Source: Frateuria soli
GTDB taxonomy: Bacteria > Pseudomonadota > Gammaproteobacteria > Xanthomonadales > Rhodanobacteraceae
NCBI RefSeq assembly: GCF_021117385.1
Contig: NZ_CP088252.1
Span: 1,922,001-1,986,000 of the forward strand
DNA length: 64,000 nt
Direction of reading: 5' to 3'
Made by a program: the position numbers and the translations under genes. Below are positions 1-64,000 of this stretch, piece after piece; positions within the stretch are counted from its first letter, which is position 1; every line of letters starts with the position of its first letter. Below the pieces are notes generated by a model that ran no database searches, was not told where the DNA came from, and was given only the letters and a program-made list of their open reading frames with translations.

Positions 1-1774
1 GCTGCTGGCCTTGCTGGCGGTGGCCGTCGTCTTCACCTACGGCACCATCTTCGGGCAGCAACCCGGTTCCGCGCTGGCGGTCGGGCTGCTGGTGCTCAAG
101 CTGCTGGAAAGCGAAACACCCCGCGACGCCAGGGTCGGCATCAGTTTCGCCTGTTTCGGGCTGATGGCCGCGCTGCTGTTCGACCAGGGGCTGGTCGCCA
201 CCTTCGTGGTCGCGCTGGGCCTGCTGCCGGCCTTGGCCACCTTGCGTGCGCTGGAACCGGCGCAGGCACCGGCGAGCCTGCCGCGCGCCCTGCTGCCGGG
301 GTTGGCGCTGCTCGCCGCCGCCGTGCCGCTGGCGCTGCTCGCCTTCGCCCTGGTTCCGCGCCTGAGCTCGCCGCTCTGGGGAACGGCCAACAGCCCGCAA
401 GCGCGGACCGGCCTCAGCGACCGCATGTCGCCGGGCAACTTCACCGAGCTGCTGACCGACGATCGCCCGGCCATGCGGGTCAGTTTCGACGGTCCGCCGC
501 CCGCACCCGAGCTGCGCTATTTCCGCGCGTACGTCATGTGGCTGTACGACGGGCGCACCTGGGAACATGCCGATCTGCGCCGCGCCGACGGCCAGCGCCG
601 GCTCTTGGAAACGCTGGAGTCCAGGGGCACCAGCCGCTACCAGGTCGACCTGGAGCCGACCAACCGCGGCATCCTGCCCGCGCTCGACGTGCCGCTGGAG
701 GCGCCGGCGGACGCGCGGCTCAGTCCCGATCGCGAGGTAATCAGCGACAAGCCCGTGCGCGAGCTGCTGCGCTACACACTCGACTCGGCGATCCGCTACC
801 ACCTGCAGCCGGAGCTGCCGGAAGCGGCCCGGCGTTTCGCGCTGCGCCTGCCCCAGGGGTTCAACCCCCGCACGCATGCGCTGGCCACGCAATGGCGCGA
901 GCGTCACGGTAGCGACGACCAGGCCATCGTGGACGCCGCGCTTGCCCTGTTCCACGACGGCGGCTTCCGCTACACGCTTGCGCCGGCGCCACTGGGCCGC
1001 GACGCAGTGGACGATTTCCTGTTCGGGACCCGCGAGGGTTTCTGCGAGCATTACGCCTCCTCGTTCACCGTGCTGATGCGCGCCGCCGGCGTCCCCTCGC
1101 GCGTCGTCACCGGTTACCAGGGCGGCTACTGGAATTCTTTGGGCAACTACCTGCTGGTGCGCCAGTCGGACGCGCATGCATGGAGCGAGGTCTGGCTGGA
1201 GGGCCGCGGCTGGGTGCGGATCGATCCCACCGCCGCCGTGCGGCCCGAACGCGTCAGCCTGGGCGCGGCCGCCGCCGGCGACCAGCCCGGCTGGGCGGAA
1301 ACCAGCTGGCTGGCGTCGCTGCGCAACCGGTGGGACGTGGTCAACCACTGGTGGACCCAGGGCGTTATCGGCTTTGATGCGCTGCGCCAGCGTGGCCTGC
1401 TGACCCCATTCGGCATCCGCGATACCGGCACGGCGATGCTGGGCATGCTGCTGGCGATCGGCACCTCGCTTTTCGTGGCGATCGGCACCGGCTGGGCGTT
1501 GTGGCGGCGTGAGCGGCCCGAGCCGCTGCGCAAGGCGCTGCGGCGGCTGGAAGCCAGGCTCGCGCGCGCCGGCATCACGCGCCGTCGCGGCGAAGGACCG
1601 CAACATTACCTGCGCCGCGCCGCGCGGGCGTTGCCGGCGCAACGCGGCGAACTGGAGCGACTGATGAACCGTTACCTTGAACTGCGCTATGCGCACGACG
1701 AACCGGTGCCTGAACTGCTGCGGGAGTTCCAGCGGGCGGTACGGGAATTCCGGCCCCGGCGCGTGGTCAAATGA
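1..1774 (+). CDS. tgpA: TgpA-type transglutaminase membrane protein (5' end cut by window)
   Basis: The reading frame is open to the first base of the window, so the N-terminus is missing. Four to five hydrophobic segments occupy the first ~130 residues. A periplasmic transglutaminase-like domain follows, with the catalytic Cys in GFCEHYA (codon at 1043-1045) and the His and Asp of the triad in SDAHAWSEVW and WVRIDPTAAV. A further membrane helix and a cytoplasmic C-terminal tail (DUF4129-like) follow. This order (membrane, transglutaminase core, membrane) is that of the DUF3488/TgpA family. The physiological substrate of the family is not settled; in Pseudomonas TgpA is linked to viability and cell-envelope work. 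The MoxR-type ATPase and DUF58 gene that usually precede it would lie upstream of the window. Family assignment is firm; function is not. Confidence 0.9.
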   Translation, partial: LLALLAVAVVFTYGTIFGQQPGSALAVGLLVLKLLESETPRDARVGISFACFGLMAALLFDQGLVATFVVALGLLPALATLRALEPAQAPASLPRALLPGLALLAAAVPLALLAFALVPRLSSPLWGTANSPQARTGLSDRMSPGNFTELLTDDRPAMRVSFDGPPPAPELRYFRAYVMWLYDGRTWEHADLRRADGQRRLLETLESRGTSRYQVDLEPTNRGILPALDVPLEAPADARLSPDREVISDKPVRELLRYTLDSAIRYHLQPELPEAARRFALRLPQGFNPRTHALATQWRERHGSDDQAIVDAALALFHDGGFRYTLAPAPLGRDAVDDFLFGTREGFCEHYASSFTVLMRAAGVPSRVVTGYQGGYWNSLGNYLLVRQSDAHAWSEVWLEGRGWVRIDPTAAVRPERVSLGAAAAGDQPGWAETSWLASLRNRWDVVNHWWTQGVIGFDALRQRGLLTPFGIRDTGTAMLGMLLAIGTSLFVAIGTGWALWRRERPEPLRKALRRLEARLARAGITRRRGEGPQHYLRRAARALPAQRGELERLMNRYLELRYAHDEPVPELLREFQRAVREFRPRRVVK

Positions 1775-1821
1775 ATGTCCATGCGGCCGCCCGGGCGGCC
1801 GCTGTCCCAGGGAGAACCGTC

Positions 1822-2418
1822 ATGTCCTTTCCTTACCGCCCTCTGGCCCTGGCCACCGCCTTCGGCCTGCTGACCGCCTGTGCAACGGTGCCCCAGCCGC
1901 TGCAGGGCACCTACTCCGACGTGAGCACGGCGGGAGCCCAGCAGGGCGGCGCCGGAGGCGCGAAAGTCCGCTGGGGCGGCGAAATCATCAAGACCGAGCC
2001 TGGCCCGCAGGAGACGTGCTTCTATCTGCTGTCGCGCCCGCTGGACAAGCAGGCACGGCCGGAGACGGACACCAGCGGGGCTACCGAAGGCCGTTTTGTC
2101 GCCTGCCATGAAGGCTTCTACGACCCCGAGGTCTTCACCCGGGGCCGCGAGTTGACCGTCACCGGCACGCTGCAGGGCACCGTGACGAAGAAAGTGGGCG
2201 ACTACGACTACGCCTATCCGCGCGTGGCGGCCGACGTGGTCTACCTGTGGCCCAAGCGCCCGGTAACCGTGCGCTATCCGCCAGGCTATTACGACCCGTT
2301 CTGGGGCCCGGGCTGGGGTCCGTACTGGGGCCCGTGGGGCGATCCGTACTGGAACCGTCCGCGCGTGATCATCGTGCGCCCGCCGCCGGCGCCGGCACCC
2401 AAGCCGGCGCACAAGTAG
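1822..2418 (+). CDS. Slp family outer-membrane lipoprotein
   Basis: 198 residues. The start at 1822 has a GGGAGA ribosome site; an in-frame ATG at 1771 overlapping the previous stop codon has no signal peptide behind it and was not chosen. The N-terminus is a lipoprotein signal ending in LLTAC, with the Cys as the lipidated residue. The middle matches the Slp/YeaY family (GEIIKTEPGPQETCFYLLSRPL, cited in part; RFVACHEGFYDPEVFTRGRELTV region), which is a beta-rich outer-membrane lipoprotein family induced on starvation in E. coli. The C-terminus is unusual: a Gly/Pro/Trp/Tyr-rich stretch (PGYYDPFWGPGWGPYWGP) and a final Pro/Lys run. An intrinsic terminator follows directly. Confidence 0.85.
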   Translation: MSFPYRPLALATAFGLLTACATVPQPLQGTYSDVSTAGAQQGGAGGAKVRWGGEIIKTEPGPQETCFYLLSRPLDKQARPETDTSGATEGRFVACHEGFYDPEVFTRGRELTVTGTLQGTVTKKVGDYDYAYPRVAADVVYLWPKRPVTVRYPPGYYDPFWGPGWGPYWGPWGDPYWNRPRVIIVRPPPAPAPKPAHK

Positions 2419-2436
2419 GCGCGGCTCGATCGCAGG

Positions 2437-2464
2437 AACGCCGGCCCCGGGCCGGCGTTTTTGT
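2437..2464 (+). terminator. Intrinsic terminator after slp-like gene
   Basis: A GC-rich inverted repeat (AACGCCGGCC pairing with GGCCGGCGTT) runs straight into a T run (2458-2462). It lies 20 bases after the lipoprotein stop codon. Confidence 0.85.
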
Positions 2465-2542
2465 TGCCGTCGAACACCTTGCCCGGCCTTCCCTGTGCGC
2501 AGCCGCTGCGCCGGCTCGCTCGCAGGTCGAGCTCCTGTCCGC

Positions 2543-2887
2543 TCAACCCGGCGGCCAGCCCAGCCGGCGGCCGGCCAGCAGGTGTACGTGCAGGTGAAAC
2601 ACCGTCTGCCCGCCATGCTCGTTGCAGTTGATCACCGTACGGTAGCCCTGCTGCGCGAGGCCTTCCTGCCGGGCATAGACGGCCGCGGCGAGCAGCAGCC
2701 GGCCCAGCAGTTCGGCATCGCCCGGCTGCGCGTCGTCGAGTGTCGGCAACGGCTTCTTCGGAACGAACAGCACGTGCACCGGCGCCTGCGGATTGAGGTC
2801 GCGGAAGCCCAGCACCTCTTCATTCTCGAAGACGATGTCCGCCGGGATCTCGCGCCGGATGATCTTGCCGAAGATGGTGTCGCCCAT
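2543..2887 (-). CDS. hinT: HIT family nucleotide hydrolase (HinT-like)
   Basis: 114 residues. The start at 2887 (MGDTIFGKIIRREIP) is preceded by GAGGAG; the frame opens eight codons earlier but without a better site. The C-terminal histidine triad is HLHVHLL, and NCNEHGGQTVFH precedes it as in HinT. Members hydrolyse AMP/GMP-lysine or other phosphoramidates using the central His. It is a stand-alone gene, facing the lipoprotein gene across the terminator. Confidence 0.95.
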   Translation of the reverse strand: MGDTIFGKIIRREIPADIVFENEEVLGFRDLNPQAPVHVLFVPKKPLPTLDDAQPGDAELLGRLLLAAAVYARQEGLAQQGYRTVINCNEHGGQTVFHLHVHLLAGRRLGWPPG

Positions 2888-3063
2888 GCCTGACTCCTCG
2901 CGTGGATTCACAGGCGAAGCAGCATACCCCGCGAGCGCGGCGCGCCAAGCCCGAAACCGGACTTCTCGTACAGCCGCGCAGCCCCACCATCAGGGGCCGG
3001 CGGCAAGACGCGATGTGCGCTGCCCTGCGGCACCGGGCGCCGCCCAGGCGAGGCGCGGTCCGT

Positions 3064-3663
3064 TCATTCCAGCGCCTGCCGGCTGCCAAAGGCATGCGCC
3101 AGCGTGCCGCGGTCGACGTACTCCAGCTCGCCGCCCAGCGGCACGCCATGGGCCAGGCGCGTCGGCTTCACGCCGCCGGCATGCGCCAGCTGTGCCAGGT
3201 AGTGCGCGGTGGCCTCGCCCTCGACGGTCGGGTTGGTGGCGATGATCATCTCCTCGATCTCGCCCTCGCCCAGGCGTGCGCTCAGCTGCGCCAGCCCGAG
3301 CTCTTCCGGGCCCAGTCCGTCCAGTGGCGACAGGCGACCGAGCAGCACGAAGTACTGCCCGCGGTAACCGGTGGCCTGCTCGATGGCGGCCAGGTCGGTC
3401 GGCGATTCGACCACGCACAACACCTGCCGGTCGCGGCTGGCGCTGGCGCACAGCGCACACACCGGCTCCTCGCTGAAATTGCGGCAGCGCGTGCAATTGC
3501 CGATCCGTTCCATCGCTTCGCGCAATACGCCGGCCAGCTTCAGGCCGCGCGTGCGCTCGCGCTCGAGCAGGTGGAAGGCCATCCGTTGCGCGCTCTTGCC
3601 ACCCACGCCGGGCAGGCAGCGCAGGGCTTCGATGAGGTCGGCGAGAAGAGGAGAGCCGGGCAT
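3064..3663 (-). CDS. recR: Recombination mediator RecR
   Basis: 199 residues, the normal length. It has a helix-hairpin-helix at ~10-35 ([18 protein letters not shown]), a four-Cys zinc finger (C57, C60, C69, C72), and a Toprim domain from ~80 ([24 protein letters not shown]). RecR works with RecF/RecO to load RecA on gapped DNA. It lies downstream of dnaX-ybaB in the classical dnaX-ybaB-recR order, but 76 bases of GGGATTCG repeat separate it from ybaB. Confidence 0.98.
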
Positions 3664-3666
3664 TTA

Positions 3667-3734
3667 TCGGGATTCGCAATACGGGATCCGGGATTCGAAA
3701 GAGCGGGACTGCTCGCCAATCCCGAATCCCGCAT
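3667..3734. repeat. GGGATTCG-type inverted repeat, copy 1
   Basis: The space between recR and ybaB is filled with direct GGGATTCG/GGGATCCG units on the left and the complementary AATCCCGAATCCCG on the right, so the whole can fold on itself. The same units recur at 17030-17146 and 39826-39968. Confidence 0.8.
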
Positions 3735-3740
3735 GCCGAT

Positions 3741-4064
3741 TCAGAACGGCATCTTGAAGCCGGCTGGCAGGTTCATGCCGGCAGTCACGCCACCCAGCTT
3801 GTTGCGGCTGGCCTCGGCGACCTTGTTGACCGCGTCGTTGACCGCCGCGGCGACCAGGTCCTCGGCCATCTCCGGATCGTCGGCGAACAGCTTGCGGTCT
3901 ATCTGCACGCGACGCACCTCGTGCGCGCCGGTCATCAGCACGGTGACCAGGCCGCCACCGGCGCTGCCGGTAACCTCCATCCGCGCGATTTCCTCCTGCG
4001 CACGCTTCATGTCTTCCTGCATGCGCTGGGCCTGCTGCATCAGCTGACCGATCTGGCCTCTCAT
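3741..4064 (-). CDS. ybaB: YbaB/EbfC nucleoid-associated protein
   Basis: 107 residues. The start at 4064 gives the usual N-terminus [19 protein letters not shown]. The family signature ([17 protein letters not shown], then a helix rich in Asp/Glu, then [13 protein letters not shown] near the end) is complete. EbfC-type proteins form a tweezer-like dimer that binds DNA. It starts 13 bases after the dnaX stop codon and is probably translated from the same message. Confidence 0.96.
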
Positions 4065-4077
4065 GATTTTGCTCCGC

Positions 4078-5709
4078 TCAACTTTCGATGGGTTTGATGG
4101 ATTGCGGCACCACGCGGGCACCGAATTCGCGCTTGAGCGACTGCACCAGCGGGTCTTCCTCGATCGCCTGCTCGGCGGCGCTCTGCGCGCTCTCCCGGGC
4201 CGAGGCGGCGCGGGCGGCGGGCGTCTCGGCAGCACCCTGGCTGTCGGCGACGAAACGCAGCCTGATGCGCTCGCCCAGCACGTCGCCGATGCGGTCGGCC
4301 ATCTGGCCGACCATCGGCTCGACGGCCAGGTGCATGTGCGCCGGCTGCAGCGCCAGCACCAGCGTATTGCCGTCGCGCTCGCGCAACGCGGCGTTCTGGG
4401 CCAGCTGCCCAAGCGGGCCGCGCAGGCCGGCCTGTTCGATCAGCGCCTCCCAGCGCGGCAAGCCACGGGCGTCGGTGGCCACCGGCGCGCGCGCGGCAGG
4501 GGCCGAGGGTGGCGGGGTCGCGGTGGCGGCGGGCGTCGGCTGGGGACGCGGCGCCGCCGGGGCGACTGCAGGCCGCGGCGCCGGGCGTGCCGCGCGCTCG
4601 GCTGGCGCCGCATCGCCCGCATCGCCGGGCTGGAACGCCAGCATGCGCAACAGCGCCATCTCGAAACCGGTGCGCGCATCGGGCGCCAGCGGCAGGTCGC
4701 GGCGACCGGTGGTGGCGATCTGGTAGTAGAGCTGGACGTCTTCCGGCTGCATGCGCCCGGCCAGGCCGGCGAGGCTTTCCGCATCGTCGCCGTCGCCTTC
4801 GCCGTGATAACCCGGCACCAGCTGCATCAACTGGATCCGATGCAAGGTCGCCGCCAGGTCGTCGAGCACACCGCCGAAGTCGGGTGAGTACGAGGCGATG
4901 CGCTCGCATTCGGCCATCAGCCGCGCGCCATCGCCGTCGGCCAGTGCATCGAGCAGGCCCAGCACCTGGCTGCGCGCGACGCTGCCGAGCATGGCGCGCA
5001 CGTCGTCGGCCTTGAGCGCGCCGCCACCGTAGGCGATCGCCTGGTCCAGCAGCGACAGGCCGTCGCGCAGCGAACCGTCGGCGCCGCGCGCCAGCTCGCC
5101 GATGGCGGCGTCCTCGTAGGCGATCTTCTCGGCATCCAGGATGTGGCGCATCTGGCCGGAAATCTGCTCGGGCAGCAGGCGCTTCAGGTTGAATTTCAGG
5201 CAGCGCGACAGCACCGTCACCGGCAGTTTCTGCGGATCGGTGGTCGCCAGCAGGAACTTCACGTGCGGCGGTGGCTCCTCGAGCGTCTTGAGCAAGGCAT
5301 TGAACGCCGGCTTGGAGAGCATGTGCACCTCGTCGACCAGGTACACCTTGAAGCGGCCGCGTGCGGGTGCGTATTGCGCGTTCTCGATCACCTCGCGCAC
5401 GTCGTCCACGCCGGTGTTGCTGGCCGCGTCGATTTCCAGCAGGTCGACGAAGCGGCCGGCATCCACCGCCGTGCACACTGCACACTCGCCGCAGGGATCG
5501 GCCGACTCGCCCCGCTCGCAGTTGAGCGACTTGGCGAAGATGCGCGCGATGGTGGTCTTGCCCACGCCGCGGGTCCCGGTGAACAGGTAGGCATGGTGCA
5601 TGCGCCCGGTGTCCAGCGCATTGGTGAGCGCGCGCACCACATGTTCCTGCCCGACCAGCTCGACAAACTTGCGCGGGCGCCACTTGCGGGCGAGGACCTG
5701 ATAGGACAT
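4078..5709 (-). CDS. dnaX: DNA polymerase III subunits tau/gamma
   Basis: 543 residues from the start at 5709 ([15 protein letters not shown]); the 26 codons of open frame before it do not resemble DnaX. Walker A GTRGVGKT is at ~45-52, zinc-module cysteines are at 64, 73, 76 and 79, and the Walker B/DExx segment ([10 protein letters not shown]) and sensor region [15 protein letters not shown] are intact. A Pro/Ala-rich linker of ~60 residues separates the clamp-loader core from the tau C-terminal domain. It is first gene of dnaX-ybaB-recR. I did not see an E. coli-like slippery A AAA AAG site, so how or whether gamma is made is open. Confidence 0.97.
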
Positions 5710-5836
5710 GCGTTGGAGCCTGTTCTGCGGCTGGGCGGTGGCGCCCTGAGTCAGCACTGACGTTGGGGCGCAAACCGATTGTGCCAAGTCGACGCCGGCA
5801 AGTCAGCCGAGCGCGTCGGAGCCCCGAAATGGCGGC

Positions 5837-5942
5837 GGCCCCGCCAGCCACACCCCGGCACCCGAATCATCCACTACCGTTGCTTCCTTCCGGACCTGGC
5901 GGGGTTTGCGGACTATCGTCGCGGGGGGACCGACGGGGCCAC
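5837..5942 (-). ncRNA. ffs: 4.5S signal recognition particle RNA
   Basis: On the minus strand the SRP RNA core is exact: CAGGTCCGGAAGGAAGCA tetraloop/domain IV, followed downstream by GGTGCCGGGGTGTGGCTGGC. The two ends (GGCCCCG and CGGGGCC) pair to close the hairpin, giving about 104 bases as in E. coli 4.5S RNA. It partners with Ffh, encoded 29 kb away at 34732-36114. Ends are estimated from the pairing. Confidence 0.93.
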
Positions 5943-5975
5943 CATGGACGCGGGCTTTCAGGCCCTACTTGAAAC

Positions 5976-5994
5976 TGGCGGAGAGAGCGGGATT
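5976..5994 (-). repeat. Fragment of tRNA-Ser 3' end
   Basis: 19 bases match the CCA/acceptor/T-arm start of the tRNA-Ser gene at 6161-6179 in 18 positions and in the same orientation, then diverge abruptly. The rest of a tRNA is absent. The 166 bases between fragment and tRNA hold a short palindrome (GGATTCG...CGAATCC, 6052-6072) and no gene. Confidence 0.6.
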
Positions 5995-6160
5995 GTTCGG
6001 CCCGTCCTGGGCCTCACCCCTCGCTCCGCTCGGGGCCAGCCTTCGGCTGTCCGGATTCGCTCCCGGCGAATCCGTCGAACCGGGCGGGTTCTCACCCACT
6101 CTCTCTATCCTGCTTCTTTTCAAACTCGCGCCAGCTTTCAGCCGGCACGCACATCACAAT

Positions 6161-6253
6161 TGGCGGAGAGGGCGGGATTCGAACCCGCGATACGGGTATA
6201 AGCCGTATACACACTTTCCAGGCGTGCTCCTTCAACCACTCGGACACCTCTCC
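6161..6253 (-). tRNA. serX: tRNA-Ser (GGA anticodon)
   Basis: 93 bases including encoded CCA. The acceptor stem GGAGAGG/CCTCTCC, the D-arm, an anticodon stem CACGC/GTGTG around the loop CTGGAAA (anticodon GGA, reads UCC/UCU), a long class II variable arm (TATACGGCTTATACCCGTAT region) and GGTTCGAATCC T-arm are all present. Reading frames across this gene that yield '[12 protein letters not shown]' or 'GRDSNPRY' peptides are spurious. Confidence 0.97.
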
Positions 6254-6372
6254 GGATTCCTTGCCTGGCCCTGGGAGCTGGCAAAGAAGCGGAAGGATAG
6301 CGATACGCCTCCGCGGAGACAAGCGACGCGACGCCTCTCACCTGTCCCGGGCGAGTTCGGGGACCGACCCGG

Positions 6373-7131
6373 CTAACCCGCGTCCGCTCGCGGCGGCGGT
6401 GGAGTCGGGAGTTCCAATCGCTCTCCGGCCCTGGCGATCGCAAAGCCGCGCGCGAGCAACTGCTCGCCATCGGCGGCGCTGCCGTAGTGGTACAGCACCA
6501 GTTGTTGCCGCAGCTTCTCGTCGTACTCGCGGTCCAGGTCATCCGCGCCGCTGTGCGAGGGATTGCCGACCAGTCCGCAGTCGTGCAACACGCGCTCGCC
6601 GGACGCCGCGTACTGCGCCAGCATCTCGGGCACCGGCCGGGTGTCGCCGGTGAACACGAAGCTGCCCTGCAGCGCCAGGCCGAAGGAGGTGTCCGGTCGA
6701 TGGTGGCGCGTGGGAAACACGTCGAACCACCAGCCGTCGAGCCAGAAGCCGCGGCCGCAGGGCACCAGCCGGAACGCCTCCCAGAAGTTGACGCCGCCCT
6801 CGGCCAGCACGCCGGGGTAGTCAGCCACGCGCGCCTGCAGCCAGGGCACCAGCGCGGCGTGGACGAAGACGCGGACGCAGCCGCGCAGCGACTCGTCGAA
6901 CCACAACCGCGTGAACAGCCGCTCCATGCCACCGACGTGGTCAAGGTGGGTGTGGGTGATGTAGATCGCCCGTGGCTGCTCGCCGTAGGCGTCCTGGTAG
7001 CGATCCAGCGTGTCGGGGCCGCAGTCGATCAGCAGCAACGGCCTGCCGTCGCGCTCGACCACGGCGGCCGAGGAACCCAGTTCCACCGCATGCGCCGCGC
7101 CGACGCCCAGGAATCGCAGCGACCAGCTCAT
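6373..7131 (-). CDS. MBL-fold metal-dependent hydrolase (RNase Z-like)
   Basis: 252 residues. The metallo-beta-lactamase signature is [10 protein letters not shown] at ~59-68, with further metal ligands plausible in FTGDTRPV (Asp) and the C-terminal VLYHYG (His). [11 protein letters not shown] precedes as the usual beta strand. The arrangement resembles RNase Z/phosphodiesterase-type members rather than beta-lactamases; the substrate cannot be told. Its start overlaps the stop of kdkA by four bases, so the two are probably one transcript. Confidence 0.8.
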
Positions 7132-7856
7132 GCGCCCATCGTCCGTTCGTAACTGTAGACAAGCGGCTGCCAGATGACCGCCTGGAAATCGGGAATCCGC
7201 TCGGTGGCGCCGAGCTTGACCAGCGACCGGCGCAACCGCGCCAGGTTCGCCAGCCGCCAGGCCTCCGCCGGCTCACGCAGCGCACCGCGATCGAAGTCGA
7301 TCAGATAGAGCGCCTCGGGCTTGACCAGCACGTTGTGCGCGTTGAGGTCGGCATGCCAGACCCCCTCGCGATGGAAGCGGGCGACCAGAGCCCCGGTCTC
7401 CCGCGCAAGGTCCGAATCCAGCCGGCCGTCCGCAAGACATTGCGCGAGCGTGCGCACATCGTCGATCCGCCGGGTGATCAGGTCGGCGGTGTAGAAAAAG
7501 CCGTGACGACGGAAACGTGCGGCCACCGGTTCGGGAGCCGGAAGTTTCAGGCCGGCGATATGCGCCAGCAGCCGGAACTCGGCGAAACTTCGCGTGCGCG
7601 CGGCGCCGGTCCACAGGTAGCGGTCGCGGTTGAAGCGCCCGATCAGGCCACCGCGATGGTAATGGCGCAGCACGCACCGCCCGGCCGGCGTGTCGATCAT
7701 GGCCACGCCACCGCGCCCGCCCCCCTGGATCTCGAGCGCGCCGCGGTCTCGCCAGTAGCCTGGCTCGAACCACCCGCCGTCCACGACGCCCGCGAACGAC
7801 GCATCGGACAGCACCCCGCCGCCGGCTTCCTCGCGGATCTGCTCCTGCATCATCAT
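7128..7856 (-). CDS. kdkA: 3-deoxy-D-manno-octulosonic acid (Kdo) kinase
   Basis: 242 residues. It has a small protein-kinase-like fold of the lipopolysaccharide kinase family: catalytic loop WHADLNAHNVLV (~168-180), metal-binding YLIDFDRGALR, and N-terminal strand features (RHYHRGG). KdkA phosphorylates Kdo of the inner LPS core at the inner membrane. Three ATG codons lie in a row at the start (7856, 7853, 7850); none has a clear ribosome site, so the first was taken. It is divergent from a heptosyltransferase with only 21 bases between the start codons, both working on the LPS core. Confidence 0.9.
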   Translation of the reverse strand: MMMQEQIREEAGGGVLSDASFAGVVDGGWFEPGYWRDRGALEIQGGGRGGVAMIDTPAGRCVLRHYHRGGLIGRFNRDRYLWTGAARTRSFAEFRLLAHIAGLKLPAPEPVAARFRRHGFFYTADLITRRIDDVRTLAQCLADGRLDSDLARETGALVARFHREGVWHADLNAHNVLVKPEALYLIDFDRGALREPAEAWRLANLARLRRSLVKLGATERIPDFQAVIWQPLVYSYERTMGA

Positions 7857-7877
7857 GTGCGGCCGAAGGAGACGTTC

Positions 7878-8948
7878 ATGCCGGTCGATTCTAGCCCAAG
7901 CACCCTGCCCGCTCCCGCCTCGCTGTGCCTTCTGCGCACCTCGGCGATCGGCGATGTCACGCATGTCGTGCCGCTGGTGCGCACGCTGCAGCAGGCCTGG
8001 CCACGGACGGCGCTGACCTGGGTGGTCGGCAAGCTCGAACGCAAGCTGGTGGGCGATATCGAGGGGGTGGATTTCGTCACCTTCGACAAGGGCGCGGGCT
8101 GGGCGGGGATGCGCGCGGTATGGGACGCACTGCACGGGCGGCGTTTCGACGCCTTGCTGCAGATGCAGGTTGCGGCGCGTTCGAACCTGCTGAGCCTGGG
8201 CGTGCGTGCCGCCCGGCGCGTGGGTTACGACCGGGCGCGTTCCAGGGACCTGCACGGCCTGGTGGTCAACGAGCGGATTCCCGCGCGTACCGGCGAGCAC
8301 GTGCTCGATGCCATGGGCAGCTTTTGCGAGCCGCTGGGACTGAAGCAGACGCAGGTGCGCTGGGACATCCCGATACCCGAGGAAGCACGCGTCTGGGCCA
8401 GTGAACAGCTTCCCGGCGACACGCCCACCCTGCTGGTCAGCCCCACGTCCAGCCACGCCCTGCGCAACTGGTACCCCGAGCGCTACGCGGCGGTGATCGA
8501 CCATGCGCTGGCGCGCGGCTGGCGCGTGGCGCTGGTGGGTGGCCCGTCTGCCGGCGAACGGACGATGGCCGACGCGGTGCTGGCGGCCTGCAAGCGCGAA
8601 CCGCTGGACCTGACCGGCAAGGACACGCTCAAGCGGATGCTCGCCATGTGCTCTCGCGCGCAGCTGCTGCTTACGCCCGATTCCGGGCCGATGCACATGG
8701 CCAACGCCGTGGGCACCAAGGTGCTCGGGCTGCATGCCGCCAGCAACCCGAACCGCTCCGGACCCTATTCGGACCGGCGCTGGTGCGTGGACAAGTACGA
8801 CGAGGCGGCGCGACGCTTCCTGGGCAAGCCGGCGAGCGAGCTGGCCTGGGGAACGAAGATCGAGCGGCCAGGCGTGATGGGCTTGATCGGGGTGGACGAG
8901 GTGCTGGAACGCTTCGAAGCGTTCGCGTCGTCGAGTGGACTGGCGTGA
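7878..8948 (+). CDS. LPS core heptosyltransferase family protein (GT9)
   Basis: 356 residues, start at 7878 with AAGGAG seven bases upstream. Glycosyltransferase family 9 features are visible: LCLLRTSAIGDVTHVVPLVR at the N-terminus (donor/acceptor loop), and in the C-terminal Rossmann domain LVSPTSSHALRNWYPERYAAV, VALVGGPSAGE and LLTPDSGPMHMANAVGTKVLGLH. It resembles WaaC/WaaF/RfaQ-type ADP-heptose transferases; which heptose it adds cannot be read from sequence. Its partner across the short divergent gap is the Kdo kinase. Confidence 0.9.
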   Translation: MPVDSSPSTLPAPASLCLLRTSAIGDVTHVVPLVRTLQQAWPRTALTWVVGKLERKLVGDIEGVDFVTFDKGAGWAGMRAVWDALHGRRFDALLQMQVAARSNLLSLGVRAARRVGYDRARSRDLHGLVVNERIPARTGEHVLDAMGSFCEPLGLKQTQVRWDIPIPEEARVWASEQLPGDTPTLLVSPTSSHALRNWYPERYAAVIDHALARGWRVALVGGPSAGERTMADAVLAACKREPLDLTGKDTLKRMLAMCSRAQLLLTPDSGPMHMANAVGTKVLGLHAASNPNRSGPYSDRRWCVDKYDEAARRFLGKPASELAWGTKIERPGVMGLIGVDEVLERFEAFASSSGLA

Positions 8949-9018
8949 TCGGCCGCGTTTCATCGCGGCTTGATCGCCGATCGGCGAGGGTAAGGTCTTC
9001 CGTCGCCCGGAGACCGCC

Positions 9019-9519
9019 ATGAAAAACGATGCCCCACGTGACGATGCCGACCTGCGCAAGCTCGGCGAACTGATCGACGATATCGAAGTGGCGATGCTCA
9101 CCACCCAGGCCGCGGACGGCTCGCTGGTGAGCCGGCCGCTGCAGACCCTCAAGCTCACCGCCGAGGGCGAGCTGGTGTTCTTCACCGCCGCCGACAGCGC
9201 CAAGGTCGATCAGCTCACCAACGACCTGGACGTGAACCTCGCCTACGCCAACCAGCAGGACAAGTGCTACGTCTCGGTGCGCGGGCGCGCACGCATCAAC
9301 CGCGACCGGGCACTGATCGAAGAGCTGTGGTCGCCCGCGCAGAACGTGTTCTTCTCCGGCAAGGACGACCCCAACCTCACGGTGCTTCGTGTGCGGGTGC
9401 ACGATGCGATGTACTGGGAGTCGTCCGGCAACTTCGTGGAGCGCGCGCTGGATTTCGCCCGCGGCATGTGGAGCGAACAGCCGCGCGACCTGGGCCACCA
9501 GGGCCACCTGCACGGCTGA
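9019..9519 (+). CDS. Pyridoxamine 5'-phosphate oxidase-like FMN-binding protein
   Basis: 166 residues with GGAGA before the start. It has the split-barrel flavin fold of the 'general stress protein 26' group: VAMLTTQAADGSLVSRPLQTL, GELVFFTAADSAKVDQL, VNLAYANQQDKCYVSVRGRA, then VRVHDAMYWESSGN. This group binds FMN or a related flavin; the reaction is mostly unknown. It stands alone, convergent with argH. Confidence 0.88.
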   Translation: MKNDAPRDDADLRKLGELIDDIEVAMLTTQAADGSLVSRPLQTLKLTAEGELVFFTAADSAKVDQLTNDLDVNLAYANQQDKCYVSVRGRARINRDRALIEELWSPAQNVFFSGKDDPNLTVLRVRVHDAMYWESSGNFVERALDFARGMWSEQPRDLGHQGHLHG

Positions 9520-9526
9520 CCCGCAG

Positions 9527-9556
9527 CGCCCCTTCCCATGAATCGGGGAAGGGGCG
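9527..9556. terminator. Hairpin between convergent genes
   Basis: A perfect 11-base stem (CGCCCCTTCCC / GGGAAGGGGCG) with an 8-base loop lies between the stop codons of the PNPOx-like gene and argH. There is no strong T run on either side, so it may be a weak bidirectional terminator or a message stabiliser. Confidence 0.55.
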
Positions 9557-9568
9557 TCGCGGTGGTTT

Positions 9569-10858
9569 CTACAGCGCCCTGAAGCGTTCGCCCAGCAGGT
9601 CCAGCCGCAGCTCGCCGGCAGCGCCCGGCGAGCTGCGCTCGTACAGGCTGCGCTCGGGTGTGCGCCCTTCGCCCGCCACGGCGGCGGCTTCCGCGGCGGC
9701 GCGGTAGGCGTCGCGGAACGGGACGCCGGCCGCCGCCTGCTCGATGGCGACGTCGGTGGCGTACATCGCCGGCTCGATCGCCGCGCGCATGGCCGGCTCG
9801 TTCCAGTGCATGCGGGCGAGCAGGTCGGGCACCAGTTCCAGCGCGGCCAGGCCATGGGTCATGCCGTGGAAGATCGAGCCCTTGGAGAACTGCAGGTCGC
9901 GCTGGTAGCCGGTCGGCAGCGACAGCAACTGCTCGATCTCGCAGCGCGCCGCCGCCACGGTGGCGTAGCTGGCGCGCAGCAGCTCGACGACGTCCGGGTT
10001 GCGCTTGTTGGGCATGATCGAGCTGCCGGTGGTGTACTCCGGAGGCAGGCTGACGAAACCGAATTCGGCAGTGGTGAACAGCGACAGGTCCCAGGCCAGT
10101 CGGCGCAGGTCCAGCATCGCACTGGCCAGGGCCTCCAGCGCGGCCAGCTCGAACTTGCCGCGCGAAAGCTGCGCGTAGATCGGCGAGAGCTGCATGCGCG
10201 AGAAGCCCAGCGCGCTGGTCGTGTACTCGCGATCGAGCGGCAGGTTCACGCCGTAGCCGGCGGCCGTGCCGAGCGGGTTGGCATCGATCCACGCCAATGT
10301 CTGGCGCGCACGCAGGGCATTGTCGATGAAGCCTTCGGCGAACCCGGCGAACCACATGGCCGTGGAGGACACCACCGCGCGCTGCAGGTGCGTATAGCCC
10401 GGCAACGGCAGGGCCGGCTGCGCCGCCCGTTCCAGGCACACCGCCGCGATGGCGCGGCAGTGCGTCGCCAGCGCGTCGAGCTTTTCCTTCAGCCACAACC
10501 GCGTGGCAACCAGGATCTGGTCGTTGCGGCTGCGCCCGGTATGCACGCGCCGACCGGCATCGCCGAGCCGCTCGGTGAGCCGCGCCTCGATCGCCGAATG
10601 GCCGTCCTCGAAGCGCTCGTCGAGCACGAAAGTGCCCGAACGGAAATCCTTGGCCAGCGCGTCGAGTTCGCGTCCGAGAGCCGCGGCGTCGTCCGGGCCG
10701 ATCACGCCGATGCGCGCGAGGCCCTCCACGTGCACCTTGCTCGCGGTGATGTCGTGCAGGAAGAACTCGCGGTCCAGCAGCACGTCGTTGCCGGCGAGAA
10801 AACGCATGATCCGGGCGTCGGTCTCGACGCCGGCCTTCTGCCACAGGAGGTCGCTCAT
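9569..10858 (-). CDS. argH: Argininosuccinate lyase
   Basis: 429 residues. The fumarase/aspartase signature [12 protein letters not shown] is at ~275-286, with HTGRSRNDQ (~107-115) and TGYQRDLQ also present. It catalyses the last step, argininosuccinate to arginine plus fumarate. The first codon overlaps the proS stop as ATGA, so it is translationally coupled to proS and is the last gene of the arg operon. The protein is ~30 residues shorter than E. coli ArgH, mostly at the C-terminus. Confidence 0.97.
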
Positions 10859-12207
10859 GGCTGGTCGTCCGGATGGAATGGAGAAAGGGAGTCGCGCAGG
10901 AACGCGACCGCGTCCGCGGGGGCCATCTCGTGGCGTTCGCCGCTGGCGCGGTGCTTCAGTTCGACGGTGCCGGCGTCCAGCCCGCGCGGCCCGACCAGCA
11001 CCTGCCAGGGCAGGCCGACCAGGTCCATGCGGGCGAACTTCGCGCCTGGCCGCTCGTCGGTGTCGTCGAGCAGGACGCTCAGTCCGGCCGAGCGCAGGCT
11101 GGCGTACAGCGACTCGCATGCCGCATCGACGCGGGCATCGCCATGCTTCAGGTGCAGCAGGCCGATCTGGAAAGGCGCCACGCCCTGCGGCCAGACAATG
11201 CCCTGGTCGTCATGGCCGGCCTCGATGATCGCCCCCACCAGCCGCGACACGCCCACGCCGTAGCAGCCGCCGTGGATCGGCCGCTCGACGCCGTCGGCGC
11301 CGCGTACCATGGCTTTCATCGGCACCGAGTACCTGGTGCCGAAGTAGAAGATCTGCCCGACCTCGATGCCGCGTGCGAGCAGCTGCCGTTCCGCCGGCAC
11401 GTCGCGCTCGAAGCGCGCGGCGTCATGCACGTCCTCGGTGGCCGCGTAGGGCGTCGTCCACGCCTCGACCAGTGGCGTCAGGTCGCCGCGGTAGTCCACG
11501 TCGGCGCCGGGCACTGGCAGCTCCAGCATGGCGCGGTCGCAGAACACCGCCGATTCGCCGGTCTTCGCCAGCACGAGAAACTCGTGCGAGAGATCGCCGC
11601 CGATCGGGCCGGTTTCGGCCTGCATGGGAATCGCCCTGACGCCCATCCGCTCGAACATGCGCAGGTACGCCACGAACATGCGCTGGTAGGAACGGCGCGC
11701 GGCCGCCTCGTCCAGGTCGAACGAGTAGGCATCCTTCATCAGGAACTCGCGTCCGCGCATCACGCCGAAGCGCGGGCGCTGCTCGTCGCGGAACTTCCAC
11801 TGCAACTGGTAGAGGTTGATCGGCAGGCTGCGCCAGGAGCTGACATGGCTGCGGAAGATTTCCGTGACCATTTCCTCGTTGGTCGGCCCGTACAGCAGTT
11901 CGCGATCATGGCGGTCGCGGATGCGCAGCATCTCCGCGCCATAGGCATCGTAGCGGCCGCTCTCGCGCCACAGGTCGGCCAGTTGCAGCGTGGGCATCAG
12001 CAGTTCGACTGCGCCGGCGCGGTCCATTTCCTCGCGCACGATGCGCTCGATGTTCTTCAGCACGCGCAGCCCCAGCGGCAGCCACGCATAGATGCCGGCC
12101 GCCTCCTGCCGGATCAATCCGGCGCGCAGCATCAGGCGATGCGAAGCGATCTGGGCCTCGGCGGGGTTCTCCTTGAGGGTGGGCAGCAGATAACGGGTCA
12201 GGCGCAT
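10855..12207 (-). CDS. proS: Prolyl-tRNA synthetase, short form without editing insert
   Basis: 450 residues, against ~570 for the usual bacterial enzyme. Class II motifs are present: motif 1 ([24 protein letters not shown], ~39-62), motif 2 ([21 protein letters not shown], ~138-158) and motif 3 ([13 protein letters not shown]). The ~180-residue INS editing domain between motifs 2 and 3 is missing: motif 2 is followed directly by ~150 residues leading to motif 3. The C-terminal anticodon-binding domain is present. This is the compact layout typical of alphaproteobacterial ProRS. It sits inside the arginine operon between argC and argH, which is an odd place. Whether a second, full-length proS exists elsewhere is unknown. 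Confidence 0.93.
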
Positions 12208-12256
12208 GGGGATCTCTCGGTAGCGGACGGGAGGGTGAAGGCGATGCGGCCTCGCC

Positions 12257-13216
12257 TCACGGTCGCTCCGCCACCGGGATACCGGTCAGTTCGTCCTGCC
12301 CCAGCGCGCGGTTGATGTTCTGCATGGCCTGGGTCGCGGCGCCCTTGAGCAGGTTGTCCAGCGTGGCGACCACCACCACGCGCCGCCCGTCGGTCGCCAT
12401 GGCGAATCCGCCGATCTGTGCGTGGTGCTTGCCGGCGATCCGGCTCACCCACGGCGCCTCCTCCAGCACGTGCACCAGCGGCTCGCGCTCGTAGGCGTGG
12501 CGGAAGCGTGCCATCACGTCTTCGCGCTTCATCGCGCGCACGAGGTAGAGGTTGCAGGTGACGGTCAGGCCGCGGAAGTGCGGCGCGACGTGTGGCATGA
12601 ACTCCACCGGCACGGCCAGGTGCGCCGAGGTCTCGCGCTCGTGCATGTGGCCGGTAAGCGAGTACGGCATCAGGTTGTCGCGCAGCTTTTCCGGGTCGTT
12701 CTTGTCCGAGGGCGTGGTGCCGGCGCCCGAGTAACCCGACACGCCGAAGCACACCGGCGGCGCGGCCAGCAGATCCTTCAGCGGCGCGACCGCCAGCTGG
12801 ATCGCAGTGGCGTAGCAGCCGGGATTGCTGATGCGCCGCTGGCCGCGCCAGCGGTCGCGCGTCAACTCGGGCAGGCCGTAGTACCAGCGCTCGTCGAAGC
12901 GGTAGTCCGCCGACAGGTCCACGATCAGCGGATCGGCACCGGCCTTGTCGAAGGCTTCCACGCAGGACGCCGCCTTGCCGTTGGGCAGGGCCAGGATCAC
13001 CACGTCGGCGCCCAGCTCCGGCAGGTCTTCGTGCGCCGGGGCGCTGTAGCGCAGGTCGCCGGCGTACTCGGGCAGGTGCTCGTCCACGCGCTGGCCGGCG
13101 AGTTCGCGCGAGGAGACATAAGCCAGCTCCAGCGCCGGATGCCGCGCGATCAGGCGGATCAGCTCCGCGCCAGTGTGTCCGCGCGCGCCGACGATGCCTA
13201 CGGTCTTCTTGTCCAT
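12257..13216 (-). CDS. argC: N-acetyl-gamma-glutamyl-phosphate reductase
   Basis: 319 residues from the start at 13216, which has a GGAG site (GGCGGGAGCAG). The NAD(P) loop is [16 protein letters not shown], the catalytic Cys lies in [17 protein letters not shown] (~150), and HMHERE is close to the active site. It reduces N-acetylglutamyl phosphate to the semialdehyde. Third enzyme of the pathway, 11 bases after argB. Confidence 0.97.
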
Positions 13217-13227
13217 CTGCTCCCGCC

Positions 13228-14571
13228 TCACGCTGCGTTGTCCTTCAGGGGCGCCGCATCGACCAGCGTGGGCAACCGCTGCGCGCAGTGCGCCACGCAA
13301 CGCTCGACCAGCCTGAAGTCGTCGATGCCGTACCAGTACACCTTCCAGCGCGGCTGCTTGAGCGAGCCGTCGCATTCGGCGTCGTAGAACGGATTTACGG
13401 TGTTGCCGTGGCGAGAGCGCCAGAACAGCCGCGGGTTGGCCTCACGCATCACCAGCCATACGGCCCGCCCCAGGCCCTCGCCCTGTGCTTCGTCAAGCAC
13501 CGCGAACTTGTCCAGGTAGGCGATGCCCTCCTCCTGGGTCAGGATCATCGCCGCGCGGTAGTTCTCGCTCACGTAGACGCGCCAGGGCCGGGTGCGCTCG
13601 AAGTAGTCCGGTACCAGCGCGCGACCGAAGCTCGACTCGATCAAGGCGCGCATGCGCCCCTGGTCGATACCCTCCCACGAATCGAAGGTCAACACCCTTT
13701 CGCCGCGCCGCACCAGCGTGCCCGAACCCTTGTGCGTGAACAGCTCCTTGGCCAGTTCCGCCGGTCGCGTGATGGAGACCGACGAGGTCAGCGGCAGGTC
13801 GGCCAGCAGGTCGGCGATCTGCTCGATCTTGAGCCGCATGCCACCGTCGATCCACGGCTGCGCCTTAAGGTGCTCGTATTCGGTGGACAGGTTGATCGAG
13901 TCGATCACCTGGCCCTGCGCATCGAGCAGCCCGCCGGTGCCGGTGAGGAACACGATCTTGTACGGCTGCAGCACGCGCACCAGTTCGTTGGCGGCGATGT
14001 CCGCGTTGATGTTGAGCAGCTGACCCTCGGATGTCTCGCCCAGGCTGGCGATCACAGGGATCGCATTGGCACGGAGTGCCGCTTCGATCGGCGCCAGCTC
14101 GATGCCGGTCGTCCTGCCAACCATGCCCAGCGTCTGGCGGTCCAGGTAGTCGGACATGAACACGCCCGAGGCCACCGATACCGCACGGGTGTCCATGGCA
14201 TGCAGCGCGTCGACCAGGCGCAGGTTCTGCTGCTGGAACACGCGCCGCACCACGCCCATCGCCTGCGGCGTGGTCACGCGCAGGCCGCCGACCGTCTGCT
14301 TCGGGATACCGGCCGCGGCCAGTTCCTGGTCCAACTGCGGACCGGCGCCATGCAACACGATCGGCGTGAGGCCGACCTGCTGCAGGAAGGTCAGCGAGGA
14401 TGCGAGCGCCGGCAGGTCGTCGCGCAGCACGGCGCCGCCGACCTTCACCACGGCGAAGCGCTTGGCGTCGACCTGCGAGAAGCGCTTGAGGTACTGCTGG
14501 ATTTCCTTCGCACTGCCCATGCTTTCGAGCAGGCGCACGATGGTCTTGCGCGTGTGCTTATGCGTTTCCAC
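13228..14571 (-). CDS. argB: Bifunctional N-acetylglutamate synthase/kinase
   Basis: 447 residues with a GTG start overlapping the argE end by 14 bases. Residues ~30-285 are an amino-acid kinase domain ([44 protein letters not shown]). Residues ~290-435 are a GNAT acetyltransferase domain of the vertebrate-NAGS-like type ([26 protein letters not shown] region, [23 protein letters not shown]). This two-domain form, which makes and then phosphorylates N-acetylglutamate, is known from Xanthomonas and Maricaulis and explains why no separate argA is needed. Arginine feedback on the kinase domain is expected from the family. Confidence 0.95.
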
Positions 14572-15688
14572 GGCTCACGATCCGATAGAGGTTGTCTGCG
14601 TACTGCTGCAACTGGTCGAGCGCGACCCATTCGTCGGCGCTGTGCGCCTGGGCGATGTCGCCCGGACCGTAGACGAAGGCGGTATAGCCGGCCGCGGAGA
14701 ACAAGGCGGCCTCGGTCCAGAAGTCCACGGCGTTGCCGACGGGGATCTCCAGCTCGTCCGCCAGGTCGCGCGCGACGAGTCGCCTCGCTTCGGCGCCCGC
14801 GGTGTCGCCGGCCGGCAATGGACTCCCGCGGAAGGTTTCCTCGAAGTGCGCCGGCGGCACGTCACCCAGGCTGCGGAAACGCTCGAGCAGGCGGCCGGGC
14901 TCCATGGTCGGCAAAGGCCGGAAGCCGAAGCGGACCTCCGCGGCTGGCGCGATCACGTTGGCCTTGATACCGCCTTCCACGCGTCCGATGTTGAAGCGCA
15001 GGCCGGTCAGTCCGCCGAAGCGCTCGTGCGATTGCGCGGCGACGAAATCCAGCGCGGCCGCGCCCCAGCGAACGGCCTGGTGCAGTGCGCTGTCGGAGGG
15101 CTTCTGTTCGCCCGAGGCATGGCCGGCCTGCCCGGCGAAGCGCATCAGCACGGACTGGATGCCGCGATGCGCGAGCACGGCCTCGCCGCGCGTGGGTTCG
15201 GCCACGATCACGGCCTCGTAGCGCGCCTCGTCCTCGTCCCCGCGGAGGCGAGCGTAAGGTGATTCGAGAAATCCGGCGATGCAACGCGCATCGTTGGCTT
15301 CCTCGTCGGTGGAGAAAAGCAGTGCCAGCGGGCCGTCGGTGGCCTGCGCCACCGCCAGCAGCACGGCCGCCGCCCCCTTGATGTCGCAGGCGCCCAGGCC
15401 GATCGCGCGATCGCCCTCGACCCGCAGGACATGGGGATCGGCGCTCCACGCCGGCGAGCCGGGCACCGTATCCAGGTGCACATTGAAAAGCAGCCGGGGC
15501 TGACCGCGCACGGCATGCAAAGTGACCGCGCCGGCGCCGTAGTCGGTCACCGTCACGTCGAAGCCGGTCAGCTGGGCGCGCAGGTAGTCGAAGATGCCGC
15601 CCGTGCCGATGGCGCGCGGCGGGTTGCGCGTGTCGAAGGCGACCAGCGCACGCAGGTGGTCCAGCGTGGCGTCCAGCAGGGCGCTCAT
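14558..15688 (-). CDS. argE: N-acetyl-L-citrulline (acetylornithine-type) deacetylase
   Basis: 376 residues of the M20/ArgE metallopeptidase family. Metal-site segments are [11 protein letters not shown] (~69-79), [13 protein letters not shown] and STDEEAN with the catalytic Glu, plus [13 protein letters not shown]. In Xanthomonas the product of this gene position deacetylates N-acetylcitrulline to citrulline, and the presence of argF' rather than ornithine carbamoyltransferase in the same operon argues for that substrate here. Overlaps argB by 14 bases; separated from argG by a repeat element. Confidence 0.93.
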
Positions 15689-15708
15689 CGCATGCTCCCT
15701 CCATACGG

Positions 15709-15816
15709 AGCCCCTCTCCCTCCGGGAGAGGGGTTGGGGTGAGGGTTCGGGCGGAGCGCGACGTCCATCCGGACCCTCTCCCGCGCCCTCTCTCCCGGAA
15801 GGAGAGGGGAAACAAG
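15709..15816. repeat. CTCTCCC/GGGAGAG repeat between argG and argE
   Basis: Two inverted repeat units (CCCTCTCCCTCCGGGAGAGGG and CCTCTCTCCCGGAAGGAGAGG, cited in short form) flank GTTGGGGTGAGGGTTCGGG. The same units occur at 19266, 39871, 51881 and 62818. It would form hairpins in the arg message. Confidence 0.8.
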
Positions 15817-15824
15817 CGCGCTGC

Positions 15825-17072
15825 TCATGCCTTCGCGCTCCGGTTCACTTCCGCCCACAGCGTCGAACTCATGCCGAAAAGCTTGATGAAGCCCTCGGCC
15901 TCCTCCACGCCCCAGTCGGCCGACTGCGCATAGGTGGCGCCCTTGGCGTTGAGGATGTGCGGCGACTCCACCGCCACCGCCTCGACCGTGCCGCCGTGGG
16001 TCTGCAGCGTCACCACGCCGTTGACGGTGGCCTGGCTGGAGGCCAGGAAGGCTTCCAGGTCGGTCTTCAGCGGGTCGTGGAAGAAGCCCTCGTAGACCAC
16101 CTCCACCCACTTGCGCGCGACCTCCGGCTTGAACCGGTTCTGCTGCTTGGAAAGCACCGCCTCCTCCAGCGCGCGGTGCCCGGCGAGCAGCGCGACGAGG
16201 CCGGGTGCCTCGAACACGATGCGGCCCTTGAGGCCGATGGTCGTATCGCCGGTGTAAAGGCCGCGGCCCACGCCGTAACGGGCGAACAGCGCATTGAGCC
16301 TCGCCAGCAGTCGATGTCCCGGCAAGCGTTCGCCATCCAGGCTCACCGCCTCGCCGCGCTCGAAGCCGAGCTTCACGCTGAGCGCTTCGGACGGCCATTC
16401 GCCGCGGGGCCTGCACCAGCCGCACGCCCCCTCCCCCGGCGCCTGCCACCTGTCGATCTCCCCGCCGGACATGGTCACGCCCAACAGGTTCTCGTTGATG
16501 GTGTAGGCCTGCTGTTTGGCACGTACGGCGAAGCCGCGCTCTTCCAGATACTTCTGTTCGTAGGCGCGGGTCTGGGTATGCTGTTTCTGGATCTCGCGGA
16601 TCGGCGCCACGATGCGGTAGTCGCCGAGCGCCTTCACCGCGAGATCGAAGCGCACCTGGTCGTTGCCCATGCCGGTGCAGCCGTGCGCGATGGCGTTCGT
16701 GCCGAGCTCGGTGCAGCGCTTCAGCGCGGCTTCCACGATCAGGTAGCGGTCGGACACCAGCAGCGGGTACTGGCCCTGGTACCCCTCGCCCGCCCATACG
16801 AACGGCTTGACGAACCCGTTCCAGATCGCCGGGCCGCCGTCGACGGTGAGATGGCTTGCCACGCCGAGTTCCGCGGCGCGGTGTTCGATGAAGCTGCGCT
16901 CCTCCTCGTCCACACCACCGGTGTCGGCGAACACGGTGTGCACGTTCCAGCCCTGTTCCTTGAGGTAGGGCACGCAGAAGCTGGTGTCGAGGCCGCCGGA
17001 AAAGGCGAGGACGATGTCTCTGGAGACGGCATTCGAGATTCGGGATTCGGGATTCGTAGAAGCTGTTGGCAT
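15825..17072 (-). CDS. argG: Argininosuccinate synthase
   Basis: 415 residues. The P-loop-like ATP site AFSGGLDTS is at ~23-31, with the PPi-loop partner [16 protein letters not shown] and [15 protein letters not shown]. It joins citrulline and aspartate. The first codons are encoded by a GGGATTCG-type repeat: after MPTAST come NPESRIS residues read from repeat units, and no other ATG, GTG or TTG lies before the conserved DIVLAFSGG. The ribosome site before 17072 is weak (CAGG), which may make its expression dependent on the upstream argF' translation. Confidence 0.95.
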
Positions 17073-17146
17073 GTTGGCAACCTGTGAGAAGGTGGATGGA
17101 AGCGGCCTTGGGAAACGAATCCCTATTCCCGAATCCCGATTCCCTG
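17030..17146. repeat. GGGATTCG-type inverted repeat overlapping argF' and argG ends
   Basis: Left arm GATTCGGGATTCGGGATTCG lies within the first codons of argG; right arm (GAATCCCTATTCCCGAATCCC region) forms the last codons of argF'. About 75 bases lie between. The arms are complementary and can pair in the message. Confidence 0.85.
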
Positions 17147-18148
17147 CTGCTCAAGCAGCGAGGCCATTACGGCCTTCTGCACGTGCAGGCGGTTTTCGGC
17201 TTCGTCGACGGCGATGCAATAGGGCGCGTCCATCACGGCATCGGTCGCCTTGACGTTGCGGCGCAGCGGCAGGCAGTGGCTGAACAGGCCATGGTTGGTG
17301 AGCGCCATCTTGGCTTCGTCCACCATGAAGTGCCGGTGCGCCTCGCGGATCGGCTTTTCCTGTTCCCAGCGACCGAAGTACGGCAGCGCACCCCAGCTCT
17401 TGGCGTAGATCACGTGGGCGCCGCTGTAGGCCTCCTCGATGTCGTGGCTGACCTTCAGCGAGCCGCCGTTCTGCGCAGCGCTCTGGCGACCGGCCTCCAT
17501 GTAGCGCTCGTCCAGCACGTACTCGGGTGTCGGGCACAGCAGGGTCACGTCCATGCCGAGCTTGGTGGCGATCAGTAGCGCCGAGTTGGCCACGGCCGTG
17601 TTGAGCGGTTTCGGGTGATAGGTCCAGGTCAGGACGTACTTTTTGTTCTGCAGGTTGCCAAGGTGCTCCTTCAGCGCCAGCGCATGCGCCAGTTCCTGGC
17701 AGGGATGGGTGATCGTCTCCATGTTGATCACCGGCACGGTGGCGTAGCGGGCGAAGGCCTTGATGACGCGGTCCTCGCGATCCACCGACCAGTCCTGGAA
17801 CTTCGGGAAGGCGCGCACGGCGATCAGGTCGACGTAGCGGCTGAGCACGCGCGCCACCTCGGCGATATGTTCCTCGGCCTCGCCATCCATCACCGTGCCG
17901 GCTTCGAACTCGATCGGCCACGCGTCCTTCCCCGGCGAAAGCACGATGGCGTGGCCACCGAGGTGGAACGCGCCCAGCTCGAAGCTGGTGCGCGTACGCA
18001 TCGAGGGATTGAAGAACAGCAGCGCGATGGACTTGCCGGCCAGTTGCTGGCCACGTGGCGAGCGCTTGAACGCAGCGGCCTGCTCCAGCAGGGCGTCGAT
18101 CTCGGCGCGGCTGTAGTCCTGGGTGGTGAGGAAGTGTCGAAGGGCCAT
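17123..18148 (-). CDS. argF': N-acetylornithine carbamoyltransferase
   Basis: 341 residues. The carbamoyl-phosphate motif [19 protein letters not shown] is at ~49-67, [15 protein letters not shown] binds the second substrate, and [17 protein letters not shown] is near the C-terminus. Unlike ornithine carbamoyltransferases it carries the acetylornithine-specific [10 protein letters not shown] / [19 protein letters not shown] segment known from Xanthomonas campestris AOTCase, and the sequence follows that protein throughout. The last residues GIGIRE come from the repeat element. Product is N-acetylcitrulline, which argE then deacetylates. First gene of the operon. Confidence 0.95.
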
Positions 18149-18172
18149 GGATGGAATGCTCTTTTGGGGAGT

Positions 18173-18223
18173 GCGGCCATGGATGGCCGCTTTCGCTTTT
18201 GCCGTGCGCAGATGTCTGCGCAC
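18173..18223. promoter_or_regulatory. Two perfect palindromes in the argF' 5' leader
   Basis: GCGGCCAT-GG-ATGGCCGC (18173-18190) and GTGCGCAGA-TG-TCTGCGCAC (18204-18223) are perfect inverted repeats 25-75 bases before the argF' start. They may be message hairpins or protein-binding sites. Neither resembles the AT-rich ARG box of E. coli ArgR. Confidence 0.6.
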
Positions 18224-18268
18224 AAACAAACTTTGGTCTGGAGTGGACCGCGACGAGTTCCATGCAAC

Positions 18269-18294
18269 AAAAAACCCGGCGCGGTGGCCGGGTT
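18269..18294 (-). terminator. Intrinsic terminator inside the arg leader (candidate attenuator)
   Basis: On the minus strand AACCCGGC pairs with GCCGGGTT around a 6-base loop, followed by six T. It lies between the small leader reading frame (18332-18436) and argF' (start 18148), so it would stop transcripts before the operon. The segment GGCCGGG at the end of the leader frame can pair with CCCGGCC in the 5' arm, giving a possible antiterminator. Confidence 0.75.
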
Positions 18295-18331
18295 CGTTCG
18301 TCGTTGCGCCTGATGCGCGTGCAGCGACAGC

Positions 18332-18436
18332 CTACCCGGCCGGATGTCGGACCAGCGGTCGGCGCGCACGCGAGGTCATGCCAGCGGCCATGCGGGCGCT
18401 GGTGAGCACGGTAGCGGTGTAGACGGCTGCGGACAT
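18332..18436 (-). CDS. Candidate leader peptide of the arginine operon (34 aa)
   Basis: A 34-codon frame starting ATG TCC GCA GCC, ending GGG TAG. It encodes five Arg (CGC, CGT, CGC, CGA, CGA), four of them in an eight-codon stretch (R-A-R-R-P-L-V-R) near the end. It follows a promoter-like sequence (18461-18489) and precedes an intrinsic terminator, which is the layout of amino-acid attenuators. The ribosome site is weak (CGGAAA). Not every residue fits a pure Arg leader: Thr and Ala are also frequent. Expression is not proven. Confidence 0.5.
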   Translation of the reverse strand: MSAAVYTATVLTSARMAAGMTSRARRPLVRHPAG

Positions 18437-18460
18437 GGGGTTTCCGGATAGGGAGCCGGC

Positions 18461-18489
18461 ATCATGCCGGCATTCCTGCGGCGGCGCAA
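18461..18489 (-). promoter_or_regulatory. Candidate promoter of arg leader/operon
   Basis: TTGCGC (-35 like) and CATGAT (-10 like) are separated by exactly 17 bases on the minus strand, with the leader ATG 25 bases downstream. It lies just after the terminator of the preceding minus-strand gene. Confidence 0.45.
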
Positions 18490-18527
18490 CACCTTTTTTG
18501 GACGTCCATACGAAAGGGCATCCGAAA

Positions 18528-18553
18528 CGAAAACCGCCGCCAGATGGCGGCGG
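18528..18553 (-). terminator. Terminator of glycine-zipper protein gene
   Basis: CCGCCGCC-ATCT-GGCGGCGG followed by TTTTCG on the minus strand, 20 bases after the stop codon at 18574. Confidence 0.85.
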
Positions 18554-18573
18554 CTACGCGACGAAAGCCCCAG

Positions 18574-19107
18574 TTACTCGGCCGGGGCGACGCTCACGCG
18601 TACCCGCAGGCGCTCGCCGGGATCGTAGTTGAGGCGCGAGACGTAGACGTCGCCGTGGTAGCGGTACTCGACGTCGTACCCCATCAGGCGGCGCTGCTCG
18701 CTGACCGAGCTGACCTGGCGGCAGCGGGTGACGGTATCGTCGTATTCGCGCCCGCCACGACCGGCCACGCCGTGGCCGACCGCGCCACCAGCCACCGCGC
18801 CGGCGACGGTGGCCGCCTTGCGACCGTCGCCCTTGCCGACGGTATTGCCGAGCACGCCGCCGATCACCGCACCCAGCACCGTGCCGGCGGTGGTGTTGCC
18901 GCCTTCGCGACGCACTACGGGCTCGTCGTAGCACTCCTGCCGCGGTACTTCGGAGCGGGCAACGCCGTACACGGGGTCCACCCGCAGCACATCGGCCCAG
19001 CCGTAGTGGGTGTTGGCATCGTCGCCTTCGGCATAACGCCCGTCCTGCGCCTGTACGGCACCGGTGGCGAGGACGAGCGCGAGGACGGGGAGCAACATCT
19101 TGTTCAT
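18574..19107 (-). CDS. Glycine-zipper envelope protein with signal peptide
   Basis: 177 residues, start at 19107 behind GGAGG. A cleavable signal peptide (MNKMLLPVLALVLATGAVQA) leads into a mature protein. Residues ~75-115 form a glycine zipper (TTAGTVLGAVIGGVLGNTVG, then ATVAGAVAGGAVGHGVAG), the module of the rickettsial 17-kDa antigen/'glycine zipper 2TM' family, thought to insert in the outer membrane. The C-terminal part has paired Cys (ECYDE, TRCRQ) and a beta-rich tail (YRYHGDVYVSRLNYDPGERLRVRVSV). Function unknown. Confidence 0.8.
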   Translation of the reverse strand: MNKMLLPVLALVLATGAVQAQDGRYAEGDDANTHYGWADVLRVDPVYGVARSEVPRQECYDEPVVRREGGNTTAGTVLGAVIGGVLGNTVGKGDGRKAATVAGAVAGGAVGHGVAGRGGREYDDTVTRCRQVSSVSEQRRLMGYDVEYRYHGDVYVSRLNYDPGERLRVRVSVAPAE

Positions 19108-19265
19108 GGGACCTCCAGCATGGTCCGAAAAGCGCTTCTGCGCGATTGTCATTGCAGCAAATTCACGCTGAATCAACGCTTAGAGCGATCAAGCGATGAC
19201 CGGCGACCGAATGCCGTTCAGCTTCTGTCGGCATAACGGGATCGGTTGGGCACCCGCGAGGTCCG

Positions 19266-19308
19266 CTCCCCGCCCCGACCCTCTGCCGGAGGGAGAGGAG
19301 AGCCGGAC
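19266..19308. repeat. CTCTGCC/GGGAGAG repeat upstream of cysS
   Basis: A single, slightly degenerate unit (CCCGACCCTCTGCCGGAGGGAGAGG, core positions given) of the CTCTCCC family. Confidence 0.6.
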
Positions 19309-19353
19309 GTGGCTGCTAACATGCGCGGCTTGGCCGCGCCAAAGACCCGTCCG

Positions 19354-20721
<1,368 letters not shown>

Positions 20722-20730
20722 CGACGCCTC

Positions 20731-20802
20731 GCAGGAGCCCGCTTGCGGGGATGTGCCTGCATGGATCCGAAGGAAGGGCATCGCCCGCAAGCGGGCTCGT
20801 GC
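20731..20802. repeat. REP-like GTAGGAGCCCGC repeat, copy 1
   Basis: GCAGGAGCCCGCTTGCGGGG faces CATCGCCCGCAAGCGGGCTC across ~25 bases; each arm is itself a small hairpin and the two arms are complementary. Other copies: 26689, 32390, and the variants at 38639 and 21288. Confidence 0.8.
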
Positions 20803-20849
20803 AAGGGCGGTGTTTCGCCCGCCGCGCCGCACTGCGCGATAATGTCCGC

Positions 20850-21278
20850 ATGAACACCACCAGCCCCAGCGCCGACCAGGCGCAGCAGGACATCGCCGAG
20901 GAATTCGCCTTCTTCGGCGACTGGTCCGAGCGCTACCAGTACCTCATCGATCTCGGCAAGCAGTTGCCGCCCTTCCCCGAGGACTGCAAGACCGAGGATT
21001 GGCGCGTCCATGGATGCCAGTCGATGGTCTGGCTGGTGCCCAGCGGCGACGCATCGGAGATGCATTTCGCGGCCACCAGCGATTCGGCGATCGTCTCCGG
21101 CCTGATCGCCCTGGTGCTGCGCGTCTATTCCGGACGGCCGGCGGCCGAGATCGTCGCCACCGAACCGCAATTCGTGCAGTCGATCGGGCTGGCCAAACAC
21201 CTCTCGCCCACCCGCTCCAACGGTTTGACCGCGATGCTGGCCAGACTCAAGGGCTACGCGGCGCAGGCTTTGGCCTGA
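20850..21278 (+). CDS. sufE: SufE family cysteine desulfuration protein
   Basis: 142 residues. The acceptor Cys is in VHGCQSMVWLV (~50-60), as in E. coli SufE/CsdE, followed by the family's FAATSDSAIVSGLIALVLRVYSG. SufE takes sulfane sulfur from the cysteine desulfurase SufS and passes it to the Fe-S scaffold. No other suf genes are next to it here, so it works as a stand-alone copy. Confidence 0.94.
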   Translation: MNTTSPSADQAQQDIAEEFAFFGDWSERYQYLIDLGKQLPPFPEDCKTEDWRVHGCQSMVWLVPSGDASEMHFAATSDSAIVSGLIALVLRVYSGRPAAEIVATEPQFVQSIGLAKHLSPTRSNGLTAMLARLKGYAAQALA

Positions 21279-21613
21279 TGTGAAGTGCGGGAGCGTGCCT
21301 GCGCGCCCTCGGGTGCGTGGTTGTCGCACACAACGTGCGCTCCCGTGAAGGACACGCCCCGCCTTCGGGCGGACTGAGCAGCCCCTTCCGCCCTATCGAC
21401 GGGCGCGGTCGCCCATGGGCGTCCGCGGTTGTTCCCGGCGCCCGCGTATCGAGCGAAGCGCCGGCCAAGCCGAACATCCTCCAGGAATGCCGCGTGCGCG
21501 GCCGTGATGCATGGCGGTCGCGACACCGACTCGCTTCCGCGGCGGATTCGGCCAGCCCCCCAAACGAGAAGCCCCGCATGGCGCGGGGCTTCGTCCGGAT
21601 CGGATGGCCGAGT
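21279..21613. other. 335-base intergenic region with repeats
   Basis: No gene seen. It holds a divergent REP-like element (21288-21347, GGGAGCGTGC...GTGCGCTCCC), a CCGCCTTCGGGCGGACTG hairpin, and a terminator at the dksA side (21563-21591). Confidence 0.6.
21563..21591 (-). terminator. Terminator of dksA
   Basis: AAGCCCCGC pairs with GCGGGGCTT around a 5-base loop; on the minus strand TTCTCGTTTG follows. It may also act for sufE from the other side. Confidence 0.7.
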
Positions 21614-22885
21614 TCAGTCGCCCATCTGCTTCTGCAGATGCTCACGACGCTCCTGCGCATCGAGCGACAGCGTGGCGATCGGACGGGCATCCAGCCGTTC
21701 AAGGCCGATTTCCTCGTCGGTCTCCTCGCAGTAGCCGTAGCGGCCTTCCTCGATGCGGCGCAGCGCCTTGTCGATCTTGGAGATCAGCTTGCGGTAGCGG
21801 TCGCGGGTGCGCAGTTCGAGCGAGTTCTCCGTTTCGCGGGTGGCGCGCTCGGCTTCATCGCCGACGTCGCGCACCTCGTCACGAAGGTTCTCCATCGTCT
21901 GGCGCGATTCCTCCACCAGCTGGTCGCGCCAGTCCCGCAACTTGTTGCGGAAGTAGGCGAGGTGCCTGGGGTTCATGTACTCCTCGTCGTTCGAGGGACG
22001 GTAACCCGGCGGCAGGTCGATGTTGATGGTGGAAGGCAGGGCGTAACGGCCATCCTCGCGGGTCACGCCATTGTCGAGGGTTGTAGCGGAATTATTCATT
22101 GAGGACTGCGGGGTCTTCTGTTTCTTGGGGGGGGTATGGCGCGCGGTGGCCGTGGCCACGCGAGGGGTCACCATAGCGACGGCACTCGCCACTTTGCCCT
22201 TCATGGGCGCAACGGCGGGTGATGGAGATGTTTGCTGGGCCGCGACTGGCGGGGCCTTCGGCCGCGCGGCCGAGTGCCTGGCCGGCTGGGCTTCGGGCTT
22301 GCTGACGATCTTGTAAGGCTTGGGGGTGCTGGCCGGCTTGGCGGCGGCCTTCTTCGCAGGCTTCGCCACGGACTTGGCGGGCGCTGCCTTCCTGGGCGCT
22401 ACCTTGGCTGCCGGCTTCGTCGTTTTCTTCGGCACGGCCTTGGGCTGCGGCTTGACAGCCTTCTTGCCCGCGGCCTTCGGCTGCGGCTTGGCCTTGGCGG
22501 CGGCCGAGGCCTTCTTCACCGCCGGCGAGGCCTTCTTCACCGCCGCGGCCGGCTTGCGCGCGGCATGCTTGCCGGCAGCGGCCTTGGCGGCGGCGGGCGC
22601 CTTCCTGGCCGGAGCCTTCTTTGCCACGGTCTTGCTGGCAGACCTGGCCGCGGGCTTTGCCGCCACCTTGCCGGCGGCCGGCTTGCGCGCAACGGGTTTC
22701 CTCGCCGAGGCCTGCTTGGCGGCCGGCTTGCGGGCGGGCGCAGCCTTCTTGGCGGTAGCGCTCTTGCCGGCCCGGGCGCTGGCAGCGGCGACCTTGGGCT
22801 TGGCCTTCCCGGCTTCTTTCGCCTTGCCCGCAGCCTTCCCTTTCTGCGCCTTGGCGGCGGTCGAACTACGCGTCGTTTTCGCCAT
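21614..22885 (-). CDS. dksA: DksA-family RNA polymerase-binding protein with long Ala/Lys-rich tail
   Basis: 423 residues, against 151 for E. coli DksA. Residues ~1-265 are a low-complexity, strongly basic tail of Ala/Lys/Pro repeats (AAKKAAPARKPAAKQ-like), similar in composition to histone H1 and AlgP. Residues ~285-423 are DksA: coiled-coil (NPRHLAYFRNKLRDWRDQLVEE...), the DxxDxA-like tip (DVGDEAERA), and C-terminal IGLERLDARPIATL. The zinc finger is degenerate: of the four cysteines only C386 (YGYCEETDEE) remains, the others being Thr, Ser and Ala, so it is unlikely to hold zinc. DksA works with ppGpp on initiation at rRNA and stress promoters. The tail probably adds DNA or RNA binding. 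Confidence 0.88.
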   Translation of the reverse strand: MAKTTRSSTAAKAQKGKAAGKAKEAGKAKPKVAAASARAGKSATAKKAAPARKPAAKQASARKPVARKPAAGKVAAKPAARSASKTVAKKAPARKAPAAAKAAAGKHAARKPAAAVKKASPAVKKASAAAKAKPQPKAAGKKAVKPQPKAVPKKTTKPAAKVAPRKAAPAKSVAKPAKKAAAKPASTPKPYKIVSKPEAQPARHSAARPKAPPVAAQQTSPSPAVAPMKGKVASAVAMVTPRVATATARHTPPKKQKTPQSSMNNSATTLDNGVTREDGRYALPSTINIDLPPGYRPSNDEEYMNPRHLAYFRNKLRDWRDQLVEESRQTMENLRDEVRDVGDEAERATRETENSLELRTRDRYRKLISKIDKALRRIEEGRYGYCEETDEEIGLERLDARPIATLSLDAQERREHLQKQMGD

Positions 22886-23009
22886 ATCCCTTCACCGTTT
22901 TGGCCGTGGCGGCCGGGTGTTATAGCCCATGCGTCTTACACCATCAACAGGCATCTGGAATACTTCGAGCCACTACATGCCGCGTGCCGTTTGGGCTGCG
23001 TGAACGAAA

Positions 23010-23261
23010 GTGACCCGATTCCTGCTCTTCCTGCTGGGCGCGTACAAACGCTTGCTGAGCCCCCTGCTGGGTCAGCGTTGCCGCTTCCACCCCAGTTGCT
23101 CCGATTATGCACGGATTGCCATCGTGCGCTTCGGTCCCGTGCGTGGCAGCGCGCTGGCGCTGTGGCGCATCCTGCGCTGCCAGCCGTTGTGCGCCGGCGG
23201 CGAGGATCCCGTACCGGAGCATTTTCGTTTCACCCGTTGCCACCCCGATGAGGAGCATTGA
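23010..23261 (+). CDS. yidD: YidD-like membrane protein insertion efficiency factor
   Basis: 83 residues with a GTG start and a weak ribosome site. The family pattern is complete: [56 protein letters not shown]. YidD is a small peripheral inner-membrane protein that helps YidC-dependent insertion and normally lies in rpmH-rnpA-yidD-yidC. Here it is alone between dksA and folE2, so it has moved or is a second copy. Confidence 0.88.
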
Positions 23262-23350
23262 CCGATGCCGGGCAACGCGGGGGAGCAGCCAGGCCGTTGC
23301 TGTTTGGCAGGATGCCGGCCGGAGCCTCCGCTCACGGACAACGGGCGGAA

Positions 23351-24298
23351 CTAGGCCGCCGAGCCGTAACCGCCCGGCACGCCCTTGCTGGCGTAGGCCA
23401 CCGCGTCGTGCGGGTGCAGGCTCTCCTGGTGTTCCAGGCGCACATGGAAGTCGGCGATGCGCGGATCAGCGTCCAGCGCTTTCTGGATGCGTCGCGCGGC
23501 ATCCTCGCAGAACATGAGGTTTCCGCCGTTGGCGAGCGCGAAGGCCTGTTCGTCCTCGCGCTTGACCGCCGTCTGCACCGGGGTGCCGAGCGCCTGCTCG
23601 ACGCGGTCCAGGGTCGAGATCAGATTGAAGCCCACGCCATCGGCCAGGCGCACCAGCAACCGCGCCACGCTGCGCTGCGCATGCGGCGTGGCGACGATGC
23701 CCTGCTCGCTGCCCAGCCATGCCATGACCGTCGCATGGTCGAGCGGGCGCGCAGCGTCGAAATCGCGCGCGAACTGTTCCTGGATGAGCTGCCGCGCCAG
23801 CGCCGCGGATGCCGGACAGGTCGAGGAGTAGACCACTTCGGTGCCCAGCTCGAGCTGGAAGCCGTCAGCGGAAAGACTCGCCTCGATGGAAACCGGATAG
23901 GCACGCCAGCCGCTGTTGCCGCTGCGCAACGCCGGCCGGCGGACCAGATGGTCGAAGCGGATGCTGATGCGGGCGCGGTCCGACAGGTCCCTGTGCGATT
24001 CCAGGAATGCCTGCAGCAGTCCTTCGATCGTTGCCGCGTCCAGCGGCCTGGCGCTGAGGTGCCGGTCGACCAGCAGGTAGAGCCGCGACATGTGGATGCC
24101 GCGCTTGTCCGGGCGGGTCAGGTTGACGAACGCGCCCACCTGCGCGCTGGCGCGTTCGACCTGGCCATCGCCCGCATCGAAGCGTACCGGCACCTCGATG
24201 CCGTCCATACCCACCCAGTCCAGTGCACCGGCCAGGTGCGGCTGCGCCTGGACGGCGACGTCGGGCAGCAGGCGGGCGGTGTTTTCGTGGCTGTGCAT
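23351..24298 (-). CDS. folE2: GTP cyclohydrolase IB (FolE2)
   Basis: 315 residues. FolE2 signatures are DKRGIHMSRLY (~63-73), STCPASAALARQLIQEQFA with the metal-binding Cys (~158), and GNLMFCEDAARRIQ near the C-terminus. It makes 7,8-dihydroneopterin triphosphate for folate and queuosine and, unlike FolE, can work with Mn or Fe instead of Zn. In many bacteria it is controlled by Zur; no Zur-like palindrome is visible in the 120 bases upstream. Confidence 0.93.
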   Translation of the reverse strand: MHSHENTARLLPDVAVQAQPHLAGALDWVGMDGIEVPVRFDAGDGQVERASAQVGAFVNLTRPDKRGIHMSRLYLLVDRHLSARPLDAATIEGLLQAFLESHRDLSDRARISIRFDHLVRRPALRSGNSGWRAYPVSIEASLSADGFQLELGTEVVYSSTCPASAALARQLIQEQFARDFDAARPLDHATVMAWLGSEQGIVATPHAQRSVARLLVRLADGVGFNLISTLDRVEQALGTPVQTAVKREDEQAFALANGGNLMFCEDAARRIQKALDADPRIADFHVRLEHQESLHPHDAVAYASKGVPGGYGSAA

Positions 24299-24421
24299 CG
24301 GATTTCCTTGCGGCAGGCAGTGGCGCCGTGCGGCTCTCTATTTTGGGGCAGCGTGCGCGGGGGCAACAGGCATGCTGCGGAAACGCTGTGTTGAGCGCCC
24401 GGTCCCCCGCCCGGGGTATGG

Positions 24422-25270
24422 TCAGGCGGTCTTCCCGCGTCGCCAGCGCCGCGCGGCCCGCCAGGCGACCAGGGTCGTCGACAGCCCGCTGGACGGTCGT
24501 GCGCGCTGCAGCGCCTGCAACGGCTCGGCGGCGGCGGCGGCGCGCCGGGCCAGGCGCTCGCCCTCGTACGACTCCACGGCACGGAACACGCTCAGCGGCC
24601 CGGCCAGCCCGGTCGTCCCGCGCCAGGCGGCGGTGAGCTCGTCCAGCTGATCGCGCACCGCCGCATTGCGCGCGGCACCGGCGTGGCGCAGCTGGCCGCG
24701 GCTGAGGCCATGGCGGGCCAGCGATGCCATCGGGAGCGGCAGGCGGTCGCGCTCGGCGTCGTCGTCCAGCCGGCGCAGCGCATGCAGCAGATGGGTGACC
24801 GCGGCCACCCGCGCGGCGCGCTCGGGCGAGGCCGACTCGCCGAACCACCATGCGGTTTCCAGCGCGGCCAGCGCACCATGGAGCTGCGACGCGGCCGCCA
24901 GCTGCGCGCCAAAATCGGCCGAAGTGCCTTCTTCGAGCTGGGCCATGGCCGCCAGCACGGGCGCGAGCCAGCGCTCATTGGCGATAGCCGACGCGCGCTC
25001 GTCATCGAACAGCACGTGGGTCAACGGATGGCGGCCGCCGGTTTCCCGGGCACCGGTCAACTCCTCCGCCCACCAGTTGAGTTTGGTGGCAGCCACGTGC
25101 GGCTCGCGGATGCCGTAGGCGGCGGCGAGCAGCTCCTGTTCCAGTGCGGCCAGCGCGATGTGCCCCGTGTGGCGCGCGGGATCGACGAACGCGAGCGCCA
25201 GGCGCTGCGCCGGCTGCGCGGCCAGCCATTTGTCCACATAGCTCTGCACGGCGTCGTGGCTGGCGTCCAT
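24422..25270 (-). CDS. Squalene/phytoene synthase superfamily protein
   Basis: 282 residues from the start at 25270, which overlaps the gph stop by one base (TGATG). All-helical, with AATKLNWWAEELTGA near residue 62 in place of the first aspartate-rich motif and ALRRLDDDAERDRLPLP (~165) near the second. The classic DxxxD pair of active prenyl-condensing enzymes is not clear, so this may be one of the non-catalytic relatives (NDUFAF6-like) rather than a true synthase. Adjacent genes are ubiG and gph, not hopanoid genes. Function uncertain. Confidence 0.6.
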   Translation of the reverse strand: MDASHDAVQSYVDKWLAAQPAQRLALAFVDPARHTGHIALAALEQELLAAAYGIREPHVAATKLNWWAEELTGARETGGRHPLTHVLFDDERASAIANERWLAPVLAAMAQLEEGTSADFGAQLAAASQLHGALAALETAWWFGESASPERAARVAAVTHLLHALRRLDDDAERDRLPLPMASLARHGLSRGQLRHAGAARNAAVRDQLDELTAAWRGTTGLAGPLSVFRAVESYEGERLARRAAAAAEPLQALQRARPSSGLSTTLVAWRAARRWRRGKTA

Positions 25271-25950
25271 CACGCGACCGCCTGGCCGTGCCGCAACCAT
25301 TGGGCGAACTGCGCAGGGGTGTCGAGCACGGCATCGGCGTTCCATTCGCGCGGATCGCCGCCGTCGAGGTAACCCCAGGCGACGGCGACGGTGTACAGCC
25401 CCGCTGCGGCGCCGGCCATGACGTCACGGCGGTCGTCGCCGACGAACAGGCTGCGCGCGGGGTCGATGCCCGCGCGCTCGCAGGCCAGGCGCACGGGTGC
25501 GGGATCCGGCTTCTTCACGGGCAGGGTATCGCCGCTGACCACCGTCGCGGCGCGATCGTCCCAGCCGATCCGGCGCAGCAGCTCGTCGGTAAGGAAGCCA
25601 GCCTTGTTGGTCACGATGCCCCAACGCACGCCGGCGGCCTCGAGTTGGGCAAGCATCGGCTCGATGCCGTCGAACGGGCGCGTGGCCTGGCCCATGAGCT
25701 CTTCGTACAGCGCCAGGTACCGCTCCACGCGCGCCTCCACCGCCGGCTCGCCCAGGTGCCCGAACGCGCAGCGCAACACTGCCCGCGCCCCACGCGAGAC
25801 CACCTCGCGTACCGGCGCGTAGGGCGGCACCGGCGCGCCCTCCTCCTCGCACTGGCGCCTGAGCGCGGCGTAGAGGTCTGGAGCGCTGTCGAGCAGGGTG
25901 CCGTCGAGGTCGAACAGCACGCCGCCAAGGTGGGTCGGCAGCGGCCTCAT
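25270..25950 (-). CDS. gph: Phosphoglycolate phosphatase-type HAD hydrolase
   Basis: 226 residues. HAD motif I FDLDGTLLDSAPDL (~13-26), motif II VTNKAG (~113), motif III KKPDPAPV and motif IV VGDDRRDVMAG are all present. The Gph-like cap and lengths fit 2-phosphoglycolate phosphatase, which clears the product of 3'-phosphoglycolate DNA end repair. Overlaps ubiG by four bases (ATGA); ubiG-gph is a common pairing in gammaproteobacteria. Confidence 0.92.
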   Translation of the reverse strand: MRPLPTHLGGVLFDLDGTLLDSAPDLYAALRRQCEEEGAPVPPYAPVREVVSRGARAVLRCAFGHLGEPAVEARVERYLALYEELMGQATRPFDGIEPMLAQLEAAGVRWGIVTNKAGFLTDELLRRIGWDDRAATVVSGDTLPVKKPDPAPVRLACERAGIDPARSLFVGDDRRDVMAGAAAGLYTVAVAWGYLDGGDPREWNADAVLDTPAQFAQWLRHGQAVA

Positions 25951-26657
25951 GCCGGCTTGCGCGCGCACAACAGGTAGTTGACCGCGGTGATGCGGCTCAA
26001 CGAGGCCTTGCGCGTCAGCGGGTTGTAGGCCAGGCCGCAGACGTCCTCCAGTTCCAGGCCGGCATGGCGCAGCAGGCGCCCCAGTTCCGAGGGCTTGAGG
26101 AACTGCGCGTAGTGGTGGGTGCCGCGCGGCAGCAGGCGCATCACGTACTCCGCGCCGAGGATTGCCGCGCCGAACGCGGCCGGCGTGCGGTTGAGGGTGG
26201 ACATGAACAGGCGCGCGCCCGGCTTGAGCATCGCGGCCAGGTCGCCGACCAGCGCAACCGGATCGGGCACGTGCTCGATCAATTCCATGCAGCAGACCGC
26301 ATCGAAGCTGGCCGGCTCGGCGGCAGCAAGCGCGGCGGAGGACTGCACGCGGTAGTCGACCTCGAGCTCCGATTCGAACAGGTGCAGCTTCGCCACCTCG
26401 ATGACCTTCTCGCCCAGGTCGATGCCCGTGACCTTCGCGCCGTCGCGGGCCAGCGCCTCGCTCAGCAGGCCGCCACCGCAGCCGACGTCGGCCACCTTCG
26501 CGTTGCGCAGGTCCACCCGGGCGGCGACGTAGGAGGCGCGCACCGGGTTGAGGTCGTGCAGCGGGCGCGATTCGCCGTCCGGGTCCCACCAGCGGGAGGC
26601 CAGCTTGTCGAAGCGGGCGATCTCGTCGGGGCTGACGTTGGTGGTGGTGTCGGTCAT
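25947..26657 (-). CDS. ubiG: Ubiquinone biosynthesis O-methyltransferase
   Basis: 236 residues. SAM motif I VADVGCGGGLLSEALA (~54-69), acidic loop VTGIDLGEKVI, and the UbiG signature CCMELIEHVPDP, plus MSTLNRTPAAF and ITAVNYLLCARK at the end. It performs both O-methylations in ubiquinone synthesis. First gene of the ubiG-gph-squalene/phytoene-like set; its upstream region is occupied by a REP-like repeat. Confidence 0.96.
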   Translation of the reverse strand: MTDTTTNVSPDEIARFDKLASRWWDPDGESRPLHDLNPVRASYVAARVDLRNAKVADVGCGGGLLSEALARDGAKVTGIDLGEKVIEVAKLHLFESELEVDYRVQSSAALAAAEPASFDAVCCMELIEHVPDPVALVGDLAAMLKPGARLFMSTLNRTPAAFGAAILGAEYVMRLLPRGTHHYAQFLKPSELGRLLRHAGLELEDVCGLAYNPLTRKASLSRITAVNYLLCARKPA

Positions 26658-26688
26658 GGGACAGTCCTTACGTGCGCAGACTTTTTTT

Positions 26689-26763
26689 GTAGGAGCCCGC
26701 TTGCGGGCGATGCTCTTTCGATGCGCCTTACAGCCAGGGCATCGCCCGCAAGCGGGCTCCTAC
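26689..26763. repeat. REP-like GTAGGAGCCCGC repeat, copy 2
   Basis: GTAGGAGCCCGCTTGCGGGC faces GCCCGCAAGCGGGCTCCTAC across a 35-base centre; the arms are exact complements. Lies between ubiG and the YciI-like gene, preceded by a T7 run. Confidence 0.9.
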
Positions 26764-26776
26764 GAATGAGGGGCAG

Positions 26777-27031
26777 CTAGTGCGCCTGCCATTCGTACAC
26801 CGTCACGTCCCAACCGCCGCTGACGTGGGTCGGGTCGCGATGGGCGATGACCCGCGCCTCGGCCAGGTCCGTCGCGCGTAGCAGGTAGGCGCCGCCGGAC
26901 TTGTCTCCGAACGGCCCCGAGCGCTCCACGCGGCCTTCCGTGCGCAGTTCGTCGAGGAAGCGCAGGTGCGCCGGCACCACCGCGGGGTCGAACTGCGGGC
27001 GGCGAATGACCAGGACCAGAAAGAGGTTCAT
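26777..27031 (-). CDS. YciI-like protein
   Basis: 84 residues of the YciI/YCII domain: LVIRRPQFDPAVVPAHLRFLDEL, GRVERSGPFGDKSGG, then ARVIAHRDPTHVSGGWDVTVYEW. The conserved His/Asp pair of the fold (HRDP) is present. Members are small ferredoxin-like barrel proteins, a few with dehydrochlorinase-type activity, most unknown. Nine bases separate it from the upstream deaminase gene, so they form one operon. Confidence 0.88.
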   Translation of the reverse strand: MNLFLVLVIRRPQFDPAVVPAHLRFLDELRTEGRVERSGPFGDKSGGAYLLRATDLAEARVIAHRDPTHVSGGWDVTVYEWQAH

Positions 27032-27040
27032 GCAGGCTCC

Positions 27041-28372
27041 TTATGAAAACGCGGCGATGCGCTCGCGCCAGGCGTGTGCCTTGGCCAGGATCTCCGCCGG
27101 ATCGAGGCCGACCAGCTCGCGTGCCGCCAGCTTGCGGCGGCCGGCAATCCACACGTCGGTCACCTGGTGCCGCCCGGCCGCGTAGGCCAGCTGCGAGGCG
27201 ACGTGGAACAGCGGCTGCGTCTCGATGTCGCTCAGCCGCACGGCCGCCAGGTCGGCCTGCTTGCCCGGCTCGATCGAACCGATCCGGCCCTCCAGGCCGA
27301 TCGCCCTGGCGCCGTTCAGCGTGGCCGCGCGCAGCGCGTACGCCGCATCGAACGCCGCGGCGTCGGAAGCGACCGCCTTGGCCAGGATCGCCGCGGTGCG
27401 CAGTTCACCGATCATGTCCAGGTCGTTGTTGGAGGCGCAGCCATCGGTGCCGATCGCCAGGTTGACGCCGGCCCGGCGCAGCTTCTCCGCCGGGCAGAAG
27501 CCGGAGGCGAGCTTGAGGTTGGATTCGGGGCAATGCACCACCGATACGCCCGCCTCCGCACAGGCGGCGACCTCGCCGTCGGTCACCTGGGTCATGTGCA
27601 CCGCGATCAGTCGGTCGTTGACCAGGCCGAGCTTCTGCAGGCGCTGGAACGGGCGCAGGCCGGACTTCTTCTTCTCTTCCTCGACCTCGTGCGCGGTCTC
27701 GTGCAGGTGCAGGTGGACCGGAATGTCGAGCTGGTCGGCCAGCACGCGGATGCGCTCGAAGCTTTCGTCCGACACGGTGTAGGGCGCATGCGGCGCAAAC
27801 GCCGTACCCACCAGGCCGTCGCCGCGGAAGCTGTCGTGCACTTCGCTGGCGCGCTCGAAGTACTCGTCCTGGCTCTTGGCCCAGGCGGTGGGGAATTCGA
27901 TCACCGGCAGGCCGACCACGGCGCGGAAACCGAGCCGCCGGTACGTCGCGCCGATCACGTCGGGGAAGAAGTAGTTCTCGTTGGCGCAGGTGGTGCCCCC
28001 GCGCAGCATCTCGGCGACCGCGAGCTCCACGCCGTCGCGCACGAACTCCGGCCCGATCACCTTGGCCTCCGCCGGCCAGATGTGCTGCTGCAGCCAGGTC
28101 ATCAGCGGCAGGTCGTCGGCCAGCCCGCGCAGCAGCGTCATCGGGTTGTGCGTGTGGCTGTTGACCAGGCCGGGGATCAGCGCGTGCTCCGGCAGTTCCA
28201 CCCGCTCGCGCGGCGCATAGGCTGCGCGCGCCTGAGCGATCGGCAGCACGGCCTTGATCTCGCCGCCGTCGATGGCCACCGCGTGGTTGTCCAGCACCAC
28301 GGCATGGGGCTCGACGGGTACCACCCAACGGGCTTCGATGAGGAGGTCGATCTCGGTGGAGGCTGGAGTCAT
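27041..28372 (-). CDS. mtaD: Amidohydrolase, MtaD/SAH deaminase type
   Basis: 443 residues of the TRZ/ATZ amidohydrolase family. Metal ligands: LVNSHTHNPMTLLRG (~70-84), LHLHETAHEV (~210), AVHMTQV (~260) and GTDGCASNNDLD (~310). The closest described function is 5'-methylthioadenosine/S-adenosylhomocysteine deaminase; some members were named chlorohydrolases. The neighbouring ubiG uses SAM, which would make SAH for this enzyme, but that is an inference. Confidence 0.85.
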   Translation of the reverse strand: MTPASTEIDLLIEARWVVPVEPHAVVLDNHAVAIDGGEIKAVLPIAQARAAYAPRERVELPEHALIPGLVNSHTHNPMTLLRGLADDLPLMTWLQQHIWPAEAKVIGPEFVRDGVELAVAEMLRGGTTCANENYFFPDVIGATYRRLGFRAVVGLPVIEFPTAWAKSQDEYFERASEVHDSFRGDGLVGTAFAPHAPYTVSDESFERIRVLADQLDIPVHLHLHETAHEVEEEKKKSGLRPFQRLQKLGLVNDRLIAVHMTQVTDGEVAACAEAGVSVVHCPESNLKLASGFCPAEKLRRAGVNLAIGTDGCASNNDLDMIGELRTAAILAKAVASDAAAFDAAYALRAATLNGARAIGLEGRIGSIEPGKQADLAAVRLSDIETQPLFHVASQLAYAAGRHQVTDVWIAGRRKLAARELVGLDPAEILAKAHAWRERIAAFS

Positions 28373-28450
28373 CGGGTTCTCGTGTGGCGTTGGAACGAAA
28401 ACGGCACGGCGCCTGCGCTGCCGTGCCGTCGGGGTACTGCAGCCGACCGC

Positions 28451-29020
28451 TTACTTGCCGACGCGGCTGACGTATTCGCCGGTGCGGGTGTCGACCTTGA
28501 TCACCTCGTCGGTGCCCACGAACAGCGGCACGCGCACCACGGCGCCGGTTTCCAGCGTGGCCGGCTTGCCGCCACCGCCGGAGGTGTCGCCACGGACGCC
28601 CGGGTCGGTCTCGGTGATCTTCAGCTCGACGAAGTTCGGCGCCTGCACCGTGATGATCTCGCCGTTGAACAGCGTGACCACGCACTCTTCCTCGCCCTTG
28701 AGCCACTTCGCCGCATCGCCCACGCCAGCCTTGGTGGCCTGGTGCTGCTCGAAGGACTCCGGCTGCATGAAGTGCCAGAACTCGCCGTCGGAGTAGAGGA
28801 ACTGCATGTCGGTATCGGTGACGTCGGCGACCTCGAAGGAGTCGGACGACTTCATCGTCTGCTCGGTGGTGCGCCCGGTCTTCAGGTTGCGGATGAAGAT
28901 GCGGGTGAACGCCTGGCCCTTGCCGGGCTTGATGAAGTCGGCGTCGGTGATGACCCACGGGTCGTTGTTGTGAAGGATCTTCATACCCTTCTTGACGTCG
29001 TTGAGACCGGCGGTCGCCAT
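28451..29020 (-). CDS. efp: Translation elongation factor P
   Basis: 189 residues. The modifiable Lys is K34 in KPGKGQAF, the context used by the EpmA/EpmB beta-lysylation system. The three-domain length is normal. It relieves ribosome stalling at polyproline. epmB is divergent, 87 bases away; epmA is not in the window. Confidence 0.97.
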
Positions 29021-29107
29021 GCGCTTTCTGCTCCAGAGGTAAACACCGCCGTTCCGGCGGCTAAAATAGGGGTTTGCACGGGCCCGAAGCCCGCCTCAAG
29101 GCCCGCC

Positions 29108-30118
29108 ATGATAACCGCAAGCCCCGCCGCCCGCCTATCGCCGCCCCCCTCCGACTGGCGCGAGCTGTGGCGCAACGCCATCACCGACGCCGGCGAGCTG
29201 CTTGCCGCCGTGGGGCTCACGCACCTGGCCGACCGGCTGCCGCCGGCCGATGCCGGCTTCGCCCTGCGGGTGCCGCGCGGATTCGTGGCACGCATGCGCC
29301 CCGGCGACCCGCGGGATCCGCTGTTGCTGCAAGTGCTGCCACAGCTTGCCGAGCTCGACCAGGTGCCCGGCTTCCTAACCGACGCGGTGGGCGACCTGGC
29401 CGCGCGCGAGGCGCAGGGCGTGCTGCACAAGTACCACGGCCGCGCGCTGCTGATCGCCAGCGGCAGCTGTGCGGTCAATTGCCGCTACTGCTTCCGGCGG
29501 CACTTTCCCTACGGCGAGGAGATCGCCGCCGCCGGACATTGGAAGCAGGCACTGGCCCACCTGGGGGCCGATCCGTCGATCAGCGAGCTGATTCTCTCCG
29601 GCGGCGACCCGCTCGCCCTGGCGACCTCCAAGCTGGAAGAGCTCGGCCGCGGCCTGGCCGACCTGCCGCAGGTGACCCGCCTGCGCATCCACACCCGCCT
29701 GCCGGTCGTGCTGCCCGAGCGCATCGACGGGCCGTTCCTGGCCTGGCTGGAGGCTTTGCCGTTGCAGAAGGTCGTCGTGCTGCACGCCAACCATGCCAAC
29801 GAGTTCGACTCCGGCGTGGACGCCGCCTGTGCGGGCCTGCGCCAGGCCGGCGCCACGCTGCTCAACCAGTCGGTGCTGCTGCGCGGGATCAATGACGAGG
29901 CCGATAGCCTGGCGGCGCTGTCCGAACGGCTGTTCGCCGCCGGGGTGCTGCCCTACTACCTGCACCAGCTCGACCGCGTGCAGGGCGCCGCCCATTTCGA
30001 AGTGGACGATGCACGCGCCCTGGCCCTGGTCGAGGACCTGCGCCAGCATCTGCCCGGCTACCTGGTCCCGCGGCTGGTCCGCGAAGTAGCCGGGGACGCT
30101 TCCAAGCGCCCGCTGTGA
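29108..30118 (+). CDS. epmB: EF-P beta-lysylation radical SAM protein (lysine 2,3-aminomutase-like)
   Basis: 336 residues, start at 29108. The radical SAM cluster CAVNCRYC is at C121, C125, C128, followed by FRRHFPY; LILSGGDPLAL and the PLP-type segments of lysine 2,3-aminomutases are present. EpmB converts lysine to (R)-beta-lysine for EF-P K34. Divergent pairing with efp supports this. A GCCCGCC/GGCGGGC hairpin follows the stop codon. Confidence 0.95.
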   Translation: MITASPAARLSPPPSDWRELWRNAITDAGELLAAVGLTHLADRLPPADAGFALRVPRGFVARMRPGDPRDPLLLQVLPQLAELDQVPGFLTDAVGDLAAREAQGVLHKYHGRALLIASGSCAVNCRYCFRRHFPYGEEIAAAGHWKQALAHLGADPSISELILSGGDPLALATSKLEELGRGLADLPQVTRLRIHTRLPVVLPERIDGPFLAWLEALPLQKVVVLHANHANEFDSGVDAACAGLRQAGATLLNQSVLLRGINDEADSLAALSERLFAAGVLPYYLHQLDRVQGAAHFEVDDARALALVEDLRQHLPGYLVPRLVREVAGDASKRPL

Positions 30119-30293
30119 GCGCGGCCCGCCGGATGAGGCGGGCGTTGCCTTTGTGCGACTTGCCGCTGGCGCTCTTGGGGGGAATCCGCTACAAACCGTG
30201 GATGGAAGGTGAACGGCCGGGGCCGGCTCGCCTTCCGGTCGCGGCGAGGGGCGCCAGCGATTCGGCCGATTCAGGGGCAGCCGCCAGGGCTCA

Positions 30294-32333
30294 ATGAAAA
30301 AAGATTCCGTCATCAAGATCCTCTTCGTCGAAAAATCCGTCGAGGACGCCGAACAGATCATCAGCCTGCTGCGCAATGCCGGTATCGCGGTGCGCCCGGC
30401 GCGGGCGACCCAGACCGACCAGGTGCAGGCGGCGCTGGACGAGCTCGAACCGGACATGGTGCTGTTTGATCCCGCCGCCGGCCTCGATCTGCGTGAGGTG
30501 GCGCACCTGCTGGACGTGCATGGCCGCGACGTGGCGCTGCTGGCGCTGGTCAACCAGCTCGACACCCAGAGCGTGGCCGACATGTTCGCTGGCGGCGTGC
30601 GCGGCACCGCGTTGCGCACCCAGCCCAAGCAGTTGATCGCGGTGCTGCAGCGCGAGTTCGAGGCGCTGCACACGCGCCGCCAGGTCCGCCTGCTGGAAGC
30701 GGCGCTGCGCGAGTCCGAACGCCGCTGTGACGCCCTGCTCGATTCTTCCACCGACCCCATCGCCTACGTGCACGAAGGCATGCACGTGCGCGCCAACCGC
30801 GCCTACCTGGAGACCTTCGGCTACGAGGAGTTCGACGACCTGCTTGGCCTGCCGGTACTGGACATGATCGGCAGCGCGGATGCCGAGGCCTTCAAGCACC
30901 TCCTGCGCGCCCACTCGCGCAAGGAGAAGGCCGCCAACCAGGTGGAGCTGCAGGCCCGTCGCGCGGACGCCAGCACCTTCAAGGCCACGGTCGAATTCGC
31001 CGGCGCCACCTTCGAGGGCGAACCCTGCCTGCAGATCGTGTTCCGCCGCCAGCAGGTGGATCCGGCGCTGATCGAGCAGCTGCAACGCGACCCGGTTACC
31101 GGCCTGTTCAACCGCGCACGCACGCTCGAGACCATCGACGAGGCAGTCGCCGCCGCGGCCAAGGGCAAGAAGGGCCAGACCCTGCTGCTGATCGAGCCCG
31201 ACAACTGGCAGACCATCGTGTCCGGCATCGGCCTGGGCCAGGCCGACGAACTGCTGGCTTCATTCGCCGGGCGGGTCAGCGCCTTGCTCGGTGAAACCGA
31301 CATGGCCGGCCTGCTGGCCGAGCACACCATCGGCGTGGTGCTCGATTCCCGCAGCGACGAGGCGATCAAGCAGTGGATCGATGGCGTGCTGCAATCCATC
31401 GCCAGCGACATCTTCGATGCCGGCACCCGCTCCATCACGGTCACCGCCAGCATCGGCGGCAGCCTGCTGGGCGAGAAGAACGCCAACGCCGAGCTTCTGC
31501 TCAACCAGGCCAGCCAGGCGCTGCGCAACGCGCAAAGCCAGGGCGGCGGGCGCAGCGAGCTGCACGACCCGGCCGCCCGCGAGAAGGCCGAGGAAGAGCG
31601 CGAGCGCTACTGGCTGCAGTTGCTCAAGCAGGCGCTGGAGCAGGACAACTTCGTGCTCTACCACCAGCACACGATCAGCCTGCAGGACGCGGAGGGCGAA
31701 TACTCCGAGGTACTGCTGCGCATGAACGGGCCCCAGGGCGAGGTGCTGCCCGGCTTCTTCATGCCGATCGCCGAAAAGCACGGCCTGACCCCGGCGATCG
31801 ACCGCTGGGTGCTCAACCGCGCCATCGAGATGCTCAAGGCACGCGACGGACAGGGCGTGCAGACGACGTTCTTCGTCAAGCTCACGGCCCAGTCGATGCA
31901 GGACGCCACCTTCCTTCCATGGCTGGCGGAGCGGCTCAAGCGCGCCGCACTGCGCCAGGGCCAGCTCGTGCTGGAAATGACCGAGAGCAAGGTGGTCACG
32001 CTGCTGCGCCCGGCGCAGGAGTTCATCAGCCACTGGAAGAAGATGGGCGGACGGTTCGCCCTGGAGCAGTTCGGCTCGGGCCTGAATTCGTTCCAGTTGC
32101 TGACCCACATCGATGCCGACTATCTGAAGATCGACCGCACGTACATGAACCAGTTGCCGCAGCATCCGGAAAACCAGAAGAAGATCGGGGAGATCTGCGC
32201 GCAGGCTCACGAGATGAAGCGGCTGACGGTGGCCGAGTGGGTCGAGGACGCGACGAGCACCTCGCTGCTGTTCGCCTGTGGCGTGGACTTCGTGCAGGGC
32301 AACTTCCTGCAGGAACCGCAGCGGTTGATGTGA
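30294..32333 (+). CDS. fimX: FimX-type c-di-GMP receptor (REC-PAS-degenerate GGDEF-degenerate EAL)
   Basis: 679 residues, near the ~690 of Pseudomonas and Xanthomonas FimX. Residues ~1-125 are a receiver-like domain lacking the phospho-acceptor Asp pattern; ~140-255 PAS (STDPIAYVHEGMHVRANRAYLETFGYEEFD); ~265-420 a GGDEF domain without GGDEF (AEHTIGVVLDS at the site); ~435-679 an EAL domain whose signature is EVL (E472, YSEVLLRM) and whose catalytic DDFG is EQFG. It should therefore bind c-di-GMP without making or breaking it. FimX controls type IV pilus assembly and twitching through PilB/PilZ; those genes are not here. Confidence 0.88.
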   Translation: MKKDSVIKILFVEKSVEDAEQIISLLRNAGIAVRPARATQTDQVQAALDELEPDMVLFDPAAGLDLREVAHLLDVHGRDVALLALVNQLDTQSVADMFAGGVRGTALRTQPKQLIAVLQREFEALHTRRQVRLLEAALRESERRCDALLDSSTDPIAYVHEGMHVRANRAYLETFGYEEFDDLLGLPVLDMIGSADAEAFKHLLRAHSRKEKAANQVELQARRADASTFKATVEFAGATFEGEPCLQIVFRRQQVDPALIEQLQRDPVTGLFNRARTLETIDEAVAAAAKGKKGQTLLLIEPDNWQTIVSGIGLGQADELLASFAGRVSALLGETDMAGLLAEHTIGVVLDSRSDEAIKQWIDGVLQSIASDIFDAGTRSITVTASIGGSLLGEKNANAELLLNQASQALRNAQSQGGGRSELHDPAAREKAEEERERYWLQLLKQALEQDNFVLYHQHTISLQDAEGEYSEVLLRMNGPQGEVLPGFFMPIAEKHGLTPAIDRWVLNRAIEMLKARDGQGVQTTFFVKLTAQSMQDATFLPWLAERLKRAALRQGQLVLEMTESKVVTLLRPAQEFISHWKKMGGRFALEQFGSGLNSFQLLTHIDADYLKIDRTYMNQLPQHPENQKKIGEICAQAHEMKRLTVAEWVEDATSTSLLFACGVDFVQGNFLQEPQRLM

Positions 32334-32389
32334 TCGGCGCCACCCGGCTGACTGGGCGGCAGGCTCACTCCGCCCGAGACCCGCTCTTC

Positions 32390-32460
32390 GTAGGAGCCCG
32401 CCTGCGGGCGATGCTCTGCTGGCGCACTAGCCAAAGCGTCGCCCGCAAGCGGGCTCCCGC
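32390..32460. repeat. REP-like GTAGGAGCCCGC repeat, copy 3
   Basis: GTAGGAGCCCGCCTGCGGGC faces GTCGCCCGCAAGCGGGCTCC across ~25 bases. Between fimX and the rplS terminator. Confidence 0.85.
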
Positions 32461-32521
32461 ATAACGTCGAGGGGCCCGCGTATCGGAGCCGGCGTCCATC
32501 GCCCGTGCCGAACCTTGAATG

Positions 32522-32556
32522 CAAAAAGCCCCGCGGATCGCTCCGCGGGGCTTTTG
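32522..32556. terminator. Bidirectional terminator between fimX and rplS
   Basis: AAAAGCCCCGCGGA pairs with TCCGCGGGGCTTTT around a 4-base loop, with A/T runs on both sides. It serves the rpsP-rplS operon (minus) and fimX (plus). Confidence 0.92.
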
Positions 32557-32578
32557 CGTGGAACAAGCCTGCCGTCGT

Positions 32579-32974
32579 TTACTCGGCGGCGGCGGCAGCC
32601 TTGGCAGCAGCCTTGGCAGCCGAAACGGCGGCGATGTCTTCCTTGATGCGGGCAGCCTTGCCTTCCAGGCCACGCAGGAAGTACAGCTTGGCGCCGCGCA
32701 CCTTGCCCTTGCGCTTGACCTGCACCGAATCGATCGCCGGGCTGTGCGCCTGGAACACGCGCTCCACACCGGTGCCGTGCGAGATCTTGCGCACGGTGAA
32801 GGCCGAATGCAGGCCACGGCTGCGCTTGGCGATGACCACGCCCTCGAAGGCCTGCACGCGCTCGCGATTGCCTTCCTTCACCTTGACGTTGACCACCACG
32901 GTGTCGCCGGGGCCGAATTCCGGCAGCTGGCGGGTGATCTGCTCGGCTTCGAACTGTTCGATGATCTTGTTCAT
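32579..32974 (-). CDS. rplS: 50S ribosomal protein L19
   Basis: 131 residues from the start at 32974 ([12 protein letters not shown]). The L19 core ([32 protein letters not shown], cited in part) is followed by an Ala/Lys tail of about 15 residues not found in E. coli. Last gene of rpsP-rimM-trmD-rplS. Confidence 0.98.
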
Positions 32975-32999
32975 GGCAACACCTGATTGAATTTGCAAA

Positions 33000-33782
33000 T
33001 TACTGCGGCTTTACGGCCGCGTCGTCGTGCCGCTGCTGCTCATGACGAGCGTGCTCGCGGCGGAATTCTTCGAGCAATGCGCGGGACTCCTTGTCCAATG
33101 CGCACTGCGCCAACAGGTCGGGCCGCCGCAGCCAGGTCCGTCCCAGCGACTGCTTCAGGCGCCAGCGGCGGATCGCCGCGTGGTCGCCGGAAAGCAACAC
33201 CTCCGGCACGTCACCCAGTGCGTCATGCACCGGCTTCGCGTAGTGCGGGCAGTCGAGCAGACCGTTCGAGAACGAATCCTGCTCGGCGGACTGCGCGTCG
33301 TTCAACGCGCCTTCCTGCAACCGGCCGACCGCGTCGATGATCACCGCGGCGCCCAGCTCACCCCCGGACAGCACATAATCGCCGATGGAGAGCTCCTCGT
33401 CGACCTCGTGCGCCAGCAGGCGTTCGTCCACACCCTCGTAACGCCCACAGAGCAGGGCGATGCGTGGCCGTTTCGCCAGCGCCTCCACCCTGCCCTGCGT
33501 CAGCCGCGCTCCCTGCGGACTGAGGTAAATCACGTGCGCCGGCTCCGGCGCCGCCTCGCGCATGGCCTTGATGGCCGCGCGCAAGGGTTCGATCAGCATC
33601 ACCATCCCGGGTCCGCCGCCGCAGGTGCGGCCGTCCACGGTGCGGTAGTTGTCGGTGGCGTAGTCGCGCGGATTCCAGGTTTCCACCTGCAGCAACTGGC
33701 GCTGCTGCGCGCGTCCCACCACACCGACGGCGGCGCACTGGCGCATGAAGTCGGGAAACAGCGTGACGACGTCGATGCGCAT
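33000..33782 (-). CDS. trmD: tRNA (guanine-N1-)-methyltransferase
   Basis: 260 residues. SPOUT-fold knot features: [12 protein letters not shown] at the start, [31 protein letters not shown] and [15 protein letters not shown]. It methylates G37 of tRNAs reading CNN codons. In the conserved order after rimM. Confidence 0.98.
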
Positions 33783-33796
33783 CGGATCCTCGATTC

Positions 33797-34312
33797 CTAG
33801 AACTCCGGATCCCAGTCCACCACCATGCGCCCGCCGGACAGGTCCACCGAACGCACGTAAGTCCCCTGGACGAAAGGCACCAGCCGCTCGCGCGTGCCGT
33901 CCCTCACCACCACCACGTCGTTGGCGCCGGTGGCGAACAGGTGGCTCACCCGTCCCAGCGACACCCCTTCGGTGGTGATGACCTCGAGCCCTTCGAGGTC
34001 GACCCAGTAATACTCGTCCTTGGCCGGAGGCGGCAGCAGCTCGCGGGCGACATGGATGTCCTTGCCCACCAGCGCGGCCGCGGCGTCGCGGTCATCCACG
34101 CCGGGCAACTGGCAGATCAGCCCCTTGCCCTGCGGACGCCCGGCAACCCCGGCGACCTCCATCACCTCGCCCGGCGCCTTTTCGAGCAGCCAGGGCTGGT
34201 ACTTGAAGATCTGCGTGCGGGGCTCGGTCCAGGATTCGATCTTGAGCCAGCCCTGCACGCCGTACAGCCCGACGATGCGTCCGACCAGGACGCGCCGACC
34301 GGCTGCGGCCAT
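33797..34312 (-). CDS. rimM: 16S rRNA processing protein RimM
   Basis: 171 residues, start at 34312, two bases after the rpsP stop. N-terminal [21 protein letters not shown] and C-terminal PRC-barrel ([34 protein letters not shown]) domains are complete. It assists 30S head assembly with S19. Confidence 0.97.
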
Positions 34313-34314
34313 GC

Positions 34315-34572
34315 TTAGGCAGCAGCCTGCTGCTTGCCGGCTTCCTTGAGCAGGGCGGCGACCTTGTCGGTCAGCTGGGCGCCCTTGCCCACCCACTCGT
34401 TGACGCGCTCGACGTTGAGCTCCAGGCGCTTGTCCTTGCCGGAGGCGACCGGGTTGTAGAAGCCCACGTTCTCGATGCTGCGACCGTCGCGCTTGTTGCG
34501 CTGGTCGGTCACGACGACGTGGTAGAACGGGCGGCCCTTGGCGCCACCGCGCGAAAGACGAATCTTGACCAT
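34315..34572 (-). CDS. rpsP: 30S ribosomal protein S16
   Basis: 85 residues from the start at 34572 ([21 protein letters not shown]). Earlier in-frame codons extend 13 residues upstream but are not part of S16. First gene of rpsP-rimM-trmD-rplS; a promoter-like sequence lies ~75 bases upstream. Confidence 0.98.
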
Positions 34573-34640
34573 AAGTAAAAGCTCCAGAGGTGCCGGCCGC
34601 GCCGGCAGCACGCACGGGATCCGCGCGCGGTAAACGCGGC

Positions 34641-34668
34641 ATTTTAGTGGATTTTCGGTAAAAGGGAA
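34641..34668 (-). promoter_or_regulatory. Candidate promoter of rpsP operon
   Basis: On the minus strand TAAAAT (-10, 34641-34646) follows TTCCCT (-35 like, 34663-34668) by 16 bases. The A/T-rich -10 stands out against the GC-rich surroundings. Confidence 0.45.
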
Positions 34669-34731
34669 GACCTTGGGTTGGGGCTGTCCAGAAGGCCATC
34701 GCTTCCGGCGCCCCCTAGATGCGCCGGGTGA

Positions 34732-36114
34732 TCAGCGCATCGGCGGGAAACCGCCGCCCATCCCGCCCATGCCCTTCATGGCCCCGCGCATCTGCCGCAT
34801 CAGGCCCTTGGTGCCGCCCTTGGAGAGCTTGGACATCATCTTCTCCATCTGCATGTACTGCTTGAGCAGGCGGTTGACGTCGGCCGGCTGGGTACCCGAG
34901 CCGCGCGCCACGCGGGCGCGACGCGAGCCATTGAGGAGGTCCGGATGGCGGCGCTCCTTCGGCGTCATCGAGCCGATGATCGCCACCATGCGCCTGATCT
35001 CGTTGTCGTTGACCTTCGACTTGACGTTCTCGGGCAGGTTGGCCACGCCCGGCAGCTTGTCCAGCAGGCCGGCCAGGCCGCCCATGTTGTTCATCTGCTC
35101 GAGCTGGTCGCGCATGTCGTTCAGGTCGAAGCGCTTGCCCTTCATCACCTTCTGGGCGAGCTGCTGCGCCTTTTCCTGGTCGACCTTGCGCTCGACCTCC
35201 TCCACCAGCGAAAGCACGTCGCCCATGCCGAGGATGCGCTGGGCCAGGCGGTCGGGATGGAACGGCTCCAGCGCGTCGGTCTTCTCGCCCGCGCCCAGGA
35301 ACTTGATCGGCCGCCCGGTGACGTAGCGCACGGACAGCGCCGCGCCGCCGCGGGCGTCGCCGTCGGTCTTGGTCAGCACCACGCCGGTCAGCGGCAGCGC
35401 TTCGCTGAAGGCCTTGGCGGTGGTGGCCGCGTCCTGGCCGGTCATCGAATCGACCACGAACAGGGTCTCGACCGGCGTGATCGCGGCATGCAGCGCCTTG
35501 ATCTCGCCCATCATTGCTTCGTCGATGTGCAGGCGGCCGGCGGTATCGACCAGCAGCACGTCGACCACCTCGCGGCGGGCGGCGGCAATCGCGCCCCGGG
35601 CGATGTCGACCGGATCCTGTCCCGCCTCGGACGGGAAGAACTTCACCCCGACCTGTTCGGCCAGCGTACGCAGTTGCTCGATGGCGGCAGGACGGTAGAC
35701 GTCGCAGCTGACCACCATCACTTTCTTTTTCTTGCGCTCGGTCAGGAAGCGGGCGAGCTTGGCCACCGTGGTGGTCTTGCCCGCGCCCTGCAGGCCGGCC
35801 ATCAGCACCACCGCGGGCGGCTGCTGCGCAAGGTTGAGCTCGGCGTTGGCCGTGCCCATCACCTTGGTCAACTCCTCGCTGACCACCTTCACCAGTGCCT
35901 GGCCGGGCGACAGGCTCTTGAGCACTTCCTGGCCGACCGCGCGCACCTTCACGCGCTCGATCAGCGCCTGCACGACCGGCAGCGCGACGTCCGCCTCCAG
36001 CAGCGCGATGCGCACCTCGCGCAGGGACTCGCGGATGTTTTCCTCGGTCAGCCGTCCGCGTCCGCGAAGGCGGTTGACGGTGGCGGAGAGGCGTTGGCTC
36101 AGCGACTCGAACAT
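34732..36114 (-). CDS. ffh: Signal recognition particle protein Ffh (SRP54)
   Basis: 460 residues from the start at 36114. NG domain with G1 GLQGAGKTTTVAKLA (~107-121), DTAGRLHID and TKTDGDARGG; M domain rich in Met at the C-terminus (MQMEKMMSKLSKGG, MRGAMKGMGGMGGGFPPMR). It forms the SRP with the 4.5S RNA at 5837-5942 and targets membrane proteins. Confidence 0.98.
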   Translation of the reverse strand: MFESLSQRLSATVNRLRGRGRLTEENIRESLREVRIALLEADVALPVVQALIERVKVRAVGQEVLKSLSPGQALVKVVSEELTKVMGTANAELNLAQQPPAVVLMAGLQGAGKTTTVAKLARFLTERKKKKVMVVSCDVYRPAAIEQLRTLAEQVGVKFFPSEAGQDPVDIARGAIAAARREVVDVLLVDTAGRLHIDEAMMGEIKALHAAITPVETLFVVDSMTGQDAATTAKAFSEALPLTGVVLTKTDGDARGGAALSVRYVTGRPIKFLGAGEKTDALEPFHPDRLAQRILGMGDVLSLVEEVERKVDQEKAQQLAQKVMKGKRFDLNDMRDQLEQMNNMGGLAGLLDKLPGVANLPENVKSKVNDNEIRRMVAIIGSMTPKERRHPDLLNGSRRARVARGSGTQPADVNRLLKQYMQMEKMMSKLSKGGTKGLMRQMRGAMKGMGGMGGGFPPMR

Positions 36115-36279
36115 GGGCGGGCTACGGTTCGACAGGAACAAGCACGCCAATATATCAGAGCGCCCGATCCGCGGCCCTTAACAGGCCGCGCGATCCGGAC
36201 GGCCGGGCTTCCGGCCGGAAGACGACCTGTCCCGGCGCGTCGATTCCCGCGGACGGCTCGTTCAACGGACCCTGACCGT

Positions 36280-37104
36280 ATGCGACACTTCACGCGCATG
36301 CTGCCCGCCCTCTCGCTCACCGCCATCGTCTGCTACCTGCTCGCCACCGGCCTGCTCGCCTGGCCGCTGTTCGGCAGCGGGACGGGGAAACCATCGCCGG
36401 TCTGGCAGCGCGCGGCGCTGGCAGTGGCGCTTCTTGCCGTGCTCGCGCATGCGGGCGTGCTGCTGGGCATGCACCGGGGCGCCCTGGACCTGCACTTCTT
36501 TGCCGCGCTGTCGCTGGTCGCCTGCGTCGTTTCGGCAATCACGATGCTGGTGAGCATTACACGCCCGGTGGCCGCGCTCGGAGTCGTGGTCTTCCCGCTG
36601 GCCGCGCTTTTTGTTGCGATCGACCAGCTGTCCAGGCCCACGCCGCCCGAGCCCATGGACTGGCAGATCAAGCTGCACGTGGCGGTCGGAGTCATCGCTT
36701 TCAGCGTTCTCTCGTTCGCTGCGGTGCTTGCGCTGGGCCTGGCTGTACAGGAGCGGGCGCTGCGGCACCGCCAGTTCCGGCCCTGGCTGCGGGCGCTTCC
36801 TCCGCTGACGCAGACGGAGGCATTGCTGTTCCGGCTGATCAGCGCCGGCTTCGCGCTGCTGACGCTGACGCTGCTTTCCGGCGCGCTCTTCGTGCACGAC
36901 ATCCGCAACCAGCATCTGGCGCACGTGATAGTGCTCACCGTAATCGCGTGGGTGATCTTCGGCGTACTGCTCTGGGGACGCTGGCGTCATGGCTGGCGCG
37001 GCACGCGCGCGGTCAACCTCACCCTGATCGGCATGGCGGTGCTCGGGCTCGCCTTTTTCGGCAGCAAGTTCGTGCTCGAGGTCGTGCTGCAGCGCGTACC
37101 GTGA
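36280..37104 (+). CDS. Cytochrome c assembly-type membrane protein (CcsA/YpjD)
   Basis: 274 residues with about eight hydrophobic helices and no soluble domain. The C-terminal half has the CcsA/ResC-like pattern with His in DWQIKLHVAVGVIAFSVLSF and NQHLAHVIVLTVIAWVIFGVLLWGR, but lacks the WWD motif of haem-handling CcmC/CcmF. This small YpjD/CorE-like group lies divergent from ffh in many gammaproteobacteria. Role not established. Confidence 0.82.
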   Translation: MRHFTRMLPALSLTAIVCYLLATGLLAWPLFGSGTGKPSPVWQRAALAVALLAVLAHAGVLLGMHRGALDLHFFAALSLVACVVSAITMLVSITRPVAALGVVVFPLAALFVAIDQLSRPTPPEPMDWQIKLHVAVGVIAFSVLSFAAVLALGLAVQERALRHRQFRPWLRALPPLTQTEALLFRLISAGFALLTLTLLSGALFVHDIRNQHLAHVIVLTVIAWVIFGVLLWGRWRHGWRGTRAVNLTLIGMAVLGLAFFGSKFVLEVVLQRVP

Positions 37105-37167
37105 ACCCGCCGCGATGCGGTCAGCGCCAGCGCTTGAGGCCAGCCCCATCGCGTCCCTGCCAGGGAG

Positions 37168-38559
37168 TCATGCCTCGCGGCAGGCGTCGATGGCCTGCGA
37201 CAGGCGCTCCACGCCGATGACCTCCATCTCGCCGACCTTGCCCTTCTTGGGTGCATTGGCCTTGGGCACGATGGCACGGCGGAAGCCGTGGGTGGCCGCT
37301 TCCTTCAGGCGCTCCTCGCCGTTGGGTACCGGGCGGATCTCGCCGGAAAGGCCGACCTCGCCGAAGGCGATGGTCTTGTCCGGCAGCGGGCGGTCGCGCA
37401 GGGAGGAGAGCACCGCCAGCAGCACCGGCAGGTCGGCGGCCGTTTCCTGCACCCGGATACCGCCGACCACGTTGACGAACACATCCTGGTCATAGGCCGC
37501 CACGCCGCCGTGGCGGTGCAGCACGGCCAGCAACATCGCCAGGCGGTTCTGCTCCAGGCCCAACGCCACGCGGCGCGGATTGCCCAGCGAGGACTGGTCG
37601 ACCAGCGCCTGCACTTCGACCAGCAACGGACGGGTACCCTCGCGGGTGACCATGACAGCGCTCCCCGAAGTCGGCCCGGAATGCGCCGAAAGGAAGATCG
37701 CCGAGGGATTGGGCACCTCGCGCAGGCCCTTGTCGGACATCGCGAACACGCCCAGCTCGTTGACCGCGCCGAAGCGGTTCTTGAACGCGCGCAGCACGCG
37801 GAAGCGGCTGCCCGACTCGCCCTCGAAATACAGCACCGCGTCGACCATGTGCTCGAGCACGCGCGGACCGGCGATCCCGCCTTCCTTGGTGACATGGCCG
37901 ACCAGGAACACCGACGTGCCGGTCTCCTTGGCGAAGCGGGTCAGCTTGGCCGCCGACTCGCGCACCTGACTGACCGAACCTGGCGCCGCGGTGAGCAGTT
38001 CGGTCCAGATCGTCTGGATCGAATCGATCACCAGCACGTGAGGTCGCGTGGCGATGGCCTGCTCGAGGATACGCTCGATGCACGTCTCGGCCAGCGCCTG
38101 CAACGGTTCCAGCGGCAGGCCAAGGCGCTGCGCGCGGGCGGCCACCTGCGAAAGCGATTCCTCGCCGGTGACATAGACGCTCGCCAGGTGCGCGCCCAGC
38201 GTGCCCAGCATCTGCAGCAACAGCGTCGACTTGCCGATGCCCGGGTCGCCACCGATCAGCACCACCGAACCTTGCACCAGCCCGCCACCGAGCACGCGAT
38301 CGAGTTCGCCGATGCCGGTGTGCGTGCGCGCCTCGGTGGTCAGCGCCACCGCGGTGAGCGGGGTGACCCTGGCTGAACCGGCGGCGTTGCCGGCGTAGCT
38401 CGAGCGCTGCGCGCCGACCGAGGCTTTCGCCGTGGAAGCAGGCGCCAGCACGACCTCACTGAGCGTGTTCCACACGCCGCATTCGACGCATTGGCCCTGC
38501 CATTTGGAGTGTTCGGCGCCGCAATCGGTGCAGACGTAGGCGGTCTTGGCCTTGGCCAT
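37168..38559 (-). CDS. radA: DNA repair protein RadA
   Basis: 463 residues. N-terminal zinc finger CTDCGAEHSKWQGQCVECGVWN (C10, C13, C24, C27), Walker A GGDPGIGKSTLLLQ (~103-116), the RadA-specific KNRFG (FKNRFGAVNELGVF) and a C-terminal Lon-like domain. It promotes branch migration in recombination. Stands between the CcsA-like gene and alr in the dnaB-alr-radA order. Confidence 0.97.
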   Translation of the reverse strand: MAKAKTAYVCTDCGAEHSKWQGQCVECGVWNTLSEVVLAPASTAKASVGAQRSSYAGNAAGSARVTPLTAVALTTEARTHTGIGELDRVLGGGLVQGSVVLIGGDPGIGKSTLLLQMLGTLGAHLASVYVTGEESLSQVAARAQRLGLPLEPLQALAETCIERILEQAIATRPHVLVIDSIQTIWTELLTAAPGSVSQVRESAAKLTRFAKETGTSVFLVGHVTKEGGIAGPRVLEHMVDAVLYFEGESGSRFRVLRAFKNRFGAVNELGVFAMSDKGLREVPNPSAIFLSAHSGPTSGSAVMVTREGTRPLLVEVQALVDQSSLGNPRRVALGLEQNRLAMLLAVLHRHGGVAAYDQDVFVNVVGGIRVQETAADLPVLLAVLSSLRDRPLPDKTIAFGEVGLSGEIRPVPNGEERLKEAATHGFRRAIVPKANAPKKGKVGEMEVIGVERLSQAIDACREA

Positions 38560-38638
38560 GGGGTGTTCCGGTAGTCGAAGGCGAGGAGCTTAGCCCGCCC
38601 CGCTCGCACGGGGCGAGACAGCGCGTGCCGGTTTCGCC

Positions 38639-38712
38639 TGTAGGAGCGCACCCTGTGCGCGACCGCGCGGCATCGCCGTGCATGGCGGTCGCACACACGA
38701 GGCGCTCCTACA
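38639..38712. repeat. REP-like repeat variant (GTAGGAGCGCACC)
   Basis: TGTAGGAGCGCACCCTGTGCGCGACCG faces CGGTCGCACACACGAGGCGCTCCTACA (arms 38639-38665 and 38686-38712). It is the same ends as the GTAGGAGCCCGC family with a different inner stem. Confidence 0.8.
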
Positions 38713-38729
38713 GGGGGGCAACGGACCGC

Positions 38730-39818
38730 TCAGCTTTCGTCTTCGACGAACAGCACGCGGCGGGTCATGCCGCAGGTGAGGTCGTAGCTGATGGTGCCGG
38801 CGTGCCGGGCGACGGTTTCCACCGGCAACCGCTCCCCCCACAGCACGACGCGGTCGCCCACCTTCGCCTCCGGCGCGCCGCGCAGGTCCAGCGTGATGAG
38901 GTCCATCGAGACGCGGCCGATCAGCGGCACGCGGGTATCGCCCACCAGTACCGGCGTGCCGCTGGCGGCGCTGCGTGGATAGCCGTCGCCGTAGCCGACG
39001 GCGGCGACGCCGACCGGCATGTCCTCCGGGCAGGTCCAGGTGCCGTTGTAGCCGATCGATTCGCCCCTGGCCGTCCGGTTGATGGCGATCAGGCGCGTGG
39101 CGAGCGTCATCGCCGGACGGAAGCCGAAATCCGCACCGCTCTTGCCCTCGACCACCGACAGGCCATACAGCAGCCCGCCGGTGCGCACCCAGTCGGCGCG
39201 CGCTTGTGGCCAGCCCAGCACGGCGGCCGAATTGGACAGCGAACGCGGCCCGTCGAGTCCGCGGGTGGCTTCGGCGAAGCGCGCGATCTGTGCGCGGGTC
39301 TGTTCGCCGTCGAAGACTTCCGAGTCGGAGAAATGGCTGAGCAGACCGATCTCCGGATCGAGCCCCGGCATCGCCGCCAGCCGCGCGTGCACGCCGGCAA
39401 CGCGTTCGGGCGCGAAGCCCAGCCGGTGCATGCCACTGTCGATCTTCAGCCAGACGCGGAGGCGGCCACGGCCGGGACGTGCTTCGGCCAGCCAGTGCAG
39501 CTGGGCCTCGTGGTGGATGGCCGCATCCAGCTGCAGGCGTTGCATCTCCGCGATGTCGCCGGGCTGGTCGGGGCCGGACAGCACCACGATGCGCTGGCGA
39601 TGGCCGGCGGCGCGCAGCCGCAGGCCATCGCCCAGCGCCGCCACGGCGAAGCATTCGGCATCGCCATCCAGCGCGCGGGCCACGCGCTCCAGGCCGTGGC
39701 CATAGGCGTCGGCCTTGACCACCGCCATGACCCGCGCAGGGGCAGCCATCGCCTTGATGCGGGCGAGGTTGTGGCGCAGAGCACCGAGGTGGATGGTGGC
39801 GGTGGTGGTGCGGCTCAT
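38730..39818 (-). CDS. alr: Alanine racemase
   Basis: 362 residues. PLP lysine in MAVVKADAYGHGLE (K34), catalytic Tyr in IGRVSMDLITLDL region and GYGDGYPR. It supplies D-alanine for peptidoglycan. Follows dnaB, separated by a composite repeat. Confidence 0.97.
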   Translation of the reverse strand: MSRTTTATIHLGALRHNLARIKAMAAPARVMAVVKADAYGHGLERVARALDGDAECFAVAALGDGLRLRAAGHRQRIVVLSGPDQPGDIAEMQRLQLDAAIHHEAQLHWLAEARPGRGRLRVWLKIDSGMHRLGFAPERVAGVHARLAAMPGLDPEIGLLSHFSDSEVFDGEQTRAQIARFAEATRGLDGPRSLSNSAAVLGWPQARADWVRTGGLLYGLSVVEGKSGADFGFRPAMTLATRLIAINRTARGESIGYNGTWTCPEDMPVGVAAVGYGDGYPRSAASGTPVLVGDTRVPLIGRVSMDLITLDLRGAPEAKVGDRVVLWGERLPVETVARHAGTISYDLTCGMTRRVLFVEDES

Positions 39819-39825
39819 GGATGCG

Positions 39826-39968
39826 GGGATCGGGGATTCGGGATTCGGGATTCGGTAAAAGGCAAGGACCTCCCCCTCTCCCCGACCCTCTCCCCCGGGC
39901 GATGCCCGGGGGAGAGGGAGCCAGGAGCCGGACGGCGCTTGCGAATCCCGAATCCCCAATCCCGATTC
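39826..39968. repeat. Composite repeat: GGGATTCG arms enclosing a CTCTCCC unit
   Basis: Triple GGGATTCG on the left and GCGAATCCCGAATCCCCAATCCCG-type units on the right enclose a CTCTCCCCCGGGC...GCCCGGGGGAGAG hairpin (39871-39931). One repeat family has inserted into another, or the two always travel together here. Confidence 0.85.
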
Positions 39969-39975
39969 ACGGCTC

Positions 39976-41373
39976 TCAATCGAACGACCCCACGAACGAG
40001 TCGGCCGCGTAGTTCTCGAACTTGGTGTAGTGGCCCAGGAAGGTCAGCTTGATCGTGTCCGTGGGGCCGTTTCGCTGCTTGCCGATGATGATCTCGGCCA
40101 GGCCTTTGTCCGGCGATTCCTTGTTGTAGTACTCGTCGCGGTAGATGAACATGATCACGTCCGCGTCCTGCTCGATGGCGCCCGACTCGCGCAGGTCGGA
40201 CATCATCGGCCGCTTGTCGGCGCGCTGCTCCAGCGAGCGGTTCAACTGCGACAGGGCGATCACCGGCACGTTCAGCTCCTTGGCGAGGCCCTTGAGTGAA
40301 CGGGAGATTTCTGAAATCTCGGTGGCGCGGTTCTCCTTGTTTCCGGGCACCTGCATCAGCTGCAGGTAGTCGATCACGATCAGGCCCAGCCCGCCGTGCT
40401 CGCGGTGCAGGCGGCGCGCGCGCGAGCGCAGTTCCACCGGCGACAGGCCCGGGGTGTCGTCGATGAATATCTTGGCCTCGGACAGGATCGCGATGGCATT
40501 GGTCACGCGCGGCCAGTCTTCTTCCGACAGGTCGCCGTTGCGCAGGTGCTGGGCATGGATGCGGCCGATCGAGGAGATCAGGCGCAAGGCCAGCTGCGAG
40601 GCGGACATTTCCATCGAGAAGATCACCACCGCCTTCTTGCCGCGCAACGCGGCTGCCTCGGCGATGTTCACCGAGAACGCGGTCTTGCCCATCGACGGAC
40701 GCGCTGCGACGATGATCAGGTCCGACGGCTGCAGGCCGGACGTGAGCTCGTCCAGGTCGTTGAAGCCGGTGGAGATGCCGGTGAGCTGGCCGCGGTTCTC
40801 GTAGCGTTCGGTGAGCAGGCGGAAGGCGTCCTTGACCGCATCGCGCATGGACACCGAGTCCTTCTTGCCGCGCGCGCCCGACTCGGCGATCTTGAAGACC
40901 GCCTGCTCGGCGTTCTCCAGCACCTCGTGCACGCTCTTGCCTTCGGGCCGGTAGCCGTCCTCGGTGATGCCGGTGCCGGCGTCGATCAGCTGCCGCAGGA
41001 TCGACTTCTCGCGCACGATGTCCGCATAGGCGCCGATATTGGCGGCGCTCGGCGTGGCGTTGGCCAGCTCGATCAGGTAGCTGGCGCCGCCGACCATCTC
41101 GGCCAGGTCGTTGGCCTCGAACCAGTCGCCCAGCGTCACCGCATCGCAGGGCATGCCCTTGTTGGCCAGCTCGTTGATCGCGCGCCAGATCAGGCGGTGG
41201 TCCTTGCGGTAGAAGTCCCCCTCGCCCAACCGGTCGGCGACCTTGTCCAGCGCATCGGGCGCCAGCATCAGGCCGCCGAGCACCGCCTGCTCGGCGTCGA
41301 TGGAGTGCGGCGGCACACGCAGCGCCTCGATGGCGGAGCCTTGGCCGCTCTTGCGCTCGGGGACAAAGGACAT
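39976..41373 (-). CDS. dnaB: Replicative DNA helicase
   Basis: 465 residues from the start at 41373 (MSFVPERKSGQGSAIEALRVPPHSIDAEQ, cited in part). DnaG-interacting N-domain and RecA-like C-domain with Walker A ARPSMGKTAFS (~210-220), Walker B LGLIVIDYLQLM and the DnaB arginine-finger region QRNGPTDTIKLTF. Two DnaA-box-like sequences lie ~100 bases upstream. Confidence 0.98.
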   Translation of the reverse strand: MSFVPERKSGQGSAIEALRVPPHSIDAEQAVLGGLMLAPDALDKVADRLGEGDFYRKDHRLIWRAINELANKGMPCDAVTLGDWFEANDLAEMVGGASYLIELANATPSAANIGAYADIVREKSILRQLIDAGTGITEDGYRPEGKSVHEVLENAEQAVFKIAESGARGKKDSVSMRDAVKDAFRLLTERYENRGQLTGISTGFNDLDELTSGLQPSDLIIVAARPSMGKTAFSVNIAEAAALRGKKAVVIFSMEMSASQLALRLISSIGRIHAQHLRNGDLSEEDWPRVTNAIAILSEAKIFIDDTPGLSPVELRSRARRLHREHGGLGLIVIDYLQLMQVPGNKENRATEISEISRSLKGLAKELNVPVIALSQLNRSLEQRADKRPMMSDLRESGAIEQDADVIMFIYRDEYYNKESPDKGLAEIIIGKQRNGPTDTIKLTFLGHYTKFENYAADSFVGSFD

Positions 41374-41471
41374 GGGTCGGGTTTCCTCGCAGACAGCCGT
41401 GCCGCCGGCAGCGGCGGACACACGAGGGCAGAGGATACGCGGCAGGTTCTCAGCCGACGAGACAATAAGTC

Positions 41472-41501
41472 TGTGGATAAGCTGTGGGGGACGGTGGATA
41501 A
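41472..41501 (-). promoter_or_regulatory. Two DnaA-box-like sites upstream of dnaB
   Basis: A perfect DnaA box TTATCCACA (41472-41480) and an 8/9 match TTATCCACC (41493-41501), both on the minus strand and 21 bases apart, about two helical turns. They lie ~100 bases before the dnaB start, in what should be its promoter region. Confidence 0.7.
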
Positions 41502-41577
41502 CGGCCCCTTTCCCATTGCCGGCCGCTGCAGGAGCAGCGGGCGGCCGCGGTCGGTACAGCTCATCCGTTGCGGACGA

Positions 41578-42438
41578 TCACCGCGCCGCAGCTTCCAGCG
41601 CCCGGTAGTCCTCGTCGGACAGTTCCAGCTGCGCCGCCCCGACGTTCTCGCGCAGGTGCTCTACCTTCGACGTCCCGGGAATCGGCAGCATCACCGGCGA
41701 GCGCTTGAGCAGCCAGGCCAGCGCGACCTGCCCGTTGCTGGCGCCCAGGCGCTGGGCGATGCGGCTCAGCACCGAATCGGGTGCCGCCAGGTCACCGGCC
41801 GCCAGCGGGTACCAGGGTATGAAGCCGATGCCCTCGGCCTGGCAGTGCTCCAGCACCGCCTCGCTCTTGCGGTTGGCCAGGTTGTAGAGGTTCTGCACGG
41901 TGGCGACCGGGAAATACCGGCGCGCCGCCTCGATCTCCTCCACGCCGACCTCGCTCAGGCCCACGTGCCGGATCAGGCCCTCCTTGCGCATGTCCGCGAT
42001 GACTCCGAACTGCTCCTCGCGCGGCACCTTGGCGTCGATGCGGTGGAGCTGCCAGAGGTCGATGCGTTCCACGTCGAGCCGGCGCAGGCTCATCAGCACG
42101 CACTGGCGCAGGTATTCCGGGCGGCCCAGCGGCGCCCAGATGTCCGGTCCATGGCGCGTCAGTCCACCCTTGGTGGCGATCAGCATGCTCTTGTACGGAT
42201 GCAGCACTTCGCGGATCAGGTCCTCACTCACCTCCGGGCCGTAGCTGTCGGCCGTGTCGACGAGATCGACACCGAGCTCCGGCAGGGCGCGCAAGGTGGC
42301 GCGGGCCCCTTCGAGGTCCGCCGGCTGGCCCCAGATGCCCTTGCCGGTGATGCGCATGGCGCCGAAGCCCAGCCGGTTGACGGGAATGTCGCCGCCAATC
42401 TGGAACCGGCCAGCGGCCGCGGCGTTGGACTCTTGCAT
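41578..42438 (-). CDS. Aldo/keto reductase
   Basis: 286 residues from the start at 42438 behind GGAGCTCC. (TIM-barrel AKR): catalytic Asp-Tyr in [15 protein letters not shown] (~58-72), Lys in LIATKGGL (~87) and His in [14 protein letters not shown]-site [17 protein letters not shown] is at the C-terminus. It resembles AKR13/YdbC-type pyridoxal/oxo-reductases; substrate not known. Stand-alone. Confidence 0.9.
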
Positions 42439-42566
42439 GGGGAGCTCCTTCGAAGTCGGAGTCCTTTCATGGGGACGCACCACGAGGAGGCAAGCCTGCT
42501 CGCGCAAAACCGGGCACATGCCCGGCCTCCTGGCAGCAGTGCCGCGATCGCCCGCAACTGGCCGCG

Positions 42567-42833
42567 TCAGCGCAGCTGGCTGTCCTTGCTGCCGCGGCGG
42601 TTGTAGCCGCTTTCCGCGCGCTGCGACTTGTCCAGCGCCTCCTGGCAGGCCACGCACAGCCGAACGCCGGGCACGGCCTTGCGCCGCGCCTCGGGAATCG
42701 GCGCATCGCACTCCTCGCAGTGGCTCAGGCTCGGCCCCTGCGGAAGCTTGCTGCGCGCGCGCTTGATCGCGTCCTTCACGGTCGCGTCGATCTGATCCTG
42801 CACGGCGCCGTCGCCGGCCCAGCCGATCGCCAT
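42567..42833 (-). CDS. Small DksA/TraR-type zinc-finger protein
   Basis: 88 residues. A complete four-Cys finger ([27 protein letters not shown]39, C42, C60, C63) of the YbiI/TraR group, without the coiled-coil hairpin of DksA. Contrast with the full-size dksA of this window, whose finger has lost three cysteines. Such proteins may bind RNA polymerase; the role is unknown. Confidence 0.88.
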
Positions 42834-42916
42834 GGCGGTCCTCCGAAAGGTCTCGGTGTCCGGATGTTACCGTGCCCCGCGTGAACGCCGACGCGTCGCC
42901 CCCGAGCGGAGGACAC

Positions 42917-43384
42917 ATGCCCATCACCAGCGCCGGAATCCTGATGTACCGCCTGCACGACGGCACGCCGCAGGTCTTGCTCACCCACCCTGGCGGGCCG
43001 TTCTGGCGCCGTCGCGACGACGGCGCCTGGATGCTGCCCAAGGGCGAACTGCTGCCCGGCGAGGAAGCCGTAGCGGCCGCGCGCCGCGAGTTCCAGGAAG
43101 AGCTGGGGATGCCCGCGACCGGCTCGCTGCATCCGCTGGGACGGCTGCGCCAGCGCGGCGGCAAATGGGTCGAGGCCTTCGCACTGGAGGGCAACTTCGA
43201 TCCGGCCGCGCTGCGCAGCAACCTGTTCGAGCTGGAGTGGCCGCCACGCAGCGGTCAGCTTGCGCGTTTTCCGGAAGTCGACCGGGTCGCCTGGTTCACG
43301 CTGGCGCAGGCGCGCACGAAGATCCTCCCCAGCCAGGAAGCATTGCTCGACTTACTGGAAGCGCACCTGGCGCGGAGTGGCTGA
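42917..43384 (+). CDS. NUDIX hydrolase
   Basis: 155 residues from the start at 42917 (GGAGGACAC upstream). Complete Nudix box [22 protein letters not shown] (positions ~53-74, key Glu residues present). The start [18 protein letters not shown] and the tail [19 protein letters not shown] are those of the diadenosine/NUDT2-like or predicted 'NTP pyrophosphohydrolase' group. Substrate not determinable. Confidence 0.92.
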
Positions 43385-43443
43385 CCGCGTTCGAGTCCAG
43401 CGCGCTCACGCGGTTTCGTCCCGTGCACGGCTTGAATGGGCCC

Positions 43444-43944
43444 ATGGGCACCCACGCAGAATCCGTCAGCCTGTTCTGCGACGCCATGCTCGCCAGCCTC
43501 GCCCGTTGGCTGCGCGCGGCCGGCTACGACACGGGTCTGGCGTCCGTCAGCGCGAGGGATCGGGCGGTGCTGGATGCCTGTCTGGCACAGTCGCGCATCC
43601 TCGTCACCCGCGACCGGCACCTGGCCGCACATGCCCCGGACGGCATCCGTGTCGTGCTGCTCGCAGTCGACGGACTGGATGCCCAGGCCGCGGAGCTGAC
43701 GGTGGCGCTCGGCATCGACTGGACGTGTGCACCCTTCACCCGCTGCCTGCTCGACAACACGTCGCTGCACGACGCTACCCCGGGCGAACGCACGCGCGTG
43801 GCACCACGGGCACGCAACCTGCCCGGTCCATTCCGCGCCTGCCCGGCGTGCGGCCGGGTCTACTGGCCCGGCAGCCACGTGCGGCGCATGCAGGCGCGGC
43901 TCGAGCACTGGAACGCGCGTGGCGGAAACGGGGCCGGTGGCTGA
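43444..43944 (+). CDS. Mut7-C RNase domain protein
   Basis: 166 residues. PIN-like Mut7-C fold: FCDAMLASLARWLRAAGYDT at the N-terminus, RILVTRDRHLA, then a C-terminal zinc ribbon (CPACGRVYWPGSHVRRM; the first two Cys and a Cys/His upstream). The family (PF01927) is predicted to be a nuclease related to the C-terminus of C. elegans MUT-7. Starts 59 bases after the NUDIX gene; possibly one transcript. Confidence 0.85.
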   Translation: MGTHAESVSLFCDAMLASLARWLRAAGYDTGLASVSARDRAVLDACLAQSRILVTRDRHLAAHAPDGIRVVLLAVDGLDAQAAELTVALGIDWTCAPFTRCLLDNTSLHDATPGERTRVAPRARNLPGPFRACPACGRVYWPGSHVRRMQARLEHWNARGGNGAGG

Positions 43945-43956
43945 CGCCGGCCGCGC

Positions 43957-45786
43957 TCAGGCGATCACGATTCCTTCGCCCTGCTTGCCCGCCACCACGC
44001 AGTTGCGCCCGGCCCGCTTGGCGCGGTAGAGCGCCTGATCGGCGTCGATGAGGAGCTGGCGCAGGTCGTGGCCCGTTTCGCGGGTGCAGGCAACGCCGAA
44101 ACTCGCCGAGATGCGGATGCCAGGCTCGGCCGCCGAACTCAGCTGGGCCACGCTGTGGCGGATTGCCTCCGCGCGCTCGATGGCGCTGTCCATCGAGCAC
44201 TCGGGCAACAGGATGCCGAACTCCTCGCCACCGAGGCGGCCGAACACGTCGGTCGAACGCATGTGGGCCTGGCAGGCGGTCACCGCCTGCCGCAGCACCA
44301 GATCGCCCATCGCGTGGCCGTGGGTGTCGTTCACCAGCTTGAAGTGGTCCAGGTCGATCAGCACCAGGCAGGCGCCCCGTGCCGAGCGCTGCACGTAGCG
44401 CAGCACCTGTTCGGCTTCGCTCATGAAATGCTTGCGGTTGAAGATGCCGGTGAGGCTGTCGCACTGGGCCAAGCGCATGAACGCGAGCTGCGAACGCTTC
44501 AGGCGCAGCAGCCACAGGCCGATCGCCAGCAGCCCCAGTGCCAGCATGGCGATGTACAGCCGGCTGGCCTCCACCGCCTTGCGGTCAAGCGCCTGCCTCA
44601 GCTGCAGGATCTTGTTCTGCTTGTCCAACGCGTCGACCTGCACCTTCTTCGCCTGCACTTGCTGCTTGACGATCTGAAAGGCCAGCGCCTTGGCGCTGAC
44701 GTCGTCGAGGTACCCCTTGTCGGCCTCCATGTAGCGCCTGTGCCAGTCCAGCGCGGACTTGAAGTCGCCGCGTTGCTGGTCGATCTGGTAGAGGGTCCTG
44801 CAGGCCATGCGCAGGGGATCGGTGAACTCTCCGGGCGCACTCGCCTTTACGGCCGCAAGGGCGTAGGTTCGCGCCTTGCCCGACTGTCCCTGGGCCAGGT
44901 ACGCCTGCGCGAGCAGTGCGTCAAAGCGCAGGGTGGTGATCAGGTACCGGTCATGGCGCACGCTCGCATAGTGCTTCTCGAGCATGGCTGCAGCCTCGGC
45001 CGGATACCCGGCCTTGATCTGCACACTGGCCATATCGGCGCGCAGCGCATTGGCGAACACCGACTCGCCAGCCCGGGCACACTCGTCGATGGCTTCTTCT
45101 GCCTGCGGGTCGTGCTTGCCCAGTTGACCGCCGCTGTAGCGCGCGTGCTCGATGAAATACGAGGCCTTGCACGCGGTCTCCCCCGCCGGGATGACGTCCA
45201 GCATCTGCCTGGCGTAACTCGCACCGAGATCGTACTGGCCCGCCGCGGTCAGCAGCTGGGCAATTTCGCCCAGACCCTGCCACCGCAGTTCACGGCCGCT
45301 GATCCGGGGCAGTTGTTCGATCAATTGGTTCAGCTGGACGAACGCATCCTCGTAGCGGTGCACCGCTCCGAGAACGTTGACCAGCGTTGCCGTGGCGCGG
45401 AACCGGAGCGCCGGGTCCGGCGCCTCGCGGATGATGGCCGTCAGCGAGGCCCGCGCGGCACGGTAGTCTCCCAGGTAATCGAGCTGCCATGCATCCAGGT
45501 ACCTCAGAAGGAGGCGCTGCTGGTCGCTGAGCCGGGCTTCGCGAAGGTGCAACTGGTCGAGAAGGGAAACGAAGGTCGGGTTGTCCGACGCTTTCAGGTG
45601 GTCCGCCCGCACCAGCATCCGGTTGGTTTCAGCGGACTCCGGCACGGCGGACGCGATGACCGGAGCAAGGAAAAGAGCCAGGCAACACGCGCTGCCCGGC
45701 AACCAGAGCCGGCTCCGACGAGGTCCAGACAGGATTCGCGCCACAACGGGAAGTCGCAATCGATACCGGTCAGACGGCGCTATCAC
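43957..45786 (-). CDS. TPR-type sensor with active-looking GGDEF domain (diguanylate cyclase)
   Basis: 609 residues from a GTG at 45786. A signal/anchor segment (LWLPGSACCLALFLAPVIASA, ~27-47) leads into ~340 residues of helical TPR-like repeats in the periplasm, a coiled coil (~375-400), a membrane helix (ASRLYIAMLALGLLAIGLWLL) and a GGDEF domain with the intact signature GGEEF (RLGGEEFGILLPE) and DLDHFKLVNDTHGH. It should make c-di-GMP in response to an outside signal. The start overlaps the 3' end of the small precursor gene by 17 bases; later GTG/TTG starts at codons 10 and 15 are possible. Confidence 0.87.
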   Translation of the reverse strand: MIAPSDRYRLRLPVVARILSGPRRSRLWLPGSACCLALFLAPVIASAVPESAETNRMLVRADHLKASDNPTFVSLLDQLHLREARLSDQQRLLLRYLDAWQLDYLGDYRAARASLTAIIREAPDPALRFRATATLVNVLGAVHRYEDAFVQLNQLIEQLPRISGRELRWQGLGEIAQLLTAAGQYDLGASYARQMLDVIPAGETACKASYFIEHARYSGGQLGKHDPQAEEAIDECARAGESVFANALRADMASVQIKAGYPAEAAAMLEKHYASVRHDRYLITTLRFDALLAQAYLAQGQSGKARTYALAAVKASAPGEFTDPLRMACRTLYQIDQQRGDFKSALDWHRRYMEADKGYLDDVSAKALAFQIVKQQVQAKKVQVDALDKQNKILQLRQALDRKAVEASRLYIAMLALGLLAIGLWLLRLKRSQLAFMRLAQCDSLTGIFNRKHFMSEAEQVLRYVQRSARGACLVLIDLDHFKLVNDTHGHAMGDLVLRQAVTACQAHMRSTDVFGRLGGEEFGILLPECSMDSAIERAEAIRHSVAQLSSAAEPGIRISASFGVACTRETGHDLRQLLIDADQALYRAKRAGRNCVVAGKQGEGIVIA

Positions 45787-46039
45787 CGCCAGGGGGCAAT
45801 TCCTCGCCTTCCTCCCCGTCCGCCGGCGCCTCTTCCTCTTCGCTCGGCATGATCACGCTGAACTGGGCCCCCGCCCCCATCAACGACTGGAGCTCGACGC
45901 TATCGCCCGACAGCATCGCCGCGCGCACGGTTTCGTCGATCCGTTCCGCCGCCAGCACCCGCGCCAGTGCCTCCCGAGGCGCATCGCGCAAGGCGGCGTC
46001 GCTCCCGATCCTTTCGAGGATATCGATCACATCCGTCAT
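45770..46039 (-). CDS. Probable split-borosin precursor peptide (borA-like)
   Basis: 89 residues, start at 46039 with a strong AAGGAGGGG ribosome site. Residues ~4-57 are predicted helical (IDILERIGSDAALRDAP..., IDETVRAAMLSGDSVELQSLMG), matching in spacing the borosin-binding domain of Shewanella SonA (its AVMTGDMEKLKTLSG aligns with AAMLSGDSVELQSLMG at the same positions). After it comes a short hydrophobic patch S-V-I-M-P (61-65), the expected core, then a very acidic Glu/Pro/Gly tail (SEEEEAPADGEEGEELPPGG). The gene follows a SonM-like methyltransferase by 66 bases. I infer that backbone amides around Val62-Met64 are N-methylated. Confidence 0.7.
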   Translation of the reverse strand: MTDVIDILERIGSDAALRDAPREALARVLAAERIDETVRAAMLSGDSVELQSLMGAGAQFSVIMPSEEEEAPADGEEGEELPPGGDSAV

Positions 46040-46105
46040 CAGTGTCCCCTCCTTCGATGGCCGGTGTCCGGTACCGCCCCCGCGGCAACCGTACGCACTA
46101 GCCGA

Positions 46106-46969
46106 TCATAGCCTGCTTCGCTGCCGTTGAGCGGCCGCAGGCAAAAAGTCCTGTTGCCGGGTCGGATCCCGCTCCGAAGCGGCATCCAGTGCCGCCAGCC
46201 GCGTCCGGATTTCCTCGTCTGGCTCCATAGCCTGCGCCGGCCGGATAGCCAGGGTGTCGGCCATGTCCAGTTCCGCCCAGGGCAGCGCGCGCAGCGTCGT
46301 GCGCTCGATCCGCGGCTGGCCAATCGGCAATGTCGCGGCCTGGTAGATGATCACCTCGTGCTCCAGCGGATAGTCGCGCGCCAGCACGTCGACCAGCACC
46401 TGGCGGTACGCCGCGCCGGTGGAAAAGCGCTTCAGCGATCGGTCGCCCGCCAGGCCGGCCTGCCACAGGATCAGCCACGCGCTCGGATCGATGCGGCGAC
46501 GGTAGATGAGCAACTGGCTCGCCTCGAAGTGCTGGCAACCGCAGGTTCCCGGGTCGATGCCAAGGTCGGCGTAAAGGCAGTCCTCGGCCGAGATGCCCGG
46601 CTCCATGCGCGCGTGGTAGCCCTCGCTGCGGGCCAGTTCGATGGCCTTGTGCGGCACCCATGCGAACACCCCGGGGTGGCCGTAGAACACGCCGCAGACA
46701 CGCCTGCCCGTGCGCACCTGGACGAGCATCGCCTCCACCATTTGCCGATATGTGCGCATGCGCGATTTGCCATGCGCGTAGTACGGCTGCAGGCTGCGCA
46801 CGTCCGCGTGCATGCGCTGCAACCAGCGCTCGACCAGGCCGTCCGACACGCCGGCGAAGACCACGTCCGCCTGTTCGATGTAGCTGCGCGCCAGCGGGCT
46901 GATGTGCGAGCCCAGAGTCATGCCGATGCCGACGCAGGCCAGGCGGCCGGCGGGTTGGTGTGTACTCAT
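46106..46969 (-). CDS. SonM-like peptide backbone alpha-N-methyltransferase (split borosin)
   Basis: 287 residues from the start at 46969 behind GGGAG. Tetrapyrrole-methylase fold: LACVGIGMTLGSHIS (SAM loop, ~10-24), ARSYIEQADVVFAGVSDG, RTYRQMVEAML (Arg72, Tyr74), GVFYGHPGVFAWVPHKAIELA (~93-113), MEPGISAEDCLYADLGIDPG (~122-141) and FEASQLLIYRRRIDP. These blocks follow Shewanella oneidensis SonM closely, not the CobA/CbiX-type enzymes, and no cobalamin or haem genes are near. SonM methylates backbone amides of its separate precursor SonA. The last ~40 residues (EPDEEIRTRLAALDAAS...) are hydrophilic and extra. Confidence 0.85.
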   Translation of the reverse strand: MSTHQPAGRLACVGIGMTLGSHISPLARSYIEQADVVFAGVSDGLVERWLQRMHADVRSLQPYYAHGKSRMRTYRQMVEAMLVQVRTGRRVCGVFYGHPGVFAWVPHKAIELARSEGYHARMEPGISAEDCLYADLGIDPGTCGCQHFEASQLLIYRRRIDPSAWLILWQAGLAGDRSLKRFSTGAAYRQVLVDVLARDYPLEHEVIIYQAATLPIGQPRIERTTLRALPWAELDMADTLAIRPAQAMEPDEEIRTRLAALDAASERDPTRQQDFLPAAAQRQRSRL

Positions 46970-47064
46970 GCCCGGCTCCCCCGTCCGGACGGCGCAACGG
47001 CCGATAGGGTCGAGTGTGCCAAAACGCAGTGCGCGCCGGCAGCGCACGCACCAGATCCGGGCTC

Positions 47065-48378
47065 CTAAGGGGGCGCTTCTTCTTCCCGGGACAGCTCGCC
47101 GAGGGAGGCGACGGATGCGCTCGTTGCGCGCAGGCGCGACCGCATCGTTTCCAACTCAGGTGTGCCCTCGGGCCCCGGCCGCATCCGCGGTGGCGGTCCG
47201 CCATAGGTCATCCAGCGCCACAGCCACTCCACCGGACCGTAGCGGAAGCGCGCAAGCCACAGATGGCTCAGCAGCACCTGCGTACCGAAGATCAGGACCC
47301 AGGCGCCCAGCACGCCGGCCATGCCCCAGCGCGGGCCCAGGCCCAGCCCGATGCCGTAGAACAGCACCACGCCGAGCACGCTCTGCGACAGGTAGTGCGT
47401 CAGGGTCATGCGGCCCACCGGCGCCAGCACACCCAGCCGGCGCTGCCAGCCCGGGCGCTGGTACAGGAGCACAAAGCCAGCCGCATAGCCGATGGCCAGG
47501 GCCAGTGGAGCCACGCCGTCGAGCAGGCGGAGTACCAGTACCCGCGCACCGCCGTGGAGTCGGGGCAGCGCCGCGTGCGGCGCCATTCCCGCCCAGGAAA
47601 GCAGCCACGCCGTCACGCCGATCGAGAAGCCCCAGCTGCACAGGCGGCGCAGCAGCGGCAGGTGCTCGAGCGGCCGCTGCAGCAGGCCGCGCCGTCCTGC
47701 CCAGAGGCCGAGCAGGAAGCGACCTAGTACGAAGCTCACCAGCGCCAGGCTGGATACGCGTTCCCAGCCCGAGAACATCAGGTTGGCATGCAGCGTGCGC
47801 GACCACGAGGTCGACGTGAACGCCTGGACGCTGGCTGCGGACACCTCGGCCTGCCCCGGCATGGCCGACAGCAAGGGATGCATCCACGGCTTGAGCAGCG
47901 AGGGCAACGCCACGGCGGTCACGATGCCCAGTGCGACCAGGACGCGATCAGGCACCCGCACGAACGCCAGCATCAGCAGGCCCACCACCGCATAGGTCAG
48001 CAGGATGTCGCCCCACCAGACGAAGAAGCCGTGTACGGCGCCGATGAAGGCCAGCACCAGCAGCCGCCGGGCGTAGCGCGCGACGCCGCCCGCGCCCCGC
48101 GCCCGGGCACGCTCGAGCTGCAGCGCGAATCCGAAACCGAACAACAGGGAAAACAGGGTGATGAATTTGACGTTGACCAGCCACTCGGTCACCGCGACGG
48201 CCATCGCATCGAATGCAGCGGTAGGCAGCATCGTCTGCGACGAAGCCGGCAACAGGGCGTAGACGCTCAGGTATTGGAGATTGATGAGCAGCACGCCGGC
48301 CAGCGCGAATCCGCGCAAGGCGTCGATAAGGGCGTAGCGTTCCTCTGGCACGACGGGGCTGGCGAGAGATGCGCGCAT
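47065..48378 (-). CDS. DUF418 family membrane protein
   Basis: 437 residues, start at 48378. About ten membrane helices; N-terminal RYALIDALRGFALAGVLLINL and the DUF418 C-terminus (LTHYLSQSVLGVVLFYGIGLG, then LLSHLWLARFRYGPVEWLWRWMTYG) are clear. The family is related to acyltransferase-3-like multi-pass proteins; function unknown. It lies 95 bases upstream of the borosin methyltransferase in the same direction, so co-transcription is possible. Confidence 0.9.
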   Translation of the reverse strand: MRASLASPVVPEERYALIDALRGFALAGVLLINLQYLSVYALLPASSQTMLPTAAFDAMAVAVTEWLVNVKFITLFSLLFGFGFALQLERARARGAGGVARYARRLLVLAFIGAVHGFFVWWGDILLTYAVVGLLMLAFVRVPDRVLVALGIVTAVALPSLLKPWMHPLLSAMPGQAEVSAASVQAFTSTSWSRTLHANLMFSGWERVSSLALVSFVLGRFLLGLWAGRRGLLQRPLEHLPLLRRLCSWGFSIGVTAWLLSWAGMAPHAALPRLHGGARVLVLRLLDGVAPLALAIGYAAGFVLLYQRPGWQRRLGVLAPVGRMTLTHYLSQSVLGVVLFYGIGLGLGPRWGMAGVLGAWVLIFGTQVLLSHLWLARFRYGPVEWLWRWMTYGGPPPRMRPGPEGTPELETMRSRLRATSASVASLGELSREEEAPP

Positions 48379-48880
48379 GCGTGGGTCCTGGAGGTGCCGG
48401 CATGATTCTGCCACCTCAGGCTGCCGCTTTCCCGCCGCCGGGCCACTCTCCACACGTCTTCCGGCGTGCACCTGGCGGAACTGCACGCAGGCACGGTCGG
48501 CGCGGGTTTCTTGCGCATGCAGCCCAGGAGCCGCCATGCCTCTCGGAGGAAGTCAAACGCGGCGGTTGCGGGATGCGCATCGCGTGCGGCAGGTCCTGCA
48601 CGGGCGGCTCCCCTGCCACGCCGTTTTCCCCTTTTCACTAACGGGGCCGCTGCCCTGCAAGGGCATGCCGTCGCGGCTCCTCGATGCGGGCCGGTGGCCG
48701 TCGACCCGGTGCAACGCCGGGGATGGCTGGCGCCTCCAGCGCATACCTCTGGTCCCGGGATGAATGGACGGCCGCACGAAATGCTTGCGCCAACCCGCTA
48801 CCGGGCATCGGCCTGCCTGCGGTTCACGGCCGTGCCACACCGGAAGTCCTGCAATAGCCGGATTCCGACCAGGAGCCACC
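48379..48880. other. 502-base intergenic region between divergent genes
   Basis: I see no credible gene; frames here lack ribosome sites and family features. It should hold the promoters of the DUF418 gene (minus) and the hemerythrin gene (plus). CGAAATGCTTGCG at 48777-48789 recurs exactly at 50459-50471, a similar distance before csbD. Confidence 0.5.
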
Positions 48881-49405
48881 ATGCCCGACATCCTCGACAC
48901 CCTGAAGACCGAACACGACCGGCTGCGCGAGCTCTTTGCACAGATCAACAAGACCGCCGACTCGGAAGCGGACACCCGCCACGACCTGCTCAAGCGGATC
49001 GAGGCCCTGTTGATCCCCCATGCCAAGTGGGAAGAGACGGTGTTCTACCCCGCCTTCGAAGACCGTGCCAACCATGAGCAGAAGCTGATCTACGCCGAGG
49101 CGATCCAGGAGCATCGCGCGGTGGAACTCGCGGTGCTGCCCGACATCCATGCCGCGGACGTCGATTCACGGCAATTTGCCGGTTCCGTGCAGGTCTGCGG
49201 CGAACTGATCAAGCACCATGCGCACGAGGAAGAGACCAAGATGTTCGACGCGGTGCGCCAGCTGTTCAGCCCCGACGAACTGGCCGACTTCGACCGCAAG
49301 TACGCCGACTGGAAGAACTCCTCAGGTGCCGACGCCGTCACCAGCTACGCCAAGGTCAAGACTGCGGCGATGGCGTTCATGCGCAACCCGGATTCGCCGG
49401 CCTGA
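48881..49405 (+). CDS. Hemerythrin-domain protein
   Basis: 174 residues with AGGAG before the start. HHE pattern: LKTEHDRLRELFAQI, LLIPHAKWEETVFYPAFED, QEHRAVELAVL and IKHHAHEEETKMF supply the His/Glu ligands for a di-iron site. Proteins of this kind bind oxygen or protect against oxidative and nitrosative damage. First of a group of small stress-type genes. Confidence 0.9.
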   Translation: MPDILDTLKTEHDRLRELFAQINKTADSEADTRHDLLKRIEALLIPHAKWEETVFYPAFEDRANHEQKLIYAEAIQEHRAVELAVLPDIHAADVDSRQFAGSVQVCGELIKHHAHEEETKMFDAVRQLFSPDELADFDRKYADWKNSSGADAVTSYAKVKTAAMAFMRNPDSPA

Positions 49406-49481
49406 ACACCCTCCCGCCCCTTATTACGATCGATGTACGGACCGATGCGTCCCTGCACCGTCGCTCGCAGGCCACCGACCG

Positions 49482-49874
49482 ATGAGCGAGGGCTTCGACG
49501 CCACCGAGGCGTGGGTGATCCAGGCGGTGCAGTGGCTGAAGCTCCTGATCGAGACGGTGGGCGCGGCCACCGTGGGCATCGGCATGCTGCTGGCCGTGTG
49601 GCAATTCGCGCGCATGGTCGCCCTGCGCGAGGCGAACGACTACAACCGCATCCGCCTGACACTCTCGCGCTACCTGGCGCTCGCGCTGGAGTTCCAGCTC
49701 TGCGCGGACATCCTCTCCACGGCGATCGCGCCGAGCTGGCAGGAGATCGGCAAGCTGGGTGCCGTCGCGGTGATCCGCACGGGCCTCAACTGGTTCCTGT
49801 CGCGGGAGATGGTCGAGGAGCGCGAGGCCCAGGCCGCGGCGGCACGCGCCCGCCACGCCGGGCCGCCGCCATGA
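49482..49874 (+). CDS. DUF1622 membrane protein
   Basis: 130 residues, three hydrophobic helices: IETVGAATVGIGMLLAVWQFA, LSRYLALALEFQLCADILSTAI and GAVAVIRTGLNWFLSREM. The family is small and of unknown function. It ends 13 bases before the next small gene. Confidence 0.85.
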   Translation: MSEGFDATEAWVIQAVQWLKLLIETVGAATVGIGMLLAVWQFARMVALREANDYNRIRLTLSRYLALALEFQLCADILSTAIAPSWQEIGKLGAVAVIRTGLNWFLSREMVEEREAQAAAARARHAGPPP

Positions 49875-49887
49875 CGGAGTGCCCGCC

Positions 49888-50139
49888 ATGGGCGACCTGA
49901 TCGACGCGCTGCAATGGCCGGCCATGGCGATCACCCTGGTGGCGGCCTGGCTGGTCGGCTCGCTGTCGCCGCGCAAGCGGACCTGGGGCTTCTGGTGCTT
50001 CGTGCTCAGCAACGTGCTGTGGGTCGCCTGGGGTTGGCACGACCACGCCTGGGCCCTGATCAGCCTGCAGATCGGGTTGTTCCTGTCCAACCTGCGCGGC
50101 GTGATGAAGAACGACGACGCGGCCGCGCAACCGGATTGA
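49888..50139 (+). CDS. Small three-helix membrane protein
   Basis: 83 residues from ATG 49888 with CGGAG upstream; a GTG three codons earlier is also open. Helices at LQWPAMAITLVAAWLVGS, RTWGFWCFVLSNVLWVAWGW and ALISLQIGLFLSNLRGVMK. The middle (GFWCFVLSNVLW) recalls PnuC or SWEET-type half-transporters but is too short to call. Probably co-transcribed with the DUF1622 gene. Confidence 0.75.
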   Translation: MGDLIDALQWPAMAITLVAAWLVGSLSPRKRTWGFWCFVLSNVLWVAWGWHDHAWALISLQIGLFLSNLRGVMKNDDAAAQPD

Positions 50140-50548
50140 CTCGGTTCCCCGGTACCGCCCGCTTGCGGGCGAGGCCCGGGGGCTGGAAGACATCCGCCTG
50201 CAAACGGGTGCCGCCTGCCGGGTCTGCGGCGGCAGTGCCTTGCGCGCGGATCGAGCGGGTCGTCACCGGCGCAGCATCCACGCAACCAGCGCCGCGCCAC
50301 TCTCCGAAGGAGGCGGCGGGCACGGGAACCTCCTTGGACATGAACTCCGGAAAGGCCGCAGTCCAGCCGTGCGCATGCCAACGGGGCGGAGAAGCCCACA
50401 TGATTTTCCTCGACGGAACAAGCGCCTGCGTGCCTGTTGAACAGACAGGCAACGGCTTCGAAATGCTTGCGTCACTGTCACCGGCGCTGAACAAGCGCTG
50501 CCCTATAACGAATCGGGTCTGCACCCCGCAGACGTGGAGGAGCCGCAC
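50140..50548. other. 409-base intergenic region upstream of csbD
   Basis: No gene seen. It begins with half of a REP-like unit (CCCGCTTGCGGGCGAGG, 50158-50174), carries CGAAATGCTTGCG (50459-50471) and a CCCTATAACG sequence (50501-50510) that resembles a sigma-38 type -10 ~40 bases before csbD. Confidence 0.45.
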
Positions 50549-50728
50549 ATGAACGACAACCGCATCGAAGGCACCAAGCACGAGGTCAAGGGCGCCGTGA
50601 AGGAAGGCGTCGGCAAGCTGACCGGCAACACTTCGAAGGAAGTGGCCGGCAACCTCGAAAAGAACGCGGGCAAGGCACAGAAGAACGTTGGCGAGGCGCA
50701 GGACGAGATCGACGATCTGGACGACTGA
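50549..50728 (+). CDS. csbD: CsbD-like stress protein
   Basis: 59 residues, start at 50549 with GGAGGAG upstream. MNDNRIEGTKHEVKGAVKEGVGKLTG is the CsbD/YjbJ pattern, followed by a second repeat of it and an acidic end. These small hydrophilic, probably disordered proteins accumulate in stationary phase or general stress; mechanism unknown. Confidence 0.92.
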   Translation: MNDNRIEGTKHEVKGAVKEGVGKLTGNTSKEVAGNLEKNAGKAQKNVGEAQDEIDDLDD

Positions 50729-50798
50729 AGTCCTCCCCGGGTTGCAATCGCGGCACGACTGCCGACAACGCAACCATCACCCCCACGCGCGAAACATA

Positions 50799-50822
50799 CC
50801 GGCATGGCCACGGCCATGCCGG
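50799..50822. repeat. Perfect 11-base inverted repeat
   Basis: CCGGCATGGCC-AC-GGCCATGCCGG, 26 bases before the next start codon and 70 bases after the csbD stop. No T run follows, so it may be a processing hairpin or a binding site. Confidence 0.6.
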
Positions 50823-50847
50823 TCGGGGCCGCTATCCGGAGGCGCCC

Positions 50848-51357
50848 ATGAAAACCCGCTGCGTGTTCAGCACCTCCGACCTCGACGCCGCGCGTGCCGC
50901 CATGGCGGCCGCCCGCCGGGCCGGCATTCCCGACAACGACATCTCGCTGATCGCCCGCGAAGACATCGAGTTGCAGCAGATTCCCGACCACCTGATGGTC
51001 GGCCGCACGGACTTCTATCCAGCCGCCGCCCGCGGGGCGGTCTGCGGCGGTGGCGCCGGCGTGCTGCTGGGGCTGATCGCCGTGGCAGTGCCGCCGCTGG
51101 GCGTGACGCTGGCCGGTGGCGCGGCCATTGCATTGGCGGGCGCGGCGGTCGGTTGCTGGACCGGCGCGCTGGTCGGCACCGACGTGCCGGACGTGGTGCA
51201 CCGCAAGTTCAAGGACGAGATCCACGCCGGGCGCATCCTGGTGATCATCGACGCCACCCGTGACCAGCTGGCCGCTGCCTGTCCGGGCGTGCTCGCCACC
51301 GGGGCCAGACACCTGCCGCTGCACGCGCATCCGGAGGTCCCGCAGCTCGCGGCCTAG
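50848..51357 (+). CDS. Hypothetical stress-type membrane protein
   Basis: 169 residues with GGAGG before the start. The N-terminal ~65 residues (MKTRCVFSTSDLDAARAAMAAARRAG, then PDNDISLIARED) look like the ferredoxin-like domain of YflT/'heat-induced stress protein' proteins. A Gly/Ala-rich hydrophobic stretch with two helices follows (~68-112), then HRKFKDEIHAGRILVIID. Possibly a DUF1269 relative. No firm function. Confidence 0.7.
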   Translation: MKTRCVFSTSDLDAARAAMAAARRAGIPDNDISLIAREDIELQQIPDHLMVGRTDFYPAAARGAVCGGGAGVLLGLIAVAVPPLGVTLAGGAAIALAGAAVGCWTGALVGTDVPDVVHRKFKDEIHAGRILVIIDATRDQLAAACPGVLATGARHLPLHAHPEVPQLAA

Positions 51358-51366
51358 GCCCGATCG

Positions 51367-51837
51367 TCAGGCGCGGTGGTATGGGTGGCCGGCAAGCAGC
51401 GTACTGGCACGGTAGAGCTGCTCGGCCAACACCAGTCGAACCAGCATGTGCGGCAGCGTGAGCGGGCCGAGCGACCAGCGCTGATCGGCCCGCGCCAGCA
51501 CCTCGGGCGCGTGGCCATCCGGGCCACCGATCAGGAAAGCCAGGTCGCGACCGGCCATGCGCCAGTTCGCCAGCTGGGCGGCCAGTTCTTCGCTCGACCA
51601 GGTCTTGCCGCGACCGTCCAGCGCGATCACGTGGATGTCCCGCGGGAGCGCGGCGAGGATCGCCTCGCCTTCGTCATGAATGGCACGGGCGTCGTCGCGG
51701 CCCTTGCCGCGGGCGCCGGGCTTGAGCTCGACCAGTTCGAGCGGAAGTTCGCGCGAGAGGCGTTTGCGGTATTCGGCAAAGCCCTCGGCTACCCAGCCAG
51801 GCATGCGTTCGCCGATGGCAAGCAGGCGGGCTCGCAT
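51367..51837 (-). CDS. rlmH: 23S rRNA pseudouridine-1915 N3-methyltransferase
   Basis: 156 residues, standard length. SPOUT fold: LLAIGERMPGWVAEGFAEYRKRL, VIALDGRGKTWSSEELA, FLIGGPDGHAPEV and the C-terminal LPHMLVRLVLAEQLYRASTLLAGHPYHR. Downstream partner of rsfS as in most gammaproteobacteria, here 336 bases from it because of repeats. Confidence 0.97.
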   Translation of the reverse strand: MRARLLAIGERMPGWVAEGFAEYRKRLSRELPLELVELKPGARGKGRDDARAIHDEGEAILAALPRDIHVIALDGRGKTWSSEELAAQLANWRMAGRDLAFLIGGPDGHAPEVLARADQRWSLGPLTLPHMLVRLVLAEQLYRASTLLAGHPYHRA

Positions 51838-51880
51838 GCCAGCTTCAATCTGATGAAGCGGCGCGCAGCGCCACCTTTGC

Positions 51881-52166
51881 CTCCTCTCCCCTCCGGGGAG
51901 AGGATTGAGGTGAGGGGCCGGAGCTGGCGGGGATGTTCATTGGAAAGCCCTCCAGAGCAGCACGCGCTTCGAGCAAGTAAATCGCAAGTGCTGCCCCTCA
52001 CCCCAGCCCTCTCCCCGGAGGGAGAGGGCGCAAAGGCTTGCGCTTTCGTGGGTAGTGACTCGCACCAGTAGCACCTCGTCCCCAGCCTCTCCCCGCAGGG
52101 GAGAAGGCGCAAAAGCGCGCGCCTGGCAGTGGATCGCAACAGCGGCCCTCCCCGGAGGGAGAGGGC
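51881..52166. repeat. Cluster of CTCTCCC/GGGAGAG repeats between rlmH and rsfS
   Basis: Four units in 286 bases: 51887-51916, 51990-52027, 52076-52110 and 52146-52164, each a CTCTCCCC...GGGGAGAG type hairpin, several followed by GGGCGCAAA-type sequence. Nothing else is seen in this gap. Confidence 0.85.
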
Positions 52167-52173
52167 AAATACG

Positions 52174-52581
52174 TCAGCCGGCGCTCGCCGCATCCATCCC
52201 CTGCTCGCGGTCACCCACCGTCCACAGCCGCTCCAGGCCATAGAACTCGCGGATGCGCGGAAGCATGACGTGGACGATGACGTCGCCGAGGTCGACCAGC
52301 ACCCATTCGGCCTCCTGTTCGCCCTCGACGCCCAAGGGCATCACGCCCGCCTTCTTGGCGAACTTCACCACTTCGTCGGCGATGGACTTGACGTGGCGGG
52401 CGGAGGTGCCTGATGCGATCACCAGCAGGTCGGCGATCGAGGTTTTGCCGCGGACGTCGATCTCGCGGATGTCCTTGGCCTTGAGCTCTTCCAGCGCGTC
52501 GATCACGTGCTTGCGCAGGTGGCTGGAATCGACCGCTTTTCTGGCGGCGACGGGAGACTGGCTACGGGAAGACGTACTCAA
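52174..52581 (-). CDS. rsfS: Ribosomal silencing factor RsfS
   Basis: 135 residues. DUF143 core: [47 protein letters not shown] (cited in part), [22 protein letters not shown]. It binds L14 and blocks subunit joining in starvation. Its usual upstream neighbour nadD is 9.6 kb away. Confidence 0.97.
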
Positions 52582-52656
52582 GCGGGGGTGCCTCGGGGCG
52601 TACTCAGGGCGCGGAATGGCGCCAGAGCAGTATAACCGGGGCGACTCTAGGTCACG

Positions 52657-53721
52657 TCAAGCGGGCGTGCAGCGCACTGCGGCGTACTCGTCCATCAGCA
52701 CGCGGACCAGCTCGGCGGCCGGCATCGGACGCACCAGCGCGGCGGCCTGGCCGCACCATTCGGACAGCAGATCGCCCCTCCCGGCGGCCGCGGCCGCGCG
52801 GCGCAACGGAGCGGTCAGCGCGTTGAGGATCGGATACGGAGGCAGTTCGCCCGCAAACGGCTGCATGGCCTCGACGAAGCGGTTGCACAGTCCCCGCGCG
52901 GCACGGCCGGAGAAGCTGCAGATGGTGCCGATACGGTGGTCCTGCGCCTGTGGCAGGTCGCGCTTCCAGGCCTCCGCCGCGGCCGATTCCGGACAGGCCA
53001 GGAACGCGGTGCCGAGCTGGCTGGCATCGGCGCCGAGCAGTTCGGCCGCGCGCATCCCGCGCCCGTCCATGATGCCGCCGGCGGCGATCACGGGAATGTC
53101 TACCGCCGCCACCGTGAGCGGAACCAGGGCGAACAATCCGACCATCGCCTCCTCGGCCGGATGCAGGAACGTGCCGCGATGGCCACCGGCCTCGGCGCCC
53201 TGCACGCACACCGCATCGGCGCCACGATCGGCCCACGCGCGCGCTTCAGCCACGCTGGTGGCGGTACCAGCCACGCGGATGCCGGATGCCTGCAGCTCGC
53301 GCACCTGCACCCGGTCGAGCACGTCGAACGCGAAGCTCGCCACCGCCGGGCGCGCCTCGCGCAGCGCGGCAAGCTGGTCGGAGAAGCGCGGCGCCCATTG
53401 CGCGGGGAGCTCGGTGCGCACGTCCAGTCCTTCGCAGGCCATCAGCGCATCGAGCCGCCGGCGGGTCACCGCCACCTGCGCCTTGTCCGCGTCGAAGTCG
53501 TCGGGCAGCACGAACAGGTTGACGGCGAAGGGGCGGTCGGTGGCCGCGCGGACCTGCGCGACCTGGTCGAGCAACGCCTGCGGCTCCAGATAACCGGCCC
53601 CCAGCGAACCCAGGGCGCCGGCGCCGCTGACCGCGGCCACCAGCGCGGGGGTGCTGGATCCGGACATCGGCGCCTGGATCAGCGGATGTGCGACGCCCAG
53701 CGAACGAAGGAAGACGGACAT
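52657..53721 (-). CDS. Nitronate monooxygenase-type flavoprotein
   Basis: 354 residues from the start at 53721. FMN-binding TIM barrel of the NMO/2-nitropropane dioxygenase class: PLIQAPMSGSSTPALVAAVSGAGALGSLGAGY, VQGAEAGGHRGTF with the catalytic His (~175), IPVIAAGGIMDGRGMRAAELLGADASQLGTAFL (both cited in part). Detoxifies propionate-3-nitronate-type compounds in the known members. Terminal gene of the sigma-factor-side cluster or independent. Confidence 0.9.
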   Translation of the reverse strand: MSVFLRSLGVAHPLIQAPMSGSSTPALVAAVSGAGALGSLGAGYLEPQALLDQVAQVRAATDRPFAVNLFVLPDDFDADKAQVAVTRRRLDALMACEGLDVRTELPAQWAPRFSDQLAALREARPAVASFAFDVLDRVQVRELQASGIRVAGTATSVAEARAWADRGADAVCVQGAEAGGHRGTFLHPAEEAMVGLFALVPLTVAAVDIPVIAAGGIMDGRGMRAAELLGADASQLGTAFLACPESAAAEAWKRDLPQAQDHRIGTICSFSGRAARGLCNRFVEAMQPFAGELPPYPILNALTAPLRRAAAAAGRGDLLSEWCGQAAALVRPMPAAELVRVLMDEYAAVRCTPA

Positions 53722-53762
53722 GGCGGGCTCCTCGAGGGCCAAGGCGCCATTGTCGCGCCGGA

Positions 53763-54374
53763 TCAGGCGGCGCGGTGCCGCTCCCCCGCCAGCGCGTACA
53801 TGTGCTCGATCTCCCGCTCCAGCGCATCGGCCATCGCCGCCCCGCGCTGGGTGAACAGGTCCGCAAGCAACCGGTAGTACGTCAGCGTGCCGTCGCGGCC
53901 GCCGGTGAAGCGGTCGAACACGCCCCGGCCGACTTCCGGCCGCTCCAGCTCGCCGACGATCGCGCGGGCGTTGTGCAGCTTGTCGCAGCCGGACACGAGC
54001 AGCGTGTCGTCGGAGGCGTGCGCCAGGTGGTTGAGGTAGGCCTGCTTGCGCCGCAGCCAGTCGCGGCGACGGGCGCCGCCATCGTCCAGGCCTGCCTTGC
54101 CCTCCGCGGTGCCGTCGGTGCAGCCGAGCACCATGCCCAGCACACGTGCGCCGAAGCGCTCGCCGATGGCCCCGGCATGCGCCTCGCCGCAGTCCTCCAC
54201 CACGTCATGCAGCAGGCCGGCGATCGCCTGGTCCTCGTCGCCGCCGTACTCGATCACCAGGCTGGCCACGCCCAGTAGATGCTGGAGGTACGGGATGGCC
54301 GTGCCCTTGCGGGTCTGGCCCGCATGGGCGACGCGCGCGTAGTCGATGGCGGCGGTGAAGCGTTCGCTGAGCAT
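53763..54374 (-). CDS. HD-domain hydrolase resembling small ppGpp hydrolases
   Basis: 203 residues from the start at 54374. The HD pattern is that of the RelA/SpoT hydrolase domain: YARVAHAGQTRKGTAIPYLQHLLGVASLV, then AIAGLLHDVVEDCG (His-Asp) and LLVSGCDKLHNARAI. There is no synthetase or TGS part, as in MESH1-type small alarmone hydrolases. Substrate is an inference. Lies 43 bases after the anti-sigma gene. Confidence 0.8.
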   Translation of the reverse strand: MLSERFTAAIDYARVAHAGQTRKGTAIPYLQHLLGVASLVIEYGGDEDQAIAGLLHDVVEDCGEAHAGAIGERFGARVLGMVLGCTDGTAEGKAGLDDGGARRRDWLRRKQAYLNHLAHASDDTLLVSGCDKLHNARAIVGELERPEVGRGVFDRFTGGRDGTLTYYRLLADLFTQRGAAMADALEREIEHMYALAGERHRAA

Positions 54375-54417
54375 GGCTGTCCTCCCTGTAAAGGCGACAG
54401 GCTGCCGCAGGTGCATC

Positions 54418-55086
54418 TCAGGAAGCGCGACGGGCCTCGGGTGCGAGCAGGCGCCCGCCCAGCGCGGCATTGGCCCCGATCACCACGGCGACCGCGAGCG
54501 CGTGCATCGCCAGGTCGGTCGCGGCCGCGTCGAACGCGTGGAAGATCTCCAGCAGGCTGGCCGAAGCGGCGGCACTGGCCAGGCCGACCATCACCGCCGT
54601 CAGCACCGGCCGCAGCGGGCAGGCGCGGCGCAGCAGCACGAGCAGCAACGCAGAGAGCGGCACCGAGAAGCCGATGATGAAAAACAGGCAGCCGCCCGCC
54701 TCGGGAGCGCTGGCAACGTTCGTGGCCGGCGCGATCCAGTCGCGCAGGCAGCCCAGCCCGCTGGCGCCGATCCACAGCAGCGCGGGCGGCAGTGGCAGCC
54801 AGGCCCATGCGGCGCGGCGCCCGGGCACGCCCAGCGCGAAGGCGGCCCACGCCGCGGCGACGGTGGTGAGTGCCGCGCCAATGCCGGCCCAGCCCAGCTC
54901 CGGCGCACCGGCCCAGCGCGCCAGCATCGGCGCGGTGCCGTAGTGGGCGAACAGGGCGAGCGCGATGGCCGCGACCACCGCCAGCCAACCCAGCGTGCGC
55001 AGCCACGGCGGGCGCAGCCGGCGCACCGGCGCCAGCTCGGCGCCGAGCGAGGCGATCAGGCGGTCGTGGGCGTGCGGATCGGCCAT
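54418..55086 (-). CDS. nrsF: DUF1109/NrsF-type anti-sigma membrane protein
   Basis: 222 residues with about six membrane helices after a ~25-residue cytoplasmic start. Paired cysteines in ASGLGCLRDW and GGCLFFIIGFSVP fit DUF1109, the family of Caulobacter NrsF, which holds SigF inactive until metal or oxidative stress. Starts four bases after the sigma gene stop. Confidence 0.88.
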   Translation of the reverse strand: MADPHAHDRLIASLGAELAPVRRLRPPWLRTLGWLAVVAAIALALFAHYGTAPMLARWAGAPELGWAGIGAALTTVAAAWAAFALGVPGRRAAWAWLPLPPALLWIGASGLGCLRDWIAPATNVASAPEAGGCLFFIIGFSVPLSALLLVLLRRACPLRPVLTAVMVGLASAAASASLLEIFHAFDAAATDLAMHALAVAVVIGANAALGGRLLAPEARRAS

Positions 55087-55090
55087 CGCG

Positions 55091-55666
55091 TCAGTCGTCT
55101 CCGTGGATGCGGCCGCGCAGGGCCTTCAGTGCGCGGTGCAGGTTGACCTTGAGCGCGCCCGTGCTGCGTCCGGTATGCGCCGACGCCTCTTCCAGCGAGC
55201 GCTCCTTCAGGCCCAGCTGTTCGACCGCCTCGCGCTGGCCCGGCGGCAGGTCGGCGATCGCCGCGCGCAGACGGCGTACCTGCCGGTCGCGGTCGACCTC
55301 GTTGCCGGCGTCTCTTTCGTCGGGATGCATGGCGACGGCGAGCGCGTCACCGACCTCGCGGTGCGCCTGCCGGCCGCTGCGGCGCAGGCCGTCGATCGCG
55401 CGGCGGGCGGCCAGCGCGGACAGCCAGGCGTCGTAGGAACGGGACGGATCGTAGGTATGACGCACACGGTGGATGGTCAGCAGGGTCTCCTGCACGACGT
55501 CGTCGAGGTGATCGTGGGTCACGCCCTGGCGGCGCGCGACCGCGCGGATCAGCGCCACCGAATCGGCCAGTACGCGCTCGTAGGCGCGCCGGTCGCCCGC
55601 CTGCGCGGCGGACATCCACGCGGCGCGGCGGCGTTCGGGGCTGTCGCTGGCAGGATCGGCTGGCAT
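55091..55666 (-). CDS. sigF: ECF sigma factor (SigF-like)
   Basis: 191 residues from ATG 55666. Region 2 (~40-100: DDVVQETLLTIHRVRHTYDPSRSYDAWLSALAARRAID region) and region 4 (~130-185: DLPPGQREAVEQLGLKERSLEEASAHTGRSTGALKVNLHRA region) are complete. No longer extension was chosen because conservation begins here. Its partner is the DUF1109 anti-sigma. A GTAACC-N16-CGAA site precedes it, so it probably drives itself. Confidence 0.92.
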   Translation of the reverse strand: MPADPASDSPERRRAAWMSAAQAGDRRAYERVLADSVALIRAVARRQGVTHDHLDDVVQETLLTIHRVRHTYDPSRSYDAWLSALAARRAIDGLRRSGRQAHREVGDALAVAMHPDERDAGNEVDRDRQVRRLRAAIADLPPGQREAVEQLGLKERSLEEASAHTGRSTGALKVNLHRALKALRGRIHGDD

Positions 55667-55769
55667 GGCCGGATGGACGCTGGCCCGGGGGGAGGAGCGT
55701 TCATCTAGGACCAGGGTGCCGGTGGCGGTCAAGCCCGGCATGGCGGAAACCTTCGGCGCATGTCCGACA

Positions 55770-55795
55770 TTCGCTGCATCCGTGCGCGCGGTTAC
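55770..55795 (-). promoter_or_regulatory. SigF-type promoter of the sigma gene
   Basis: On the minus strand GTAACC (55795-55790), 16 bases, CGAA (55773-55770). This matches the SigF consensus described for Caulobacter. ~100 bases before the sigF start codon. Confidence 0.75.
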
Positions 55796-55860
55796 CTCGT
55801 AGAAGACCATGCCGGGCGCGCGGAGCCCGCCGCTCCTCCACGGCAGGTGCGAGGCCCCGC

Positions 55861-55886
55861 GTAACCGGCGGGACGTCGCCGTCGAA
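55861..55886 (+). promoter_or_regulatory. SigF-type promoter of dipZ-msrB
   Basis: GTAACC (55861-55866), 16 bases, CGAA (55883-55886) on the plus strand, 33 bases before the dipZ start. Same pattern and spacing as the site facing sigF. Confidence 0.78.
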
Positions 55887-55918
55887 TACCCAGCCACACT
55901 CCAGCGGAAAGCCAACCC

Positions 55919-57637
55919 ATGCTGTTGCTCATCCTCGCCTACCTGGGCGGCGTGCTGACCATACTGAGTCCCTGCATCCTGCCGGTGCTGCCGTTCGTGT
56001 TCGCGCGCGCCGACCGGCCGTTCGCGCGCAACGGCCTGCCGATGCTGCTGGGCATGGCGCTCACCTTCGCGCTGGTCGCCACATTGGCGGCGGTCGGCGG
56101 CGGCTGGGCGGTGCGCGCCAACCAGTACGGCCGCATCGTGGCGCTGGTGGTGCTGGCGCTGCTGGGGCTCACCCTGCTCTCCACGCGCCTGGCGGAGTGG
56201 CTGACGCGTCCGTTCGTGGCGCTGGGCAACCGGCTGTCGCAGCGCGCGGAGGGCGAGGGTTCGGTATGGTCCGCCGCGGGCCTTGGCATCGCCACCGGCC
56301 TGCTGTGGGCGCCCTGCGCAGGTCCGATCCTGGGGCTGCTGCTGACCGGCGCGGCGCTCAACGGCGCCAGCGTCCAGACCACGTTGCTGCTGCTCACCTA
56401 CGCCGCCGGCGCAGCCACTTCACTCGCGCTGGCGCTGCTGATCGGCGGCCAGGTGTTCGGCCTGATGAAGCGCTCGCTCGGCGCCGGGGAATGGGTGCGT
56501 CGCGCACTCGGCGTGCTGGTGCTGGCCGGCGTGGCGGCGATCGCACTGGGGCTGGACACCGGGTTGCTCACCCGGGTCGCACTCGCCAACACCGGTGGCC
56601 TGGAGCAGAAGCTGCTGGACGCCACGCGTCCGCCGCCCGCGCCGGAGCCCGTGCGCGAAGCCGGCGCGCCGTTGCCGGTGGAGGGCGAGCTGCCCTCGCT
56701 GGCCGGCGCCACCGGTTGGCTCAACTCGCCGCCGCTGACCCGCGAGGCGTTGCGCGGCAAGGTGGTGCTGGTCGATTTCTGGACCTACTCCTGCATCAAC
56801 TGCCTGCGCGCGCTGCCCTACGTGCGCGGCTGGTCGGACAAGTACCGTGACCACGGCCTGGTCGTGATCGGCGTGCACGCGCCCGAATTCGCCTTCGAGA
56901 AGGAGCCGGCCAACGTGGCGCGCGCGGTGAAGGAGCTGGGCGTCGATTACCCCGTCGCGCTCGACAACGACTACGCCATCTGGCAAGGCTTCGACAACCA
57001 GTACTGGCCGGCGCATTACTTCATCGACGCAACGGGCCGGATCCGTGCGCACCATTTCGGTGAAGGAAACTACCGGGAGAGCGAGGACATTATCCGCCAG
57101 CTCCTCGCCGCGGCCGGCTACCGCGACCTTCCCGCCGGCTACGTGCAGCCCGGCGCCAGGGGCGCGCAGGCGGCCGGCTCGGGCGATCCGATGCGTTCGC
57201 CCGAAACCTACGTGGGCTACGCCCGCGCCGCGCACTTCGCCGGCGGCCAGGTCGCCCATGACGACGCCTGGGACTACCACGCACCGGCCACGCTGCTGCC
57301 CGGACAGTGGTCGCTGGACGGGCGCTGGACCGTGCACGCCGAGAACGCGCAACTGGAGCGCGCCGGCGGGCGTATCGTCTACCGCTTCCGCGGCCGCGAC
57401 CTGCACCTGGTGCTCGGCCCGGGCGCGGACAACAGGCCTGTGCGCTTCCGCGTCACCCTCGACGGCAAGCCGCCGGGCGACGACCACGGCATGGACGTGG
57501 ACGTCGACGGCTACGGCACGGTCACCGGCCAGCGCCTGTACCAGCTCGTGCGCCAGAAGCACGGCAGCGGCGAGCGGCTGTTCGAAATCACCTTCCTCGA
57601 CCCGGGCGTGCGCGCGTACGCCTTCACCTTCGGCTGA
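55919..57637 (+). CDS. dipZ: DipZ: CcdA-type membrane thiol transporter fused to thioredoxin-like domain
   Basis: 572 residues. Residues 1-~225: CcdA-like with the paired Cys in SPCILPVLP (C19) and APCAGPILG; ~270-400: TlpA-like thioredoxin domain with C292-I-N-C295 (TYSCINCLRALP) and GVHAPEFAFEKE; ~430-572: the beta-rich carbohydrate-binding-like module of DipZ (WDYHAPATLLPGQWSLDGRW, FLDPGVRAYAFTF). Passes reducing power from the cytoplasm to periplasmic proteins, here most likely MsrB, which follows 17 bases later. Confidence 0.93.
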   Translation: MLLLILAYLGGVLTILSPCILPVLPFVFARADRPFARNGLPMLLGMALTFALVATLAAVGGGWAVRANQYGRIVALVVLALLGLTLLSTRLAEWLTRPFVALGNRLSQRAEGEGSVWSAAGLGIATGLLWAPCAGPILGLLLTGAALNGASVQTTLLLLTYAAGAATSLALALLIGGQVFGLMKRSLGAGEWVRRALGVLVLAGVAAIALGLDTGLLTRVALANTGGLEQKLLDATRPPPAPEPVREAGAPLPVEGELPSLAGATGWLNSPPLTREALRGKVVLVDFWTYSCINCLRALPYVRGWSDKYRDHGLVVIGVHAPEFAFEKEPANVARAVKELGVDYPVALDNDYAIWQGFDNQYWPAHYFIDATGRIRAHHFGEGNYRESEDIIRQLLAAAGYRDLPAGYVQPGARGAQAAGSGDPMRSPETYVGYARAAHFAGGQVAHDDAWDYHAPATLLPGQWSLDGRWTVHAENAQLERAGGRIVYRFRGRDLHLVLGPGADNRPVRFRVTLDGKPPGDDHGMDVDVDGYGTVTGQRLYQLVRQKHGSGERLFEITFLDPGVRAYAFTFG

Positions 57638-57654
57638 TCCTTTCGGAGGTCGCC

Positions 57655-58263
57655 ATGTCCCGCACCAACGACATCGTCGCGATGGAACGGCGCCGCTTCC
57701 TGGGCGCCGTGCTGACCGGCGGCGCGCTCGCCGCGGCCGGTGGCGGCGTGCTGGTGCCGCGTCTGGCCGCGCGCCCCGCATCGGCGTCCCCGGCCGCCGC
57801 CGATGGCCAGGACCTGCTGCTCGAATGCTTCGCCGACGACGGCCATCGCCTCGGCCCCTGCCACGTGCGCAAGCTCGTGCTCACCGACGCGCAGTGGCGC
57901 GAGCGCCTGCCCGAGGCCGCCTTCTACGTCATGCGCCGCAACGGCACCGAACGCGCCTTCAGCGGACCGCACGAGCGACCGCCGGTGCCCGGGCTGTTCC
58001 GGTGTCTGGCCTGCGACACGGCGCTCTATGACGCCGCCACCGAGTTCGACTCCGGCACCGGCTGGCCCAGCTTCTGGCAGCCGATCGCGAGGCAGAACAT
58101 CGTCGAGAGCACCGACCGCATGTTCGGCTGGGTACGCACGGCGGTCAGTTGCGCCGGCTGCGACAGCCACCTGGGCCACGTTTTCACCGACGGTCCCGAG
58201 CCCACCGGGCTGCGCTACTGCATGAACTCGGTGGCGCTGCGCTTCGTGCCACGAGTCGGCTGA
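57655..58263 (+). CDS. msrB: Tat-exported methionine sulfoxide reductase B
   Basis: 202 residues with CGGAGG before the start. A twin-arginine signal (MERRRFLGAVLTGGALAAAGG) sends it folded to the periplasm. MsrB core: FSGPHERPPVPGLFRCLACD, DSGTGWPSFWQPI, CAGCDSHLGHVF (structural zinc Cys pairs) and catalytic Cys189 in RYCMNSVALRF. It repairs Met-R-sulfoxide in envelope proteins using electrons that DipZ can supply. Confidence 0.95.
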   Translation: MSRTNDIVAMERRRFLGAVLTGGALAAAGGGVLVPRLAARPASASPAAADGQDLLLECFADDGHRLGPCHVRKLVLTDAQWRERLPEAAFYVMRRNGTERAFSGPHERPPVPGLFRCLACDTALYDAATEFDSGTGWPSFWQPIARQNIVESTDRMFGWVRTAVSCAGCDSHLGHVFTDGPEPTGLRYCMNSVALRFVPRVG

Positions 58264-58332
58264 AGCCGCGCCGGGCTACCGGAGTAGCCCGCCAGCCGCC
58301 CTCGGGGAGGCCCCGGCGGAAACCTTCCGAGA

Positions 58333-58364
58333 CGGAAAACAAAGGGGCGGCCGGAGCCGCCCCT
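58333..58364 (-). terminator. Terminator of the TonB receptor gene
   Basis: AGGGGCGGC / GCCGCCCCT stem with a 4-base loop, followed on the minus strand by TTTGTTTT. It lies between the convergent msrB and receptor genes. Confidence 0.88.
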
Positions 58365-58380
58365 CGCCATTTCACGCTGT

Positions 58381-61299
58381 TCAGAACTTCTGCGTGTAGC
58401 CCACGTACAAGTAACGGTCCAGGTCGAGGTTGGGATCGACCGAGGAAGCGCTGTTGTAGCCCAGGCTGTTGGCCTGGTAGTTGATCGAGGGCTGCTTGTC
58501 GAACACGTTGTTGATGCCGACGCGGAACTGCCCCTTCCACGGCGCGGTCCAGCGGAACTGCACGTCGTTGAACGCGGTGGCGCCGTGGCGGTTGGCGCCG
58601 ATCTGGCCCCAGCTCGGGCTGGTGTAGCCGGGCTGGTTGCACTCGATGCCGGCGGTGGCGTCCCAGCACAGGTCACGCACGCCGCTGTAGTAGCGCAGGA
58701 TCCAGGTCAAGCCGAAATCGCCCCTGGACCAGTCCAGCGACAGGTTGGCGCGGTTGCGGTAGTAGGGCCACTGCCCGACCTCCTTGTCCACCACCGCGTC
58801 CGGGCTGCTCTGCGACTCGTAGTCGGTCACATAGGAGCCTTCCAGCGAGGCGACCAGCTGGCCGAAGGAGAACTCCGGCAGGCGGTAGTGCACCGAGTAA
58901 TCGTAGCCGGCGGTTTCCAGGTAACCCAGGTTGGCGTTGCCGCGGTTGAGGTTGACCACCTGCAGCGTGGCCGGGTCGCGGCCGAACTGCGCGCAGTAGG
59001 TCGGCGAGCCCTGCTCGTAGCACTGCTGCAGGACGTAGTCGGCGCTGATCGGCGAAATCAGGTTGTCCACGCGGATGTGATACCAGTCCAGCGACATGTC
59101 CAGGCCGCTGACGTAGCCGGGGCTGTAGACCAGGCCGAGGGTCTTGGTCACCGCCGTTTCCGGCTGCAGGCCGGCGTTGCCGGCACCCGCGTTGAAGGCG
59201 GTCAGGCTCTGCGCACCGCCGGGCCCGGTGATGGGCGTCTTGTTCTGCTGCTGCTGGCGGAAGCCGGCGGGGACGCCGTCGGCGGCGCAGCGGGCCGCCA
59301 CCGCGGGATTGGTCGCGGCCGAGCCGTAGGCGCTGTCGCATGGATCGAGGAAGGTGTCGAAGCTCTGCGAGCCGCCGCCGAAAGTGTCATCCAGCGTCGG
59401 CGCGCGGAAGCCTTCGGCGTAATTGCCACGGACCAGCAGGTCCTCGAAGGGCTTCCAGGAGAAGCCGTACTTGTTGTTGGTGGTGCTGCCGAAGTTGCTG
59501 TAGTGCGAGTAGCGGCTGGCCACGTCGACCGACAGCGACTGCGCCCCGGGCACGTCCTTCAGCAGCGGCGCGTTGAACTCCACGTAGACCTCGTTCACGC
59601 GGTAGCGGCCTGAGGTGGAGTTCGCGGCGAGGTCCGTGGTGTTGCCCGACTGGCTGGCCAGGTCCGGGTACAGGTAGCCCTTCTCCTGCCGGCTTTCGAC
59701 GCCGCCGGCGAAAGCGAACTCGCCCGCGGGCAGGTCGAACAGGCCGCCGGTGATGTTGGCGGTGAAGGCGCGTTCGGAGGAGCCGAAGCGGGTATTGGTC
59801 AGCGCGTTGATGAACTGCAGCGCCTCCGGTGTGGACGCGGATGGTCCGCCGGCGATGTCGAAGGGCGTGCACTGGCCCTGGTTCAGGCTGGTGCCAAGCG
59901 GCAGCGGGGCATCTGGCGTTCCGCACTGCACGACGCCGTCGGCATTGAGGAACGAGGGCCCGAGCGCCAGCGCCATGGCCTGCCGGTTGAGGTTGCCCGA
60001 GCCGGCCAGGGTCCCCTCGTTGCGGTTGTAGGACAGGCCCACGTCCCAGTTCCACTCGCGCTCGCCCACGTCGAACCAGCCCTCCAGGCCCGCGTCCAGG
60101 TGCAGCGTGTGCGTGCTGTTGCGGGTCTGGCGCGGCAGTTCGATGGTGCGCCGGTAGACCTCGAAGTCGGTCCCCGGGTAGGGGTTGAAGTAGCTGTCAC
60201 CGGACAGGTACACCGGATCGGAGAACGCGCCCGAACTGAACGGATAACCGGCGATCTGCGAGAACGCACGGCGCTCGGAGTACATGCCCGAGGCCTTGAA
60301 CGCGATGTTGTCGCTCAGGTTGTAGGTGCCGTGGGTGAAGACCGAGTTCAGCGTGGTCGGGGTGCGCTCGAGCATCTGGCTCGACGCGTTGAAGCTGTCC
60401 TCCGGCGCGCCGGTCCATGCGTGGTAGTTGGCCGGATCGTTCGACGGACTGGCGCCGGTGGTGGCGTCGTGATTGAGCACGATGTCCAGGCCCGACGCCG
60501 GGTCGTAGAGCTCGCCCCACGGCCCCAGGAACAGGCGCCCCTCGTGATTGGGGCCGTAGTTGCTGGCGGTCAGCGCGCGCGAGCGTGCCCACACCGGGCT
60601 CTGCTTGTTGTAGGTGTAGTTGAACACCACCGAGCCCTTGTCACCCTTGGCGCCCAGGGTGAGCGCGTAGTTGGTCGTCTCGCCGTCGCCCTTCTCGTTC
60701 TGCCCGTAGGTGGCGTCGAACTGGGCGCCGGTGAAATCCTCGTTGAGGATGAAATTGACCACGCCCGCGATGGCGTCCGAACCGTACACCGAGGACGCCC
60801 CGTCCTTGAGCACCTCGACCCGCTGGATCAGCGCGGCAGGAATGTCCGAAACGTCGGTGTAGCCCGACACGCTGGTCGACCAGCGCTTGCCGTTGACCAG
60901 CACCAGGACGCGCTGGGCGCCGAGGTTGCGCATGTCGATGTAGGAGCCGCCCTGCTCCGAGTTGGACGCCAGCACCGAGGCGCTGGTGAAGGCCGGGGTC
61001 CCGACCACCGTCATGCGCTGGACGATGTCGCCGACCGTGGTCAGGCCGGTCTTGCGGATGTCTTCCTGGCTCAGCACGAAGACCGGCTGCTGGGTTTCCA
61101 GGTCCACGCTTCGGATGCGCGAGCCGGTGACCGTGATCGTCTGCAGCTGCTGCGCCTTCTGCGCATCCGGCTGCCCCTGGGCCGTGTCGGTGCTGCCGGT
61201 GGGCGCGTCCTGCGCGAACGAGGCGGGGCCGAGTACGGCGCCGCCGAGGGCCAAACCGAGTTTTACCGCCAGTCCAGGATTGTTCGAAACCAATTTCAT
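58381..61299 (-). CDS. TonB-dependent outer-membrane receptor
   Basis: 972 residues from the start at 61299 (GGGGAGC upstream). Signal peptide (ending ASFAQ, ~30), TonB-box-like QTITVTGSRI (~53-62), plug domain (VEVLKDGASSVYGSDAIAGVVNFIL) and a large beta barrel ending in YLYVGYTQKF with the terminal Phe. Four Cys occur in barrel loops (CWDATAGIEC among them). It belongs to the big, poorly assigned xanthomonad receptor group; substrate unknown. No regulator or transporter partner is adjacent. Confidence 0.93.
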   Translation of the reverse strand: MKLVSNNPGLAVKLGLALGGAVLGPASFAQDAPTGSTDTAQGQPDAQKAQQLQTITVTGSRIRSVDLETQQPVFVLSQEDIRKTGLTTVGDIVQRMTVVGTPAFTSASVLASNSEQGGSYIDMRNLGAQRVLVLVNGKRWSTSVSGYTDVSDIPAALIQRVEVLKDGASSVYGSDAIAGVVNFILNEDFTGAQFDATYGQNEKGDGETTNYALTLGAKGDKGSVVFNYTYNKQSPVWARSRALTASNYGPNHEGRLFLGPWGELYDPASGLDIVLNHDATTGASPSNDPANYHAWTGAPEDSFNASSQMLERTPTTLNSVFTHGTYNLSDNIAFKASGMYSERRAFSQIAGYPFSSGAFSDPVYLSGDSYFNPYPGTDFEVYRRTIELPRQTRNSTHTLHLDAGLEGWFDVGEREWNWDVGLSYNRNEGTLAGSGNLNRQAMALALGPSFLNADGVVQCGTPDAPLPLGTSLNQGQCTPFDIAGGPSASTPEALQFINALTNTRFGSSERAFTANITGGLFDLPAGEFAFAGGVESRQEKGYLYPDLASQSGNTTDLAANSTSGRYRVNEVYVEFNAPLLKDVPGAQSLSVDVASRYSHYSNFGSTTNNKYGFSWKPFEDLLVRGNYAEGFRAPTLDDTFGGGSQSFDTFLDPCDSAYGSAATNPAVAARCAADGVPAGFRQQQQNKTPITGPGGAQSLTAFNAGAGNAGLQPETAVTKTLGLVYSPGYVSGLDMSLDWYHIRVDNLISPISADYVLQQCYEQGSPTYCAQFGRDPATLQVVNLNRGNANLGYLETAGYDYSVHYRLPEFSFGQLVASLEGSYVTDYESQSSPDAVVDKEVGQWPYYRNRANLSLDWSRGDFGLTWILRYYSGVRDLCWDATAGIECNQPGYTSPSWGQIGANRHGATAFNDVQFRWTAPWKGQFRVGINNVFDKQPSINYQANSLGYNSASSVDPNLDLDRYLYVGYTQKF

Positions 61300-61719
61300 G
61301 AAAGCTCCCCAGCCAAGATGGATCGACCCCCTGCTTCCTGTCGGGCGAGGGAACGACGGCGGATTCACGCCGCGCCAACGCCGTTCTTTCGCCCTTGGAA
61401 ACGGAATAACCACCGCGGCGTAACAATCGCGTCAACGAACACGCCGATCAGGCCGCCGGATGCGCGCTGACCGGGCCTCGAAAAGCCGGACCTGGCAGGA
61501 ATGGCTGGTTCATCGGGCACCTCTCCCTGCGGCCCTGTTCACGCGGCCGTAGCAATCCCGCGCAGGGTTGATCGACACGCCGGCTACGCACCCACAACGC
61601 CCAGCCGGGCGATCAGTTTCGGCGGTTGCGACGCTGTGCCTGGCCAAGGGTTCGCGGGCAGCCCGGAACCGACCGGATGCCGCGCCATGGGATGAATCCG
61701 GTGGCGCGCAGAGCGCGCG
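61300..61719. other. Intergenic region upstream of TonB receptor
   Basis: 420 bases without a credible gene. The part near 61300-61440 should hold the receptor promoter; the rest runs into the decayed acetyltransferase. The 3' end of that pseudogene has no clear border here. Confidence 0.45.
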
Positions 61720-62143
61720 CTGGATGTCGCGGCGGTGGACCACCAAGCCCGAACGCCCGGCCAGCCTGTCGTACAGGGCGATGGCCGTGGCGTTGCTCTC
61801 GTGCGTCCGTCAGCAGACCCGCAAGCAACCGGCCGCGCGCGCCCGCAATGATCGCCTCGATCAGCGCGCGGCGGCCACCGTGAACAGGTCCTGCAGGTAG
61901 CAGCTCGGCTCGATGCGCATGGTGCTGCGCTGGAAGAGGTAGTGCGCCAGGCCGAGGCGTTGCCCGTCGGCCTCGACCACCAGCGCATGCATGGGTTCGA
62001 ATGCATCGAAGAAGCGCGACCAGGTCATCGCGGCGACCTCGGCCGGTAGCGCGCTGGCATCCTCGCGGGCGGCCGTAGAAGGCGTTGTAGCCGACCCAAA
62101 GAGACAGCCACGCGTCGTGGCCGGCACGGAGCACGTCCCGCAC
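61720..62143 (-). pseudogene. Decayed GNAT acetyltransferase
   Basis: Pieces of one GNAT protein appear in three frames, in order, on the minus strand: VRDVLRAGHDAWLSLWVGYNAFYGR from ~62143; after a frameshift near 62069, ALPAEVAAMTWSRFFDAFEPMHALVV, GLAHYLFQRSTMRIEPSCYLQDLFTV (to ~61880); after a second shift with loss of the pyrophosphate loop, RALIEAI; then an in-frame TGA where the family has Trp (RVYWQTHE) and HESNATAIALYDRLAGRSGLVVHRRD. At least two shifts and one nonsense change, so it cannot make the protein. Confidence 0.85.
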
Positions 62144-62177
62144 GGTGACGGTCGGCTCACGGCAGCTTCGCCCGCGG

Positions 62178-62813
62178 TTAGGACTGGCGGTAGGGTGCCA
62201 GCAGCGCCGGGTCGCCGAACAGCGCCTCGGGCAGCAGGTAGCGGGGGTTCCGGCCCGCCGCGAGCAGGTCGCGGATGCGGGTCGCGGAGATGTCCAGCGG
62301 GGTGACGTCCAGCTCCACGATCATTCCCGCCGGCCGTTCGCGCAGTCGACGGGGGTCGGCCACGCTGCGCGCCGCCACCTCCGCAGCCAGTTCGGCGGGC
62401 CAGCCGTGCGTGCCGCCCGGCCGGGACAGTACGCCGATGTGCGCAGCATCGAACAGCGCGTGCCAGCGATGCCACTGGGGCAGCCCGGCGAAGGCATCGG
62501 CGCCCAGCAGCAGCACGATCGGCCGTTCGCCCTCCTCCGCTCGCAACTCGGCCAGCGTGTCGATGGTGTACGACGGGCCGCCGCGCGCCAGCTCGCGGGC
62601 GTCCAGAAGCAACCGATCCTGTCCGCACAGCGCGGCGCGCAGCATCGCCACGCGGGTGGTGGCGTCGGCGATCGGTGGCGGCCGATGCGGTGGCACGGCG
62701 GCGGGCATCAGGCGCACCTCGGCATCGAGCAGTTCGGACGCCTCCCACGCCACCGCCAGGTGGGCGAGGTGGATGGGATCGAAGGTGCCGCCGAGGATGG
62801 CTAGCGGGCTCAT
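62178..62813 (-). CDS. nadD: Nicotinate-nucleotide adenylyltransferase
   Basis: 211 residues. Nucleotidyltransferase motif GGTFDPIHLAHL (~9-20), PHRPPP (~42) and SATRIRDLLAAG near the end. NAD synthesis. Normally between holA and rsfS; here holA is next but rsfS is 9.6 kb away. Confidence 0.97.
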   Translation of the reverse strand: MSPLAILGGTFDPIHLAHLAVAWEASELLDAEVRLMPAAVPPHRPPPIADATTRVAMLRAALCGQDRLLLDARELARGGPSYTIDTLAELRAEEGERPIVLLLGADAFAGLPQWHRWHALFDAAHIGVLSRPGGTHGWPAELAAEVAARSVADPRRLRERPAGMIVELDVTPLDISATRIRDLLAAGRNPRYLLPEALFGDPALLAPYRQS

Positions 62814-62817
62814 GGCG

Positions 62818-62992
62818 CCTCTGCTCCCTCTCCCCGCCGGGGAGAGGGTTGGAGTGAGGGGCCACGCCCCGTAGAAGCTGCCGTCAGGCGAGAAGCAATC
62901 TGGTCTCGCCTCGGGGCAGGAACAGGCACTTTCGCGAGCCCCGGCCCCTCACCCCGGCCCTCTCCCCGGCGGGGAGAGGGAGCGAAGGGCGC
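62818..62992. repeat. CTCTCCCC repeats between nadD and holA
   Basis: Two facing units (CCCTCTCCCCGCCGGGGAGAGGG-type, at 62826-62850 and 62960-62984) with GTTGGAGTGAGGGGCCACGCCCC and its partner GAGCCCCGGCCCCTCACCCC between them. Confidence 0.85.
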
Positions 62993-62994
62993 GC

Positions 62995-64000
62995 TCATCG
63001 CAGCGCCGCGGCCGCGCGCGGCTCGGCGATGGCGGCAATCAGCCGCTCGGCCTCCAGCCACGGCTCGCCCCATTCGCGCCCCTTGGCCATGCGGTCGATG
63101 CGCGAGGCGCGGGCCAGGCAGGCCAGCCAGTGCTCGCGCGGCGCGCGGCGCAGGGCCTTGCGGAACAACTGCTCGCGCGCCGGCCACAGCCGCTCGGCAC
63201 GCGCCTGCTGGGCGAAGTCGCGGGCGTTCGCCAGGCGCAGTGCGAGCTGCAACTGGTTGACCAGCCAGCCCATCAGCGGGATCAGGTCCTCGCCCTCGCC
63301 ACGCAGGCCGGCCAGGATGCGCAGCGCGCGACCGCCGTCGCCGGCGAAGGCGGCGTCGGTGAGCTTGAACGCATCGTAGCGGGCGCTGTCGGCGACCAGG
63401 TTCTCCATTTCGGCCGCATCGATGCGGCCACTGCCGTGCAGCACGACGAGCTTGTCGATCTCCTGCGCCGCGGCGAGCAGGTTGCCCTCGACGCGCTCGG
63501 CCAGCAGCGCGGCGGCGTCCGGCGTGGCGGTGAGTCCGCGCGAGGCGAGTCGCGCGCCGATCCAGCCGGCCCACTCCTGCGGCCTGGGCGCGTTGAACAC
63601 GGCCAGCACGCCGGCGGCGTCGACCTGCCTGGTCCAGGCGCCCTCGTGCTTGTTGCTCCACTCCACCGCGGTGATCAACAGCGTCACGTCCGGCGGCGGA
63701 TCGGCACAGAACGCGGTGATCGCCTTGGCTCCCTCCACGCCCGGCCGCCCGGTGGGCAAGCGCAGGTCGAGCAGGCGGCGACTGGCGAACAGCGACATGC
63801 CGGCGGCCGATCGCGCCAGGTCGTCCCAGTCGAAATGCTGGCCCGCTTCGAGCACCTCGCGCTCGGCGTAGCCCAGTTCACGGGCGCGCGCGCGCAACGC
63901 GTCGGCGGCCTCCAGCACCAGCAGCTCCTCGCCCGCCAGCAGGTACGCCGGCGCCAGCCGGTCGGATGCCAGCAGCTTGTTCCACTGGGCGGACGACAGC
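62995..64000 (-). CDS. holA: DNA polymerase III subunit delta (5' end cut by window)
   Basis: The frame continues to the window edge (SSAQWNKLLASDRLAPAYLLAGEE readable before 63918), so the N-terminus is a few residues beyond. About 335 residues are visible: GYAEREVLEAGQHFDWDDL, LDLRLPTGRPGVEGAKAI, ERVEGNLLAAAQEIDKLVVL and the C-terminal collar domain. It is the clamp-loading wrench of the gamma complex, together with dnaX of this window. Confidence 0.96.
   Translation of the reverse strand, partial: LSSAQWNKLLASDRLAPAYLLAGEELLVLEAADALRARARELGYAEREVLEAGQHFDWDDLARSAAGMSLFASRRLLDLRLPTGRPGVEGAKAITAFCADPPPDVTLLITAVEWSNKHEGAWTRQVDAAGVLAVFNAPRPQEWAGWIGARLASRGLTATPDAAALLAERVEGNLLAAAQEIDKLVVLHGSGRIDAAEMENLVADSARYDAFKLTDAAFAGDGGRALRILAGLRGEGEDLIPLMGWLVNQLQLALRLANARDFAQQARAERLWPAREQLFRKALRRAPREHWLACLARASRIDRMAKGREWGEPWLEAERLIAAIAEPRAAAALR

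Follow-up and report, generated by a model that had tools for sequence, protein, structure and literature searches.

What does a borosin do for the bacterium that makes it? The question is raised by a locus in a 64,000-nucleotide stretch of the Frateuria soli genome (the window), in which the gene of a putative borosin methyltransferase stands beside that of a small protein; according to a 2021 paper, the end product had at that time yet to be assigned for any type IV borosin pathway (PMC8429565). The locus consists of three genes, all on the reverse strand, in the order methyltransferase, precursor, cyclase (Table 1). The third, coding for a TPR diguanylate cyclase that starts at the GTG at 45786 or slightly further in, had been missed by the sequence-only reading of this DNA, and its presence next to the pair changes what the borosin system is likely to mean.

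Table 1. Features of the three-gene locus (positions are those of the window).
Feature	Position	Strand	Basis
Split-borosin alpha-N-methyltransferase, 287 aa (P0002)	46106..46969	-	phmmer against SonM, Pfam TP_methylase, catalytic residues
Borosin precursor, 89 aa (P0001)	45770..46039	-	Profile, fold comparison, conservation
Borosin-binding domain, residues 1-54	45878..46039	-	AF2 model md7b5e90c9593 and SonA profile match
Probable core Q59-F-S-V-I-M-P65	45845..45865	-	Invariant P65 column and SonA methylated positions; inferred
Acidic tail (follower), residues 66-89	45773..45844	-	Family trait
TPR-GGDEF diguanylate cyclase, at most 609 aa (P0003)	43957..45786	-	Pfam GGDEF, GGEEF, neighbourhood
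Cyclase signal-sequence-like hydrophobic stretch, residues 27-46	45649..45708	-	Hydropathy only
TPR sensor domain of the cyclase, residues 48-402, predicted extracytoplasmic	44581..45645	-	Alignments, AF2, Foldseek
Cyclase TM helix, residues 410-428	44503..44559	-	Hydropathy
Cyclase GGDEF domain, residues 440-595	44002..44469	-	Pfam

The enzyme matches SonM at 1.3e-75 and the OphMA-type fungal borosins at 1e-49 (phmmer), is 51.2% identical to SonM (129 of 252 aligned positions) and keeps all three of its catalytic residues, Y58, R67 and Y71, as Y64, R70 and Y74; all 25 of its 25 PDB matches are borosin enzymes. By these measures it is a split-borosin backbone N-methyltransferase, SonM-like rather than a corrin methylase, as had been claimed from the letters alone. 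Relative to SonM it carries a three-residue deletion in the side clamp. Each of the 15 Shewanella genomes searched holds both a SonM orthologue (67-78% identical to SonM) and a further enzyme (51-54%), the latter 61-64% identical to the window enzyme, which falls in this second group, apart from the SonM orthologues. A FastTree tree of 40 rows also joins the SonM orthologues to the PDB SonM and separates them from the remaining Shewanella enzymes; as its rooting is unreliable and it carries no support values, the grouping rests on the identities instead.

For the 89-aa protein, five helices are predicted in residues 1-54 of the AF2 model, a profile of precursors matches SonA at 2.5e-5 over positions 1-59, and SonA is the best match in the fold comparison, though the Foldseek E value is not significant. 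Its borosin-binding domain matches the clasp region of OphMA-type enzymes. These comparisons support a split-borosin precursor with a five-helix borosin-binding domain, and no signal peptide was found in it. The SonA-like precursor and the split borosin system of the sequence-only reading both stand, the pair having passed every sequence and fold test run; enzyme and precursor almost certainly form a borosin biosynthesis pair, with methylation itself a prediction. Across the genome the precursor profile A1 was significant at two places only, which are the two borosin loci; a third match, with E of 0.126, was dismissed.

The core is probably the short hydrophobic segment that ends at P65, a column invariant across 32 aligned precursors, and this segment aligns where SonA carries its methylation sites L63 and I65 (PMC8429565). 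The core had earlier been set at S61-P65, which agrees with the position of the conserved motif except that P65, which has no amide NH, could not itself be methylated, so that the methylation sites, if any, would lie at or before M64. In the window the core, at residues 60-65, has P65 in place of the methylated I65 and is followed by 24 more residues that form a long acidic tail, whereas the SonA core (62-71) is terminal. The tail, already noted as a difference from SonA, proves to be a family trait rather than a local oddity: across 126 precursors D and E make up on average 38% of the tail, compared with 16% of residues 1-50.

The cyclase matches Pfam GGDEF at 7.8e-44 and has both a GGEEF catalytic motif and an RxxD I-site. 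Its predicted architecture runs from a signal sequence through an extracytoplasmic TPR domain and one TM helix to the GGEEF site. Among 117 cyclase ORFs, in which a few loci are counted twice, the GGEEF motif is present in 117, the I-site in 101, a TM helix before the GGDEF domain in 116 and an early hydrophobic stretch in 82. The enzyme looks active and extracytoplasmic-sensing, and should make the messenger c-di-GMP. Within its TPR domain (AF2 pLDDT 92.6), C206 and C236 are invariant in the A2 and A3 alignments of 40, and Foldseek retrieves peptide-binding TPR proteins including RapH, Rap-CSF, NprR-NprX and phi3T Rap, with LGN the best overall; likeness to Rap is generic to TPR folds. The genome has 22 GGDEF genes. 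Of the 17 further matches to the window cyclase in it, the sole full-length paralogue lies at the second borosin locus, and the other 16 match only from residue 369 on.

We examined the neighbourhood in the best 80 of 95 relatives confirmed when a single scan was made for enzymes close to that of the window; the set includes related species and the identical Lysobacter loci L072 and L073, and its members are not independent. The order methyltransferase, precursor, cyclase is found at 77 of these 80 loci (76 by HMM, with the precursor of L133 recognised by eye), and the precursor lies directly downstream of the methyltransferase at 79 by HMM and at the last by eye. The exceptions in order are L064, where a contig end cuts the cyclase, L105, whose contig stops 443 nt past the precursor, and L091, which has no cyclase. 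The gap between precursor and cyclase has a median of 9 nt and is at most 300 nt in 122 of 124 cases. Ten of the 80 loci have two cyclases, each preceded by a precursor in eight; precursor-cyclase pairs duplicate together. A TPR-GGDEF gene also follows the precursor at all eight of the SonM-orthologue loci examined, from Shewanella species other than S. oneidensis.

Counted from the enzyme, a sensor lies within 8 kb downstream of 67 of 69 methyltransferases; the other two have none downstream, and one of them (L212) has three precursors. Sixteen sensor matches did not follow an enzyme in this way; one of them, G169, precedes an enzyme by 3.4 kb, and the other 15 were examined as loci. At eight of these 15 cyclase loci, which have no methyltransferase nearby, a precursor is found directly upstream (L196-L199, L201-L203 and L209); at the other seven none was found. 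L198 and L202, from the same genus, share synteny with the window through hemerythrin and aldo/keto reductase genes, and the apparent cyclase-before-precursor order of L193 and L196 is an artefact of over-long first starts. In 50 hand-picked family genomes the sensor domain was found in all 43 that have the enzyme and in none of the seven that lack it. In a class-wide draw, with at most five first-look candidates scored per genome, it occurs in three of 369 genomes, all three among the nine with the enzyme; neither precursor nor sensor gene was found near six distant methyltransferases of this draw. The conserved pairing makes it probable that precursor and cyclase are functionally linked; the seven cyclase loci with no precursor, the two methyltransferases with no sensor downstream and the six distant ones weigh the other way.

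Other neighbours, taken as ORF clusters across the same best 80 of 95 loci, are lineage-limited beyond the three core genes. Counted by position from tblastn matches with E <= 1e-3, a GNAT gene lies between enzyme and precursor at 33 of the 80 and upstream at 15, a pepsin-like protease (PF00026) just upstream of the methyltransferase at 22, many of them Shewanella, and an AstE-like gene downstream at 22; Pfam confirmed the submitted ORFs in 6/6 cases for GNAT, 3/3 for pepsin and 1/1 for AstE. The protease and the GNAT acetyltransferase of relatives are candidate maturation enzymes. The earlier statement that no peptidase or transporter adjoins the pair is right for the window, with no protease at the locus and no exporter near the precursor, but these relatives' clusters leave maturation less open than was then held. 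A search of the genome for PF00026 gave no match; it also gave none in any of 14 control genomes and is no evidence of absence. The relatives' proteases, known by family match, are of the same kind as the bacterial pepsin homologues shewasins A and D; a preference of shewasins for hydrophobic residues is reported, as is a mostly cytosolic location of shewasin D (PMC4814920, PMC2761423).

A peptide gene and a sensor gene kept together across many species suggest that the peptide may be a signal for the sensor, and we infer that the borosin serves in self- or kin-sensing and not as an antibiotic. The locus would then be a split-borosin operon that also encodes an effector resembling a receptor. 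A dimeric SonM-like methyltransferase would bind the five-helix domain of the precursor, a step for which homology argues strongly, and methylate core backbone amides just before P65, from N- to C-terminus. Leader and acidic tail would then be removed, here by a protease encoded elsewhere; in relatives the pepsin-like protease of the cluster may do this, and the N-terminus so exposed may be acetylated by the GNAT. The small N-methylated peptide would leave the cytoplasm through an exporter or by membrane permeation and, as the conserved pairing suggests, bind to the TPR domain that the downstream cyclase is predicted to hold in the periplasm, so altering how much c-di-GMP its cytoplasmic GGEEF domain makes. 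That the cyclase is the receptor of the mature peptide we consider an even bet, and we put the whole sequence of pairing, release, export and sensing at evens too. Somewhat short of that, and tentative, is the wider proposal of a RiPP-to-c-di-GMP signalling system in Gram-negative bacteria, in which borosins are signals dedicated to the TPR-sensor diguanylate cyclases paired with them, precursor and receptor form an inherited unit and one methyltransferase can serve several pairs in trans.

The adjacency data could instead reflect c-di-GMP control of the pathway, the cyclase reading some other cue and its product switching borosin production on. A test of covariation, whose negative outcome speaks against the signal reading, is also in keeping with this. 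Of 123 distinct pairs, 11 were dropped because their Pro-plus-acidic core was not recognised, and 104 of the remaining 112 were used; across these, core and TPR similarity showed no covariation other than that due to descent (partial Mantel of -0.05 with a null s.d. of 0.04), the raw correlation of core with TPR (0.33) being lower than that with GGDEF (0.54) or methyltransferase (0.55). A mere regulator of the pathway should, however, remain beside the enzyme, and the pairs that persist in eight of 15 loci without a nearby methyltransferase, and that duplicate pairwise, count against such control, which we regard as possible but unlikely. The tight one-to-one pairing, the conserved helical domain and acidic tail, and a window locus with neither protease nor exporter would also suit a precursor that, methylated or not, serves solely as a subunit of the cyclase or as a partner that stabilises it, and releases no small peptide; the predicted topology, in which the precursor is inside the cell but the TPR domain is not, and the protease and GNAT in some relatives' clusters make this improbable. 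An antibiotic-like or metal-binding borosin beside a frequent but functionally separate cyclase might be suspected from the Cys that 84 of 126 precursors have among the seven residues preceding the Pro, and from how common GGDEF genes are, but the window core has no Cys, and the order at 77 of the best 80 of 95 loci, the specific sensor subfamily, the co-occurrence and the pairwise duplication make it very improbable. A cobalamin or siroheme C-methyltransferase beside a chance ORF, suggested by the generic Pfam TP_methylase match (1.6e-19) and weak NCBIfam cobJ and cobI matches far under their cut-offs, is rejected as next to impossible on the SonM and PDB matches, the catalytic residues and the conserved precursor.

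Should the signal reading be right, backbone N-methylation would be a route to peptide signals that are stable and perhaps able to cross membranes, the inputs would be known for a family of sensor cyclases that are otherwise orphans, and clusters with the pepsin-like protease would suggest a role for bacterial pepsins. The conserved partner makes the role of bacterial borosins testable, by asking whether the peptide changes c-di-GMP. Outside the main split-borosin surveys, where the cyclase may have been noticed earlier, a literature search for borosins together with GGDEF, diguanylate cyclase or c-di-GMP found the two named together in one paper only, in a figure legend.

Among the closest known systems is the type IV split borosin SonM/SonA of Shewanella oneidensis (PMC8429565), in which methyltransferase and precursor are likewise encoded by separate, adjacent genes; the window pair shares its catalytic residues and five-helix leader, and the probable core lies equally far from that leader. 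The fungal OphMA-type borosins have the same methyltransferase fold and family but a precursor fused to the enzyme, whereas that of the window is separate. For the proposed binding of a short peptide encoded next door, the parallel is with the RRNPP-type TPR pheromone receptors Rap, NprR, PlcR and AimR. They share with the window cyclase an all-helical TPR domain, and Rap and NprR structures are among its best 50 Foldseek matches. They differ in that the window TPR domain is predicted to be extracytoplasmic and TM-fused to GGDEF, and in that the proposed peptide is backbone N-methylated. RRNPP receptors are cytoplasmic and sense a re-imported peptide; hydropathy predicts that the window TPR domain lies outside, and we do not class the cyclase as an RRNPP member.

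The enzyme of the window locus, which the sequence-only reading had taken for a SonM-like methyltransferase, matches SonM at 1.3e-75 by phmmer, with other borosin methyltransferases ranking behind and 129 of 252 aligned positions identical. The search retrieved 25 PDB sequences at E <= 0.01, every one of them a borosin methyltransferase. Residues Y64, R70 and Y74 align with Y58, R67 and Y71 of SonM, which matter for catalysis (PMC8429565), and the assignment stands. The closest named record belongs to a Frateuria MAG (92% identical). All 15 Shewanella genomes searched encode two borosin enzymes: one is a SonM orthologue (67-78% identical to SonM), while the other shares 51-54% identity with SonM and 61-64% with the window enzyme; on these identities we place the window enzyme in a sister group of SonM.

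Genes of the borosin locus in the window
Product	Position	Strand	Order
Methyltransferase, 287 aa	46106-46969	-	first of three consecutive genes
Borosin precursor, 89 aa	45770-46039	-	second gene
GGDEF-domain protein, up to 609 aa	43957-45786	-	third gene

The first two genes are 66 nt apart. The cyclase may begin at a GTG, which would give a 17-nt overlap with the precursor stop, or at a start a little inside that. The borosin genes are preceded upstream by a gene for a DUF418 membrane protein, with a hemerythrin gene beyond it, and followed downstream by one for an aldo/keto reductase. The host genome, a single contig of 3.49 Mb, carries a second complete borosin locus outside the window (G000:C1:2176001-2178950), comprising an enzyme 66% identical to that of the window, a precursor of its own with a core ending QMP and an acidic tail, and a TPR-GGDEF cyclase 43% identical to the window cyclase. 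Among the 22 GGDEF genes of this genome, that cyclase is the only other one related to the window cyclase over its full length.

The order methyltransferase, precursor(s), cyclase recurs in 77 of 80 related loci, the best 80 of 95 relatives (76 by HMM, plus L133, its precursor found by eye); the exceptions are L064, where a contig end cuts the cyclase, L105, where the contig ends, and L091. The gap from precursor to cyclase has a median of 9 nt and is <=300 nt in 122 of 124 cases. Two cyclases occur at ten of the 80 loci; at eight of the ten a separate precursor precedes each, a pairwise duplication. At all eight SonM-orthologue loci examined a TPR-GGDEF gene follows the precursor, its product being 24-33% identical to the window cyclase.

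Among 50 genomes of the family, picked by hand, the cyclase's sensor domain was found in 43/43 with the enzyme and 0/7 without; it lies <=8 kb downstream of 67 of 69 enzymes, and 76 of 92 sensors are so placed. At 15 of the 16 loci where the sensor is not so placed, a precursor was directly upstream in eight, with no methyltransferase in the ~10 kb examined, and was not found in seven. L198 and L202, two loci from the genus of the window, are syntenic with the window locus and keep precursor and cyclase, the methyltransferase not being adjacent. Since one methyltransferase is encoded elsewhere in the genomes of these enzyme-free loci, the orphan precursors may be methylated in trans. A class-wide draw of 369 genomes yielded the sensor in three, all among the nine enzyme-bearing genomes; the remaining six enzymes (33-42% identical) occur without it.

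In the window cyclase a signal-like stretch is followed by a TPR domain, a single predicted TM helix, and a GGDEF domain that bears a GGEEF motif and an RxxD I-site. Among 117 homologous ORFs the GGEEF motif is present in all, the I-site in 101, the TM helix in 116 and an early hydrophobic stretch in 82. Two cysteines of the TPR domain, C206 and C236, are conserved in every one of 40 aligned proteins, which would fit a periplasmic disulfide. The top Foldseek matches of the TPR model (pLDDT 92.6) are LGN, RapH, Rap with CSF, NprR with NprX and phage Rap with pheromone; a PDB profile search returned generic TPR proteins, led by GPSM2 at 3.5e-6, with Rap-type or arbitrium receptors making up 8 of 46 matches.

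We think that the methylated core would be released from the precursor and sensed through the TPR domain of the paired cyclase. The data establish the identity, order and conservation of the genes, their duplication as pairs and their co-occurrence; we infer that the core is methylated, cleaved off, exported and bound, and likewise the sign of the effect. Against this signalling reading, core and TPR domain display no covariation beyond descent, and no exporter was seen at the locus. It is possible instead that c-di-GMP controls the borosin pathway. Type IV borosin clusters are widespread in bacteria and types V-X have been defined (Cho et al. and Imani et al., as reported in excerpts of PMC11285071). 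PMC11395268 explains 'GGDEF' in its Figure 1 legend and says no more of it in the text, so a borosin architecture that includes a GGDEF domain has already been depicted by others. No paper found joins borosins to diguanylate cyclases in a search that excluded key borosin surveys, and the association may already have been published; we ourselves put forward the argument from pairing and the interpretation as a signal.

Candidate maturation enzymes occur among the same best 80 of 95 loci; the window locus has neither. A pepsin-family (PF00026) gene, a candidate leader or tail protease, lies upstream of the methyltransferase in 22, mostly within 800 nt and once at 3.5 kb (L096:3466-5223, L072:4067-5353 and L133:4620-5906, for example; Lysobacter, Shewanella and Alteromonas relatives). 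A GNAT (Acetyltransf_3) gene, a candidate for further tailoring, separates the enzyme and precursor genes at 33 loci, and at 15 it stands upstream of the enzyme (e.g. L055:6816-7376, L093:5330-5893). Shewanella encodes pepsin homologues, the shewasins, which have a preference for hydrophobic residues; one of them, shewasin D, resides mainly in the cytosol. The excerpts of PMC4814920 that report this give no in vivo role, and a term search of the accessible text of PMC2761423 found no mention of gene neighbourhood or methylation.

Precursors also vary in number and tail. At L052:2590-6180 an array of eleven precursor ORFs, most of them lacking the acidic tail, lies between a single methyltransferase gene and the single cyclase gene that comes after it, and in Steroidobacter/Povalibacter precursors (L076:7414-7845, L080:7458-7889) a long Lys-rich tail replaces most of the acidic one. 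Directly after the cyclase, 22 of the best 80 of 95 loci carry an AstE/aspartoacylase-like gene (e.g. L124:9515-10561), which may be an unrelated neighbour and occurs in Rheinheimera, Arsukibacterium and Alkalimonas relatives.
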